A stretch of DNA of 43,503 nt from an uncultured Sutterella sp. (GTDB lineage Bacteria > Pseudomonadota > Gammaproteobacteria > Burkholderiales > Burkholderiaceae_F). Within the stretch, counting starts at the first letter, position 1. Each line of letters starts with the position of its first letter. Below, piece after piece: positions 1-43,503 of this stretch. The position numbers were made by a program, and so were the translations under genes. The notes beneath the pieces were generated by a model that was given only the letters and a program-made list of their open reading frames with translations, ran no database searches and was not told the DNA's origin. The stretch lies in the NCBI GenBank assembly GCA_949282745.1, contig CASDQM010000017.1:1-43503 (forward strand), written 5' to 3'.

Positions 1-547
1 CCGAGCGCTTCGTTCGGGCGAGTCCGCGCACCGTTCGGGCGTAGGGAACCCAGCCCGTCACCGTCATGGCGATCAGAAGGACCGCGTAGAGCGTCCCCTC
101 GCCCGCGCCTTCGCCCAACACCGTGCGGAGAACCCCGTCGACGAGGAGCGCCGCAAGAAGCGTCGGAAAGGCGAGCATGACGTCGCAAAGGCGCATGAGC
201 ACTGCGTCGACGACTCCGCCCGCGTAGCCCGCGACGAGCCCCGCCGTCACGCCGAGCACGAGCGACAAAAGCGCCGCCGTCACCCCGATCGCAAGCGAGA
301 GACGCGTTCCGCTCAGAATGGCCGAAAAGAGGTCGCGCCCCTGATCGTCCGTACCAAGAAGGTGCGCGTCGCTTCCGTCCGGGAACCACGCGGGCGGCAG
401 ATTCGCGTCCGCGATGTCGAAGGACGCGAGGTCCGTCGCGTCGTAGGGCGAGAGCCACGGCGCCCCGACCGCCGCGATCAGGACGGCGGCGAGGAGCAGA
501 GCGGAGACTTTCGAGACGGGCGTGGCGAGGAGTCGTTCGAGCATCAT
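1..547 (-). CDS. Peptide-type ABC transporter permease (DppC/OppC family), 3' end outside window
   Basis: Inner-membrane permease of a peptide/nickel-type ABC importer. About 182 residues are visible and the C-terminal part is beyond the window edge. The translation shows an N-terminal membrane helix, then the family's 'LLGTDDQGRDLFS' motif and further hydrophobic segments, as in DppC/OppC. It starts at one of two adjacent ATGs (547 or 544). The second has the better spacing from an AAGGA ribosome-binding site, so translation may begin there. It lies 6 bp after the M20 hydrolase stop and is the last visible gene of a binding protein - permease - hydrolase - permease operon. The ATP-binding subunits are not in view. 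The family is clear; the substrate is not known. Confidence 0.9.
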   Translation of the reverse strand, partial: MMLERLLATPVSKVSALLLAAVLIAAVGAPWLSPYDATDLASFDIADANLPPAWFPDGSDAHLLGTDDQGRDLFSAILSGTRLSLAIGVTAALLSLVLGVTAGLVAGYAGGVVDAVLMRLCDVMLAFPTLLAALLVDGVLRTVLGEGAGEGTLYAVLLIAMTVTGWVPYARTVRGLARTKRS

Positions 548-553
548 GGATCC

Positions 554-1762
554 TTATTGGAGGGCGGCGAGTCGCTTTTCCACGAGCCGCACGAAGAAGT
601 CGGCCGTGGGTCCGAGCGCGAGGTCGTTGTAGTCGAAGTTCGGATGGTGATGGTTCGCCGTGTGCGTCGCATCGGCGATCCCGACGCGCGGGAAGCAGCC
701 CGGGCGCTTTTCGAGGAAGAACGCGAAGTCTTCCGCGCCCATCGAAGCCGAGTGATTGCGAACGCGCTCTTCGCCATAGGCTTCAAGCGCCACCCGGCGG
801 GCGAATTCGAGCTGTTCGTCGTGGTTGACGAGCGGCGGATAGAGGCGGATGTACCGGAAGTCGATTTCCGTTCCCGTCGTCGCGGCGACGCCCGCGCAGA
901 TTTCGCCCATGCGGCGTTCGATCAGATCGCGCTCTTCCGGATAGGCGCAGCGCGTCGTCCCCGCGAGCTTCACTTCGGCGGGCACGACCGAAACGCCCTT
1001 CGGATCGCCCCCGTGAATCGAAGCGATCGTCACGACCGCGGGGCGCATCGGATCGACCGAGCGCGAAACGATCGTCTGGAGCGCTCCGATCAGAATCCCC
1101 GTCGCCACGACCGGATCCACGGTCTTGTGGGGACGCGCCCCGTGACCGCCCACGCCCTTCACGGTGATGCGGAAGTGGTCGGCCGCGGCGCACTGCGCGC
1201 CCTTCGTGAAGCCGATGACGCCGAGCGGGAGCTCGCCCGCACAGTGCACGCCGTAGATTTCGTCGATGGGGAAGCGCTCGAAGAGACCGTCCTCGATCAT
1301 TTCCCGAGCCCCGGCATAGCCTTCTTCACCCGGCTGAATGATGAGGACGACGTCGCCCGCGAGATGTTCGCGGCGCTTCACGAGCGCGTGCGCGGCGAGA
1401 AGGACGCCCGCGACGTGACCGTCGTGACCGCAGGCGTGCATGCGGTTTTCAATGACCGAGGCCCACGGATGACCCGTGTGTTCTTCGAGCGGCAAGGCAT
1501 CCATGTCGGCGCGAAGCGCAATCGTGACCGGATGCTCGAAGTTGCGCTTGGTCCCGCGGATCACCGCGACGACGCCGGTCTTCCCGATGCCTTCCACGAC
1601 TTCGTCGCAGCCCATGGCGCGAAGCGCGTCGGCCGCGATCTTGGCCGTGCGGACTTCGCACATGCCGAGTTCGGGGTGCGCATGCAGGTCGCGGCGGATC
1701 GCCGTCATGGCTTCGAGACCCGAGAGGACTTCGGGGAGCAGGTTTTCGTTGAGGTTGGACAT
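554..1762 (-). CDS. M20D-family amidohydrolase (hippurate / N-acyl-amino-acid hydrolase type)
   Basis: Predicted cytoplasmic zinc amidohydrolase of about 402 residues, the normal length for M20D. It would cleave N-acyl amino acids or similar amides. Visible motifs are 'DLHAHPELG' near the N-terminus, 'RADMDALPL', the metal-binding 'HACGHDGH', 'QPGEEG' with the catalytic/metal glutamates, and a C-terminal 'MGAEDFAFF'. The start is set at the ATG at 1762, which has AAGGAG upstream; a longer reading into the neighbouring gene has no support. It begins one base past the permease stop codon and ends 6 bp before the next permease, so it lies between the two permease genes of one operon. This suggests that it processes the imported substrate. 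The exact substrate cannot be read from sequence. Confidence 0.9.
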   Translation of the reverse strand: MSNLNENLLPEVLSGLEAMTAIRRDLHAHPELGMCEVRTAKIAADALRAMGCDEVVEGIGKTGVVAVIRGTKRNFEHPVTIALRADMDALPLEEHTGHPWASVIENRMHACGHDGHVAGVLLAAHALVKRREHLAGDVVLIIQPGEEGYAGAREMIEDGLFERFPIDEIYGVHCAGELPLGVIGFTKGAQCAAADHFRITVKGVGGHGARPHKTVDPVVATGILIGALQTIVSRSVDPMRPAVVTIASIHGGDPKGVSVVPAEVKLAGTTRCAYPEERDLIERRMGEICAGVAATTGTEIDFRYIRLYPPLVNHDEQLEFARRVALEAYGEERVRNHSASMGAEDFAFFLEKRPGCFPRVGIADATHTANHHHPNFDYNDLALGPTADFFVRLVEKRLAALQ

Positions 1763-1763
1763 A

Positions 1764-2735
1764 TCAGACTCCTTCCTTGCGAAGACGCGGGTCGACCGCA
1801 AGATGACTCAGGTCCGCAAGCAGATTGATGACGACAAAAAGAAAAGCGATGAAGGTGAGATAGGAGGCGAGGACCGGAATGTCGGCGAACTGCACCGACT
1901 GCAAAAAGAGCATGCCCATCCCCGGCCATTGAAAGACCGTTTCGGTGACGACCGAAAAGGCGATGATTTCCCCGAACTGCAGGGCCATGACCGAAATGAC
2001 GGGGAGCGAAGCGTTTCGGAAGACGTGCGCGAACGCGATGCGGCGTTCCGTAAGGCCCCGGGCCCTTGCAAACTTCACGAAGTCGCGGCGAAGGACTTCA
2101 AGCATTTCGCCCCGCACGAGCCGCACGACGAGCGCCGTCTGAAAGACCCCGAGCGTGAGTGCGGGGAGAAGGATGTGTTCGAGCCCGTCCTTTGTCAGAA
2201 GCCCCGTCGTCCAGAACCCGATCGTCACGGTTTCGCCGCGCCCGAAGGCGGGCAAGAGCCCCGTCATCACGCTGAAGACCATGATGAGGAGAATGCCGAT
2301 CAGGAAAGTCGGAAGCGACATGCCGAGGAGCGTCGCCCCCAAGGCAAAGCGCGAGAGAACGCTTTCCGGGCGCGGGGCCGTAAAGATCCCGATCGGGATT
2401 CCGAAGAAAAGCGCGATCAGGACCGCGAGACCCGCGAGCTCCACCGTGGCGGGGAGACGCTCGAGAATGAGGTCCGCCACGGGCGTGCCGTGACGAAGGC
2501 TCATCCCGAAGTCGCCCGCCAGGGCGTTCCCGAGAAACCGCATGTACTGCACGAAGGGCGAGTCGTTGAGACCGAGCGCCTCGGTGAGGGCCGCCCGGTC
2601 CGCGGCCGACGCGTCGGGCGGAAGCATCTGCGAGACGGGGTCGCCCACGAACTGAAAGAGTGCAAACGCGATGCCGCTCACGACGAGGAGGACGACCAAT
2701 CCCTGAAGAATCCGCTCGGAGAGGAGTCGAAGCAT
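1764..2735 (-). CDS. Peptide-type ABC transporter permease (DppB/OppB family)
   Basis: Inner-membrane permease of 323 residues, typical for DppB/OppB. It opens with the N-terminal helix seen in the family (MLRLLSERILQGLVVLL) and has the periplasmic segment with 'DPVSQMLPPDASAADRAAL', five or six membrane segments and the EAA-type loop 'VRLVRGEMLEVLRRDFVKFA' followed by 'ARGL'. It is the second gene of the minus-strand operon, 10 bp after the binding-protein gene, and its stop is one base from the hydrolase start, so translation is probably coupled. It should pair with the DppC-type permease at the left window edge. Confidence 0.93.
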   Translation of the reverse strand: MLRLLSERILQGLVVLLVVSGIAFALFQFVGDPVSQMLPPDASAADRAALTEALGLNDSPFVQYMRFLGNALAGDFGMSLRHGTPVADLILERLPATVELAGLAVLIALFFGIPIGIFTAPRPESVLSRFALGATLLGMSLPTFLIGILLIMVFSVMTGLLPAFGRGETVTIGFWTTGLLTKDGLEHILLPALTLGVFQTALVVRLVRGEMLEVLRRDFVKFARARGLTERRIAFAHVFRNASLPVISVMALQFGEIIAFSVVTETVFQWPGMGMLFLQSVQFADIPVLASYLTFIAFLFVVINLLADLSHLAVDPRLRKEGV

Positions 2736-2745
2736 GATTGCATCC

Positions 2746-4398
2746 TTATTCGTTCACCCGCACCCGATCGAGGACGAGCGTGTTGTCGGGACGAAGGGGC
2801 GCGTCGACCGTATTCTTCATGACCCAGCTGATCTGGGGCTCGAGAAGCGGAATGTGAAAGACGCCCTTCTTTTCGATCGAGAGCGCTTCTTCGGCAAGGC
2901 CCCTTCTCTCTCCGATTTCTTCCGAAACGGCAAGACGCTTCAGCACCGCGTCGAGGTCTGCGGAGGAGGCTCGGCCCACGTTGCTGATCCCGTCGCCCGT
3001 CTTCGGGTTGTAGGTGGCCGAGAGCGACTGCAGCGGACGATAGGCGTCCAAGGTGGTCGAACCCCACCCGACGAGGCAGGCCGACGTGTCGAAACTCAGG
3101 ACCTTCGGGAAGTACTGCGCGCGCGGCATCGAATGGACTGACACCTTGAGGCCGATCTTCGCCCACATCGACGCGAGCGCCTTGACGATCGCCTCGTCGT
3201 TGACCCAGCGGTTGTTCGGCGTGTCGATCGTGAAGGAAAAGCCCTTTTCATAGCCCGCGTCCTTCAAAAGCGCCTTTGCGCGCTTGAGGTCGAACTTCGG
3301 CGCCGCGCCGATCTCTTCGTTCCAACCGAAGACGGCGTGCGAGACGATCGTTCCGGTGGGGAGGGCCTTGCCTCGCATGACGCCTCTCACGAGGCCCGGG
3401 CGGTTCACGGCGATCGACATCGCTTCGCGCACGCGGGCGTCCTTGAAGGGGTTCGCCGACAGGGGCTTTCCGTCCAAACCCTTCACGTAGGGCGTCGCGT
3501 CCCGGTTGAGGTCGAGCGCCACCATCATCACGCGGTCTTCACCCGTCGAGAGGACCTTGAGGTCGGGATTGCGCGAAAGACGCGTCAGATCCTGCACGGC
3601 CGGATCGAGAACGAAGTCGACTTCGCCCGAAAGGAGCGCCGCCGTGCGGGTCGCGGCCGACGAAATCGGCGTGTAGATCACCTTTTCGACGTTCCCCTTG
3701 CGGTTCGCTTCATCCCACCAGTCGTGATTCGCCGTGAATTCCGTGCGGACGTCGGGTTCGCGAAGCGTGAGCCGGAAGGGGCCCGTGCCGTTTGCGTGCG
3801 TGGCGGCGTAGGATTCCTCGCCCGCCACGTAGTTCTGCGGTTCGAGCGCACCGTGCTTTTCGGCCCAGGCCTTGTTGAGGATGCGTAGCGTCGTGAGCTG
3901 ACGAAGGAACACGGGCGAACCCGACACGGTCTTGACGAGGACCTTGCCGTCCTCGGTCGCAACGGCCCCGAGAATCCCGGCGGCCGAGCTCTTGAACTGG
4001 CTCAGGGGCGCGAGCGCGCGGTTGATCGAGAAGACCACGTCTTCGGGCGTGAGCGTCTCGCCCTCGTGGAACTTCACGTTCTCGCGAATCGTAAAGAGGA
4101 AGCCTTCGGGCACGCGCTCGTACTTCGTCGCGAGCGCGGGCTCGACCTCCATCTTTTCGTTGTAGCGAACGAGCGATTCGTAGACCGTGGCGCAGGCGGC
4201 GGAATTGAGCGTTTCGTTCTGCGCGTGGATGTCGAAGGTGAGGAAGTCCCCGGCACTCGTCCAGCGGAAGTCGGCCGCGGAAACGGTCTGAAAGCCCGAG
4301 AGAATCGCGGCGGCCAGAATCGCCGCGGCGGGACGACGCAGGAAGGAGAAAGGCGCCTTGGCGGCGTTCTGAGCGGTGGAAGAGAATCGGTTCGTCAT
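2746..4398 (-). CDS. Periplasmic substrate-binding protein, ABC family 5 (peptide/nickel type)
   Basis: Solute-binding protein of 550 residues with a Sec-type signal peptide: positively charged start, hydrophobic stretch at roughly residues 22-38, and 'VSA-AD' cleavage around residue 42. The mature part has the family-5 pattern 'LDPA..D' near the domain hinge, 'YESLVRYN' and 'LATKYERVPEGFLFTIRENV' early, and 'DARVREAMSIAVNR' later. It is the first gene of the operon, upstream of both permeases and the M20 hydrolase. It captures the substrate in the periplasm, probably a peptide or N-blocked amino acid; this is inferred from the hydrolase neighbour. Confidence 0.93.
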   Translation of the reverse strand: MTNRFSSTAQNAAKAPFSFLRRPAAAILAAAILSGFQTVSAADFRWTSAGDFLTFDIHAQNETLNSAACATVYESLVRYNEKMEVEPALATKYERVPEGFLFTIRENVKFHEGETLTPEDVVFSINRALAPLSQFKSSAAGILGAVATEDGKVLVKTVSGSPVFLRQLTTLRILNKAWAEKHGALEPQNYVAGEESYAATHANGTGPFRLTLREPDVRTEFTANHDWWDEANRKGNVEKVIYTPISSAATRTAALLSGEVDFVLDPAVQDLTRLSRNPDLKVLSTGEDRVMMVALDLNRDATPYVKGLDGKPLSANPFKDARVREAMSIAVNRPGLVRGVMRGKALPTGTIVSHAVFGWNEEIGAAPKFDLKRAKALLKDAGYEKGFSFTIDTPNNRWVNDEAIVKALASMWAKIGLKVSVHSMPRAQYFPKVLSFDTSACLVGWGSTTLDAYRPLQSLSATYNPKTGDGISNVGRASSADLDAVLKRLAVSEEIGERRGLAEEALSIEKKGVFHIPLLEPQISWVMKNTVDAPLRPDNTLVLDRVRVNE

Positions 4399-4456
4399 GT
4401 CATGGACCTCGGTCTTTGGTCTGAGACCCCCGCGGAACCGTCGCTCTGTGTACTTA

Positions 4457-4481
4457 CAAGAAAACCCGCGTTCCGCGGGTT
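4457..4481 (-). terminator. Rho-independent terminator upstream of the peptide-transport operon
   Basis: On the minus strand AACCCGCG-gaa-CGCGGGTT is followed by TTCTTGT. It lies 59 bp before the binding-protein start, between a predicted promoter and that gene. It either ends a small upstream transcript or acts as an attenuator for the operon. Confidence 0.65.
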
Positions 4482-4507
4482 CCTCGTTGAAGAAATTTTC
4501 GGTTTCT

Positions 4508-4603
4508 TTACGGCAACACTGTGCCCGGCACCCGCTTGAAGTTCAAGCGGTGCCACCAGCGGCGGAAGCCGACGAGGTGTTGGGGGAAAGTGTTCGCAGT
4601 CAT
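4508..4603 (-). CDS. Possible 31-residue small protein (leader ORF)
   Basis: An ATG at 4603 opens a 31-codon frame ending in TAA at 4508. It reads MTANTFPQHLVGFRR... and contains a basic, aromatic centre (RRWWHRLNFKR). It sits between a TATAGT -10 element at 4614-4619 and the terminator at 4457-4481, so promoter, frame and terminator form a self-contained unit. The predicted transcription start would leave almost no 5' leader, and no good ribosome-binding site is seen. A 28-nt inverted repeat (4530-4557) lies inside it, so the transcript could instead act as a structured RNA. I do not recognise the peptide. Confidence 0.3.
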   Translation of the reverse strand: MTANTFPQHLVGFRRWWHRLNFKRVPGTVLP

Positions 4604-4613
4604 CTTGCTTTCG

Positions 4614-4642
4614 ACTATACAGGAGCGAAGCGATCGTCGCCA
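4614..4642 (-). promoter_or_regulatory. Putative sigma-70 promoter for the small unit / peptide-transport operon
   Basis: Minus-strand -10 TATAGT (4614-4619). At 17 bp spacing the -35 would be a weak TGGCGA. Predicted start is near 4607. Confidence 0.4.
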
Positions 4643-4795
4643 TAGTGCATTTGTCGTAGAGAGAAAGAGCAAAGAGCATCCAAAACGACCCCGAACCGGT
4701 GTTTTTTCGCATCGTCGGACATGGAGCAGTCGCCTTCAGACAAACCGCGGCGCTATTCTTGGAGAAGCAACTGACAAATACCCTCCCGCCAACAG

Positions 4796-6223
4796 ATGGA
4801 AGCCACCGAGAACGACAAAACGAAGCGCAGCGCCGCCGACCGCACATTCGAGCGCATGACAACGGCGTCCGTGGCGACGCTCGTCCTGCGGCTCGGCGTT
4901 CCCACGGTTCTTTCCATGCTCGTGACGGCGCTCTACAACACGGTCTCGACCTTCTACGTCTCGTACCTGGGCACGTCGGCCGTCGGAGCCATGGGTGTCG
5001 CCTTTGCGCTCCAAATGGTGATCCAGGCCTTGGGGATCATGGTGGGACAGGGCTGCGCCTCGCAGACCTCGCGCCTTCTCGGCGCTAAGGAGTGCGCGAA
5101 GGCTCATGAGACGGCGAGTTCGGCGCTCTTCACTGCGCTGTTGCTCGGCGTTCTCTTTTCCGTAACCTCGCTTTTCACCCTGGCATCGCTTCTCTCCGTC
5201 ATGGGCGCAACCGACACGATTCTTCCCTACGCCGTCGCGTATGCGAAGCCCGTCCTCTACGCCGCGCCCTTCATGGCGGCGGCCTTCACCCTCAACAACA
5301 TTCTTCGCTCGGAAGGCATGGCCTTCGTCGGTATGATCGGGCTCGGGATCGGCGGGATCCTCAACATGGCCGTGGCGCCCTTCTTCATCTTCACCTTGGA
5401 CCTCGGGATTTCCGGGGCCGGCTGGGCGACCGCCCTCTCCCAAACCGTTTCCTTCTCGATTCTTCTTTCCTACTTCGCCGGGGGATGGGGTTCGATCCGA
5501 CTCTCTCCCCTCCTGGTCTCGAAAAATCTGCGGACCTACGGCACGCTCTTTCGCCTGGGAACGCCGTCGCTCTCGCGCAACATACTCGGCGCCGTGGCGG
5601 CATCGGTTTTGAACCTCATGGCGGGTGTATACGGCGACGCGGCGGTGGCCGGGATGTCGATCGTAGGCCGCGTGATGATGGTCACGTCCGCCGCCATGAT
5701 CGGGATCGGACAAGGGTATCAGCCCGTTCTCGGCTACAACTGGGGTGCCAAGCGCTTCGACCGCGTTCTCAAGGCCGTCGACGCGACGCTCGCGATGTCG
5801 ACCGCCCTGATGACGGTGCTGGGACTTCTGGGTTTCGTCTTCGCCGAGGAAGTGGTGGCGTTCTTCCGGACGGAAGATCCGGCCGTCGTGCAGATCGGCG
5901 TGGAGGCGCTGCTTCTTCAGTGTCTCGTCGCGCCGATCGTCCCGGTGAGCGTCGTCTCGAACATGACCTATCAGGTCTTGGGACGCGCTGGGATCGCGAC
6001 TTTCCTGGCGTGTCTGCGTCAGGGGATCTTCTTTCTGCCGCTCATTCTGATCCTGCCGCGGTTCTTCGGACTCACCGGCATCGAGACGGCCCAGCCGCTT
6101 GCCGAACTCCTGTCGTTTGTCGTCTGCATCGGGTTCGTCGTCCGATTCCGGCGGGAGGCGGCGCATCTAGCCGCCGACGCCGGGGCGAAATTCCACGCCC
6201 GCACGACGAAAGCCCGTGAATGA
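4796..6223 (+). CDS. MATE-family multidrug exporter
   Basis: Inner-membrane cation-coupled exporter of 475 residues, normal for MATE proteins. The translation gives about twelve hydrophobic segments in two similar halves. Family signatures include 'GVPTVLSMLVTALYNTVSTFYVS' split over the first helix pair, 'GQGCASQTSRLLGAKE' in the first half and 'GIGQGYQPVLGYNWGAKRFDRV' in the second. No clear ribosome-binding site precedes the ATG at 4796; an in-frame ATG at 4856 is an alternative and would shorten only the hydrophilic tail. The stop overlaps a possible upstream start of the chloramphenicol acetyltransferase frame, so the two are probably co-transcribed and make an export-plus-inactivation pair. 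Substrate unknown. Confidence 0.92.
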   Translation: MEATENDKTKRSAADRTFERMTTASVATLVLRLGVPTVLSMLVTALYNTVSTFYVSYLGTSAVGAMGVAFALQMVIQALGIMVGQGCASQTSRLLGAKECAKAHETASSALFTALLLGVLFSVTSLFTLASLLSVMGATDTILPYAVAYAKPVLYAAPFMAAAFTLNNILRSEGMAFVGMIGLGIGGILNMAVAPFFIFTLDLGISGAGWATALSQTVSFSILLSYFAGGWGSIRLSPLLVSKNLRTYGTLFRLGTPSLSRNILGAVAASVLNLMAGVYGDAAVAGMSIVGRVMMVTSAAMIGIGQGYQPVLGYNWGAKRFDRVLKAVDATLAMSTALMTVLGLLGFVFAEEVVAFFRTEDPAVVQIGVEALLLQCLVAPIVPVSVVSNMTYQVLGRAGIATFLACLRQGIFFLPLILILPRFFGLTGIETAQPLAELLSFVVCIGFVVRFRREAAHLAADAGAKFHARTTKARE

Positions 6224-6267
6224 GCAAGATCCCAAGTTGCCGCCCCAACGGACTCCAGAGAGAACAC

Positions 6268-6897
6268 ATGACTTTCCGAAAAATCGACCGAACCGCATGG
6301 CCCCGCAACGAGGTCTTCGAGCACTACTTCTCGGTGATTCCCTGCACCTACAGCCTCACGACCAAACTAGACATCACGAACGTTCGGGCGAAGAAGCTAC
6401 GCCTCTACCCGACGATGCTCCACGCGATCACGACGGTCGTGAACTGGCACGAAGAGTTTCGCACAACCTTCAATGACGACGGAGAGCTAGGGGTCTTCAG
6501 CGACATGCACCCGTGCTACACGGTCTTTCACAAGGAGTCGGAAACCTTCTCCAACCTCTGGACCGAGTTCACGCCGGATCTGAAGGAATTCACTCACCGC
6601 TACGAAGAAGACCTAGCGGCCTACGGCAACAACCAAGCGTTCTTTCCAAAGCCTGACTTGCCGAAAAACAGCTTCACCGTGTCGATGCTGCCGTGGACGA
6701 CCTTCGACGGATTCAACCTCAATCTGCCGAAGGGATCCGCTTACACGCTTCCGATCTTCACGCTCGGGAAATTCTTCCTCGAGGGCGAGCGCACGCTCCT
6801 CCCCGTCGCCCTGCAGGTGCACCACGCCGTCTGCGACGGCTTTCATACCTGCCGCTTCTTAAACGAACTGCAGGCGCTTCTCGACGGCATCGAATAA
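6268..6897 (+). CDS. cat: Type A chloramphenicol O-acetyltransferase (CAT)
   Basis: Cytoplasmic acetyl-CoA-dependent acetyltransferase that would modify the 3-hydroxyl of chloramphenicol. The catalytic motif HHAVCDGFH is intact (catalytic His about residue 186), and family blocks such as 'CTYSLTTKLDIT', 'HPCYTVFHKESETFSNLW' and 'LNELQALLDG' run the length of the protein. With the ATG at 6268 it has 209 residues, close to the 213-219 of known type A CATs; the upstream in-frame ATG at 6220 adds 16 residues with no counterpart in the family. It follows the MATE gene and converges on tenA. Whether it gives resistance here is not shown; xenobiotic-type CATs (a different fold) are excluded. Confidence 0.93.
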   Translation: MTFRKIDRTAWPRNEVFEHYFSVIPCTYSLTTKLDITNVRAKKLRLYPTMLHAITTVVNWHEEFRTTFNDDGELGVFSDMHPCYTVFHKESETFSNLWTEFTPDLKEFTHRYEEDLAAYGNNQAFFPKPDLPKNSFTVSMLPWTTFDGFNLNLPKGSAYTLPIFTLGKFFLEGERTLLPVALQVHHAVCDGFHTCRFLNELQALLDGIE

Positions 6898-6944
6898 AGA
6901 AGAGCAACGGTCTCGGCCGAGGCGAGTACCCCGGCATTGGCTAC

Positions 6945-7694
6945 TCAGCTCGGATCGACCTTTTCGAGCGTGTACGCCGCCCGGAAGAGCCGGCGCTCAA
7001 AGGCGCAGCTCGTGCGGTAGGCCGTCTTCGCTTGCTCCCACTCGTCGGGCATTGCATTGCGCCCGAGCCGCTCGGCAAGGCCCAGGGCCATCGCGACCGT
7101 TTCCGAATACGCAGGATCGCCGTAAGCCGCCAGCCACTCGGCATAGGGGTTCCCTTCGAGCTTTCTCGTGCGGGCAATCGTCATGCCCATTCGTTCGTAG
7201 ACGGTGAAGCACGGAAGGAGCGCCGCAAAGCCCGCGAGAAGCGGCGCACGTTCGGCGGATTCGAGCTCGTAGCGCATGTAGGCGGCGGTCGTCGGACGAA
7301 GCGCATCGTAGACGCTTTCCTCAGGCTGGCCGCCAACGATCTTGGTGTAGACTCCTGCGGTCCAGGGCATCATGCCCCGCGTTTCGTCGGCCCAGCGGCG
7401 GCAGAGCGCCCGATTCTCTCCGTCGAGGCGTTCGCCGAAGCGCTCGAAGGCTAGCGCGTAGTTGTCGAGGTAATGGAGGTTCTGCGCGAAGTACCAAGCG
7501 AACGCGTCCTTTGCGAGCGTCCCCGCGGCCACTTCCGTAACGAACGGTTCCTTGAGCACCGCGGCGGTCTCCTCTTCGCCCGCGGCGAGAAGCGCGGCGA
7601 TCCGTTCGTCCGTCGGGCGCGGCCCCTTCCCCATCGCGAACGTCGGGGCGATCGAAAGCGCACCGAGCGTCATCAAAAGCGTTCTTCTTTTCAC
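6945..7694 (-). CDS. TenA/thiaminase II-like protein with an export signal
   Basis: 249 residues, of which about 225 match the all-helical TenA fold. TenA proteins hydrolyse aminopyrimidine thiamine-breakdown products in thiamin salvage. The Cys of the TenA_C class is present in 'LLPCFTVYERMG', and 'NPYAEWLAAYGD' matches the family's conserved C-terminal block. The odd part is the N-terminus: MKRRTLLMTLGALSIAPTFA looks like a signal peptide with a twin-arginine-like start, whereas known TenA enzymes are cytosolic. No thiamin gene or TPP riboswitch is nearby. It lies 78 bp downstream of the AGCS symporter gene, beyond a terminator, and converges on cat. A periplasmic salvage role is inference. 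Confidence 0.85.
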   Translation of the reverse strand: MKRRTLLMTLGALSIAPTFAMGKGPRPTDERIAALLAAGEEETAAVLKEPFVTEVAAGTLAKDAFAWYFAQNLHYLDNYALAFERFGERLDGENRALCRRWADETRGMMPWTAGVYTKIVGGQPEESVYDALRPTTAAYMRYELESAERAPLLAGFAALLPCFTVYERMGMTIARTRKLEGNPYAEWLAAYGDPAYSETVAMALGLAERLGRNAMPDEWEQAKTAYRTSCAFERRLFRAAYTLEKVDPS

Positions 7695-7711
7695 GGTTCA
7701 TCCTCCTTCAG

Positions 7712-7753
7712 AGAAAAAAGAAGCGGAACCTCCTCTTTGGAAAGTTCCGCTTC
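7712..7753 (-). terminator. Terminator of the AGCS symporter gene
   Basis: Minus-strand stem GAAGCGGAAC / GTTCCGCTTC (7720-7729 and 7744-7753) followed by a T-rich run (7712-7719). Confidence 0.85.
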
Positions 7754-7772
7754 GTGGTGTTGTTTTATCGCA

Positions 7773-9149
7773 TCAGCGGTGCGACTTCTTTTCGTAGGCG
7801 GCGAGCTTCGTCTCGAAGTCGTTCAAGGAGCTCCCCACCACCTTGTGAAGCGCCAGGAGCGCGACCAAGTTCGGAAGCACCATGAGGCCGTTGAAGAGGT
7901 CGGCGAGCGCCCAGACGAGGTCAACCTTGAGGACGGCGCCCACGCCGATGAAGAGGCACACGATCACGCGGTAGGGAAGTACCGCGTATTCGCCCCAGAG
8001 GAAGCGCACGTTCTGTTCGGCAAAGAAATTCCAGCCGATGATCGTCGAATAGGCAAAGAAGAAGAGGCAGACGGCCACGAAGCCCATGCCGATGCTGCCG
8101 AGACCCTGCGTGTAGGCCTTCTGCGTGAGTTCAATGCCGGTCGTCTGGAAGTCGAGCACGCCCGTGACGAGAATGACGATCCCCGTGAAAGTCACGACCA
8201 CCACCGTGGCGAAGACGCCGAACATCGCGACGAGGCCCTGAATGGCGGGGTGTTCGACCTTGGCGACCGCGTGCGCGTGCGGGGTGGAACCCATACCGGC
8301 TTCGTTCGAGAAGAGACCGCGCGCCACGCCGAACTGCATGGCCTTGGCGACCGTGAGGCCGAGGGCGCCGCCCGCGACGGCCTGCGGATTGAAGGCCGCT
8401 TCAAAGATGAGCGCGAAGGCGGGACCGACTTCGGAGAGGTGTTCGAGGATCACGTAGGTGCCGCCGATCAGGTAGACCGCAGCCATGATCGGAACGAGCT
8501 TTTCCGCGACGCTCGCGAGACGGCCGAGACCGCCGAAGAAGACGAGACCGGAGATGACGGCGGTGATGACGCCCGTCACCGCAAGCGGGGCCCCGAAGGC
8601 CGTGTTCATGGCCTGCGAGATGGAGTTCGACTGCACGGCGTTCCCGATGCAGCCGAGCGCGATGATGATGGCGATCGAGAAGAAAATGGCGAGCGGCTTG
8701 AATTTCTTGCCGAGACCCTGCGTGATGTAGTAGGCTGGACCGCCCACGACGTGGCCGTTGGCGTCATGACCCTTGTAGGTCTGCGCAAGGACGGCTTCGG
8801 CGAAAATCGTCGCCATACCGAAGAAGGCCGCGACCCAAAGCCAGAAGAGCGCGCCCGGGCCGCCCGAAACGAGGGCCGTGGCGGTACCCGCGACGTTGCC
8901 GGTACCCACCTGCGCGGCGATGGCGGTGGCGAGCGCCTGGAAGGAACTCATTCCCGATTTGTCGGCGCGTTTGCCAAAGAACGAAGCGCCGCCGAAGAGG
9001 TAGCGCGCGGCGAGGCCGAATTTTCGGACCTGAACGAAACGCAGCTTGATCGTGTAGAAGATCCCCGTCCCGCACAGAAGCGGAACGAGGAAGAATACGC
9101 CCCAAAGGACGCTGTTGATTTCGGATACGAGATGATTGAGGAAGTCCAT
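7773..9149 (-). CDS. Sodium/alanine(glycine) symporter, AGCS family
   Basis: Inner-membrane symporter of 458 residues. Visible family features are an N-terminal 'NSVLWGVFFLVPLLCGTGIFYT', 'FQALATAIAAQVGTGNVAG', 'GGPGALFWLWVAAFFGMAT' and 'GLFSNEAGMGSTPHAHA', all typical of alanine/glycine:cation symporters. The ATG at 9149 gives the usual family N-terminus; codons upstream in the same frame (to 9245) do not resemble the family and would overlap the predicted promoter. A perfect FNR-type box is centred 130 bp upstream, with an A/T-rich -10-like element between it and the gene, so oxygen- or redox-dependent expression is likely. It ends in a terminator before tenA. Confidence 0.93.
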   Translation of the reverse strand: MDFLNHLVSEINSVLWGVFFLVPLLCGTGIFYTIKLRFVQVRKFGLAARYLFGGASFFGKRADKSGMSSFQALATAIAAQVGTGNVAGTATALVSGGPGALFWLWVAAFFGMATIFAEAVLAQTYKGHDANGHVVGGPAYYITQGLGKKFKPLAIFFSIAIIIALGCIGNAVQSNSISQAMNTAFGAPLAVTGVITAVISGLVFFGGLGRLASVAEKLVPIMAAVYLIGGTYVILEHLSEVGPAFALIFEAAFNPQAVAGGALGLTVAKAMQFGVARGLFSNEAGMGSTPHAHAVAKVEHPAIQGLVAMFGVFATVVVVTFTGIVILVTGVLDFQTTGIELTQKAYTQGLGSIGMGFVAVCLFFFAYSTIIGWNFFAEQNVRFLWGEYAVLPYRVIVCLFIGVGAVLKVDLVWALADLFNGLMVLPNLVALLALHKVVGSSLNDFETKLAAYEKKSHR

Positions 9150-9272
9150 GGCGAGGGCAACCCGGAAACGTTGGAAGAGAGGCTCTCTACGGAGCCGTTT
9201 TTCTCGATCATAGTCGCCCGGGTGAAACGCACCCGCGGGAAGCAATGATTTTCTCAGAAAAGATCCTGCTCC

Positions 9273-9286
9273 TTGATCAATATCAA
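9273..9286 (-). promoter_or_regulatory. Perfect FNR-type box upstream of the AGCS symporter
   Basis: TTGAT-CAAT-ATCAA matches the FNR consensus TTGAT-N4-ATCAA at all ten positions. If it lies at -41.5, transcription would start near 9238, and the minus-strand AATCAT at 9244-9249 would be the -10. The 90-nt leader then holds two small hairpins before the start codon. Confidence 0.7.
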
Positions 9287-9373
9287 TATCAACAAGGGGA
9301 TCTCCTCATTGCCAAAAACGGCATTTTTCCGTTTTTCCCTTTTCGAGAAGCTAAACGCGGAAAGCCTGCGCCA

Positions 9374-9402
9374 AGAAAAAGGGCCTCCCGCTGAGGAGGC
9401 CC
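9374..9402 (-). terminator. Terminator of the AbgA-like hydrolase gene
   Basis: Minus-strand GGGCCTCC / GGAGGCCC stem (9381-9388 with 9395-9402) followed by TTTTTCTT. Confidence 0.88.
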
Positions 9403-9426
9403 GCTGAAGTCGAGCGTCGATGGTTT

Positions 9427-10767
9427 TTACCACTCGCCCGAAAGCGCCATGATGACGTTCGTGTAGGTGTCGTAGAGCGTCGTAAGGTAGCGCTCGTCGA
9501 AGTCGACGTTTTCCGTCGTCTGGATGGGCTTGCCGTCGCGCGTCGGCATGGCGCCCACGATGAAGTAGCCGGCCTTGCCGCCTCGCTGCTGCACGCGGCG
9601 GAACATGACGGTCGCGTCGTCCGAATAGGTGACGGTCAGATGCGGCTGAATGTTGCGGCAATAGCGGGCGCGCTTGGCGCAGACCGTGATGAGCTGACTC
9701 ACGCTGTCGTCGGGCGTGAAGTCGACCGCCTCGCCCACGACGCGGTGCTTCATCTGCACGTCAAAGGCCATCGCCATCCCGGCGCAGCGCTGCACGGCCT
9801 CGTGCGCGAGATAGTCCTTGATCTTTTCGTTCGCGCCGCGCACTTCGATCTGCATCGTGGCGTGCGCCGCCACGACGTTGCGGCCTTCGCCCGCGTGGAG
9901 GTTCCCCACGTTCACGCGGGTCATCCCGTCGCCGTGGCGCGGAAGGGCCATGAGGTTGATCGCGGCGTTGGCCGCGGCCATCAGAGCGTTGCGGCCGGTC
10001 TGCGGATGCATGCCAGCGTGCGAGGGACGGCCAATGAATTCAAAGTCGATCTTTTCCGTGCAGAGGAACTTGCTCGGCGCCGTATAGACGGTTCCGGGCG
10101 GCTGATCGAGCCCGAAGTGCGCGCAGATGATCGTGTCGACGTCGTCAAGGACGCCCGAACGAACGAAAGCGTAGGCGCCGCGGGAGCCTTCTTCGGCGGG
10201 CTGGAAGATGAACTTGATCTTCCCCGTGAGTCGCTCCTTGTTGGCGGCGATGAAGCGACCGAGTTCCAGAAGAACGGCCTGGTGGCCGTCGTGTCCGCAG
10301 GCGTGCATCACGCCCGGGCGCATCGAGTGAAAGTTCTCGCTCGTCGGAAGGTGCTCGGGATCCTCGGGTTCGTTGATGTAGAGGGCGTCGAGTTCGGCGC
10401 GGATGCAGATGGTCTTCCCGGGACGCTTCGTGTCAAAGACCGCGACGCAGCCCGTGAGGCCCTCCATGCGGTCGAGAAGATGACGGGGAACGCCCTGGTC
10501 CTTCGCGTAGAGTTCCGCGTGCTCCGCCTCTTCCGGGTCGCGGCCGCGCACATAGTCGGGCTGCAGGATTTCGCGCCCCACCTTCACTTCAAAGCCCAGA
10601 CCGCTCAGCACTTCCGCGGCGCGTGCGGTGCTCAGGAATTCGCACCACCCCACTTCCGGCGTCATGTGGATCGCGCGGCGGCGCTCGATCAGATCGCTTT
10701 CGTGAACGGGGTCCACCCAGTCGGGGAGAAAACCTTCCCGGGGCGTATCGACAACGGAAATCGGCAT
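9427..10767 (-). CDS. M20 amidohydrolase, AbgA-like (aminobenzoyl-glutamate hydrolase subunit A type)
   Basis: Predicted zinc amidohydrolase of 446 residues. Motifs are 'RRAIHMTPEVGWCEF' at the N-terminus, 'IRAELDALYI', metal-binding 'MHACGHDGH', 'FQPAEEGSRGA', and 'RVNVGNLHAGEGRNVV' followed by 'IEVRGANEKI'. The last block and the overall order match E. coli AbgA more closely than the hippurate-type M20 protein at the start of this window. AbgA works with AbgB on p-aminobenzoyl-glutamate; no AbgB or AbgT gene is visible here, so the substrate is uncertain. The ATG at 10767 is preferred over 10833, whose extra residues run into the HU terminator. The gene lies between HU and the AGCS symporter on the same strand, each with its own terminator. 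Confidence 0.88.
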   Translation of the reverse strand: MPISVVDTPREGFLPDWVDPVHESDLIERRRAIHMTPEVGWCEFLSTARAAEVLSGLGFEVKVGREILQPDYVRGRDPEEAEHAELYAKDQGVPRHLLDRMEGLTGCVAVFDTKRPGKTICIRAELDALYINEPEDPEHLPTSENFHSMRPGVMHACGHDGHQAVLLELGRFIAANKERLTGKIKFIFQPAEEGSRGAYAFVRSGVLDDVDTIICAHFGLDQPPGTVYTAPSKFLCTEKIDFEFIGRPSHAGMHPQTGRNALMAAANAAINLMALPRHGDGMTRVNVGNLHAGEGRNVVAAHATMQIEVRGANEKIKDYLAHEAVQRCAGMAMAFDVQMKHRVVGEAVDFTPDDSVSQLITVCAKRARYCRNIQPHLTVTYSDDATVMFRRVQQRGGKAGYFIVGAMPTRDGKPIQTTENVDFDERYLTTLYDTYTNVIMALSGEW

Positions 10768-10798
10768 GAACGGTCCCAAAAAAAATGTAATTCTCTGC

Positions 10799-10841
10799 AG
10801 AAAAAATCCCCGAAGCCGCCAGAGAGACGGCATCCGGGGAT
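10799..10841 (-). terminator. Terminator of the HU gene
   Basis: Minus-strand stem ATCCCCGGATGCCG pairs with CGGCTTCGGGGAT (small internal mismatch) and is followed by a run of six T residues. It overlaps the leader of the downstream AbgA-like gene. Confidence 0.82.
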
Positions 10842-10890
10842 GCTTATTGTACGAGATCGACGCCTCGTACGGGGCAAGCGATACAGTCGC

Positions 10891-11163
10891 TTACTTGACG
10901 GCTTCCTTGAAGGAAGCGCCGGCCGTGAACTTCGGGGCCTTGCAGCCCGGGATCTTGATCACGGTGCCCGTCTGGGGATTGCGGCCCGTACGGGGAGCGC
11001 GTTCCGTAAGGCCGAACGTGCCGAAGCCGATGAGGCGAACGCTTTCGCCCTTGGCGACTTCATCGACGACCGTTTCGAGGAAGGCGTCGAGCATGGCACC
11101 GACCTGCGTCTTGGCGATGTCGGTCTTGGCGGCGATGGCGTCAATAAGTTCCGTCTTGTTCAT
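10891..11163 (-). CDS. hup: HU-family DNA-binding protein
   Basis: Nucleoid-associated dimer-forming protein of 90 residues, the standard HU length. It begins [13 protein letters not shown] and carries the family signature '[21 protein letters not shown]' across the DNA-binding arm, followed by '[14 protein letters not shown]'. The ATG at 11163 has AAGGAG upstream; the longer open frame to 11316 is not supported. The gene stands alone, with a terminator behind it. HU rather than IHF is favoured by the start and the conserved '[12 protein letters not shown]' end. Confidence 0.95.
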
Positions 11164-11832
11164 TCCAGTAAACTCCTTCGGAGGGACTAAAACATCTACC
11201 CTTGATCGGGAGACGGCCCGATCCAAAGCGCCGTTTGAAGTTTGTATTCGGTGCTTTGTGGAACACGGTCTCACAAGGGCTGCAGGGATTGTCGCCAAAA
11301 AGTCCGAAAAAATCAAGGGTTCCGGATGACGAAAATTCCCTCGCTCTGTTGGAATTTCAGCGTTTGCGGGACCCGGGCGGCGAGACTTGGATTCCCGAAC
11401 GGGCTTTTTAGTTTTAACCTCGACATCAGCCCGTCAAAGGAGCGGACATATCCCGAACTTTCACGCAGAGATCACGCATCCCTTTGTTTTCACCGATGTT
11501 TTAATTCGAGCGAGTCACCCCGCCACACCCCTCCGAGAACCCTACGCCCCCGCTTCGCCGCCAAAAGGAGCGCAAAAGATTTTCCCCGTTAGAAATTGCC
11601 TTGCCGCCCTAAGGATTCGCTCTGCGGCACTGTGACTATTTGCTACATTAATGATCTAGAACAAACCCTTTTGTTGCATGTTTTCCTATCCGAGGCCGTA
11701 AAACGCCTCCCCAAGGCCGCGTCGCGGTCACTCGGCTTTCGATCAGCGGGTTTATGCGAAGAGGACTAATCCCCATGTTCACGGGCGTTTCAGCCTGTCA
11801 TGCTGAAGATAATCCTTTCCGGGACCTTTCGC
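11164..11832. other. Intergenic region between hup and a GNAT gene
   Basis: About 670 bp with no convincing gene. It must hold the divergent promoters of hup and the acetyltransferase. A small CCCG-AA-CGGG hairpin followed by CTTTTTAGTTTT (11393-11415, plus strand) resembles a weak terminator. A TTGC...TACATT pair near 11640-11650 could be promoter-like. The segment 11580-11700 is richer in A+T than its surroundings. Short open frames here show no family resemblance. Confidence 0.5.
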
Positions 11833-12399
11833 ATGCGGTATGAATTTCTCACCTCGACCGAACATGCGCTCTTTGACGCGGCCTTCGATCTTCATGAACT
11901 GAGCTTCCCGCCGGCCCTTCGGCGCAGTCGGGAGAGCTTTGCCCGCGCCTTTTCCGACCCGGACTTCGAGTGCATCGCCTTCCGCGAGAGCCAGGCGATC
12001 ATGGGGTACGCCACGCGCTGGTTCCTTCCGAGCGCCGTCTTTCTCGAGTCGATCGTGGTCGCACCGGAATTCCGCGGTCTCGGCCTCGGCCGACAGCACC
12101 TGCGCGAAATCGTCGCGACGAGCCGCAAGCCCGTGGCGGCGCTCGTCGCCGACGAACTGCCGGGCGCCCTCGCCTTCTTCCTCAACAACGGTTTCCACCT
12201 GAACGACAGCGACGTCGTCGTCCCGCCCTGCCTCCCTGGCGCCGGCCTCCGACGCTTTGCGCTCGTCACGAGTCCCCGTCTGTGGGATGAAAAAGAAAGG
12301 GCGACCGTCCTTGAGGAGATCGCCCGCAAGATCTGTCCGAAGGCCGCCGCCCCGGAATCCGCACTCAGCTCGCCCGACGGGGACGCGGCGCGCCCGTGA
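11833..12399 (+). CDS. GNAT-family N-acetyltransferase
   Basis: Cytoplasmic acetyl-CoA-dependent acyltransferase of 188 residues. The acetyl-CoA binding motif is seen in 'LESIVVAPEFRGLGLGRQHL' (V-x-x-x-x-R-G-x-G-x-G), followed by 'ALAFFLNNGFHLND', the usual C-terminal GNAT helix-strand. The ATG at 11833 gives a normal domain start; an in-frame ATG at 11800 adds eleven residues of no clear value. After the domain there is a tail of about 45 residues ending in a disordered A/P-rich stretch. The last 35 bp overlap the end of the oppositely oriented gene at 12365. Substrate unknown. Confidence 0.83.
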   Translation: MRYEFLTSTEHALFDAAFDLHELSFPPALRRSRESFARAFSDPDFECIAFRESQAIMGYATRWFLPSAVFLESIVVAPEFRGLGLGRQHLREIVATSRKPVAALVADELPGALAFFLNNGFHLNDSDVVVPPCLPGAGLRRFALVTSPRLWDEKERATVLEEIARKICPKAAAPESALSSPDGDAARP

Positions 12400-12898
12400 G
12401 AACGAGCGTCCATTCGGCGGCGAGCGCCTTCAGTTTCTTTTCAAGGCACGCGACGGCTTCCTTGTCGAGGTCCTTCTCTTCGCTCTCTCGCTTCCAGAGG
12501 GCGATTTCCTTGTAGACCGCCTTGTAGTAGGCGAGCACCACGTCCTTGACGGCCTTCACCTGCTCCTCCTCCTTCATGACGGCCGGCACCGGCGTCGAAG
12601 AGAAGAATTCCGGGTGATGCGCCGCGATCTGCTCGAGAAGCAGCGCCCCGGTAAACGGGATCTTCGTTTCGACCAGGGGATGCTTTCCGTAGAGCACCGC
12701 CGCCATGTTCGCGGCCATGGATTCGTCCGTCTGCGCGGCGGCGCCTTCGTTAATCAGGCCCTTCTGGATGCGGTCGACGTTGGCGAGCACCGTAAACGCA
12801 AGGTACTCAAGCTGTCCGCGAAGGCCTTCCGCGTCGAGCACGGGCTTCTTTTCCTCTTCGGCTTCGGGGGTGTCTTCCACACGCTTTTCTTCGGTCAT
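12365..12898 (-). CDS. Unrecognised 177-residue protein paired with the hybrid histidine kinase
   Basis: No family recognised. It is an acidic, largely helical protein with no signal peptide or membrane segment. The N-terminus is charged and low in complexity (MTEEKRVEDTPEAEEEKKP), followed by helical blocks such as 'LEYLAFTVLANVDRIQKGL' and 'VKAVKDVVLAYYKAVYKEI', and a lysine-rich coiled-coil-like stretch 'LDKEAVACLEKKLKALAAEW'. Its start overlaps the stop of the hybrid kinase gene by four bases (ATGA), so the two are translationally coupled and probably act together. The 3' end overlaps the convergent GNAT gene by 35 bp. A role as kinase accessory or output is inference. Confidence 0.7.
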   Translation of the reverse strand: MTEEKRVEDTPEAEEEKKPVLDAEGLRGQLEYLAFTVLANVDRIQKGLINEGAAAQTDESMAANMAAVLYGKHPLVETKIPFTGALLLEQIAAHHPEFFSSTPVPAVMKEEEQVKAVKDVVLAYYKAVYKEIALWKRESEEKDLDKEAVACLEKKLKALAAEWTLVLTGAPRPRRAS

Positions 12899-14793
12899 TC
12901 GGATGTTCCTTTCGGTTGCGGACCGCTTTGCTGCGACCAGATCGCCGCGAGAATGTCGTCGGTGTCCGCGGGTTTTTGCAAAATCACGGGAAAGCGCGAG
13001 AGCGTGAGAACGCCCGCTTCCCGCATGGATCGAAAGTGCGCTTCGATTTCCTCGCGCGCCACGGCCGTGAGCACCACGACGGGGATCGTGCGCCCGAGTC
13101 TCGCCTCGACGAGCGCGGCGACTTCGAGCCCCGTCATTTCGTCTTCGCCGAGATTGTAGTCGGTGACGAGCGCCGCCACCTCACCCTCCTTCTCGGAAAG
13201 GGCTGCAAAAAATTCCTCGTCCGCGACGGCCGCTGCGAGCACCGTGGCCCCGCGGCTCTCAAAGACGGGAAGAAGCGCGTTGCGCAGAATCGGATTGTCT
13301 TCGACGAGCGCGATCGTGCCCGTGAAGCTTCGGGCGGGATCCCGCACGGGCGCGGGCGCCGATTCGACTTCACGCCGCGGACTCGCCGCCTCGGGAAAGC
13401 CCAGGCGAAAGACGGAGCCGCGTCCGGGGTGCGAATCGATGGTGAGTTCCGCACCGAGCGCCTCGGCGATCCCCCGAACGATCGAGAGCCCGAGACCGAA
13501 GCCGCTTCCCGGACGGCGCTTGCCGGCCTCGCCCCGATAGAAGGCGTCGAAGATCTTGCTTCGCTCCTCCTTCGTCATGCCGTCGCCGCAGTCGTAGACG
13601 CCGATGCGAACGAAGCGCTTCCCTCGAAGGAGAAGCCTTCTCGCCGCGACGACCACTTCGGGGCGCGGACTTTTGGGATTCGAATAGTTGATGGCGTTGG
13701 CAATAAGGTTTTTGAGCGCCCGCTCAAGCATCACAGGGTCGGCGTCGAGGGCGACGTTCGTCGGGACCGTACGGAAGCGAAGGCCTTTGGCCTGCGCCGC
13801 GGGTCCGAATTCGGCCTCGAGCCTCGCGAAGAGCCCCTTCAATTCCATGCGCTCGATGTGGGGCTTGTTTCCGCCGAACTCCATTCTCGTCACTTCGAGG
13901 ACCTGTTCAACGAGCGTCGCGATCGACCCGCTCGTGAGCGCGAGCTGATCGACGACGGGCTTCGTCTGGGGAGTGCACTTGCGCTTCAGAATGTCGAGAT
14001 AAATCCCCATGGCCTGGAGGGGCTGTCGAAGGTCATGGTTCGCCGCCGCGAAGAAGCGCGCCCGCCGTTCGCTTTCCTTCTGCGTCGCGCGGCGCGCGTT
14101 TTCGGAACGCTGCACTTCGATGCGAAGGCGCTCGACCAAGCGCGTGTTTTCGGCGTCTGCGAGCACGCTCGAGGTGATGAGTTCGTTGAGTTTTCGGCCC
14201 GAATAGAGAATGAAGCCCGTCACGACGACGAGCACCGTCGTGAGAATGACGGAACTCACGCGGTACTGCGCCGCGACCGCCATCGTCAGGGGCGTCATCG
14301 AAAGAAGCGTGAAGGCCGTAAGCGACGGCATCCAGCAGGAATAGACGGGCCACCCCGCAAACGTCACGGCGACCGTGATCGCGACCGTCATCACCTGCAG
14401 AAGCCCCGAACCCTGCACCACGAAGAGAATCCCGGTCAGGCCCCAGATCGACCCCGTCACGACGGAGAGGAGCGTCCAGCGGCGCACCCAGGCGCGCACA
14501 TTCTTGACGCGAGCGTCGTCGCGCCAGAACTTTCGCACGAAGACGAGCGCCACAATTACCTGCGCGAGCCAGATGACCGACCAGGCGATCAGAAAGACGC
14601 GGCTGTACTCCGTCTCCCAGTACATGAGGACGAGACTGCCCATCCCGATGATCTGCGCGGCGATCGCGACGGGAAAAAGGCGCAGGCTTCGGAGAATCAC
14701 GCTCGAGAGCGTTCTCGCCGTGAGGCTTCTCGTGCGCGAAATGCCGAAGAAGCGCTTCAGAAAGTCAAGCGTAATGGCTTTGGTGAGCGGCAT
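12895..14793 (-). CDS. Membrane hybrid sensor histidine kinase with C-terminal receiver domain
   Basis: 632 residues. The first 200 hold about six hydrophobic segments (membrane sensor). A linker coiled coil (about 205-245) leads to the dimerisation/phosphoacceptor helix 'FFAAANHDLRQPLQAMG' with His253. The ATPase domain shows 'LIANAINYS' (N box, near 363-371), 'DCGDGMTKEE' (G1, near 401) and 'GSGFGLGLSIV' (G2, near 429). A receiver domain from about 492 has the acidic pair 'ED' (498-499), phosphoacceptor Asp545 in 'VTDYNLGE', and Lys607. No separate DNA-binding response regulator is adjacent, so it is an orphan; output may run through another regulator or the coupled downstream gene. The ligand is not evident. 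Confidence 0.92.
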   Translation of the reverse strand: MPLTKAITLDFLKRFFGISRTRSLTARTLSSVILRSLRLFPVAIAAQIIGMGSLVLMYWETEYSRVFLIAWSVIWLAQVIVALVFVRKFWRDDARVKNVRAWVRRWTLLSVVTGSIWGLTGILFVVQGSGLLQVMTVAITVAVTFAGWPVYSCWMPSLTAFTLLSMTPLTMAVAAQYRVSSVILTTVLVVVTGFILYSGRKLNELITSSVLADAENTRLVERLRIEVQRSENARRATQKESERRARFFAAANHDLRQPLQAMGIYLDILKRKCTPQTKPVVDQLALTSGSIATLVEQVLEVTRMEFGGNKPHIERMELKGLFARLEAEFGPAAQAKGLRFRTVPTNVALDADPVMLERALKNLIANAINYSNPKSPRPEVVVAARRLLLRGKRFVRIGVYDCGDGMTKEERSKIFDAFYRGEAGKRRPGSGFGLGLSIVRGIAEALGAELTIDSHPGRGSVFRLGFPEAASPRREVESAPAPVRDPARSFTGTIALVEDNPILRNALLPVFESRGATVLAAAVADEEFFAALSEKEGEVAALVTDYNLGEDEMTGLEVAALVEARLGRTIPVVVLTAVAREEIEAHFRSMREAGVLTLSRFPVILQKPADTDDILAAIWSQQSGPQPKGTSE

Positions 14794-14803
14794 GCCTTTC
14801 TCC

Positions 14804-15769
14804 TCACTTCGAGAGCGTCACGACGCGGCCGTCGGAGGCGAGACGAAGTTCAGCGCCCACGGGAAGAGTTTCGCGCCTGGCGCCGTGTCCGATCGGAAGA
14901 CCCGTGACGATCCGCAGGTCGGGGCGGGCCTTGGCAAAGCGCGTGAGCGCCGTGAGGAAGTCGTAGCCGCCCTGACGCATCGTCACGCGGTCGGCCCCGA
15001 GGAAGTCTCCGAAGAGAACCGCGCGGCAGTTCTCGAACATCCCCGCCTGAGAGAGATGCAAAAGCGACCGCTCGATTCGCCAGGCGGGCTCATTCACGTC
15101 CTCGAGAAACACCGCGTGGGGGCGTCCCGCGAGGCGCTTCATCGGCGCATGAGGCGTCCCCGCAAGGGTCGTCAGCATCGTAAGGTTTCCGCCCCAGAGC
15201 GTCACCGCTTCCTCCCGGAAGGACACTTCCCGAGGATCCCTGCGCACGCCTCCTTCGAACCAAAGCTCGGGCGTGAAGTCGAGCCGCCAGTCCGCGTTTT
15301 GCACTCCGAAGGCCGCGACGGCGCGGGAGAGCGACCCGGAGGGATCGCCTTCGATTCGGCGGTCCGAATCAAAGTCCCCGCCCACGGGACCGTGAAGCGT
15401 CGTGCGGCCCGTATGCGTCCAAAGGGCGTTCAGAAGAACCGTCACGTCCGAGTAGCCCGTGAGCAGCGCGCGGCCCGATTCGAGTTCACTCCAGGGAAGC
15501 TTCGGGAGCAGACACTGCGAGCCGAAACCTCCGCGAAGCGCGAGCGCCACGTCGGCCTCGTCGCTTTGCAGTGCGGCGACGGCGTCCGCAAGGCGCACTT
15601 CGTCGGAGCCCGCAAAGCGCGTCTCAACGCTTCGCACGGACGGCAATTCCGTAAGCGCAAAGCCCCGCGCGCGAATGCCGGCCGCGATGCGGTCGATCCG
15701 CAGCGTGTCGAGCTCGTTTTCTTCCGTCAGATACTGTCCGGCGGGCGCAAAAAGAAGAATCTTGTCCAT
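14804..15769 (-). CDS. ldcA: LD-carboxypeptidase (peptidase family S66)
   Basis: Murein-recycling enzyme of 321 residues that cleaves the L-Lys/DAP-D-Ala bond of released tetrapeptides in the cytoplasm. The serine nucleophile lies in 'LLTGYSDVTVLL' (Ser107), the acidic residue in 'FLEDVNEPAWRIE' (Glu223), and the histidine in 'GLPIGHGARRETLPVG' (His295), in the order and spacing of S66 peptidases. It has no signal peptide, as expected for LdcA. The start has GAGG upstream. The gene lies between tadA and the hybrid kinase on the same strand with short gaps (15 and 10 bp), so the four minus-strand genes likely form one operon. Confidence 0.93.
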   Translation of the reverse strand: MDKILLFAPAGQYLTEENELDTLRIDRIAAGIRARGFALTELPSVRSVETRFAGSDEVRLADAVAALQSDEADVALALRGGFGSQCLLPKLPWSELESGRALLTGYSDVTVLLNALWTHTGRTTLHGPVGGDFDSDRRIEGDPSGSLSRAVAAFGVQNADWRLDFTPELWFEGGVRRDPREVSFREEAVTLWGGNLTMLTTLAGTPHAPMKRLAGRPHAVFLEDVNEPAWRIERSLLHLSQAGMFENCRAVLFGDFLGADRVTMRQGGYDFLTALTRFAKARPDLRIVTGLPIGHGARRETLPVGAELRLASDGRVVTLSK

Positions 15770-15784
15770 GCTGCCTCTTCCCCA

Positions 15785-16720
15785 TCAGTCCTGCGGTTCA
15801 GCGGCGTCGCCGCGCCGTTCGGCAAAGAAGGCCTTGAGAAGCGCGCTTGCCCGCTCGGCCTCCACGCCCTTCGTAACGAAGGGACGGTGGTTGAGGGACG
15901 GCAGATCAAAGAGTCCGAAGACGCTTCCGAGCGCACCCGAACGGGGTTCGTTCGCCCCGAAGACGACGCGCTTCACGCGGGCGTTCCAGAGCGCGCCCGC
16001 GCACATGGGACAGGGTTCAAGCGTCACGTAGAGCGTCGCCTCGGTCAAGCGGTGATTGCCGAGGACGCGCGCCGCCTCGCGGATCGCGAGGACTTCGGCG
16101 TGAGCGGTCGGATCGCCCGAAGTGAGCGTACGGTTGTGGGCGCGGGCGACGACTTTCCCGTCCGCGGTCACGACCGCGCCGACGGGAACTTCTTCGAGCG
16201 CCTTCGCCTTTTCGGCTTCCAAAAGGGCCTCCCGCATGAAGCGGCGGTCCTCTTCTTCGTCGACGTGCACGCTCGGGCGGTTCACGGCCCGGTTTTTCTC
16301 CTGCAGCGCCGTCCGAACGGCCGCGCGCCGCCGCGCGAGAATTTCGCGCGCGCTCTCCAGCTCGTCGAGAAGCCGTTCGCGCGTCAACTGCGGGGGACGT
16401 TCAACCCGGTTGCGAAGACCCTCGCCCTCGTCCTCGAGAATGCCTCGCTCGAGGGCCGCGTCCACCAAGGCTTCTGCGTCGGCCGCGAGCCAGTCGCCCT
16501 CTTCCGAAAGAAAGCGTTCCGCCTCGGCGAGAAAGGTTTCCCGCGGAGCACACCCGCCCGCCGACGACAGGAAGGCGGCGCAAAGGACGATCCGCAGGTC
16601 TTCGGGGTTGGCGAAGAGCCGGTCGAGCGGCAGTCCCCGCCGAAGGCTCAGTTCATTGAAGCGCTCGAGGTCGGGGACGGAAAACGTGGCCGAAAGAGGC
16701 AGCTGGTACATGTTGGGCAA
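15785..16720 (-). CDS. tadA: tRNA adenosine deaminase TadA with an unusual 155-residue N-terminal extension
   Basis: The C-terminal half (about residues 156-300) is a complete TadA, which converts A34 to inosine in tRNA-Arg(ACG). Zinc ligands and catalytic glutamate are in 'HAEVLAIREAARVLG' (His207, Glu209) and 'PCPMCAGAL' (Cys237, Cys240), and 'FGANEPRSGALGSVFGL' is typical for the family. Bacterial TadA is usually 150-170 residues; here the protein is 311. The first 155 residues are mostly helical (for example 'ETFLAEAERFLSEEGDWLA', then a basic helix 'ELESAREILARRRAAVRTAL') and I do not recognise the domain. The reading frame is continuous and the start at 16720 begins the minus-strand operon, so the extension appears genuine. 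Confidence 0.9.
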   Translation of the reverse strand: MPNMYQLPLSATFSVPDLERFNELSLRRGLPLDRLFANPEDLRIVLCAAFLSSAGGCAPRETFLAEAERFLSEEGDWLAADAEALVDAALERGILEDEGEGLRNRVERPPQLTRERLLDELESAREILARRRAAVRTALQEKNRAVNRPSVHVDEEEDRRFMREALLEAEKAKALEEVPVGAVVTADGKVVARAHNRTLTSGDPTAHAEVLAIREAARVLGNHRLTEATLYVTLEPCPMCAGALWNARVKRVVFGANEPRSGALGSVFGLFDLPSLNHRPFVTKGVEAERASALLKAFFAERRGDAAEPQD

Positions 16721-16809
16721 AAAATTGTGACGTCTCGTAGGAATGCACCATTCTACCGACCTTGCCGCGCCTAGAATGACGGAGTCAAGACTCTTTTGGG
16801 AATCCCGCC

Positions 16810-17241
16810 ATGCCGATTCGCGCCGCCAGCCTTCTTCTCTCTTCCGCCCTTCTTCTCGGGAGCCTTCTACCCACCGCGGCGCAGGCGAGCGCCGCCAGCG
16901 ACGAACTCGCGACCTGTCTCGAAGAAAACATCACCGCGCAGGACCGCAGGGTCCTCGTGCAGTGGGCCTACGTGACGCTCTCCAAAACGAGCGCCGCCAA
17001 GGAAATCCAGACGATTCCGTCGTCGAAGGTGAAGAAGGTCGAAGCGCAGGTCGAAAAGACCCTCACGAACCTCGTTTTGAAGCGCTGCGTGAAGCCCGCC
17101 GGGAAGGTCCTTCTGAAGGACCCGAAAAACGGTCTGCAGAGCACGCTCGAAACACTTGCCGTGCGCCTTGCGCGCTCGGAACTCAATAAGCGAGCGAACC
17201 CCGTTCTCCCGATTACCATCACGGACCTGCTCCGTCGATAA
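16810..17241 (+). CDS. Unrecognised exported protein, 143 residues
   Basis: Small protein with a clear Sec signal peptide (basic start, hydrophobic core LLLSSALLLGSLL, 'AQA-SAA' cleavage near residue 27). The mature part is about 116 residues, mostly helical, with two cysteines ('ATCLEENI' and 'KRCVKPAG') that could form a disulfide in the periplasm. No family recognised. It is the first gene of a plus-strand cluster; the next gene starts 3 bp after its stop, and the divergent promoter region with tadA is 89 bp. The function is not predictable from what can be seen. Confidence 0.75.
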   Translation: MPIRAASLLLSSALLLGSLLPTAAQASAASDELATCLEENITAQDRRVLVQWAYVTLSKTSAAKEIQTIPSSKVKKVEAQVEKTLTNLVLKRCVKPAGKVLLKDPKNGLQSTLETLAVRLARSELNKRANPVLPITITDLLRR

Positions 17242-17244
17242 GCC

Positions 17245-17967
17245 ATGTTGGAAATCCGCGATGCGGACGCCGCGGTCCGCCACATCGAGTCCCGCGGTAT
17301 TCTCCTCTTCCTGCCCTGCGGCGTACCGGGCTTTTCACTCTACGAAAACATGGAGCCGGAACTCTTCGAGACGGACGAAAAGTCCCTCAATCCCTGGTAC
17401 TGGCGCTTTGAGTTCGCCTACGTCGACGCCCTCTTCTACGGTCAGTTCTTCGACGGGCGGCTGGGATTCGTTCGGCGCGACCTCTTTCCCGCGTTCGCGG
17501 CGCTTCGCCGAAAGGGCCGCACGCCCGAAGAGCTTCTCGAAAGCGGCGAAATCTCGGAGGACGCCAAGACCTTTTACCGGGCGCTCTCCCACATGGGCGA
17601 ATGGACGCTCGCGGAGGCCATGACGAAGGTTCCGCCACTTGAAACCCGACTCGAAACGATCGCAAAGGAACTGCAGACGAAGAGTCTGCTCTTTACCTCG
17701 GGCTTTCGCTACAAGCGCAAAAAGACGGGCGAGGAATACGGCTGGCCCGCGTCGCTCTACGCCCGCCCCGACGACGAATTCGACGAACCGCTCGAAGACC
17801 TCTTCCCTTCTCAGGAGGAGGCGCTTTCGATCCTGCGGACGGCGACGGGCTGGGAAACCTTGGACGACGCAAACCGCCGGCGTTTGGACGAACTGCTGCT
17901 CGGCAAAGAAAAGAAGCGAAAACCCCGCACCTCGTCGTCCGGGACCGGCAAAGGAAAGAAACGATGA
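17245..17967 (+). CDS. Conserved hypothetical protein, possibly AlkZ-related winged-helix type
   Basis: 240 residues, cytoplasmic. The layout (N-terminal 'IESRGILLFLPCGVPGFSL', then 'NPWYWRFEFAYVDALFYGQFFDGRLGFV', a middle 'LFPAFAALRRKGRTPEELL', and a 'FTSGFRYKRKKTGEEYGW' block) resembles small proteins annotated as AlkZ-related, a family linked by fold to DNA glycosylases with winged-helix repeats. This is recalled resemblance, not a search result, and the catalytic residues of true AlkZ cannot be assigned. The C-terminus is a basic, disordered tail (KKRKPRTSSSGTGKGKKR), consistent with nucleic-acid binding. It starts 3 bp after the exported protein and overlaps the next gene by four bases, so the three are co-translated. 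Confidence 0.6.
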   Translation: MLEIRDADAAVRHIESRGILLFLPCGVPGFSLYENMEPELFETDEKSLNPWYWRFEFAYVDALFYGQFFDGRLGFVRRDLFPAFAALRRKGRTPEELLESGEISEDAKTFYRALSHMGEWTLAEAMTKVPPLETRLETIAKELQTKSLLFTSGFRYKRKKTGEEYGWPASLYARPDDEFDEPLEDLFPSQEEALSILRTATGWETLDDANRRRLDELLLGKEKKRKPRTSSSGTGKGKKR

Positions 17968-18398
17968 TCCGCAGAGCCCTTCCCGAAGATGCCCGGTCGC
18001 TCGCCGAACTCGCCGTCCAAATGTGGTCGCGGCACACGGTCGAGGACCTCGAGGCCGAGTTTTGCGAAGCGCTTCAAGACCCGAACGACGCCTTCTTTCT
18101 GAAGTTCTCGGGCGACGTCCCCGTCGCCTTTGCCGAGTGCGGCCTTCGTTTCGACTACGTGGAGGGAACGAAAACCTCGCCCGTCGGCTACCTCGAAGGG
18201 ATCTTCGTCTCGGACGGCTTCCGAAGGAAAGGAATCGCACGCGACCTTCTCGCCGCCTGCGAGCAATGGGCCAGAGAAAAAGGCTGCGCGGAATTCGCGA
18301 GCGACTGCGAACTCGCGAACGAAGAGAGCCTGCGCTTTCAGCTCTCCGTAGGGTTTGAGGAAGCGAACCGCATCATCTGCTTTCGCAAGTCCCTCTGA
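17964..18398 (+). CDS. AAC(6')-I-like aminoglycoside acetyltransferase (GNAT)
   Basis: 144-residue single-domain GNAT, the usual length for AAC(6')-I enzymes. Motifs are 'RFDYVEGTKTSPVGYLEGIF' with the following 'VSDGFRRKGIARDLL' (acetyl-CoA site R-x-x-G-I-A) and 'FASDCELANEESLRFQLSVGF', which match the core of AAC(6')-Ic/Ih-type proteins. These enzymes N-acetylate the 6'-amine of aminoglycosides such as tobramycin and amikacin. The start overlaps the upstream gene (ATGA). Because chromosomal members of this family may have other natural substrates, resistance is possible but not shown. The gene converges on the Crp/Fnr pair with only 3 bp between stops. Confidence 0.82.
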   Translation: MIRRALPEDARSLAELAVQMWSRHTVEDLEAEFCEALQDPNDAFFLKFSGDVPVAFAECGLRFDYVEGTKTSPVGYLEGIFVSDGFRRKGIARDLLAACEQWAREKGCAEFASDCELANEESLRFQLSVGFEEANRIICFRKSL

Positions 18399-18401
18399 GG
18401 C

Positions 18402-19265
18402 TCAGTGCGGCACCGTCGCCGCCACCGCTTCTTCAAGGAGCGCCTCGACGCGTTCGGGGCGCGTGTAGGGACTGTCGTTGCCGTCGCAGTGGCGCATCCA
18501 CTCGTGCGCCTCCTGCAGGTAGGCGCTGTCGAAGACGAGAAAGTCGCCGTCGCGCTCGAGTCCCGCTCGGCTTCGGCAGTCGGCGAAGAGCTTGTCGAGC
18601 GTCACGTCCGAGACACTGATCACGGTCGCGATGTGGCGCGCGCGTCCCGGAATGGGAATGCGCACGCGCTGTCCCCGGGGACCGTCCTCGACCGTACCGA
18701 AGTACGCCGCCCAGGCGAGGAGAAACGCCGCGAACTTCTGCTGCGCGGGCAAAATCGCCGTGATCGTGAGGCCCATGCGGTCGGAGAGATTGATGAGTTC
18801 CTGAATCGAGAGCCAGAGACGGATTTCGATGGGATCCTTCAGATACCCGAGCTCGTCGCCTCGGGCGTGAGAAATGCGAAGCGTCGTCACTTTGCTCAAG
18901 GCAAAGTACTGTCCGATCTGCGGACGGCGGGTCGCGAAGTTGAGGTTCCCCGTCGCGACGCGGTTGGGCGTGGACAATCCCATGGCGCCCGCGCCCGACT
19001 GACCGTCGAGCGTCGCCGCCACGCGGCAGGAGAGCCCCGAGACGATCATCTGCATGCCCTTGACGACCGTTCCTTCGATGATGGGTTCGCCCGGTTGAAA
19101 GTGATGCAGTTCGCCGGCTTCGCGGAAATGTCCCCGAACCTCGGGCGGAAGCGGGAGCGCAATGAAGGGCATGATGGGCGCGCGCGGGCCGTAGACGCTC
19201 GGCCACGTCTGCGTGTAGCGCTCGATCGCGAGCGCGTCGTACCAGGCTTTCGAATAGTTCTTCAT
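18402..19265 (-). CDS. Crp/Fnr-family transcriptional regulator (second of tandem pair)
   Basis: 287 residues. The N-terminal two-thirds fit a cyclic-nucleotide-binding-type beta roll ('LHHFQPGEPIIEGTVVKGMQ' then 'MIVSGLSCRVAATL'), followed by a long dimer helix and a C-terminal winged helix ('RARHIATVISVSDVTLDKLF' as the HTH, with a wing in 'LERDGDFLVFDSAYL'). No N-terminal cysteine cluster for an Fe-S centre is present, so it is not a classical oxygen-sensing FNR; the effector is unknown. It is about 290 residues, longer than Crp (210) because of an N-terminal extension. It follows its paralogue by 9 bp and shares most of its sequence, so it arose by tandem duplication. Confidence 0.85.
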   Translation of the reverse strand: MKNYSKAWYDALAIERYTQTWPSVYGPRAPIMPFIALPLPPEVRGHFREAGELHHFQPGEPIIEGTVVKGMQMIVSGLSCRVAATLDGQSGAGAMGLSTPNRVATGNLNFATRRPQIGQYFALSKVTTLRISHARGDELGYLKDPIEIRLWLSIQELINLSDRMGLTITAILPAQQKFAAFLLAWAAYFGTVEDGPRGQRVRIPIPGRARHIATVISVSDVTLDKLFADCRSRAGLERDGDFLVFDSAYLQEAHEWMRHCDGNDSPYTRPERVEALLEEAVAATVPH

Positions 19266-19274
19266 GGCGCTCCT

Positions 19275-20135
19275 TTAGGCCGCGTCGCGCGAAGCGGCTT
19301 CCTCGAGCATCGCCTCGATGCGCTCGGGCCGCGTAAAGAGGCTTTCGTTGCCGTCCGTCGTGCGCATCCACTCGTGCATGGGCTGCAAAACGGCGCTCTC
19401 AAAAATCCAAAAGTCCCCGTCCCGCTCGAGCCCGGCGTTCTGGCGCAGATCGGCGATGAGCTTCTCGAGCGTCACGTCGGAGACGCTCAGAACGATCGCG
19501 ATGTGCCGCGCGCGCCCGGGAATGGGAATCCGCACGCGCTGTCCCCGCGGCCCCTCCTCTACGGTGCCGAAAAAGACCGCCATCGTGATGAGAAGCGAAG
19601 CAAAGCGCATGGGCGCGGGCAGGAGCGCGGAAATGGTGAGGCCCATGCGGTCCGAAAGATTGATGCTCTCCTTGACGGAGAGAAGCATGCGCAGGTGATT
19701 CGGATCGTTCAGAAGACCCGCTCTTTCGGCGTCGACGTGCGAGATGCGGCGCGTCGTGACTTTGCTCACCGCACGGTACTGTCCGATCTGCGGCCGGCGC
19801 GTCGCAAGGTTGAGGTTCCCCGTTGCCAGTCGGTGCGGCGCGGCAAGGGCCATGAGCCCCGGTCCCGCCTGCCCTTCGAGCGTTGCCGTGATTCTTGCCG
19901 AAAGTCCCGATTCCACGAGCTGCATGCCCTTCACGACTTCGCCCTCGATGATGGATTCCTGCGGCTGAAAGTGCTTCAGCTCGCCGAGCGAACGGAAAAT
20001 CTCCCGCATTTCCGGAGGAAGCGGGAGCGTGACGAAGGGAAGAACGGGAACGCGCGGTCCGAACTCGTCGGGCCACTTTTCCGCGTAGCGCTCCGTTGCG
20101 AGCGCGTCGTACCAGGCTTTCGAAAAATTTTTCAT
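19275..20135 (-). CDS. Crp/Fnr-family transcriptional regulator (first of tandem pair)
   Basis: 286 residues with the same architecture as its neighbour: N-terminal extension (MKNFSKAWYDALATERYAEK), effector-binding beta roll ('LKHFQPQESIIEGEVVKGMQ'), and a winged helix around 'RARHIAIVLSVSDVTLEKLI'. It lacks an Fe-S cysteine cluster. It is the first gene of the pair and is divergent from the flavoprotein reductase gene across 463 bp. A TATTAT -10 lies only 8 bp before the start codon with a TTTTCA -35 at 17 bp, and no ribosome-binding site is visible, so the mRNA may be leaderless. The reductase, cytochrome and porin genes are the obvious candidate targets. Confidence 0.86.
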   Translation of the reverse strand: MKNFSKAWYDALATERYAEKWPDEFGPRVPVLPFVTLPLPPEMREIFRSLGELKHFQPQESIIEGEVVKGMQLVESGLSARITATLEGQAGPGLMALAAPHRLATGNLNLATRRPQIGQYRAVSKVTTRRISHVDAERAGLLNDPNHLRMLLSVKESINLSDRMGLTISALLPAPMRFASLLITMAVFFGTVEEGPRGQRVRIPIPGRARHIAIVLSVSDVTLEKLIADLRQNAGLERDGDFWIFESAVLQPMHEWMRTTDGNESLFTRPERIEAMLEEAASRDAA

Positions 20136-20142
20136 GGCCTAG

Positions 20143-20171
20143 ATAATACCGAAGAAAAATCGTTCTGAAAA
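20143..20171 (-). promoter_or_regulatory. Predicted promoter of the Crp/Fnr pair, close to the start codon
   Basis: Minus-strand TTTTCA (20166-20171), 17-bp spacer, TATTAT (20143-20148). The predicted start falls at or within a base or two of the ATG at 20135. Confidence 0.5.
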
Positions 20172-20327
20172 GATAGGAACCTTTGCGGCGAAAGGGAATC
20201 AAAAACATGAACCGGCGTCTTGGGACAAGAAGTCGAGTGCCTCGGGGACGGCTTCGGCATTCTTTTTCCGGATTTTTCTCGCCCTCTTGACCTGCGGCGG
20301 AGGAAAAGGCGGGGTGAGACCGACATT

Positions 20328-20345
20328 CTAAGGAAGATTCCTTAG
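20328..20345. promoter_or_regulatory. Palindrome CTAAGGAA-GA-TTCCTTAG, candidate operator
   Basis: Perfect 8-bp arms separated by 2 bp, lying between the divergent Crp/Fnr and reductase genes. A matching half-site TTCCTTAG recurs at about 20537-20544, closer to the reductase. The dyad length suits a Crp/Fnr-type dimer. Binding is inference. Confidence 0.55.
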
Positions 20346-20598
20346 CTCGAAATCCGTCGAAAGACGTATTCCGGGAGCATCTCATTCTGAATCCACATTC
20401 ACCCATGCAAGGATGCCACAAACCGAAGGTCTTGAAAGAGTAAGAACGGATAAGTGACCTGCGTTTTTCGGCACAACTTAGGGTTAACGCCCAAAATCGT
20501 CACCCAAGCAGTTGGGTAGTTAAAAAGGAGGGGGCTTCCTTAGACTTTCCGCTGTCCTCATAAGACACCTCTTTCGATCACCTCAAAAGGAGACAAAC

Positions 20599-22134
20599 AT
20601 GTCGGTTCTTTCCCGTCGTTCCTTCCTCGGCGGCGCCACGCTCGGCGCGGCCGCCCTCGCCGGTACGTCTCTCTCTGCGTTCGCGAGCACGAAGGTTCCC
20701 GCCAAGTGGGACGAAACCACGAGCTTCCTTATCATCGGCACGGGCTTTGCCGGCCTCGCCGCCGCTCTTGAAGCCCACGGCCTCGGCATGAAGGCCAATG
20801 AAATCATGGTCGTCGACAAGATGCCCACCGCCGGCGGCAACTCCATCATCAACGGCGGCGCCGTCGCCGCGGCCGGCACCGACATGCAGAAGGCCGAAGG
20901 CATCAAGGACAACGCCGACCTGCTCTTCGCCGACATCGTCAAGGCCGGCGGCGGTCTCGCTCATCCGCCGCTCGCCCGCCGCATCGCCGACGAATCCGTC
21001 GAAAACTTCTACTGGCTCCGCGACAAGATCGGCGTCAAGTTCAAGGCCGTCACCTTCCACGGCGGTCACTCCGTCAAGCGCTCCCACGCCGTGACGAACA
21101 ACTCCGGCTCCGGCTTCATCAACCCGATGCTCGCCAAGCTCAAGGAATACGGCATCGAACCGCGTCTGCGCACGATCGTTGACGAAATCATCGTTGACGA
21201 AAACAACTGCGTCCTCGGCGTCAAGGCCCGCGTCAACTATCGCTACGGCCGTGAAAAGTCCGGCAAGGTCACGTACATCCGCGCCACGAAGGGTGTCCTC
21301 CTCGCTTCGGGCGGCTTCTCGAACAACGTCAAGATGCGCATGTCGCACGACCCGCGCCTCAACGAAAAGTTCGACTCCACGAACCATCCGGGCGCCACGG
21401 GCGAAATGATTCAGGAAGCCCAGATGATCGGTGCCAACACCATTCAGATGGACTGGATCCAGATGGGGCCGTGGACCTCGCCCGACGAAAAGGGCTTCGG
21501 TCTCGCTCCGCTCTTCGTTGAATCCGCCCTCGGCTACGGCCCGATGATCGACCCGGTCACCGCCAAGCGCTTCATCCAGGAATCCGGCAACCGCAAGGTC
21601 CGCGCCGACGCCATCGTCGCCATGGGTCACCCCGCCGTCATCTACACGACGCTGAAGAACGCCGAAACGGCGATCATCGGCAAGAACATGACGAAGGAAC
21701 TCTACGACCGCGCCGTCAAGAACGGCGTCATCAAGGTCTATCCGGACCTCAAGGCCATGGCCGACGACCTGAAGATCCCGTTCGACGCCCTCAAGAAGAC
21801 GAACGACACGTTCAACGGCTACATCAAGGACCAGAAGGATCCGGACTTCAACTGCATGATGTTCAAGAACGCCGTGCCCAACGTTGAAGGCCCGTTCCTC
21901 GCCGTTCGCCTCTGGCCGCGCGTCCACCACACCATGGGCGGTCTCGAAATCAACGACCAGGCTCAGGTTCTTGACGTCCGCGGCAACCCGATCCAGTGCC
22001 TCTACGCCGCCGGCGAAGTCACGGGCGGTGTCCACGGCATGGTCCGCCTCGGCACGGTCGCCGTCGCCGACTGCATGATCTTCGGCCGCATCGCCGCCCG
22101 TACGGCGAACGCCTGCAAGGGCTGCGGCAAGTAA
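20599..22134 (+). CDS. Tat-exported flavoprotein reductase, flavocytochrome c / urocanate reductase superfamily
   Basis: 511 residues. A Tat signal (LSRRSFLGGATLG) directs it to the periplasm. FAD-binding motifs are 'FLIIGTGFAGLAAALEA' (43-59), 'GGNSIINGGAVAAAG' and 'LYAAGEVTGGVHGM' (469-481). Compared by eye with Shewanella fumarate reductase FccA, the substrate-site residues His504 and Arg544 are kept (HHTMGG at 443-448; Arg483), and the proton-donor Arg402 appears as Arg332. His365 of the 'HPT' motif is replaced by Gly290-Pro-Trp with a longer loop, and proton-path Arg381 by Leu311. It should therefore reduce a C=C bond of an acceptor other than fumarate. The protein has no haem domain; the separate tetraheme cytochrome downstream is the likely electron donor. 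Confidence 0.88.
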   Translation: MSVLSRRSFLGGATLGAAALAGTSLSAFASTKVPAKWDETTSFLIIGTGFAGLAAALEAHGLGMKANEIMVVDKMPTAGGNSIINGGAVAAAGTDMQKAEGIKDNADLLFADIVKAGGGLAHPPLARRIADESVENFYWLRDKIGVKFKAVTFHGGHSVKRSHAVTNNSGSGFINPMLAKLKEYGIEPRLRTIVDEIIVDENNCVLGVKARVNYRYGREKSGKVTYIRATKGVLLASGGFSNNVKMRMSHDPRLNEKFDSTNHPGATGEMIQEAQMIGANTIQMDWIQMGPWTSPDEKGFGLAPLFVESALGYGPMIDPVTAKRFIQESGNRKVRADAIVAMGHPAVIYTTLKNAETAIIGKNMTKELYDRAVKNGVIKVYPDLKAMADDLKIPFDALKKTNDTFNGYIKDQKDPDFNCMMFKNAVPNVEGPFLAVRLWPRVHHTMGGLEINDQAQVLDVRGNPIQCLYAAGEVTGGVHGMVRLGTVAVADCMIFGRIAARTANACKGCGK

Positions 22135-22177
22135 TCGGCCCTAACAAGGCTTCGGATCCCGAGGATCCGTACTGAAA

Positions 22178-22224
22178 ACGTCGCGAAGGGAGCTCCGGCT
22201 CCCTTCCGACGTACCCTTTTTTCT
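22178..22224 (+). terminator. Strong terminator-like hairpin between reductase and cytochrome genes
   Basis: ACGTCG...AAGGGAGC pairs with CTCCCTTccgACGT, followed by ACCCTTTTTTC. It lies inside what appears to be one transcription unit, so it may be a partial terminator or a processing/stability hairpin that sets the ratio of the two proteins. A second small hairpin CGGATCC-cga-GGATCCG precedes it. Confidence 0.6.
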
Positions 22225-22246
22225 TTCCAAGACCCCAAACGAGAAA

Positions 22247-22585
22247 ATGAACAAACTTGCTCTCATTCTCTTTTCGGCCGTCGTGATGGCCGCGGGCAGC
22301 GTCCAGGCCGCCGACTTCGGCGCCGACCGCCATGCGGCCAAGGGCCTCAAGTGCGAATCCTGCCACGGTCCCGACGCCAAGAATCCGGCCTACCCCGACG
22401 AAAAGACCTGCCTGCAGTGCCATAACCGTGACGAACTCGCCAAGAAGACCGAAAAGCTGGAAATCAATCCGCACAAGGCTCCTCACAACGGCGACTGCAC
22501 GCTCTGCCACATGCAGCACGAGCCTGAAGTCAACTACTGCGCCCAGTGCCACAAGGTCTCCTTCAAGATGAAGCACGGCGAATAA
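22247..22585 (+). CDS. Small periplasmic tetraheme cytochrome c
   Basis: 112 residues with a Sec signal (MNKLALILFSAVVMAAGSVQA) and four CxxCH haem sites: CESCH, CLQCH, CTLCH and CAQCH. Extra histidines (for example 'DRHAAKG', 'NPHKAPH', 'MQHEP') can serve as distal ligands. This is the size and layout of the tetraheme cytochrome domain that is fused to flavocytochrome c in Shewanella; here it is a separate gene just downstream of the flavoprotein. It would pass electrons from the quinol pool, through a membrane NapC/CymA-type donor not in this window, to the reductase. Confidence 0.93.
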   Translation: MNKLALILFSAVVMAAGSVQAADFGADRHAAKGLKCESCHGPDAKNPAYPDEKTCLQCHNRDELAKKTEKLEINPHKAPHNGDCTLCHMQHEPEVNYCAQCHKVSFKMKHGE

Positions 22586-22702
22586 CCGTCTTTCTTGAGC
22601 AAAACCTTTCCATTCCCGTTCCGGACGACGGTCCGGAACATTGAATTCTTTCGGAGACGCGTCTGCGCCTTCGCAACTGCATCCGAAAAGGACACAACAA
22701 TC

Positions 22703-23881
22703 ATGAAAAAGAGTCTCATCGCCCTCGCCGTGGCTTCCGCCGCCATGGCCGGCAGCGCCTACGCCGCCAACGTCGAAGTCTACGGCTTGCTCGACACCTC
22801 CCTCGCCTATGTCTACGCTGATCCGGACGCTTCCGGCCATGACGGCGAAGGCAAGTTCACGATGGAAAACGCCCGTGAATTCGGTTCCCGCTTCGGTCTG
22901 CGCGGTTCCGAAGACCTCGGCAACGGCATGAAGGTGGGCTTCGTCCTCGAATCCGGCATCAAGTCGGATACGGGCGAACTCGACCAGAACGGCCGCCTCT
23001 TCGGCCGTGAAGCCCACATCAACCTGACGGGCGACTTCGGCTACCTCGCCTTCGGTCTGCAGCCTGTCTTCGGCAGCACGCTCGGTCAGCACGGCCTCTT
23101 CCGCGCGATCGACCCGCTCTTTGCGAATTACACCGAAGCCTTCGGTTCCGGCCACGCCTCCGCTTCCTCCTGGACGCGCGTTGACAACGCCATCTCCTAC
23201 GTGACCCCGAACTGGGCCGGCTTCAACTTCTACGGCATGTATTCGTTCCAGAACGACAGCAAGGCCAAGTACGCCGACGGTGAAACCGCTCGCGAAGGCA
23301 CCGCCGAAGTCGACCGTTACGCCGCCTTGGCCGCCCGCTACCAGGCCGGCGCCCTCGAAGCCGTCCTCGTTTGGGACACCACGATGTACGGTAACAACCG
23401 CGACCGCACCGGCAAGACCGGCTATGGTCAGAAGTACGACGACAACGGCATGACGACCACCTTCGGCGGCAACTACACCTTCGGCAACGGCCTCAAGGTT
23501 CTCGCCTTCGGTCAGTGGTTCAAAGATCAGTGGCTCGCCCGCTCCGGCGTGATCGGTACGGCTCTGACCGAACACAAACTCGGCGGTACGTACGGCTTTG
23601 TCGACGGCTACGGCCTCAGCCTCGGCGTGAACTACCCGATCGGCGGCGGCGTCGCCAAGGCCCAGGTCGCCTATCGCGACATGGAAAACCAGAACGACGT
23701 CGAATTCAACCGCTGGACGGTCGCCGCGGCCTACGACTATCCGCTCAGCAAGCGCACCGCCGTCTATGCCATGACCGGCTACACGCAGGAAAGCATCGAA
23801 ACCCCGAGCGGCAGCACCAACAAGGTTGACGCCGATCCGAGCGGCTACGAATTCACGGTCGGCATGGTCCACCGCTTCTAA
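22703..23881 (+). CDS. Gram-negative trimeric porin (Burkholderiales type)
   Basis: 392 residues with a signal peptide MKKSLIALAVASAAMAGSAYA followed by 'ANVEVYGLLDTSLAYV', the standard first beta strand of betaproteobacterial porins. Family marks are 'SRFGLRGSEDLGNGMKVGFVLESG', split over strands 2-3, alternating amphipathic strands, and the C-terminal 'GMVHRF' ending in phenylalanine for outer-membrane insertion. The ATG at 22703 (AAAAGGA upstream) is preferred over the open frame from 22595, whose extra 36 residues do not form a signal. It follows the cytochrome gene on the same strand and may supply the substrate of the periplasmic reductase; a terminator follows it. Confidence 0.94.
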   Translation: MKKSLIALAVASAAMAGSAYAANVEVYGLLDTSLAYVYADPDASGHDGEGKFTMENAREFGSRFGLRGSEDLGNGMKVGFVLESGIKSDTGELDQNGRLFGREAHINLTGDFGYLAFGLQPVFGSTLGQHGLFRAIDPLFANYTEAFGSGHASASSWTRVDNAISYVTPNWAGFNFYGMYSFQNDSKAKYADGETAREGTAEVDRYAALAARYQAGALEAVLVWDTTMYGNNRDRTGKTGYGQKYDDNGMTTTFGGNYTFGNGLKVLAFGQWFKDQWLARSGVIGTALTEHKLGGTYGFVDGYGLSLGVNYPIGGGVAKAQVAYRDMENQNDVEFNRWTVAAAYDYPLSKRTAVYAMTGYTQESIETPSGSTNKVDADPSGYEFTVGMVHRF

Positions 23882-23894
23882 TGGATGATTCAGC

Positions 23895-23912
23895 ACGACG
23901 CGGCCGCGTCGT
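23895..23912. repeat. Perfect 18-bp GC-rich palindrome after the porin gene
   Basis: ACGACGCGGCCGCGTCGT reads the same on both strands. It lies between the porin stop and its terminator, where an mRNA 3' hairpin could protect the message; a protein-binding site is the alternative. Confidence 0.6.
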
Positions 23913-23929
23913 CTGACCCAAGCCTCTTT

Positions 23930-23973
23930 CAACCCCCGAAGGGAGACGTCCCTCCGGGGGTTGTTCTTTTTGT
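23930..23973 (+). terminator. Terminator of the porin gene
   Basis: CAACCCCCGAAGGGA pairs with TCCCTCCGGGGGTTG and is followed by TTCTTTTTGT. Confidence 0.92.
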
Positions 23974-24038
23974 ACGATCTGCGGGTTTTCTCGGCCTCGC
24001 AGGGCTTACCCCTAAAAGAAGGTTCGTATTTTCGGTCT

Positions 24039-24058
24039 CCGCACGCTAAAATGTGCGG
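24039..24058 (+). promoter_or_regulatory. Dyad CCGCAC-GCTAAAAT-GTGCGG around a -10-like element
   Basis: Six-bp arms flank TAAAAT, 62 bp upstream of the C69 peptidase start. The arrangement suggests an operator on the promoter; a hairpin in a longer transcript is possible. Confidence 0.4.
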
Positions 24059-24120
24059 GTTATCAACCCGGCCGGGCGTTTCCTGTCATGACGTTCGGCC
24101 GTTTCATGAGGATCCAACCC

Positions 24121-25548
24121 ATGTGCACCACCATCATCGTCGGCGAACACGCCACCGTTGACGGTTCCTTCCTCGTCGCCCGCAGCGCCGACAGCTCGTC
24201 GCTCAAGGCCCAGCATTTCGTGATTCATCCGGCCGTCACCGGCCAGTCCGGCGTCTATTCCTGCAAGGCGCACGGCGGCGTGAACGACTTCAGCTATCCG
24301 CTTCCCGAAAACGCCATGCGCTACACGACGGTTCCGAACTGGAAGACACAGCTGCACGGCGCCGTCGGCTTCAACGAAGCCGGCCTCGGCCTCACGGGCA
24401 CGGAATCGATCTTCGCGAGCGACGAAGCGCTCTCGTTCGATCCCTACAACAAGGCCTCGGGCATCACCGAAGACGACATCCCGAACGTGATCCTGCCGCG
24501 CTGCCGCACGGCCAAGGAAGGCGTTCTGCTTCTCGGCAAGATCATTGAAACCCAGGGCGCGGGCGAAGGCTTCGGCGTCGCCTTCGTCGATCAGCACGAC
24601 GTGTGGTACCTCGAAACGGGTTCGGGTCACCAGTGGATGGCCGAACGCATCCCGGCCGACAGCTATTTCGCTTCGGGCAACCAGGGGCGCCTCGGCTTCT
24701 ACGATCCCAAGAACGAAAACCAGCTCGCGAGCCCGACGCTCGTCTCGTTCGCCGCGGAAAAGGGTCTCTACGACCCGGCCAAGGGCCCCTTCCACTTCTC
24801 CGCCGCCTACACGCGCGACGACGGCCGCGACCGCGTCTACAACGACCCGCGCGTCTGGATCATGCAGAAGATCCTCAATCCGTCGATCGAGCAGCCCGTG
24901 GACGACGGCCGCAACTTCGCCGTCTACCTCAAGCCCGAAAAGAAGGTTTCGCTCGCCGACATGAAGGCGATCATGCGCGACCACTATGAAGGCACCGAGC
25001 ACGATCCGTACGGCGAAAACCTGAACGGCGCCGAACCCTGGCGTCCGATCAGCGTCTTCCGCACCTACGAAGCCCACGTGATGGAAGTCCGTCCGAACCT
25101 TCCGCTCGCCATCGGCGAAGTCGTGCACGTCGCCTTCGGCATGGCCGACCTCTCCGTCTTCGTGCCCTTCTACCACGGTCTCGAAAGCGTTCCCGAACAG
25201 TACGGCCTCGGCACGGACCACTGCGACAACCGCTCGGTCTACTGGAAGTACCGCAAGGTTCAGACGCTCGCCATGACGAACTATCCGAAGTTCGCCCCGA
25301 TCGTCAAGAAGGCCTACGGCGACTTCGAAGCCACGATCGACGAGGAACGCCGTCAGTTTGAAGCCCGCTACCTCGAACTCGTCAAGACGGACGAACAGGC
25401 CGCCAACGCCGAGCTCAACCGCTTCAACCTCTCGATCCTCGCCCGCGCCGAAGCGATCGCCGAAAATCTGCAGAACGAAATCCTCACGCAGATGACGGCC
25501 GACACCGAAGAGCGCATCGTCTTCAAGAACAACAAGTCCAAGGACTAA
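24121..25548 (+). CDS. Dipeptidase, peptidase family C69 (N-terminal nucleophile)
   Basis: 475 residues. The C69 family cleaves dipeptides by an N-terminal cysteine; here the frame opens MCTTIIVGEHATVDGS, so removal of Met exposes Cys2 as the nucleophile. This fixes the start at 24121; the in-frame ATG at 24088 would bury the nucleophile. Other family features are 'HGAVGFNEAGLGLTGTES', 'GAGEGFGVAFVDQHDVWYLET' and 'HWRPISVFRTYEAHV'-like sequence in the second half (seen as EPWRPISVFRTYEAH). No signal peptide, so it is probably cytoplasmic. With two peptide/amino-acid importers and two M20 hydrolases nearby it fits a peptide-using lifestyle. Confidence 0.92.
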   Translation: MCTTIIVGEHATVDGSFLVARSADSSSLKAQHFVIHPAVTGQSGVYSCKAHGGVNDFSYPLPENAMRYTTVPNWKTQLHGAVGFNEAGLGLTGTESIFASDEALSFDPYNKASGITEDDIPNVILPRCRTAKEGVLLLGKIIETQGAGEGFGVAFVDQHDVWYLETGSGHQWMAERIPADSYFASGNQGRLGFYDPKNENQLASPTLVSFAAEKGLYDPAKGPFHFSAAYTRDDGRDRVYNDPRVWIMQKILNPSIEQPVDDGRNFAVYLKPEKKVSLADMKAIMRDHYEGTEHDPYGENLNGAEPWRPISVFRTYEAHVMEVRPNLPLAIGEVVHVAFGMADLSVFVPFYHGLESVPEQYGLGTDHCDNRSVYWKYRKVQTLAMTNYPKFAPIVKKAYGDFEATIDEERRQFEARYLELVKTDEQAANAELNRFNLSILARAEAIAENLQNEILTQMTADTEERIVFKNNKSKD

Positions 25549-25562
25549 GCGTTCTTTTTTCC

Positions 25563-25622
25563 GGGCGGCCCCGCCGCCCGAAACGAAGGCGGCTCCCCTA
25601 GACGGAGCCGCTTTTCGTTTAA
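25563..25622 (+). terminator. Double-hairpin terminator of the C69 dipeptidase gene
   Basis: First stem CGGGCGGC-ccc-GCCGCCCG, second stem GCGGCTCC / GGAGCCGC followed by TTTTCGTTT. Confidence 0.85.
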
Positions 25623-25667
25623 AATGTTCCCCTTTGTCAATTACAGGATCCGCTTTTCGGCAGCCCT

Positions 25668-26165
25668 ATGGCCCACACTCCCAACAAACCGCTTCGCACC
25701 CAGTTCGTCTACCGCCGCTGCCACCCCGGCGACTATCAGGCGCTTCGCTTTCTCGTTCGGGAATCCTGGCCCGTCGACATGCGCGATCAGGTCGACGACA
25801 TTTTGAAGGACGCCCTCACCCATCCGGATTCGACCGCGATCTTCGGGTGCTTCGCCAACGGCGAAGCGGTCGCCTACGCGCAGGTCTCCCTTCGTCAGGA
25901 ATACGTGGAAGGGGCCTCGAGCTACCCGATCGCCTATCTCGACGCGCTCTACATCCGACAGAACCTGCGCACGCTTGGCGTCGGACAGCGTCTCGTCGAC
26001 CTCGTCACGACCTACGTGAATTCGCTCGGCATCGAGGAACTCGCCGCCGACTGCCTCTCGAGCGACCTGCAGCAGTTCGAGCTCTTCCTGCAGTCGGGCT
26101 TCGAAGAGATCTCGCAGATGACGCACTTCGTCAAGTCGATTCCGCTCAAGATGCGCCGCAGCTGA
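25668..26165 (+). CDS. AAC(6')-like GNAT acetyltransferase
   Basis: 165 residues, GNAT fold. The core 'RQEYVEGASSYPIAYLDALYI' (two pieces of one strand-turn) followed by 'RQNLRTLGVGQRLVDL' and 'LAADCLSSDLQQFELFLQSGFEE' is arranged as in AAC(6')-I enzymes and as in the AAC-like gene at 17964. The acetyl-CoA motif is R-T-L-G-V-G rather than the classic R-x-x-G-x-G/A with a second glycine/alanine in the same place, so affinity may differ. It is a single gene between terminators. Substrate could be an aminoglycoside or an unrelated amine. Confidence 0.78.
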   Translation: MAHTPNKPLRTQFVYRRCHPGDYQALRFLVRESWPVDMRDQVDDILKDALTHPDSTAIFGCFANGEAVAYAQVSLRQEYVEGASSYPIAYLDALYIRQNLRTLGVGQRLVDLVTTYVNSLGIEELAADCLSSDLQQFELFLQSGFEEISQMTHFVKSIPLKMRRS

Positions 26166-26214
26166 CGACACCGGCAAAGAAAGTTTAGAAGCCGTAACAA
26201 CTTTTCTCCGACCG

Positions 26215-26243
26215 TCTTGCCGAGGGACACTCGGGACTACAAT
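26215..26243 (+). promoter_or_regulatory. Predicted promoter of surE
   Basis: -10 TACAAT (26238-26243); -35 TCTTGC or TTGCCG at 17 or 15 bp. The same TACAAT -10 precedes the amino-acid ABC operon and rlmD. Confidence 0.5.
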
Positions 26244-26278
26244 CGGAGAAAATCCAATTTTTTCTTCCCGACCATCCC

Positions 26279-27034
26279 ATGCACATTCTGATTTCGAACG
26301 ACGACGGTTATCGGGCGCCCGGCATCAAGGCGCTCGCCGAAGCGATGAAGCGCTTCGGGCGCGTAACGATCGTCGCGCCCGAACACAACCACTCGGGCGC
26401 CTCCAATTCGCTCTCGCTCAATCGTCCGCTCACGGTCGAGCACATCCCCGGCGACAACCTCTACGTCGTTTCGGGGACGCCGTCCGACTGCGTGCACGTC
26501 GCGCTCACGGGCCTTCTCGACGAACGCCCCGACCTCGTGGTCTCCGGAATCAACTGCGGCGCGAACATGGGCGACGACACCATGTATTCGGGCACGGTCG
26601 CGGCCGCGATCGAAGGTTATCTCTTCGGCGTGCCCTCGATCGCCTTTTCGCAGATCGACAAGGGATGGGCGGAGCTTGAGAGCGCCGCCAAGGTCGCTTC
26701 GCTCGTCGTCGAACGCTTTCTGGCGGCCGACCGTGAAGCCGGTCCCGTGCTCCTCAACGTGAACATTCCGAACATGCCGTTCGAACGCCTCCAGGGCATC
26801 CGCGCCACGCGCCTCGGGCGCCGTAGCTGCGCGGACGACGTCATCTGCGAGATGAGTCCCCGGGGCTTTCCGATCTACTGGCTCGGCGCCGCCGGCAAAC
26901 CCGCCGACGCCGCGGAAGACACCGACTTCTGGGCGACGCAGCACGGCTTCGTCTCCGTTTCGCCCCTGCAGACGGACCTGACGAACCACCGTCAGGTCGC
27001 CATGGCTCACGACTGGGTGGGCGGCCATCTTTGA
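26279..27034 (+). CDS. surE: 5'/3'-nucleotidase SurE
   Basis: Metal-dependent nucleotide/exopolyphosphate phosphatase of 251 residues, the family length. The metal-binding start MHILISNDDGYRAPGI is intact, and 'VAPEHNHSGASNSLSL', 'VSGTPSDCVHVAL', 'PDLVVSGINCGANMGDDTMYSGT' and 'AAIEGYLFGVPSIAFS' are all present. It precedes nlpD, as in the surE-pcm-nlpD-rpoS order of other proteobacteria, but pcm is absent between them. The nlpD start lies 23 bp after the surE stop. Confidence 0.96.
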   Translation: MHILISNDDGYRAPGIKALAEAMKRFGRVTIVAPEHNHSGASNSLSLNRPLTVEHIPGDNLYVVSGTPSDCVHVALTGLLDERPDLVVSGINCGANMGDDTMYSGTVAAAIEGYLFGVPSIAFSQIDKGWAELESAAKVASLVVERFLAADREAGPVLLNVNIPNMPFERLQGIRATRLGRRSCADDVICEMSPRGFPIYWLGAAGKPADAAEDTDFWATQHGFVSVSPLQTDLTNHRQVAMAHDWVGGHL

Positions 27035-27057
27035 TTCGAACAAAAAGGAAGATCGCG

Positions 27058-27981
27058 ATGCGCAAAACCAAGATTTTCACCGCCTTGCCGGCGCTTGCCG
27101 CCCTGCTGCTTGCGGGCTGCTCCACGGTGGACACGACGTCCGTCCCCATGGTGGACCGCTCGAGCTACGACAAGGACACGGCCGCTCCGATTCTCACGAG
27201 CACGGCCGACGGCACGGGTTCGATGACGCTCCTCGCTCCGGGCACCGTCAAGGATTCCGGACGCGTCCACACGGTTGCGCCGGGCGACACGCTCTACAAC
27301 ATTTCGCTTCGCTACGGGTTTGAGCCGCAGGCGCTCGCCACGCTCAACGCCGTGACCGATCCGACGGCGCTTCGCATCGGTCAGACGCTGCGTCTCCCCG
27401 TCTCGACGAAGGCGCCCGTCACGACCGCGAACCCGACCGTCCGCGTCTCGCGCATCACCGATCTGTCGACGAACACCCCCGAGCCCGCCACGACCGAGCC
27501 CGAACCCGAAGAAACCAAGACGGCCGCCGCGGCGCCGGTCACGAGCGGCACGGCCTCCGAAACGAAGCCCGCCGCCAAGGAAGAGCCCGCCGCTCCCGAA
27601 CCGCCCAAGACGGTTCCGGGCACGCGCATGATCTGGCCCGCCAACGGTAAGATCCTCTCGAACTTCTCCGCCAACGGCAAGGGCCTTGACATCGGCGGCG
27701 TCGAAGGCGACCTCGTCGTCGCCGCGGGCGCGGGCACCGTTCTCTTCGTCGGCGAAAACGTCAAGGGCTACGGCAACCTCGTCATCATCAAGCACAGCAA
27801 CAGCGTCGTGACGGCCTACGGTCACAACCGCAAGATCGTCGTGAAGACGAGCGACCGCGTGAAGGCCGGCCAGAAGATCGCCGAAATGGGCTCCTTCAAC
27901 GGCGTCCCGCAGGTGCGCTTTGAAGTGCGCCTGCGCGGCAAGGCCGTGAATCCCGCGGATTACCTCCCGGCTCGCCGCTGA
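27058..27981 (+). CDS. nlpD: NlpD-type lipoprotein: LysM plus degenerate LytM domain
   Basis: 307 residues. A lipobox LLLAGC places the acylated Cys at residue 21. A LysM domain (about 74-122, 'HTVAPGDTLYNISLRYGF') binds peptidoglycan. A Pro/Thr/Ala/Glu-rich linker follows, and a LytM (M23) domain ends the protein ('GKGLDIGGVEGDLVVAAGAG', 'GNLVIIKHSNSVVTAYGHN'). The zinc ligands of active M23 enzymes are largely missing, as in E. coli NlpD, so it likely activates a cell-division amidase instead of cutting wall itself. The ATG at 27058 (AAGGAAG upstream) is preferred over an upstream TTG. A terminator follows, so no rpoS is co-transcribed. Confidence 0.92.
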   Translation: MRKTKIFTALPALAALLLAGCSTVDTTSVPMVDRSSYDKDTAAPILTSTADGTGSMTLLAPGTVKDSGRVHTVAPGDTLYNISLRYGFEPQALATLNAVTDPTALRIGQTLRLPVSTKAPVTTANPTVRVSRITDLSTNTPEPATTEPEPEETKTAAAAPVTSGTASETKPAAKEEPAAPEPPKTVPGTRMIWPANGKILSNFSANGKGLDIGGVEGDLVVAAGAGTVLFVGENVKGYGNLVIIKHSNSVVTAYGHNRKIVVKTSDRVKAGQKIAEMGSFNGVPQVRFEVRLRGKAVNPADYLPARR

Positions 27982-28031
27982 GCCCCTCAGCCCAACGCGG
28001 CGAAAAAGGCGCATCGCCCTCTTCCAAGACA

Positions 28032-28069
28032 AGATCCCGGTTTCCTTCGAGCCGGGATCTTTCTTTTTG
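28032..28069 (+). terminator. Terminator of surE-nlpD
   Basis: AGATCCCGG / CCGGGATCT stem followed by TTCTTTTT. Confidence 0.9.
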
Positions 28070-28294
28070 CCGGTTTTCGTACTCAGTCCGCGGGGATCTG
28101 CGCAATCCTCCCCTTCGAAAACCGCTTTACCGCAGTTGCCGACAAACCATTCGGACGGGCCTTCCGAACCGCTTTTCGCTCTCCGCCCGAAGGCTTCTCA
28201 CAAACGGAATCGACACGGCGCAGCGGGAATTCACAATCGCGGAGCAGGTAGCGGTTCTGCCCGCGGAAACGGTCGTCCAACGTGTGACGTCAAG

Positions 28295-28349
28295 GCGGGA
28301 AAATCTTTTTCCGAGATCGTTCGCCTTCGAACGATTTTCCCGCTACAAT
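28295..28349 (+). promoter_or_regulatory. Promoter with nested inverted repeats upstream of the amino-acid ABC operon
   Basis: Arms GCGGGAAAATC (28295-28305) and GATTTTCCCGC (28333-28343) are a perfect 11-bp inverted repeat that ends against the -10 TACAAT (28344-28349). Inside it a second repeat, ATCGTTCG / CGAACGAT (28316-28323 and 28328-28335), overlaps the first arm by three bases. The rest of the 28070-28396 gap shows no gene. Confidence 0.5.
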
Positions 28350-28396
28350 GCCTTTCATTCTCAAATCCTCTGCAATCTTCCCGAAGGAGCCCTCTC

Positions 28397-29233
28397 ATGC
28401 ACAGAAGAAATCTCCTTGTTTTCGCCGTCCTCGGCGCGGCAGCACTCGCGGGCTGCTCGGACAGTTCTCAAACCTCAACCCCCGCCGACACTCTGGACAA
28501 GGACGTGCTGACGGTGGGCATGGAGCTTGCCTATCCTCCGTTTGAAGGAAAGGATGCCGCGGGCAATCCCGCGGGCGTAAGTCCCGACTTCATGGCCGAC
28601 TTCGGCAAAGCCGTAGGGAAGAAGATCCGCATCGAAAACATCGCTTTCGACGGTCTCGTTCCCGCGTTGGTCACGGGCAAGGTCGACATGGTCATGTCAT
28701 CCATGACGATTACGGACGCCCGCCGCGCAACGGTGGACTTCTCCGTACCCTACGCCAACGCGATGCTGGCGCTCCTCACCAGGAAGGACGCTTCGATCCG
28801 GTCGATCGAAGACCTCAACGCTCCGGGGCGAACGCTCGCCCTCAAGATCGGTTCCACGGGCCATCTTTACGCCCAAAAGCACCTCACGAAGGCCAAGATA
28901 ACGGCGCTCGCCGACGAAAGCGCCTGCGTGATGGAAATTGTCGGCGGCAAGGCGGACGGCTTCATTTACGACCAGCTGACGATCTACCGCAATCAGCAGC
29001 GAAATCCCAAGGCAACGAACGCGATCTTCATTCCCTTTCAGGACGTGGAGCCCTGGGGCATTGCGGTGAGAAAAGGAGACGTAAAGCTCAAGGAGGCGCT
29101 CGACAAGTTCATCGCGGACTATCGCGCCGCCCGGGGCTTTGAAAAGCTCACGCAAAAGCACCTCAGCGATGAAAAGACCGCGTTCGACCGGCTGGGCTTC
29201 CGTTGGTTCTTCGACACAACGCCCGAAAAGTAA
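28397..29233 (+). CDS. Polar amino-acid ABC transporter, substrate-binding lipoprotein
   Basis: 278 residues, family 3 solute-binding protein. A lipoprotein signal (MHRRNLLVFAVLGAAALAGC) has the acylated Cys at residue 20. The mature part shows 'LTVGMELAYPPFEGKDAAGN', 'GLVPALVTGKVDMVMSSMTIT' and 'RRATVDFSVPYANAMLALL', standard for this family, with 'GSTGHLYAQKHL' as the second-lobe ligand contact. The ATG at 28397 (GAAGGAG upstream) is set by the signal peptide. It begins a three-gene operon with permease and ATPase. The amino acid carried is not determinable. Confidence 0.94.
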   Translation: MHRRNLLVFAVLGAAALAGCSDSSQTSTPADTLDKDVLTVGMELAYPPFEGKDAAGNPAGVSPDFMADFGKAVGKKIRIENIAFDGLVPALVTGKVDMVMSSMTITDARRATVDFSVPYANAMLALLTRKDASIRSIEDLNAPGRTLALKIGSTGHLYAQKHLTKAKITALADESACVMEIVGGKADGFIYDQLTIYRNQQRNPKATNAIFIPFQDVEPWGIAVRKGDVKLKEALDKFIADYRAARGFEKLTQKHLSDEKTAFDRLGFRWFFDTTPEK

Positions 29234-29241
29234 GGAAATCC

Positions 29242-30018
29242 ATGTCGCTCTTTCGAGTTCGTGCGGGCGAAAGACCTTCCGCCGCGCAAGCGGCCGTCGG
29301 CATCGTGCTTGCGGCCGTCGTCGCCGTCGCCTTCTTCTGGGGGTCGCTTGCGCAGATCGCCTATCGTCCCGACTTTCGCTTCCTCGCCGATTTTTCGATC
29401 CGCATCGCCGACGGGTTCGTGCTCACGCTGGCCGTGAGTGCGGCGGGTCTCGTGCTGAGTCTTGCGATCGGCATTCTGGCGGCCGTCGGCGAATCGGCGC
29501 AGACCTTGGCGCTGCGATACTTCTGCCGCGGCTACGTCGTCTTCATTCGCGGGACACCCCTCATCATGCAGATCTATCTCTTCTTTTATCTCGTGGGGAC
29601 TGCATGGGGAATCGAGAACCGTTTCTGGGCGGGCGTGATCATTTTGTCGATCTTCGAAGGCGCCTACATCGCCGAAATCATCCGCGGCAGCTTCGCTTCG
29701 CTTGAGAAAATGCAGCTCGAAGCCGCCAAGGCCGTGGGCTTTTCGCGCCTGCAGACGCTTCGCTACGTCGTCATTCCTCAGATGACGGCCCGGACGCTGC
29801 CCGCTCTGGCAGGACAGTTCGCCTCCATCATCAAGGACTCGTCGCTCCTGTCGATGATCTCGGTGGTGGAACTCACCCAGACCATGCGGGAAATCTCCGC
29901 GGTGAATCTGAAGCTCGTCGAATGCTATCTGTTCCTGGGCGTCCTGTATCTCGTCCTCACGATTCCCGTTGCCGCCGCAAGCAAATACTTCGAACGGAGA
30001 TTTTCGTATGAAGCTTGA
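29242..30018 (+). CDS. Polar amino-acid ABC transporter, permease
   Basis: 258-residue inner-membrane permease of the His/Glu/Gln/Arg type. It has five or so membrane segments and the family signature 'RGTPLIMQIYLFFYL', 'EIIRGSFASLEKMQLEAAKA' and 'VVIPQMTARTLPALAGQF' with 'KDSSLLSMISVVELTQ'. The ATG at 29242 with TAAGGAAA upstream is 8 bp after the binding-protein stop. The end overlaps the ATPase start by 11 bp. Confidence 0.94.
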   Translation: MSLFRVRAGERPSAAQAAVGIVLAAVVAVAFFWGSLAQIAYRPDFRFLADFSIRIADGFVLTLAVSAAGLVLSLAIGILAAVGESAQTLALRYFCRGYVVFIRGTPLIMQIYLFFYLVGTAWGIENRFWAGVIILSIFEGAYIAEIIRGSFASLEKMQLEAAKAVGFSRLQTLRYVVIPQMTARTLPALAGQFASIIKDSSLLSMISVVELTQTMREISAVNLKLVECYLFLGVLYLVLTIPVAAASKYFERRFSYEA

Positions 30019-30742
30019 GTTCGACGGTCTCACGATGAGCTTCGACGGCAAGCCCGTCATCGACAATCTTTCGTTCGAAGCGCAGATGAACACGCTGGCG
30101 GTCATCGGACCGTCGGGCGGCGGCAAGTCCACGCTGCTGCGTCTCATCGGCGGACTTCTGATGCCCACCGCGGGTGAAATTCGTCTGAACGGGATTCCGA
30201 TTCCCAAGACGTCCGCGGGGCTCCTTGCCTACCGCCGGGAAATCGGATTTGTGTTCCAGCAAAAGGGCCTCTTTTCGCACCTTTCGGCGCGGGAAAACAT
30301 CATCCTTCCCTTGGTCGCGGTACACGGCTGGACGCAAACGGAAGCCGCGCGGCGCGCCGACGAACTCCTCGAGCGCTTCGGCCTGGCCGAGCACGGCGAC
30401 AAACGCCCGGCGGCCCTCTCGGGCGGTCAGCAGCAACGCGCCGCGATTGCCCGCGCCGTTGCGCCCCGCCCCAAACTCCTGCTTCTCGACGAACCTACTA
30501 GCGCCCTCGATCCCGAATACACCGTAGAAGTGCTCGACGTCGTGAACGAACTGAAGGACGCCGGCATCGACTTCATCATCGTGACGCACGAAATGGGCTT
30601 TGCGAGGCACGCTTGCGAAAAGACGGCCTTCTTCGCCAATGCGCAGCTTGAGGAGTTCGGCGACAGCGAAACGCTTTTTCAGTCGCCCCGAACGGCAGGT
30701 CTTCAGCGCTTCCTCGGACGACTCCTCGAATGGTCGGTATAG
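30008..30742 (+). CDS. Polar amino-acid ABC transporter, ATP-binding protein
   Basis: 244 residues. Walker A 'GPSGGGKST' (near 34-42), Q-loop 'FVFQQKGLF', signature 'LSGGQQQR', Walker B 'LLLLDEPTSALD' and switch histidine 'IVTHEMGFA' are all intact, so it is an active ATPase. Members of this family (GlnQ, HisP, ArtP) serve polar amino acids. The start overlaps the permease end, indicating translational coupling. It closes the operon; no terminator with a T-run is evident before the hairpin at 30775. Confidence 0.95.
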   Translation: MKLEFDGLTMSFDGKPVIDNLSFEAQMNTLAVIGPSGGGKSTLLRLIGGLLMPTAGEIRLNGIPIPKTSAGLLAYRREIGFVFQQKGLFSHLSARENIILPLVAVHGWTQTEAARRADELLERFGLAEHGDKRPAALSGGQQQRAAIARAVAPRPKLLLLDEPTSALDPEYTVEVLDVVNELKDAGIDFIIVTHEMGFARHACEKTAFFANAQLEEFGDSETLFQSPRTAGLQRFLGRLLEWSV

Positions 30743-30774
30743 CGGCGACGGAGCGTTCGTCCCGTACCGGCAAT

Positions 30775-30819
30775 GTTCTCGGAAAGAACGTTCTCGTCGG
30801 GAACGTTCTTTTCGAGAAC
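30775..30819. repeat. Long stem-loop containing GAACGTTC motifs (downstream of GNAT gene)
   Basis: Nineteen-nt arms (30775-30793 and 30801-30819) match at 18 of 19 positions, with a 7-nt loop. No T-run follows on either strand, so a simple terminator is unlikely. It shares the AGAACGTTC core with the palindrome at 31374. Confidence 0.7.
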
Positions 30820-30891
30820 GCAAAACCGCACAAGCCAAACGCCTGTTCCGACTTTTTGATGAATTGATAGATTCTTCCCTTGTTGTAGCCT

Positions 30892-31335
30892 TCAGAGGGG
30901 GCGCTCCAGGATGACCATGTCGACGAGCAGCACGCCTGCGTCCACGATCGGTTTTTCGTAGTTGTCGGCGAAGAACCGCGGGATGCGGCCGACACGGACA
31001 AATCCGAGCTTCTCATAGAAAGGCAACGTCGCGGGACTTTCTCCCGTGCCTACGCGCAGAGCGCAATGGCTTCCTTTGTACTTCTGCGCGACAAATTCGA
31101 TCAGCGCGCTCGCATACCCTTTCCCTTGTTCGGACGGCAGAGTCGCCAGATTCTTGATTTCGAGGACGCCCCCACCCTCGTCCGTCACGACGCACTCGCT
31201 CTTGACGCCGCCGTCGTCGAGCACGTACATCGTGCCGCGCTCGAGATAGCGGTCAACCATCCGCTCCTCTTCGTCCGCAAGGAGGAGAAGCGGCAGAAAC
31301 CGTTTCTTGTTTTCCGTAACTTTTCGGATTTCCAT
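30892..31335 (-). CDS. GNAT-family N-acetyltransferase bracketed by palindromes
   Basis: 147 residues, cytoplasmic. The acetyl-CoA site is 'LATLPSEQGKGYASALIEF' (Q-x-x-G-K-G-Y/G-A), followed by 'RVGTGESPATLPFYEKLGF', the usual GNAT C-terminal motif, and a last strand 'FADNYEKPIVDAGVLLVDMV'. The N-terminus (MEIRKVTENKKRFLPLLLLADEEERMVDRYL) is longer than minimal GNATs. It stands alone. A 30-bp near-palindrome sits across its predicted promoter and a related stem-loop lies behind it. Substrate unknown; the tight operator suggests an inducible or autoregulated gene. Confidence 0.82.
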   Translation of the reverse strand: MEIRKVTENKKRFLPLLLLADEEERMVDRYLERGTMYVLDDGGVKSECVVTDEGGGVLEIKNLATLPSEQGKGYASALIEFVAQKYKGSHCALRVGTGESPATLPFYEKLGFVRVGRIPRFFADNYEKPIVDAGVLLVDMVILERPL

Positions 31336-31373
31336 GACGTCCGCGCTCGTTCGAGGTTGGTTAGTGAAATAGC

Positions 31374-31403
31374 GTTCGCGAAGAGAACGTTCTCTACGCG
31401 AAC
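31374..31403 (-). promoter_or_regulatory. 30-bp near-palindrome with AGAACGTTCT core, likely operator of the GNAT gene
   Basis: Positions match the reverse complement at 28 of 30 bases, centred on AACGTT. A minus-strand TATTAT (31404-31409) abuts it and a TTGCTT (31425-31430) lies 15 bp further, so the palindrome would cover the transcription start of the GNAT gene. Confidence 0.6.
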
Positions 31404-31744
31404 ATAATATCGTCCCCGACCCGAAAGCAACTGTCCGCCATCGAACCCCACTTGATAGTTCCGAGCAATCGCCACCATTGCCTTTTCTCTTCGGTTCCCT
31501 TGAACCGGTGTTTCACATTCCCTACTACTTTCGTCGGGTATTAGACGAAAGCTATTCTGCGGGAAGATTTTATCAGTGCTTACCTACCCTCCTAAACACA
31601 AACCCTTACGCCGATTTTCCCTCCTTCGGAGGATTCGCAAACGGTCGGCCCGGACGGAAAATCAAACGTAAAGATAGGGTCTCGACATTGATTTGCATCA
31701 TGTTTTTTTTGAGAGACCGCAGGTTTCACTTTGGAGGAACAAAT
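31404..31744. other. Intergenic region upstream of the aldehyde dehydrogenase
   Basis: 341 bp without a gene. It holds an 8-bp-arm hairpin CTTTCGTC / GACGAAAG (31528-31551), a near-FNR box TTGAT-TTGC-ATCAT (31688-31701, 9 of 10 matches) 44 bp before the ATG, a run of eight T residues just after it, and a GGAGGAAC ribosome-binding site. The FNR-like box is close to the start codon, which would suit repression rather than activation. Confidence 0.45.
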
Positions 31745-33214
31745 ATGGAACGACGCAACGAATACGGTCTTCTGATCGGCGGTGAATGGGTGGCTGCGGA
31801 AGGCGGCAAGACTTCTGAAACGCGCAGTCCCGCCACGGGCGAAGTGCTCGCCCGCGTGGCCGCGGCCTCCGCCGCCGACGTCGACCGTGCGGTGAAGGCC
31901 GCCCGCGCCGCCTTTGAAGGCTGGTCGAAGACCTCGCCCGCCGAGCGCTCCGCCATTCTTCTGCGCATCGCCGACGACTTGGAAAAGGAAGCCGACTTCT
32001 TCGCGAAGATCGAATCGATGGACAACGGCAAGCCGATCCGCGAAACGTCGCTCGTCGACGTGCCGCTCTCGGTCGATCACTTCCGCTACTTTGCAGGGTG
32101 CCTGCGCGCCGAAGAAGGTAGCGCCGTGCGCATCGACAACGACACCATGAGTCTCGTCCTGCACGAACCGATCGGGGTCGTGGGTCAGATCATTCCCTGG
32201 AACTTCCCGCTCCTCATGGGCGCGTGGAAGCTCGCTCCGGCCCTTGCCGCGGGCGACACGGTCGTCATCAAGCCCTCGTCCGCCACGCCGCTTTCGCTTC
32301 TGCACCTCGCCGAAGTCATCTCGCGACACGTCCCCGCGGGCGTCGTGAACGTCATCACGGGTTCGGGCCGCACGGCGGGCGACGCCATGTTGAAGCACCC
32401 GGGCTTTGACAAGCTCGCCTTCACGGGCTCGACCGAAGTGGGCGTCGACGTCGCGAAGGCCGCGGCCGACCGTCTCATTCCCGCCACCCTCGAACTCGGC
32501 GGCAAGTCCGCGAACATTCTCTTTGCCGACTGCAACCTCGAGCGTGCGATCGAAGGCGTCCAGATCGGGATCCTCTTCAACCAGGGTCAGGTCTGCTGCG
32601 CGGGCTCGCGTCTCTTCATCGAACGCAAGATCTACGACCAGGTTCTCGAACGCCTCGCCGAAGCCTTCAAGGCCGTGAAGGTGGGCGACCCCTTGGATCC
32701 GACGACCCAGATGGGCGCGCAGATCAACGAAGCCCAGGTCGAACGCGTTCTCCGCTACGTCGAAATCGCCAAGAAGGACGGTGCACGCATTCTCGCCGGA
32801 GGCGAGCGCGCCAAGGTGCCGGGCCTCGAATCGGGCGCCTTTATGCAGCCGACCCTCATCGCCGACGTCAAGAACGATCAGTGCGTCGCGCAGGAGGAAA
32901 TCTTCGGGCCGGTCGTCGTGGCGATCCCGTTCGACACCGAAGAAGAGGTCGTCCGCATGGCCAACGACAGCGAATACGGCCTCGGCGGCGCCGTCTGGAC
33001 GCAGGACATCAACCGCGCCATGCGCGTCGCGCGTGACGTGCGCACGGGCCGCATGTGGGTGAACACCTACAACGAACTCCCCGCGCACGCCCCGTTCGGC
33101 GGCTACAAGCGCTCGGGCATCGGTCGCGAGACCCACAAGATGATGCTCGAACACTACTCGCAGGTGAAGAACATCTTCATCAGTCTCGCCGAAGGGAAGC
33201 GCGGCTTCTTCTGA
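31745..33214 (+). CDS. NAD-dependent aldehyde dehydrogenase, ExaC/AldB-like
   Basis: 489 residues, normal for the family. Catalytic Cys lies in 'FNQGQVCCAGSRLF', general-base Glu in 'TLELGGKSANI', NAD-binding 'IIPWNFPLLMGAWKLAPAL' and 'FTGSTEVG' are present, and the C-terminus 'HAPFGGYKRSGIGRETHKM' with 'LEHYSQVKNIFISL' matches acetaldehyde-type dehydrogenases (ExaC, AldB). The ATG at 31745 has GGAGG upstream; the longer open frame to 31478 lies in the promoter region. It is monocistronic. Oxidation of short-chain aldehydes to acids is likely; the exact substrate is not certain. Confidence 0.93.
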   Translation: MERRNEYGLLIGGEWVAAEGGKTSETRSPATGEVLARVAAASAADVDRAVKAARAAFEGWSKTSPAERSAILLRIADDLEKEADFFAKIESMDNGKPIRETSLVDVPLSVDHFRYFAGCLRAEEGSAVRIDNDTMSLVLHEPIGVVGQIIPWNFPLLMGAWKLAPALAAGDTVVIKPSSATPLSLLHLAEVISRHVPAGVVNVITGSGRTAGDAMLKHPGFDKLAFTGSTEVGVDVAKAAADRLIPATLELGGKSANILFADCNLERAIEGVQIGILFNQGQVCCAGSRLFIERKIYDQVLERLAEAFKAVKVGDPLDPTTQMGAQINEAQVERVLRYVEIAKKDGARILAGGERAKVPGLESGAFMQPTLIADVKNDQCVAQEEIFGPVVVAIPFDTEEEVVRMANDSEYGLGGAVWTQDINRAMRVARDVRTGRMWVNTYNELPAHAPFGGYKRSGIGRETHKMMLEHYSQVKNIFISLAEGKRGFF

Positions 33215-33260
33215 TCCCACGCGGTTCGGGTTTTTCCGCGTCGGGTCCGCGGCTTTTCGC

Positions 33261-33266
33261 TACAAT
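33261..33266 (+). promoter_or_regulatory. TACAAT -10 element upstream of rlmD
   Basis: TTCGCTACAATG, the same extended -10 context as upstream of the amino-acid ABC operon; no good -35 is seen. Confidence 0.35.
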
Positions 33267-33313
33267 GCGGATCTTTCGAATTTGGTTCGCGCCTTCGGCA
33301 CCGTACGGAGGCA

Positions 33314-34783
33314 ATGGAGAAAAGTCAAATGGCCCGACGCAAGGAAAAAACGCCCGAATACTTCACCGTCGACGTCGAACGCCTCGACCAGGAAGGTCGG
33401 GGCGTTGCTCGTCGAGACGGCAAGGTCGTCTTCATTCAGGGAGCGCTCCCCGGTGAGAACGTCACCTATGAGCGCCTTCGCAACAAAACGTCTTTTGAAG
33501 TGGGCCGCGTCACGGCCGTGCACCGCGAGTCCGTGCAGCGCGTGAAGCCCGCCTGCCCCGCCTTCGGCCACGGACCGGGCAGTTGCGGCGGCTGCGCCAT
33601 GCAGCACCTCGAAGCCCGCGCCCAGGTCGCCTACAAGGAAAAGGTCCTCCTCGACACGCTCTGGCACATCGGCAAGGTCCGTCCCGAATCGATCATTCCC
33701 CCGATCTACGGTCCGACCTGGCACTACCGCCACCGCGCCCGCCTCACGGTTCGCGACGTTCCCAAGAAGGGCGGCGTCCTCGTGGGCTTCCATGAAAAGG
33801 CGAGCTCCTACGTCTGCGACATGAAGACGTGCAAGATTCTCCCGAAGCACGTCTCCGACATGCTCGTTCCGATGCGCGAACTCGTCTCGGAACTTTCCAT
33901 TCGTCAGCGCATGCCCCAGATTGAAGTCGCCATGGGCGGCGACGGCCGCACGGCGCTTGTCTTCCGCACGCTCGAAACGCCGACGCCCGAAGACATGGAA
34001 AAGCTCCTCGCCTTCGGCGACAAGTATGGCGCCGACATTTGGCTGCAGCCCAAGGGACCGGAATCCGCGCACGCCGTTCGTCCCGAAAACGAGCATGCGT
34101 TGGGGCTCTATCTCTCCGAATTCAACGTCCGCATCGGCTTCAAGCCGACCGACTTCACGCAGGTGAACCACGCCCTGAACGAAACGATGGTGAGCCGCGC
34201 CGTGCGTCTTTTGGGCGTGGAACCCCACCACCACGTGGCGGACTTTTTCTGCGGCCTCGGGAACTTTACGCTCCCGCTCGCCCGCATGGCGAAGACCGTG
34301 ATCGGCATCGAAGGCTCCGAAGGCCTCGTCGCCCGCGCGCGTCAGGGCGCCGCCGACAACGGTCTCAAGGAAAAGACCTCCTTTACGGCCCGCAACCTCT
34401 TCACCTGGTGCGAAGCCGACTGGGACGATCTGCGCGCCCGCTACGGCACAATCGACCGCGTTCTCATCGATCCTCCGCGCGAAGGGGCGCTTGCGCTCGC
34501 GCGCACGCTCGCCGCGACGGACCACCGTCCCGAACGCGTCGTCTACGTCTCCTGCAATCCGGCGACGCTTGCGCGTGACTGCGCGATCCTTCACCACGAA
34601 GGCGGCTGGCACATCCGCGCCGCGGGGATCATGAACATGTTCCCGCACACGGGCCACGTCGAATCGATCGCCGTGCTCGAACCCGGCCCCAAGCCCGAAA
34701 AGAAGAGCGAAGAGGCCGAAGCCATCGAACGCCGCATCGAAGCCTCGGGCGACGACAAGGTGACGATGCACCTTGACGCCTGA
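33314..34783 (+). CDS. rlmD: 23S rRNA (uracil-1939-C5)-methyltransferase RlmD
   Basis: 489 residues. An N-terminal TRAM domain ('VDVERLDQEGRGVARRDGKVVFI') binds RNA. The Fe-S cysteines are in 'CPAFGHGPGSCGGC' and 'DMKTCKIL'. The SAM fold has 'VADFFCGLGNFTLPLAR', and the catalytic motif 'YVSCNPATLARD' carries the nucleophilic Cys. Length is slightly above E. coli RlmD (433) owing to a charged C-terminal tail. ATGs at 33314 and 33329 are both possible; the second has GGAG at better spacing. The gene has its own -10 and terminator. Confidence 0.92.
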   Translation: MEKSQMARRKEKTPEYFTVDVERLDQEGRGVARRDGKVVFIQGALPGENVTYERLRNKTSFEVGRVTAVHRESVQRVKPACPAFGHGPGSCGGCAMQHLEARAQVAYKEKVLLDTLWHIGKVRPESIIPPIYGPTWHYRHRARLTVRDVPKKGGVLVGFHEKASSYVCDMKTCKILPKHVSDMLVPMRELVSELSIRQRMPQIEVAMGGDGRTALVFRTLETPTPEDMEKLLAFGDKYGADIWLQPKGPESAHAVRPENEHALGLYLSEFNVRIGFKPTDFTQVNHALNETMVSRAVRLLGVEPHHHVADFFCGLGNFTLPLARMAKTVIGIEGSEGLVARARQGAADNGLKEKTSFTARNLFTWCEADWDDLRARYGTIDRVLIDPPREGALALARTLAATDHRPERVVYVSCNPATLARDCAILHHEGGWHIRAAGIMNMFPHTGHVESIAVLEPGPKPEKKSEEAEAIERRIEASGDDKVTMHLDA

Positions 34784-34802
34784 TCCCGAAGCGAACCCAA
34801 TG

Positions 34803-34840
34803 GGCCCGTCCCGATCACCGATCGGCGGCGGGCTTTTTGC
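34803..34840 (+). terminator. Terminator of rlmD
   Basis: GCCCGtcCCGATC pairs with GATCGGcgGCGGGC, followed by TTTTTG. Confidence 0.9.
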
Positions 34841-34997
34841 GTTCGTGAGTTGGCTACGCAACAAATGTTTCGATGTAGCCGCAACTGTTGCCGATCGCAA
34901 GTGGCATCCCATTTCCGCGGTCATGCCCGATAGAATGACGAACGACCGCGGCGAAACGACGCCGCACCGTTTTACCCATCCTATCGAACCGATTTCC

Positions 34998-35714
34998 ATG
35001 GCCCGCTTCGAAGTACTTTCCAGCATCGATCCCCTCCTTCGCATTTCGCTCGAACCCGGCGAGAGCGTCGCAGCCGAATCCAACGCCATGGTGGCGATGG
35101 ACGGCTCGATTTCGCTCAAGGGTGAAACCCGCGGGGGGTTCTTCAAGAGTCTCGCGCGCAAGTTCCTGAACGACGAAAACTTCTTCCAACAGTCCTTCGT
35201 CGCCGACGACGAGCCCGGCAGCGTTCTGCTCGCACCGAACCTTCCCGGCGACGTCGTGCTGCTCGACGTGGGCGAACGCCAGTACATGCTCTCCGACGGC
35301 GCCTTCCTTGCCGCCACCGACGGCGTCGAACTCGAAACGAAGACGCAGAGCCTCGGCCGCGCCCTTCTCGGCAATTCCGGCGGACTCTTTCTCATGGCGA
35401 CCCAGGGCAAAGGACAAATCGCGCTCTCGGGCTTCGGCTCCATTCAGGCGGTCGACGTGAAGCCCGGTCAGAAGCTCATCGTCGACAACGGCCACCTCGT
35501 CGCCTGGGACCGCGAACTCGACTACGAACTCTCCATCAACACGGCGCGCTCGGGCCTTCTCGGCAAGGTCCTTCACAGCCAGCTCTCGGGCGAAGGGATC
35601 GTTCTCAAATTCAAGGGCGAAGGCAAGGTGTGGGTGTGCTCGCGCAACAAGGGCGGGTTCCTCACCTGGATCTTCTCGCAGATGCCGCAGGAAAAGGCCG
35701 TCTCGAACGGCTGA
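34998..35714 (+). CDS. AIM24 / TIGR00266-family protein
   Basis: 238 residues, all-beta. Family features: 'SLEPGESVAAESNAMVAMDG' near the start, 'RKFLNDENFFQQSFVA' (the variable loop), 'VLLAPNLPGDVVLLDV', 'GGLFLMATQGKGQIALSGFG', 'VDNGHLVAWDRELDYELS' and a glycine-rich C-terminal 'SGEGIVLKFKGEGKVWVCSR'. These domains form trimeric beta barrels of unknown role; the mitochondrial relative AIM24 affects inner-membrane organisation. The ATG at 34998 is set by homology; the ORF upstream overlaps the rlmD terminator. It stands alone, with a strong terminator. No membrane segment or signal is seen. Confidence 0.88.
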   Translation: MARFEVLSSIDPLLRISLEPGESVAAESNAMVAMDGSISLKGETRGGFFKSLARKFLNDENFFQQSFVADDEPGSVLLAPNLPGDVVLLDVGERQYMLSDGAFLAATDGVELETKTQSLGRALLGNSGGLFLMATQGKGQIALSGFGSIQAVDVKPGQKLIVDNGHLVAWDRELDYELSINTARSGLLGKVLHSQLSGEGIVLKFKGEGKVWVCSRNKGGFLTWIFSQMPQEKAVSNG

Positions 35715-35739
35715 CGCGACGTCGTTGCGACACCTTCGC

Positions 35740-35764
35740 GGGGCGCCTTCGGGCGCCCCTTTCG
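35740..35764 (+). terminator. Terminator of the AIM24-family gene
   Basis: GGGGCGCC-ttcg-GGCGCCCC with a UUCG tetraloop, followed by TTTCG. Confidence 0.85.
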
Positions 35765-35829
35765 TTACGGAAAGCAACTTTCAGCTTCCGCAAAGCAAAA
35801 GGCGCGGAACCCACGTCCGCGCACGAACA

Positions 35830-35970
35830 AGAAAAAAGGGAGCGCGGCCCTGTATTTCCGCGCTCCCCAGGAGACCTGAAGATTTTTCCCGTCACGGTCC
35901 AAGCTTCGCGCCGGGTGATGTTCCGAACCGACCCCTCAGTTCTTTGTGTGGAACATCTCGTCTTCCGTTG
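35830..35970 (-). ncRNA. Candidate small RNA, about 140 nt, unrecognised family
   Basis: A strong sigma-70 promoter at 35978-36006 reads into this segment and a textbook terminator ends it: stem GGGAGCGCGG (35838-35847) with CCGCGCTCCC (35858-35867), then six T (minus strand). The only open frame inside is six codons long. The RNA would begin near 35970 and fold a first hairpin from GATGTTCC / GGAACATC (35951-35958 with 35917-35924) with a further GAAC...GTTC pairing inside, a linker with an A-rich single strand, and the terminator stem. I looked for the hallmark sequences of 6S, SRP, tmRNA and RNase P RNA and did not find them. It lies antiparallel between two plus-strand genes and is not a leader of either. 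Confidence 0.72.
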
Positions 35971-35977
35971 AGATCAA

Positions 35978-36006
35978 CTATACAGAACATGAGACGACTT
36001 CTCAAG
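35978..36006 (-). promoter_or_regulatory. Strong sigma-70 promoter of the candidate small RNA
   Basis: Minus-strand -35 TTGAGA (36001-36006), exactly 17 bp, -10 TATAGT (35978-35983). It matches the consensus at nine or ten of twelve positions. Confidence 0.75.
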
Positions 36007-36553
36007 TGATTTTCGGGCCGTGACATCCTTTTTTACATTCACTTGATCGAGCGCAACACTTTGACACCTTCTCTGAAACGAATCTTACGAAATCTTTTCC
36101 GTCTTACGGAAAACTTACAAAACCCAATGAGGAGATGGCGTTGCAGAGTGACTCGCCAAAAACAAAGCTTTCATTTACATCTTTTCCTTTAGCGTTTTGC
36201 TCTCCTTGTGACCTTCTCTTTCCGAAGCATTTTCCCTTGAATGTAAAGCGTAAGCCTCGCTTAATCGCGAGAACTATTCTCATCTAAGGAGTCGAAAACC
36301 ATCGGGTTTACCCTTTGCGTCAGGCCTTCACTCTCCCCTTTCTTAAGAAAACCCGACGACTTTCCTTGGGTTTCGCACCGAAACCTTAAGAATGTCTTCT
36401 TCCAGGCAACGGACGAAACGGTGAGAGCCGCTCTCAGATCGAACTCTCTTTTGTCGCAGCCGGCCGCAGGAAAACGACGGAACGCCATCGGCCGCAGTTT
36501 CTCTTCGAGCGTGTTAGAGTGGAAGAATCATCTCGTTTCTTTGGGAGTCGCTT
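36007..36553. other. A+T-rich intergenic region
   Basis: About 550 bp with no convincing gene and a visibly lower G+C content than its surroundings up to about 36420. Small hairpins are seen: TTTTCCG-tctta-CGGAAAA near 36096-36114, GGTTTCG-cac-CGAAACC (36369-36385) and TCGGGTTT / AAACCCGA spanning 36301-36355. They could be remnants of regulatory or mobile DNA. The end must hold the promoter of the repeat protein (GGGAG ribosome-binding site upstream of its ATG). Confidence 0.5.
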
Positions 36554-36958
36554 ATGACTCGACGCACTTTCCTCGGCCTTCTGCAGGCCGCACTCTTTGG
36601 CTCCGCCGCGGCCGTCACCCCGAAGGAGAGCAAGGCTTTTGACATCGACGAAGGCCGCCGCTACGATGCGCAGGGCCGTTATCAGGGCCGCGTCGACGAC
36701 AGCGGACGCCGCTACGACGCGCAGGGACGCTATCAGGGACGCTCGGACAAGTCGGGGCGCGTCTATGACTCGATGGGCCGCTATCAGGGCCGTGAAGATT
36801 CGTCCGGCAGACGTTACGACGCGCAGGGGCGCTATCTCGGACGCAAGGACTCGTCGGGACGGATCTACGACTCGATGGGCCGCTACCAGGGCCGCGAAGA
36901 CTCGTCCGGAAGACGATACGACGCCCAGGGCCGTTACCAAGGGCGTCGCGATGACTGA
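36554..36958 (+). CDS. Tat-exported protein made of six 17-residue YD-G-R-Y repeats (beta-flower-like)
   Basis: 134 residues. The start MTRRTFLGLLQAALFGSAAA fits a twin-arginine signal (T-R-R-T-F-L-G). After 'KESKAFDIDEG' the whole mature part is six tandem repeats of 17 residues with consensus GR-x-YD-x-x-GRYQGR-x-D-x-S. Two versions alternate, RRYDAQGRYQGR and RVYDSMGRYQGR. At DNA level the period is 51 bp. The pattern resembles small secreted proteins annotated as 5-fold beta-flower, where each repeat forms one blade; six repeats are present here. It is very rich in Arg, Asp, Tyr and Gly. It converges on metQ with a 17-bp gap. Function unknown; the Tat route implies folding before export. 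Confidence 0.82.
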   Translation: MTRRTFLGLLQAALFGSAAAVTPKESKAFDIDEGRRYDAQGRYQGRVDDSGRRYDAQGRYQGRSDKSGRVYDSMGRYQGREDSSGRRYDAQGRYLGRKDSSGRIYDSMGRYQGREDSSGRRYDAQGRYQGRRDD

Positions 36959-36975
36959 GTATTGCCGGGGCCGGC

Positions 36976-37791
36976 TTACCAGGTCGGGCGGATCGTGCCG
37001 CGGAAGGTTTCCTCCACGTAGCGCTTCGTTTCGGGCGAGCGGTAGCTTTCAACGAAGGTCTTCACCGCAGTGCTCTCGGCATTGTCGGGACGCGAGGCGA
37101 TGATGATGAGCGCGTAGGCCGCGTCAAGCGACTCGAAGGCGAAGCCTTCCTTTTCGGGCGAGAGGCCCGAGCTGATGACGTAATTCATCGGGATCACGGC
37201 CACGGCCGTGTCGTCGAGGCTTCGCGGAAGCTGCGCCGCTTCCATTTCGAGGATCTTGAGGTTCTTCGGATTTTCGACGATGTCGGCCGGAACGGCGTCG
37301 TCCTTGCGGTCGGCCTTGAGTTTGATCAGGCCCTGGGCTTCAAGAAGAAGGAGCCCGCGCCCGCCGTTCGTGGGATCGTTCGGGATCGCCACGACCGAAC
37401 CCTCGGGGATTTCAGCCACGCTCTTGATCGTCTTCGAGTAGCAACCCATGGGTTGCACGACCGCCTTCCCCACGACGCGCAGATCGGTTTTGTTCACCTT
37501 GTTGAAGTTCTGCAGGAAGGGTTCGTGCTGGTAGACGACGGCGTCGAGCGCCCCGTCGGCGAGCGAGCGGTCGGGCGAAATGTAGTCGGTGAATTCCACC
37601 ACTTCCACCGTAAGCCCCTTTTGCTTGGCGACCTCAGCCGCCTTCGTCACGATGTCGGCGTGCGGACCCGCCGTCACGCCCACGCGGATGCGGCTGGCGT
37701 CGGCCGCCTTGTCAGAGCAGCCGGCCGTGCCGAGAAGAAGAACGGAGCAAGCGGCGGCGGCCGCGAGGGAGAGAAGGTTGCGTCGTTGCAT
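36976..37791 (-). CDS. metQ: MetQ/NlpA-family methionine-binding lipoprotein
   Basis: 271 residues. A lipoprotein signal (MQRRNLLSLAAAAACSVLLL) leads to 'GTAGC' with the acylated Cys at residue 25. The mature part shows 'IRVGVTAGPHADIVTKAAEV', 'VEVVEFTDYISPDRSLADG', 'DAVVYQHEPFLQNFN' and 'VAIPNDPTNGGRGLLLLE', all characteristic of MetQ/NlpA proteins. The ATG at 37791 has GGAGG upstream. No MetN or MetI gene is adjacent, so it is an orphan binding protein, and D/L-methionine is the expected ligand. Confidence 0.93.
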   Translation of the reverse strand: MQRRNLLSLAAAAACSVLLLGTAGCSDKAADASRIRVGVTAGPHADIVTKAAEVAKQKGLTVEVVEFTDYISPDRSLADGALDAVVYQHEPFLQNFNKVNKTDLRVVGKAVVQPMGCYSKTIKSVAEIPEGSVVAIPNDPTNGGRGLLLLEAQGLIKLKADRKDDAVPADIVENPKNLKILEMEAAQLPRSLDDTAVAVIPMNYVISSGLSPEKEGFAFESLDAAYALIIIASRPDNAESTAVKTFVESYRSPETKRYVEETFRGTIRPTW

Positions 37792-37896
37792 GTTTACCTC
37801 CGGGCAGTGTTCGTTGTCGATGATTTTGATTCTGCCGCAGACCGACTTCCGAATGGGAAAGACCGTCAGGTAATACCACAACGAATGTGCAATTAG

Positions 37897-37930
37897 CGAA
37901 AACCCCGCGCTTCCGAGAACCGCGGGGTTT
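37897..37930 (-). terminator. Terminator in the metQ leader region
   Basis: Inverted repeat AACCCCGCG / CGCGGGGTT with T tracts on both sides; on the minus strand it ends bcp, and it could also work on the plus strand. Confidence 0.8.
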
Positions 37931-37959
37931 GTTTTGCCGATGAAATGGAGGTCGTTTCG

Positions 37960-38436
37960 TCAGGAGAGTTCGGCTAGGAGCGCTTCGACGTGGCCCTTGG
38001 CCTTGACGCCGCGCATCGCCTTCACGACGACGCCTTCGGGATTGATGACGAAGGTCGAGCGCTCGATCCCGAAGCATTTCTTTCCGTACATCATCTTCTC
38101 CTTCATCACGCCGTAGGCGCGGCACACGGTCTCCTCCTTGTCGGAGAGGAGCGTGATCGTGAGTTCCTGCTTCGCCTTGAAGCGGCAGTGCGAGGCGACG
38201 GAGTCGCGCGAGACGCCGAGAATGCGGTAGCCGAGCTTCGCGAAGTCGTCGGCCTTCACCGTGAAGTCGCGGGCTTCGAGCGTGCAGCCCGCCGTGCTGT
38301 CCTTGGGATAGAAGTAGAGAATCACGCCCTCTCCGCGCAGGGCGGAAAGCGTCACTTCGCCCTCGTCGGCGGGGAGCGTGAAGTCGGGGGCGACGTCGCC
38401 CTCGCCGATCGGCGCGGTTTGGATTTCTTCGGTCAT
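37960..38436 (-). CDS. bcp: Peroxiredoxin of the Bcp/PrxQ family, without the usual resolving Cys
   Basis: 158 residues, cytoplasmic thiol peroxidase. The active site 'YFYPKDSTAGCTLEARDF' contains the peroxidatic Cys51 with Thr48 and, further on, 'CRFKAKQ'. In E. coli Bcp a resolving Cys sits five residues after the peroxidatic one; here that position is Arg56. Other cysteines (in 'SHCRF', 'TVCRAYG' and 'KKCFGIERST') may resolve instead, or the enzyme may be a 1-Cys type. The remaining family features (FTLPADEGEVTLSALRG, FGIERSTFVINPEG) are normal. The gene runs opposite to the repeat protein and is followed by metQ on the same strand after a terminator. Confidence 0.9.
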   Translation of the reverse strand: MTEEIQTAPIGEGDVAPDFTLPADEGEVTLSALRGEGVILYFYPKDSTAGCTLEARDFTVKADDFAKLGYRILGVSRDSVASHCRFKAKQELTITLLSDKEETVCRAYGVMKEKMMYGKKCFGIERSTFVINPEGVVVKAMRGVKAKGHVEALLAELS

Positions 38437-38491
38437 GGGAAACTTCTCCTCTTAGAAAGGTTGTCCGTCCATTGTACGGTGGCCGACCGCG

Positions 38492-39448
38492 TCAGCCCGC
38501 CAGGAATACGTTTTGTATCACCGCCACCCAGACGGGGAGCGTCACCATGGCGGCGAGCGTGTGGGCCGTCGTGACTTCCGCAACGATCGGGGCGTTGCCG
38601 CGCATGCTCGCCGTCATCACGTAGCAGGACTGCGCCGTGGGCAGGGCCGCAAAGACGAGAAGCGCCGCGGCGCCCAGGGGTTCAAGTTGGAAGAAGTACG
38701 CAGTCCCGAGGGCGACGAGCGGCACCGCGACGAGGCGTTCCACGGTCGACGCCGCGATGAGCGGGAAATGCGCGCGCAGGTTTTCAATCTTGAGACCCGC
38801 GCCGATGCAGAGCAATCCCATGGCGAGCGAAGAGTTCCCGAGGGACTTGAGGAAATGCATGAGCACTTCCGGAATCGGAATCGCGAAGACGTTGACGACC
38901 AGCCCCGAGACGGTCGCGATGATGAGGGGATTCGTGAAGATCGTCTTCACGGTCTTCTTCCAGAGCCCTCCCTTCATCTGCGAGTTCTCGGCCCGCGCCA
39001 CGGCGCCCGCGAGCGCACTCACCGCGATGGAACTCGAAATCGGAACCCAGAAGGCCATGAGGAAGGCAAAGAACGCGAAGCCCTCTTCGCCTGCCAGACG
39101 CATGATGATCGCAAAGCCCACGTAGCTGTTGAAGCGGAAGCCGCAGTGAAAGACCGAGGCGTGCGTCACGTCGTCGGCCGGCACGATCTTTCTGACGAGC
39201 CACGAGAGAAGGACCGCGAGGAACATGGTGCCCACGGCCACCGCGAGGAAGTAGCCCGCGTCGGCGAGCGAGAGTTTGGAGTTCGCGACCGAGGTGAAGA
39301 GAAGCGGCGGAAAGAGAACGTAGAAGACGATGTTTTCGGCGCCCTTCCAGAAGCCTTCGTTGAAGTGTTGGCCGAGCTTGCCCTGCTTCAAGAGATAGCC
39401 GAGCAGGATGATGAGGAAGTCGGGAAGAATCAGAAGAACGCTGAGCAT
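38492..39448 (-). CDS. AEC-family (auxin efflux carrier-type) transporter
   Basis: 318 residues, ten hydrophobic segments with the central loop typical of AEC proteins. Family marks are 'LPDFLIILLGYLLKQ' at the start, 'GFRFNSYVGFAI', 'NPLIIATVSGLVVN' and 'LPTAQSCYVMTASM' near the C-terminus. Bacterial AEC proteins export or exchange organic anions such as malate or malonate. It lies 55 bp upstream of bcp on the same strand. The substrate is unknown. Confidence 0.88.
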   Translation of the reverse strand: MLSVLLILPDFLIILLGYLLKQGKLGQHFNEGFWKGAENIVFYVLFPPLLFTSVANSKLSLADAGYFLAVAVGTMFLAVLLSWLVRKIVPADDVTHASVFHCGFRFNSYVGFAIIMRLAGEEGFAFFAFLMAFWVPISSSIAVSALAGAVARAENSQMKGGLWKKTVKTIFTNPLIIATVSGLVVNVFAIPIPEVLMHFLKSLGNSSLAMGLLCIGAGLKIENLRAHFPLIAASTVERLVAVPLVALGTAYFFQLEPLGAAALLVFAALPTAQSCYVMTASMRGNAPIVAEVTTAHTLAAMVTLPVWVAVIQNVFLAG

Positions 39449-39585
39449 GAAGGGATCGTCGGAGCGGGCTACGAAAAATGCGAATCTTTGGATCTTACGC
39501 TATGACCCGGACTTTGTCTCTATCGACTATCCCTAGCGGTTTCTCAAAAAGAGGAAGCCGGCGAACCGTCCGGAAAGCCGGACAT

Positions 39586-39626
39586 GAAAAAAGCGCCTCC
39601 CGCAACCCGTATTGCGAGAAGCGCTT
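39586..39626 (-). terminator. Terminator of the Hsp20 gene
   Basis: Minus-strand arms AAGCGCTTCTCGCAA (39612-39626) and TTGCGGGAGGCGCTT (39591-39605), then a six-T run. Confidence 0.88.
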
Positions 39627-39669
39627 CCGGGAAGCGCCGCACTTGGGCGGCGCTCACCCGATCATCGCG

Positions 39670-40113
39670 TCATTCGATCATGATGGTCTTCTTTTCAGGG
39701 ACCGCGGCTTCCTTCTTCGGAAGCGAGATCTGCAGGATGCCGTTTTCGAACTTCGCCTTCACGTCTTCTTCCGTCAGAGCGTCGCCCACGTAGAAGGAGC
39801 GGGAGAGCGAGCCGCTGTAGCGTTCGCGGCGCAGATAACGGCCTTCTTCCTTGCCGTCCTTCTTTTCAAGGCTCTTCTGAGCGGAGATGGTGAGGTAACC
39901 GTCCTTCAATTCGGCCTTCACGTCTTCCTTCTTGAAGCCCGGCAGATCGATGTCGAGTTCGTAGCCCGTTTCGGTTTCACGCACGTCGGTGCGCATCAGA
40001 CGGTCGGCGCGCTTGCCAAAGAGCGGATCGCGGCGCTGCGGCATGTCCATGAACCCGAAGAAGTTGTCGAAGTCATCAAAAATGTTGTCGTGGTACAGAG
40101 TCGGAACAAACAT
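39670..40113 (-). CDS. Hsp20 / alpha-crystallin small heat-shock protein
   Basis: 147 residues. The alpha-crystallin domain runs from about 45 to 135: 'RTDVRETETGYELDIDLPGFKKEDVKAEL' (in pieces), 'LTISAQKSLEKKDGK', 'RRERYSGSLSRSFYVGD' and 'ENGILQISLPKKE', where G-x-L is the conserved motif. The N-terminal 'FDNFFGFMD' and C-terminal 'KKTIMIE' (I-x-I) are the oligomerisation elements. The start at 40113 has GAAAGGAG upstream. A consensus sigma-32 promoter lies 139 bp upstream, so it is a heat-shock gene. A 5' leader of about 130 nt with several hairpins follows the promoter. Confidence 0.95.
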   Translation of the reverse strand: MFVPTLYHDNIFDDFDNFFGFMDMPQRRDPLFGKRADRLMRTDVRETETGYELDIDLPGFKKEDVKAELKDGYLTISAQKSLEKKDGKEEGRYLRRERYSGSLSRSFYVGDALTEEDVKAKFENGILQISLPKKEAAVPEKKTIMIE

Positions 40114-40251
40114 AGCTTTCTCCTTTCGTTTGCCCGTCCTTGGACCGGAGGTCTCGCGGAACCTTGGCGTTCCGTCGGCCCTCGATGCGAGGGACATCGT
40201 TATGTTTTCAAAGGGGCTTTGGAATCTCTTCCTTCCCCCTACACCTCATAG

Positions 40252-40277
40252 ATGGGGTTGAAGTCCCCCCGTTCAAG
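40252..40277 (-). promoter_or_regulatory. Sigma-32 (heat-shock) promoter of the Hsp20 gene
   Basis: Minus-strand CTTGAA (40272-40277), 14-bp spacer, CCCCATCTA (-10 core CCCCAT at 40252-40257). This matches the RpoH consensus at every strongly conserved position. Confidence 0.88.
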
Positions 40278-40407
40278 GGGAAGAATGCAACAAGATGTAT
40301 CAGGCTTTTCCCGCCCTTTTCCTCTTCTCTTCCTCGCGGGGCGCACGAGCCTGCTATCCTTTTCCTACCGCGCTTTGCGCACCAAAACAAGACCCAAGGA
40401 GAACCTT

Positions 40408-40968
40408 ATGGACCCGTACGTACAATCGCTTGCCGGCCTTTGCCGTCATTTCGCCCTCTTTTTCCGCGGCGCCGCCGATGAAACATGGTACAAGGCCTGG
40501 CCGCAGGTGGCGGGCGTGCTCCTCGCCCCCGCCGACGCCGCCGAACCCGTCGCCGTGGAAGCGCTTGACCCGAAGGCCGTGGCGCAGAGCGAAGCGAAGC
40601 TTTTTTACGGCGTCTCGAGCGTGACGCTCCCGCTCACCGAAAGCTCCTGGTCGAACGCCGCGCAGCTCTACTGCCAGACGCAGACCTTTGCGACCCGAGC
40701 CGCCTACCGTGAAGAAGGTCTCACGCTTACGGACGACCTGAACCTTCCGGAAGACCACCTCGGGATTTCGCTCGAATTCCTCGCCTACCTCATGGAAAAG
40801 GAAAAGAACGACCGCGCCCGCCTCTTCCTCGCCGAGCACATCCTCAACTGGTGGCCCCGCGCGTCGGAAGCGATCCTCGCGCGCGACGACTCCGAGCCGC
40901 TCCGCCCGGTCGTCAAGGCCCTCACGGCGCTTCTCGACGAAGTGAAGGCGACGCTCGAAGAAGCCTGA
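40408..40968 (+). CDS. TorD/DmsD-family molybdoenzyme chaperone
   Basis: 186 residues, all-helical, cytoplasmic. The family signature 'DDLNLPEDHLGISLEFLAYL' (E/D-x-x-x-x-x-P-x-D-H) is intact, with 'FLAEHILNWWPRASEAIL' as the second block. TorD-type proteins bind the Tat signal of molybdoenzymes and guard them until the cofactor is inserted. The ATG at 40408 has AAGGAG upstream; the longer open frame to 40252 overlaps the divergent Hsp20 promoter. It is divergent from Hsp20. Its client is not in the window, since a mobile element begins 2 bp after the stop. Which reductase it serves is unknown. Confidence 0.85.
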   Translation: MDPYVQSLAGLCRHFALFFRGAADETWYKAWPQVAGVLLAPADAAEPVAVEALDPKAVAQSEAKLFYGVSSVTLPLTESSWSNAAQLYCQTQTFATRAAYREEGLTLTDDLNLPEDHLGISLEFLAYLMEKEKNDRARLFLAEHILNWWPRASEAILARDDSEPLRPVVKALTALLDEVKATLEEA

Positions 40969-40970
40969 TT

Positions 40971-41170
40971 GTGAACTCTCCCCAGCCAACGCTTGCGCTT
41001 TTGGCTGGAGCTTCCGGTTTCACAGCCTAGGTGGACACAGGAAGATTTCCCGTGTCCGGCTTAGGCTCCGCCGGCTTCGCAGCTCCGACATCGTCGGCGC
41101 GCATGGATCGGGGCGTCCCACCCCTACCTTGTCCATCGCTCGATTCGCCTTTCTTGCGCATGCGCAAGAG
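40971..41170 (-). ncRNA. Candidate omega RNA (reRNA) of the TnpB element
   Basis: In TnpB elements the guide RNA is made from the 3' end of tnpB and the right end. Here this segment is strongly folded on the minus strand: a GGACAC / GTGTCC hairpin (41033-41057, within the last codons of tnpB), CCGAC-gat-GTCGG just upstream, ATGGA...TCCAT further upstream, and the right-end hairpin CCAGCCAA / TTGGCTGG (40982-41008). The guide would be the flanking minus-strand sequence below 40971, the reverse complement of the torD-like gene end. The 5' limit is an estimate. Confidence 0.5.
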
Positions 41171-42385
41171 ACGCTTTCGTTCTTTGGACTTCTGTTGGTC
41201 ATCAAAAATCTGCTTCACAGCCCGCGAGGCGATGTTCATCGCCGCAACCTGGTCCGCAGTGAGTTGATGATCTTCATTGAAACGGCAGTCGGGGTTCGTG
41301 CAAGCAAAGAGCGCCTGGTCAGGGCGGTTGCTGCTGTGTGTGTGCCCGCATTTCGGGCATTGCTGACTGCTGTAGGCGGCCGGCACGGTAACGACGAGTT
41401 TTCCGTGTCTCAGCGCCTTGTACTGGGCATAAGTTAAAGTGCGACCCCACATGCCCTCGTATTGGATCGCTTTGTGAAGGCCCGCCTTCGCCGCTCGTCC
41501 GTTGGGCAGAGGTTTCCCTGCCTCGTCGTACTTCGGCTTGGGAGCGGCCATCATGTTCTTGATTTTCAGATCCTCAAAGGCAATCACATCCGCATCGGGA
41601 TTGGAAACGAGAGCGTGCGAAGTCTGGTGCGCAAAGTTTTCCCGAACATTGCGCCCGTACGTATGAGCATCGTTGATTTTGCGGCTCGTTTTGCGACTTC
41701 CCTTGCTGTCCCGTTCTTGCCGCGAATGTTTCTTTTGGAGCCTCTTGATGCGCTTGTCCTTGGCGCGCATGCGCTTCTTTTCACTGCGCTTGAGACCAAA
41801 GCCCTCCGTTTGCGTCTGCAGGGGCGTAACAACGCCTCTGTCGCAACCGACCGTACGCGCCAAAAGCTCCTCGGGCGTTTGCATTCTCAAGCGAGCACGA
41901 ATCTCGTCCTCCGTCTCGGGAAAACGATTTTCATCAGATGCCTCAGGCGAACTGAAGGAAACAAAGAGCTTGCTTCCCTTCGTCTTGACATGGACGGAGT
42001 TCGGCATTTCGAAAGAACGGTGCGCCTTGAAGCGGATACGCGCCACCCGACGCCGGTACTTGCCCACGACAAAATTGAGCTCATACCATCTGCCGCCAAG
42101 ATCTTTGATCGTGAAGAGTTCCGATGTAAGCCAGAGACTTCTGTCGGCGGCTTTGATGCGTTTGGTTCTCGGTTTCTGCGTCAAGCCGGATTTGGCACCA
42201 CTGACCGCCTTGATGTAAAGAACCGCTCCGTTTCGCAGTACCTGCCCGGGAACATCCTCCAGCCACTCGATATGGCGCTTCTTCGTATAGGGATCCGTCA
42301 GCAGGTGCGAATACTTCTGATCCGCCTTCGGAATATCCCCTCCGAAGACTTGGTAAACGATAATGTCCTCAGGCTTCCTGGACAC
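41027..42385 (-). CDS. tnpB: RNA-guided nuclease TnpB (OrfB), IS200/IS605 family
   Basis: 452 residues, start GTG at 42385 because an in-frame stop lies just upstream. The RuvC acids are present: Asp182 in 'TVGCDRGVVTP', Glu271 in 'VIAFEDLKIKN' and Asp378 in 'LTADQVAAMNI'. A zinc ribbon (C343-P-K-C346 ... C362-T-N-P-D-C367) sits between the last two. A basic helical bundle ('RSEKKRMRAKDKRIKRLQKK') follows the first acid. With all three acids intact it is likely nuclease-active and not a repressor-type derivative. The last 70 residues after Asp378 are low in complexity and Arg/Lys/Pro-rich and coincide with the structured RNA end. No TnpA lies nearby. Confidence 0.9.
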   Translation of the reverse strand: MSRKPEDIIVYQVFGGDIPKADQKYSHLLTDPYTKKRHIEWLEDVPGQVLRNGAVLYIKAVSGAKSGLTQKPRTKRIKAADRSLWLTSELFTIKDLGGRWYELNFVVGKYRRRVARIRFKAHRSFEMPNSVHVKTKGSKLFVSFSSPEASDENRFPETEDEIRARLRMQTPEELLARTVGCDRGVVTPLQTQTEGFGLKRSEKKRMRAKDKRIKRLQKKHSRQERDSKGSRKTSRKINDAHTYGRNVRENFAHQTSHALVSNPDADVIAFEDLKIKNMMAAPKPKYDEAGKPLPNGRAAKAGLHKAIQYEGMWGRTLTYAQYKALRHGKLVVTVPAAYSSQQCPKCGHTHSSNRPDQALFACTNPDCRFNEDHQLTADQVAAMNIASRAVKQIFDDQQKSKERKRLLRMRKKGESSDGQGRGGTPRSMRADDVGAAKPAEPKPDTGNLPVST

Positions 42386-42926
42386 GTGACTTCATCAGCT
42401 ACCGTTCGTCCGGAAAACTAGTTCTTTAACAACAAGGAAATACGCTTTTCAAAGCATCAGCGGAACAAGGGCTTTGCCCTCTCCGCCTTCGGCGGATTCA
42501 CCCAAGGTTTTTCTAGCCCGTAAGAATACTTTAGATCTGCCGTAACTGCCTGTTTTTACGGGAGTTGTAGACTTGTCTTTGCGTGGATAGGAGAGGTCCG
42601 ACTCCACGTGCCCGCGAGAATGCGCGGAGAGCCAAAGCCCCCGTGGCTTTGGCCCCAAAAGTGTCGGCGGTCACGCCGTCGACACTCCTTCCTCCTGCCG
42701 GCGATGACGTGTTTTGGGTCACCCGGTTCGCTGTGGATGGCATCCGCCTTTTCTTGGGGGACAAAGGGATTGGTGCTGATGATGTGTGATGCCCGTCTTT
42801 GCGTACGGCGCCTCGCCGCAGGCGGGTCGAGCGTCACATCCGTGAAGGGTGAGGGCCTCCTGAGACCCTTGGTCTTTACGGCGTCTAACCGCCAAATGTT
42901 CTAGCACAACATTAAAGGAGGCCCTC
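42386..42926. other. Structured intergenic DNA between the TnpB element and the IS110 recombinase
   Basis: 541 bp without a gene but full of hairpins: TCCGCC-ttc-GGCGGA near 42480-42495, CCCGTAA...TTTACGGG (42518-42563), GCCAAAGC...GCTTTGGC (42631-42653), and AGTGTCG...CGACACT (42660-42686). The left end of IS110 must lie within it. The last 146 bp form the folded leader described separately. Confidence 0.55.
42781..42913 (+). ncRNA. Candidate bridge RNA in the IS110 left-end leader
   Basis: IS110 elements encode a bridge RNA in the non-coding end before the recombinase. This stretch folds as: stem 42781-42786 with 42835-42840 (6 bp plus 4 bp after a bulge) enclosing hairpins CCGT/ACGG and CGCCT/AGGCG; a second stem 42840-42844 with 42877-42881 and inner stem AAGGGT/ACCCTT (42845-42850 with 42865-42870) closing a 14-nt loop; hairpin GGCG-tctaac-CGCC (42880-42893); hairpin AATGTT-ctagcac-AACATT (42895-42913). 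Guide loops cannot be assigned without the other end and target. Confidence 0.5.
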
Positions 42927-42927
42927 A
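42850..42927 (+). promoter_or_regulatory. Loop-to-ribosome-binding-site complementarity in the IS110 leader
   Basis: Loop bases TGAGGGCCTCCT (42850-42861) are perfectly complementary to AGGAGGCCCTCA (42916-42927), which holds the ribosome-binding site and the first base of the start codon. Pairing would block translation of the recombinase. Confidence 0.55.
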
Positions 42928-43503
42928 TGCCAAATCTTAATCAATCTCGCGACTTCACGTACATCATCGGCATCGATATCGCCAAGTCTGTTTTTCAGGT
43001 TTACAGCTGCAACACGCAGACCGGAGAGATCAGCAACGTGCAGATCAAGCGAGCCAAGTTGCTTGAGCATTTCGTCAACCGCGGCAAGTGCCTGATCGGC
43101 ATGGAAGCATGCGGTAGCTCCCAGTATTGGGCTCGAGAGTTCCAGAAACTCGGGCACACCGTTCGGCTCATGGATCCCAAGCGGGTCAAGCCGAACGTCC
43201 GACACAACAAGAGCGACCGAGCTGATGCCGAAGGCATTTACTGGGCCCTGGTGAATGGCGTGCAGGCTGTCGCTGTTCGAAACAACATCGAACAGGACAT
43301 TCACACCTTGTTGACGATGCGTTCGCGACTCATGACGTTGCGAACGGGCAACATCAACCACGTGCGCGGCCTGCTCGCGGAGTACGGTCAGGTCATGCCC
43401 AAGTCGCCGGCCCAGTTCCTCAAGCATGTGAGCGACAGCATCAACAACCTCGAAGGCGAGGTCGACTCGCTCGTCATTGACATGTTCCGCTCGCTCGTCG
43501 AGC
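42927..43503 (+). CDS. IS110-family DEDD recombinase/transposase, 3' end outside window
   Basis: The first 192 residues are visible. The RuvC-like DEDD domain shows 'IIGIDIAKSVFQVYS' (first Asp near residue 17), 'LIGMEACGSSQYWAREF' (Glu near 60), and 'VRHNKSDRADAEGIYWALV' (Asp pair near 104). This is the N-terminal arrangement of IS110/IS1111 recombinases, which join DNA guided by a bridge RNA. The following helix-rich region 'IHTLLTMRSRLMTLRTGNIN' with 'HVRGLLAEYGQVMPKS' matches the linker; the C-terminal serine-containing domain is beyond the window. AAAGGAGG upstream sets the start. The long non-coding leader points to the IS110 rather than the IS1111 group. Confidence 0.92.
   Translation, partial: MPNLNQSRDFTYIIGIDIAKSVFQVYSCNTQTGEISNVQIKRAKLLEHFVNRGKCLIGMEACGSSQYWAREFQKLGHTVRLMDPKRVKPNVRHNKSDRADAEGIYWALVNGVQAVAVRNNIEQDIHTLLTMRSRLMTLRTGNINHVRGLLAEYGQVMPKSPAQFLKHVSDSINNLEGEVDSLVIDMFRSLVE

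Follow-up and report, generated by a model that had tools for sequence, protein, structure and literature searches.

A covarying leader stem predicted to bury the ribosome-binding site of an IS1111-type recombinase gene

In the leader of an IS110-family recombinase gene at the end of the window (the whole stretch of 43,503 nt analysed, contig 17 of the 55 that make up a 2.5-Mb genome), the Shine-Dalgarno sequence (SD) and part of the start codon pair with an upstream anti-SD arm, and both sides of this stem, P1, change together in related leaders. We think it likely that this pairing acts as a translational lock that holds recombinase production down. The first-pass annotation had noticed that a leader loop matches the ribosome-binding site (RBS) and start codon, and had placed the pairing correctly to within a base. 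The features discussed below are listed by position; relatives carry L numbers.

42356..42373, + strand: left terminus of the IS1111-type element, AACGATAATGTCCTCAGG, common to six insertions that diverge at 42356
42359-42364, + strand: predicted -10 (GATAAT) of a circle-junction promoter, TTGACA-17-GATAAT, built from the ends of L002
42363-42373, + strand: left subterminal inverted repeat, part of the left terminus AACGATAATGTCCTCAGG
42588..42622, + strand: second conserved hairpin block of the long left end, with 88.6% identity over 35 nt in L003
42849..42861, + strand: P1 5' arm (anti-SD), from the fold and compensatory partners in L003 and L008
42862..42876, + strand: small hairpin GAGACC-CTT-GGTCTT within the junction, from the fold; not shared among the 20 leaders folded
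42880..42893, + strand: P2 hairpin GGCG-TCTAAC-CGCC, consensus GGCAUC..GUGCC, from fourth-pair variation in 49 leaders
42895..42913, + strand: P3 hairpin AATGTT...AACATT, of variable sequence, from the fold and a swap test on 42 leaders
42916..42928, + strand: P1 3' arm, SD AGGAGG and the first two bases of ATG, from sequence and fold
42927..43503, + strand: IS110-family recombinase gene, PF01548 (E 9.5e-10), full length in L002 (345 aa)

The element and its ends

The contig end cuts the recombinase gene. In L002, a 95% identical copy, the complete 345-aa enzyme carries GLVPMHTGSGGK, which fits GL-P----S(t)G, and this motif together with the PF01548 match identifies the DEDD recombinase of the IS1111 group. 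Six insertions were compared, five in the window's genome (the window's included) and one in L002; because they are alike from 42356 inward and different outside it, we place the left end of the element at 42356. The right end, ...CCTGAGGACATAAG, is present on six contigs of the window's genome. The subterminal inverted repeat, ATGTCCTCAGG at the left end and CCTGAGGACAT at the right ends, is 11 bp long, where 7-17 bp is given for the IS1111 group in the accessible part of one report (PMC11208160). The accessible part of another includes subterminal repeats and a GL-P----SG motif among the marks of the group (PMC11187229). By its repeats and enzyme motif, the window element is a member of the IS1111 group of the IS110 family.

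The non-coding parts of L002, with 576 nt 5' of the ATG and 572 nt 3' of the stop codon, are about equal, which is unusual for the IS1111 group, whose longer non-coding region is the one downstream of the gene; the window element has 571 nt from left end to ATG. Within this long left end, the block at 42588-42622 is kept better in the L003 alignment than the sequence between it and P1. The left end itself sits within the 5' part of a tnpB gene (41027-42385, - strand; PF07282, PF01385), and the left flank of L034, a second copy in the same genome, is likewise tnpB-like by eye. Five left and six right element ends lie at contig ends (C1, C7, C12, C14, C17, C21, C26, C31, C38, C39 and C42), so the element is multi-copy and probably broke the assembly. 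Both relatives from named genomes belong to Sutterella assemblies. Searching viral contigs, once with the L002 protein and once with a leader pattern, gave no relative.

The P1 stem, its fold and its covariation

P1 comprises 13 pairs, 42849-42861 with 42916-42928, with one G-U pair (42849-42928) at the base of the stem. The SD and start codon are thereby paired, in prediction and by covariation, in a conserved stem. The 12-nt perfect complement described earlier, 42916-42927 (AGGAGGCCCTCA) with 42850-42861 (TGAGGGCCTCCT), is real, but the 14-nt loop from which it was said to come gives 11 of the 12 bases, 42850 being the last base of the AAGGGT stem. Strong folding of the leader into nested stems was borne out, at −70.7 kcal/mol vs. 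a shuffle mean of −50.5 (z −5.5; 0/200 shuffles). In the predicted fold, P1 encloses the small hairpin (42862-42876), P2 (42880-42883/42890-42893) and P3 (42895-42900/42908-42913), and it persists in a fold of the 590 nt that begin at the left end. The predicted unpaired probability of the SD bases is at most 0.0003 (0.0 in an 86-nt fold); without the P1 5' arm, the SD remains partly paired in prediction. The lock had first been drawn as a hairpin loop on AAGGGT/ACCCTT reaching the start codon. The predicted fold is instead a nested stem, the AAGGGT/ACCCTT stem is absent from the minimum-free-energy structure, and the kissing-loop form would be an alternative fold. We set it aside, as the small AAGGGT/ACCCTT hairpin is also absent, by eye, from L003 and L008. 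An Rfam scan of the window gave no match at the gathering threshold, and the same scan of 11 relatives gave two matches with E at most 1, both scoring below the cut-off of their family and lying outside the leader.

No dinucleotide shuffle of the leader (0/5,000) reached the observed P1 score of 12.3, nor did any of 1,708 overlapping 125-nt stretches of the window's + strand. Because the best shuffle and the best stretch both scored 12.1, the single match is rare rather than unique.

Related leaders were collected from 172 matching loci in genomes that share the window's genus, family, order, class or phylum. After removal of 16 (short, N, no start or a late-beginning match) and 36 redundant loci, 120 non-redundant leaders were left, with start codons set by rule and not one by one. 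One P1 column changes on both sides among three sister leaders, reading GAGGGCCTCC/GGAGGCCCTC in the window, GAGGGTCTCC/GGAGACCCTC in L003 and GAGGGGCTCC/GGAGCCCCTC in L008, that is, C-G, T-A and G-C; the recombinases of L003 and L008 are 59% and 51% identical to the window's. P1 of L034 is identical to that of the window, and that of L002 keeps the stem apart from a single C-A mismatch within the SD (predicted −34.8 vs. −41.6 kcal/mol).

For the whole set we used a swap test, in which each leader is scored by the best pairing of its SD region (−16 to +3) with positions −125 to −40 and the SDs are then redealt among leaders. This controls for a trivial fit between pyrimidine-rich sequence and any SD, while kinship among leaders stays in. 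Over 120 leaders, own pairs scored a mean of 8.76 vs. 6.30 when permuted (sd 0.12; 0/20,000 permutations), and a first pass on 36 leaders gave 8.09 vs. 6.07 (0/20,000). An own score of at least 9 was found in 58/120 leaders vs. 7.4% of cross pairs; 42/120 scored below 8 and have no good stem. Thus the loop and RBS do covary in related leaders, the check that the first-pass annotation had set, both through compensatory change and in the swap test. P1 was tested by swaps rather than by alignment columns because RNAalifold, given 20 picked leaders in a MAFFT alignment left unadjusted, found P2 alone.

P2 and P3 were examined in aligned leaders chosen by length and P1 score. Alignment A2 holds 49 of the 120 leaders (P1 score at least 8.5, length 80-98 nt) and adds nothing new on P1, because its members were chosen by that score. 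Alignment A1 holds 42 of these 49, omitting the near-duplicates L121 and L128 and the odd-P2 leaders L030, L155, L158, L159 and L162; because five of the seven omitted have an odd P2, we recounted P2 on A2. The fourth pair of P2 is A-U in 31 leaders, C-G in 6, G-C in 6, U-A in 4 and unpaired in 2. Over its four pairs, P2 is 93.4% paired vs. 81.2% in shuffles (0/500), with a covariation score of 0.321 vs. 0.102 (0/500), and the paired share drops to 13.3-56.1% once the partner is displaced by 1-3 columns. Two of five measures on P2 are not clearly set apart from shuffles: further pair types (217/500 shuffles as high) and, weakly, both-side changes (22/500). P3 differs in sequence in most leaders and still pairs with itself better than when swapped (5.54 vs. 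3.91; 0/20,000; 42 leaders, A1 only). The P2 and P3 tests do not depend directly on P1, yet they were run on leaders selected on P1 score.

Guide RNA, inverted repeats and promoters

The leader had also been proposed to be, wholly or in part, a bridge RNA whose loop would in addition repress translation. Bridge-RNA loops match target and donor DNA; the match seen for the loop here is to the SD. The left end is indeed a long one, with 571 nt before the ATG, and as a whole it folds strongly (z −6.3). In the accessible parts of two reports, the bridge RNA of IS110-group elements is encoded in the left end (PMC11208160), and a small number of IS1111 members carry their long non-coding region upstream or carry two of them (PMC11187229). 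The window element, however, has IS1111-type repeats and an IS1111-type enzyme, and for that group the same texts put the guide RNA downstream of the gene: a bridge RNA is predicted in 93.0% of IS1111s and appears to be encoded in the right end (PMC11208160), and the seekRNA of the studied IS1111 elements derives from the region downstream of the gene (PMC11187229). Blocks resembling GTCGAATAAGAA, common to L002, L003 and L010, also sit downstream of the gene; in short-ended relatives the leader fills the left end, and in most of them the right repeat follows the stop codon at a distance of about 220-300 nt. The leader is likely not a bridge RNA, as far as sequence features can tell, and we give the combined guide-and-repressor proposal very little chance. 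A bridge RNA may lie elsewhere in the 571-nt left end.

In each of L002, L003 and L010, GTCGAATAAGAA or a near variant occurs twice downstream of the recombinase gene, with the second copy close to the right end. The motif is similar to the right terminus CATAAG and may be an internal boundary, comparable to the A/B boxes of ISPpu9.

The anti-SD arm is often the inverted repeat itself. Of the loci, 61 have a gene of 280 codons or more that is followed by enough sequence. In 48 of these there is an inverted match of 11-12/12 between leader and downstream sequence, a count made with no chance control and including some matches that look spurious. The match overlaps the P1 arm in 36 of the 48, and in 20/25 where P1 scores at least 9; ATGGACTCCTCC and ATGGTCCGCTCC are each both left repeat and anti-SD arm. 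This overlap would be expected if the copy at the SD served as a DNA site: it would be an additional right repeat that binds the recombinase or marks an internal recombination boundary, and the RNA pairing would be a by-product. The mismatches in P1 bear on the same question. In 93 leaders, C-A mismatches outnumber G-U pairs by 72 to 10 (about seven to one), as expected if wobble is unfavoured; because a pure RNA helix would favour G-U wobble, this excess counts against the RNA reading. A G-to-A change that keeps the SD purine-rich while the repeat fixes the other arm could, we infer, explain the excess, and C-A mismatches perhaps prevent the copy at the SD from serving as a repeat in DNA.

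Against the DNA-site explanation, P2 and P3 covary, and the arm is not the repeat in several lineages that nevertheless pair nearly perfectly. Located ends show the two to be separate in the window's lineage, L010 and L066; inspection by eye or kinship indicates the same for L003, L008, L006, L011, L017 and L057. Nine leaders with the arm apart from the repeat have 98/102 Watson-Crick pairs in the best stretch, a value that is partly high by construction because it was counted in the best-scoring stretch, and in the swap test these nine alone scored 10.39 vs. 6.99 (0/20,000). They were chosen after P1 had been seen, and several are kin (L001/L003/L008; L017/L057). Five others with a separate repeat (L067, L068, L083, L086 and L123) have no good P1. 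Weighing both sides, we regard the DNA-site explanation as unlikely and retain the translational lock.

Whether a transcript carries the whole lock depends on where it starts. Joining right and left ends in silico gave TTGACA-17-GATAAT for L002 and TTGACG-17-GATAAT for L010, with a predicted start at about left-end position 16, so that both P1 arms would be in the junction transcript. Between 42330 and 42940, a stretch that ends before codons 5-8, neither strand has a promoter-like site. For 21 short-ended elements whose arm coincides with the left repeat, the junction promoter is predicted to start transcription 3 nt inside that repeat. In IS1111-type elements, 3 nt lie outside the right repeat. 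Seven nt lie outside the left repeat of IS1111 elements in the accessible part of one report (PMC11187229), and our junctions, hand-picked from overlapping elements, assumed both values; the agreement in 21/21 is partly by construction because the search was confined to the junction.

These starts bear on a further possibility, that the stem gives protection from read-through only, as in IS10 and IS50: host transcripts with the whole arm would be silent, and the element's own transcript, lacking the arm, would be translated. A start 3 nt inside the repeat, as in the 21 picked elements, would remove the outermost pairs from the element's own transcript. Most of the arm would stay in that transcript, however; the predicted start in L002, at about left-end position 16, is far upstream of P1, and 42330-42940 holds no promoter-like site. 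We judge protection from read-through alone to be improbable. Escape of the element's own transcript from the lock is not predicted for the window's element, on junction promoters built in silico.

The repeat and the lock might be combined in one scheme, which we offer tentatively and think less likely than not. The IS1111-type left inverted repeat would be the anti-SD, and the circle-junction promoter would be positioned to start the recombinase mRNA at the arm, so that every message is born locked. The recombinase or the guide RNA would bind the conserved P2 to set the level, and some lineages, the window's included, would have freed the arm from the repeat and kept the lock. If so, 10-12 bases must change together in three places: the left repeat, the right repeat and the RBS.

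Proposed mechanism and known systems

We propose that translation of the recombinase mRNA is kept low by a 5'-UTR RNA domain some 80 nt long, in which P1 closes a junction with P2 and P3. With the SD and the first two bases of the ATG sequestered in P1 by the upstream anti-SD arm, ribosomes would initiate only seldom, which would keep the recombinase and hence transposition low. The lock would act whichever promoter made the message, whether by host read-through or from the circle junction. Because the leader is kept by compensatory change in numerous elements of a single phylum, such control would be a general part of IS1111 elements. A further prediction is that altering the inverted repeats of such an element, with the RBS left as it is, would affect expression as well as recombination.

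Bridge-RNA recombinases are under development as programmable DNA tools; in the literature covered, some of it accessible in part, translational control of such an enzyme is on record for one element, ISPpu9. Among the top-listed titles and abstract openings of the open-licence literature searched, none reported a conserved SD-hiding IS1111 leader or an inverted repeat serving as anti-SD.

The transposase transcripts of IS10, IS50 and IS200 fold so as to hide the transposase SD, and the elements' own transcripts escape the hairpin. The leader described here resembles them as an SD-hiding transposase leader; it differs in that those elements encode other enzymes and in that their own transcripts escape, which is not predicted for the window's element. 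With bridge RNA and seekRNA (of IS110 and IS1111) it shares the element family and the form of a structured non-coding RNA. Those RNAs, however, guide DNA, and in IS1111 they lie downstream of the gene; the accessible parts of the two reports mention no SD-hiding leader (PMC11208160, PMC11187229).

ISPpu9 comes closest. In the accessible part of that study, the 5'-UTR of tnp from this Pseudomonas putida element of the IS110/IS492 family is predicted to bury the RBS, reporter output rose 26-fold when the 5'-UTR was weakened, and translation is favoured by the antisense RNA Asr9, which is proposed to open the 244-nt 5'-UTR (PMC8450116). Compared by description and not by sequence, both are mRNAs of IS110-family recombinases with an RBS-burying 5'-UTR; ISPpu9 has a 244-nt 5'-UTR and Asr9, whereas here neither strand of 42330-42940 has a promoter-like site. 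Because of the ISPpu9 5'-UTR result (PMC8450116), the principle is already known in the IS110 family, and we view the leader as a broad, covarying variant of ISPpu9-type control in which the inverted repeat takes part.
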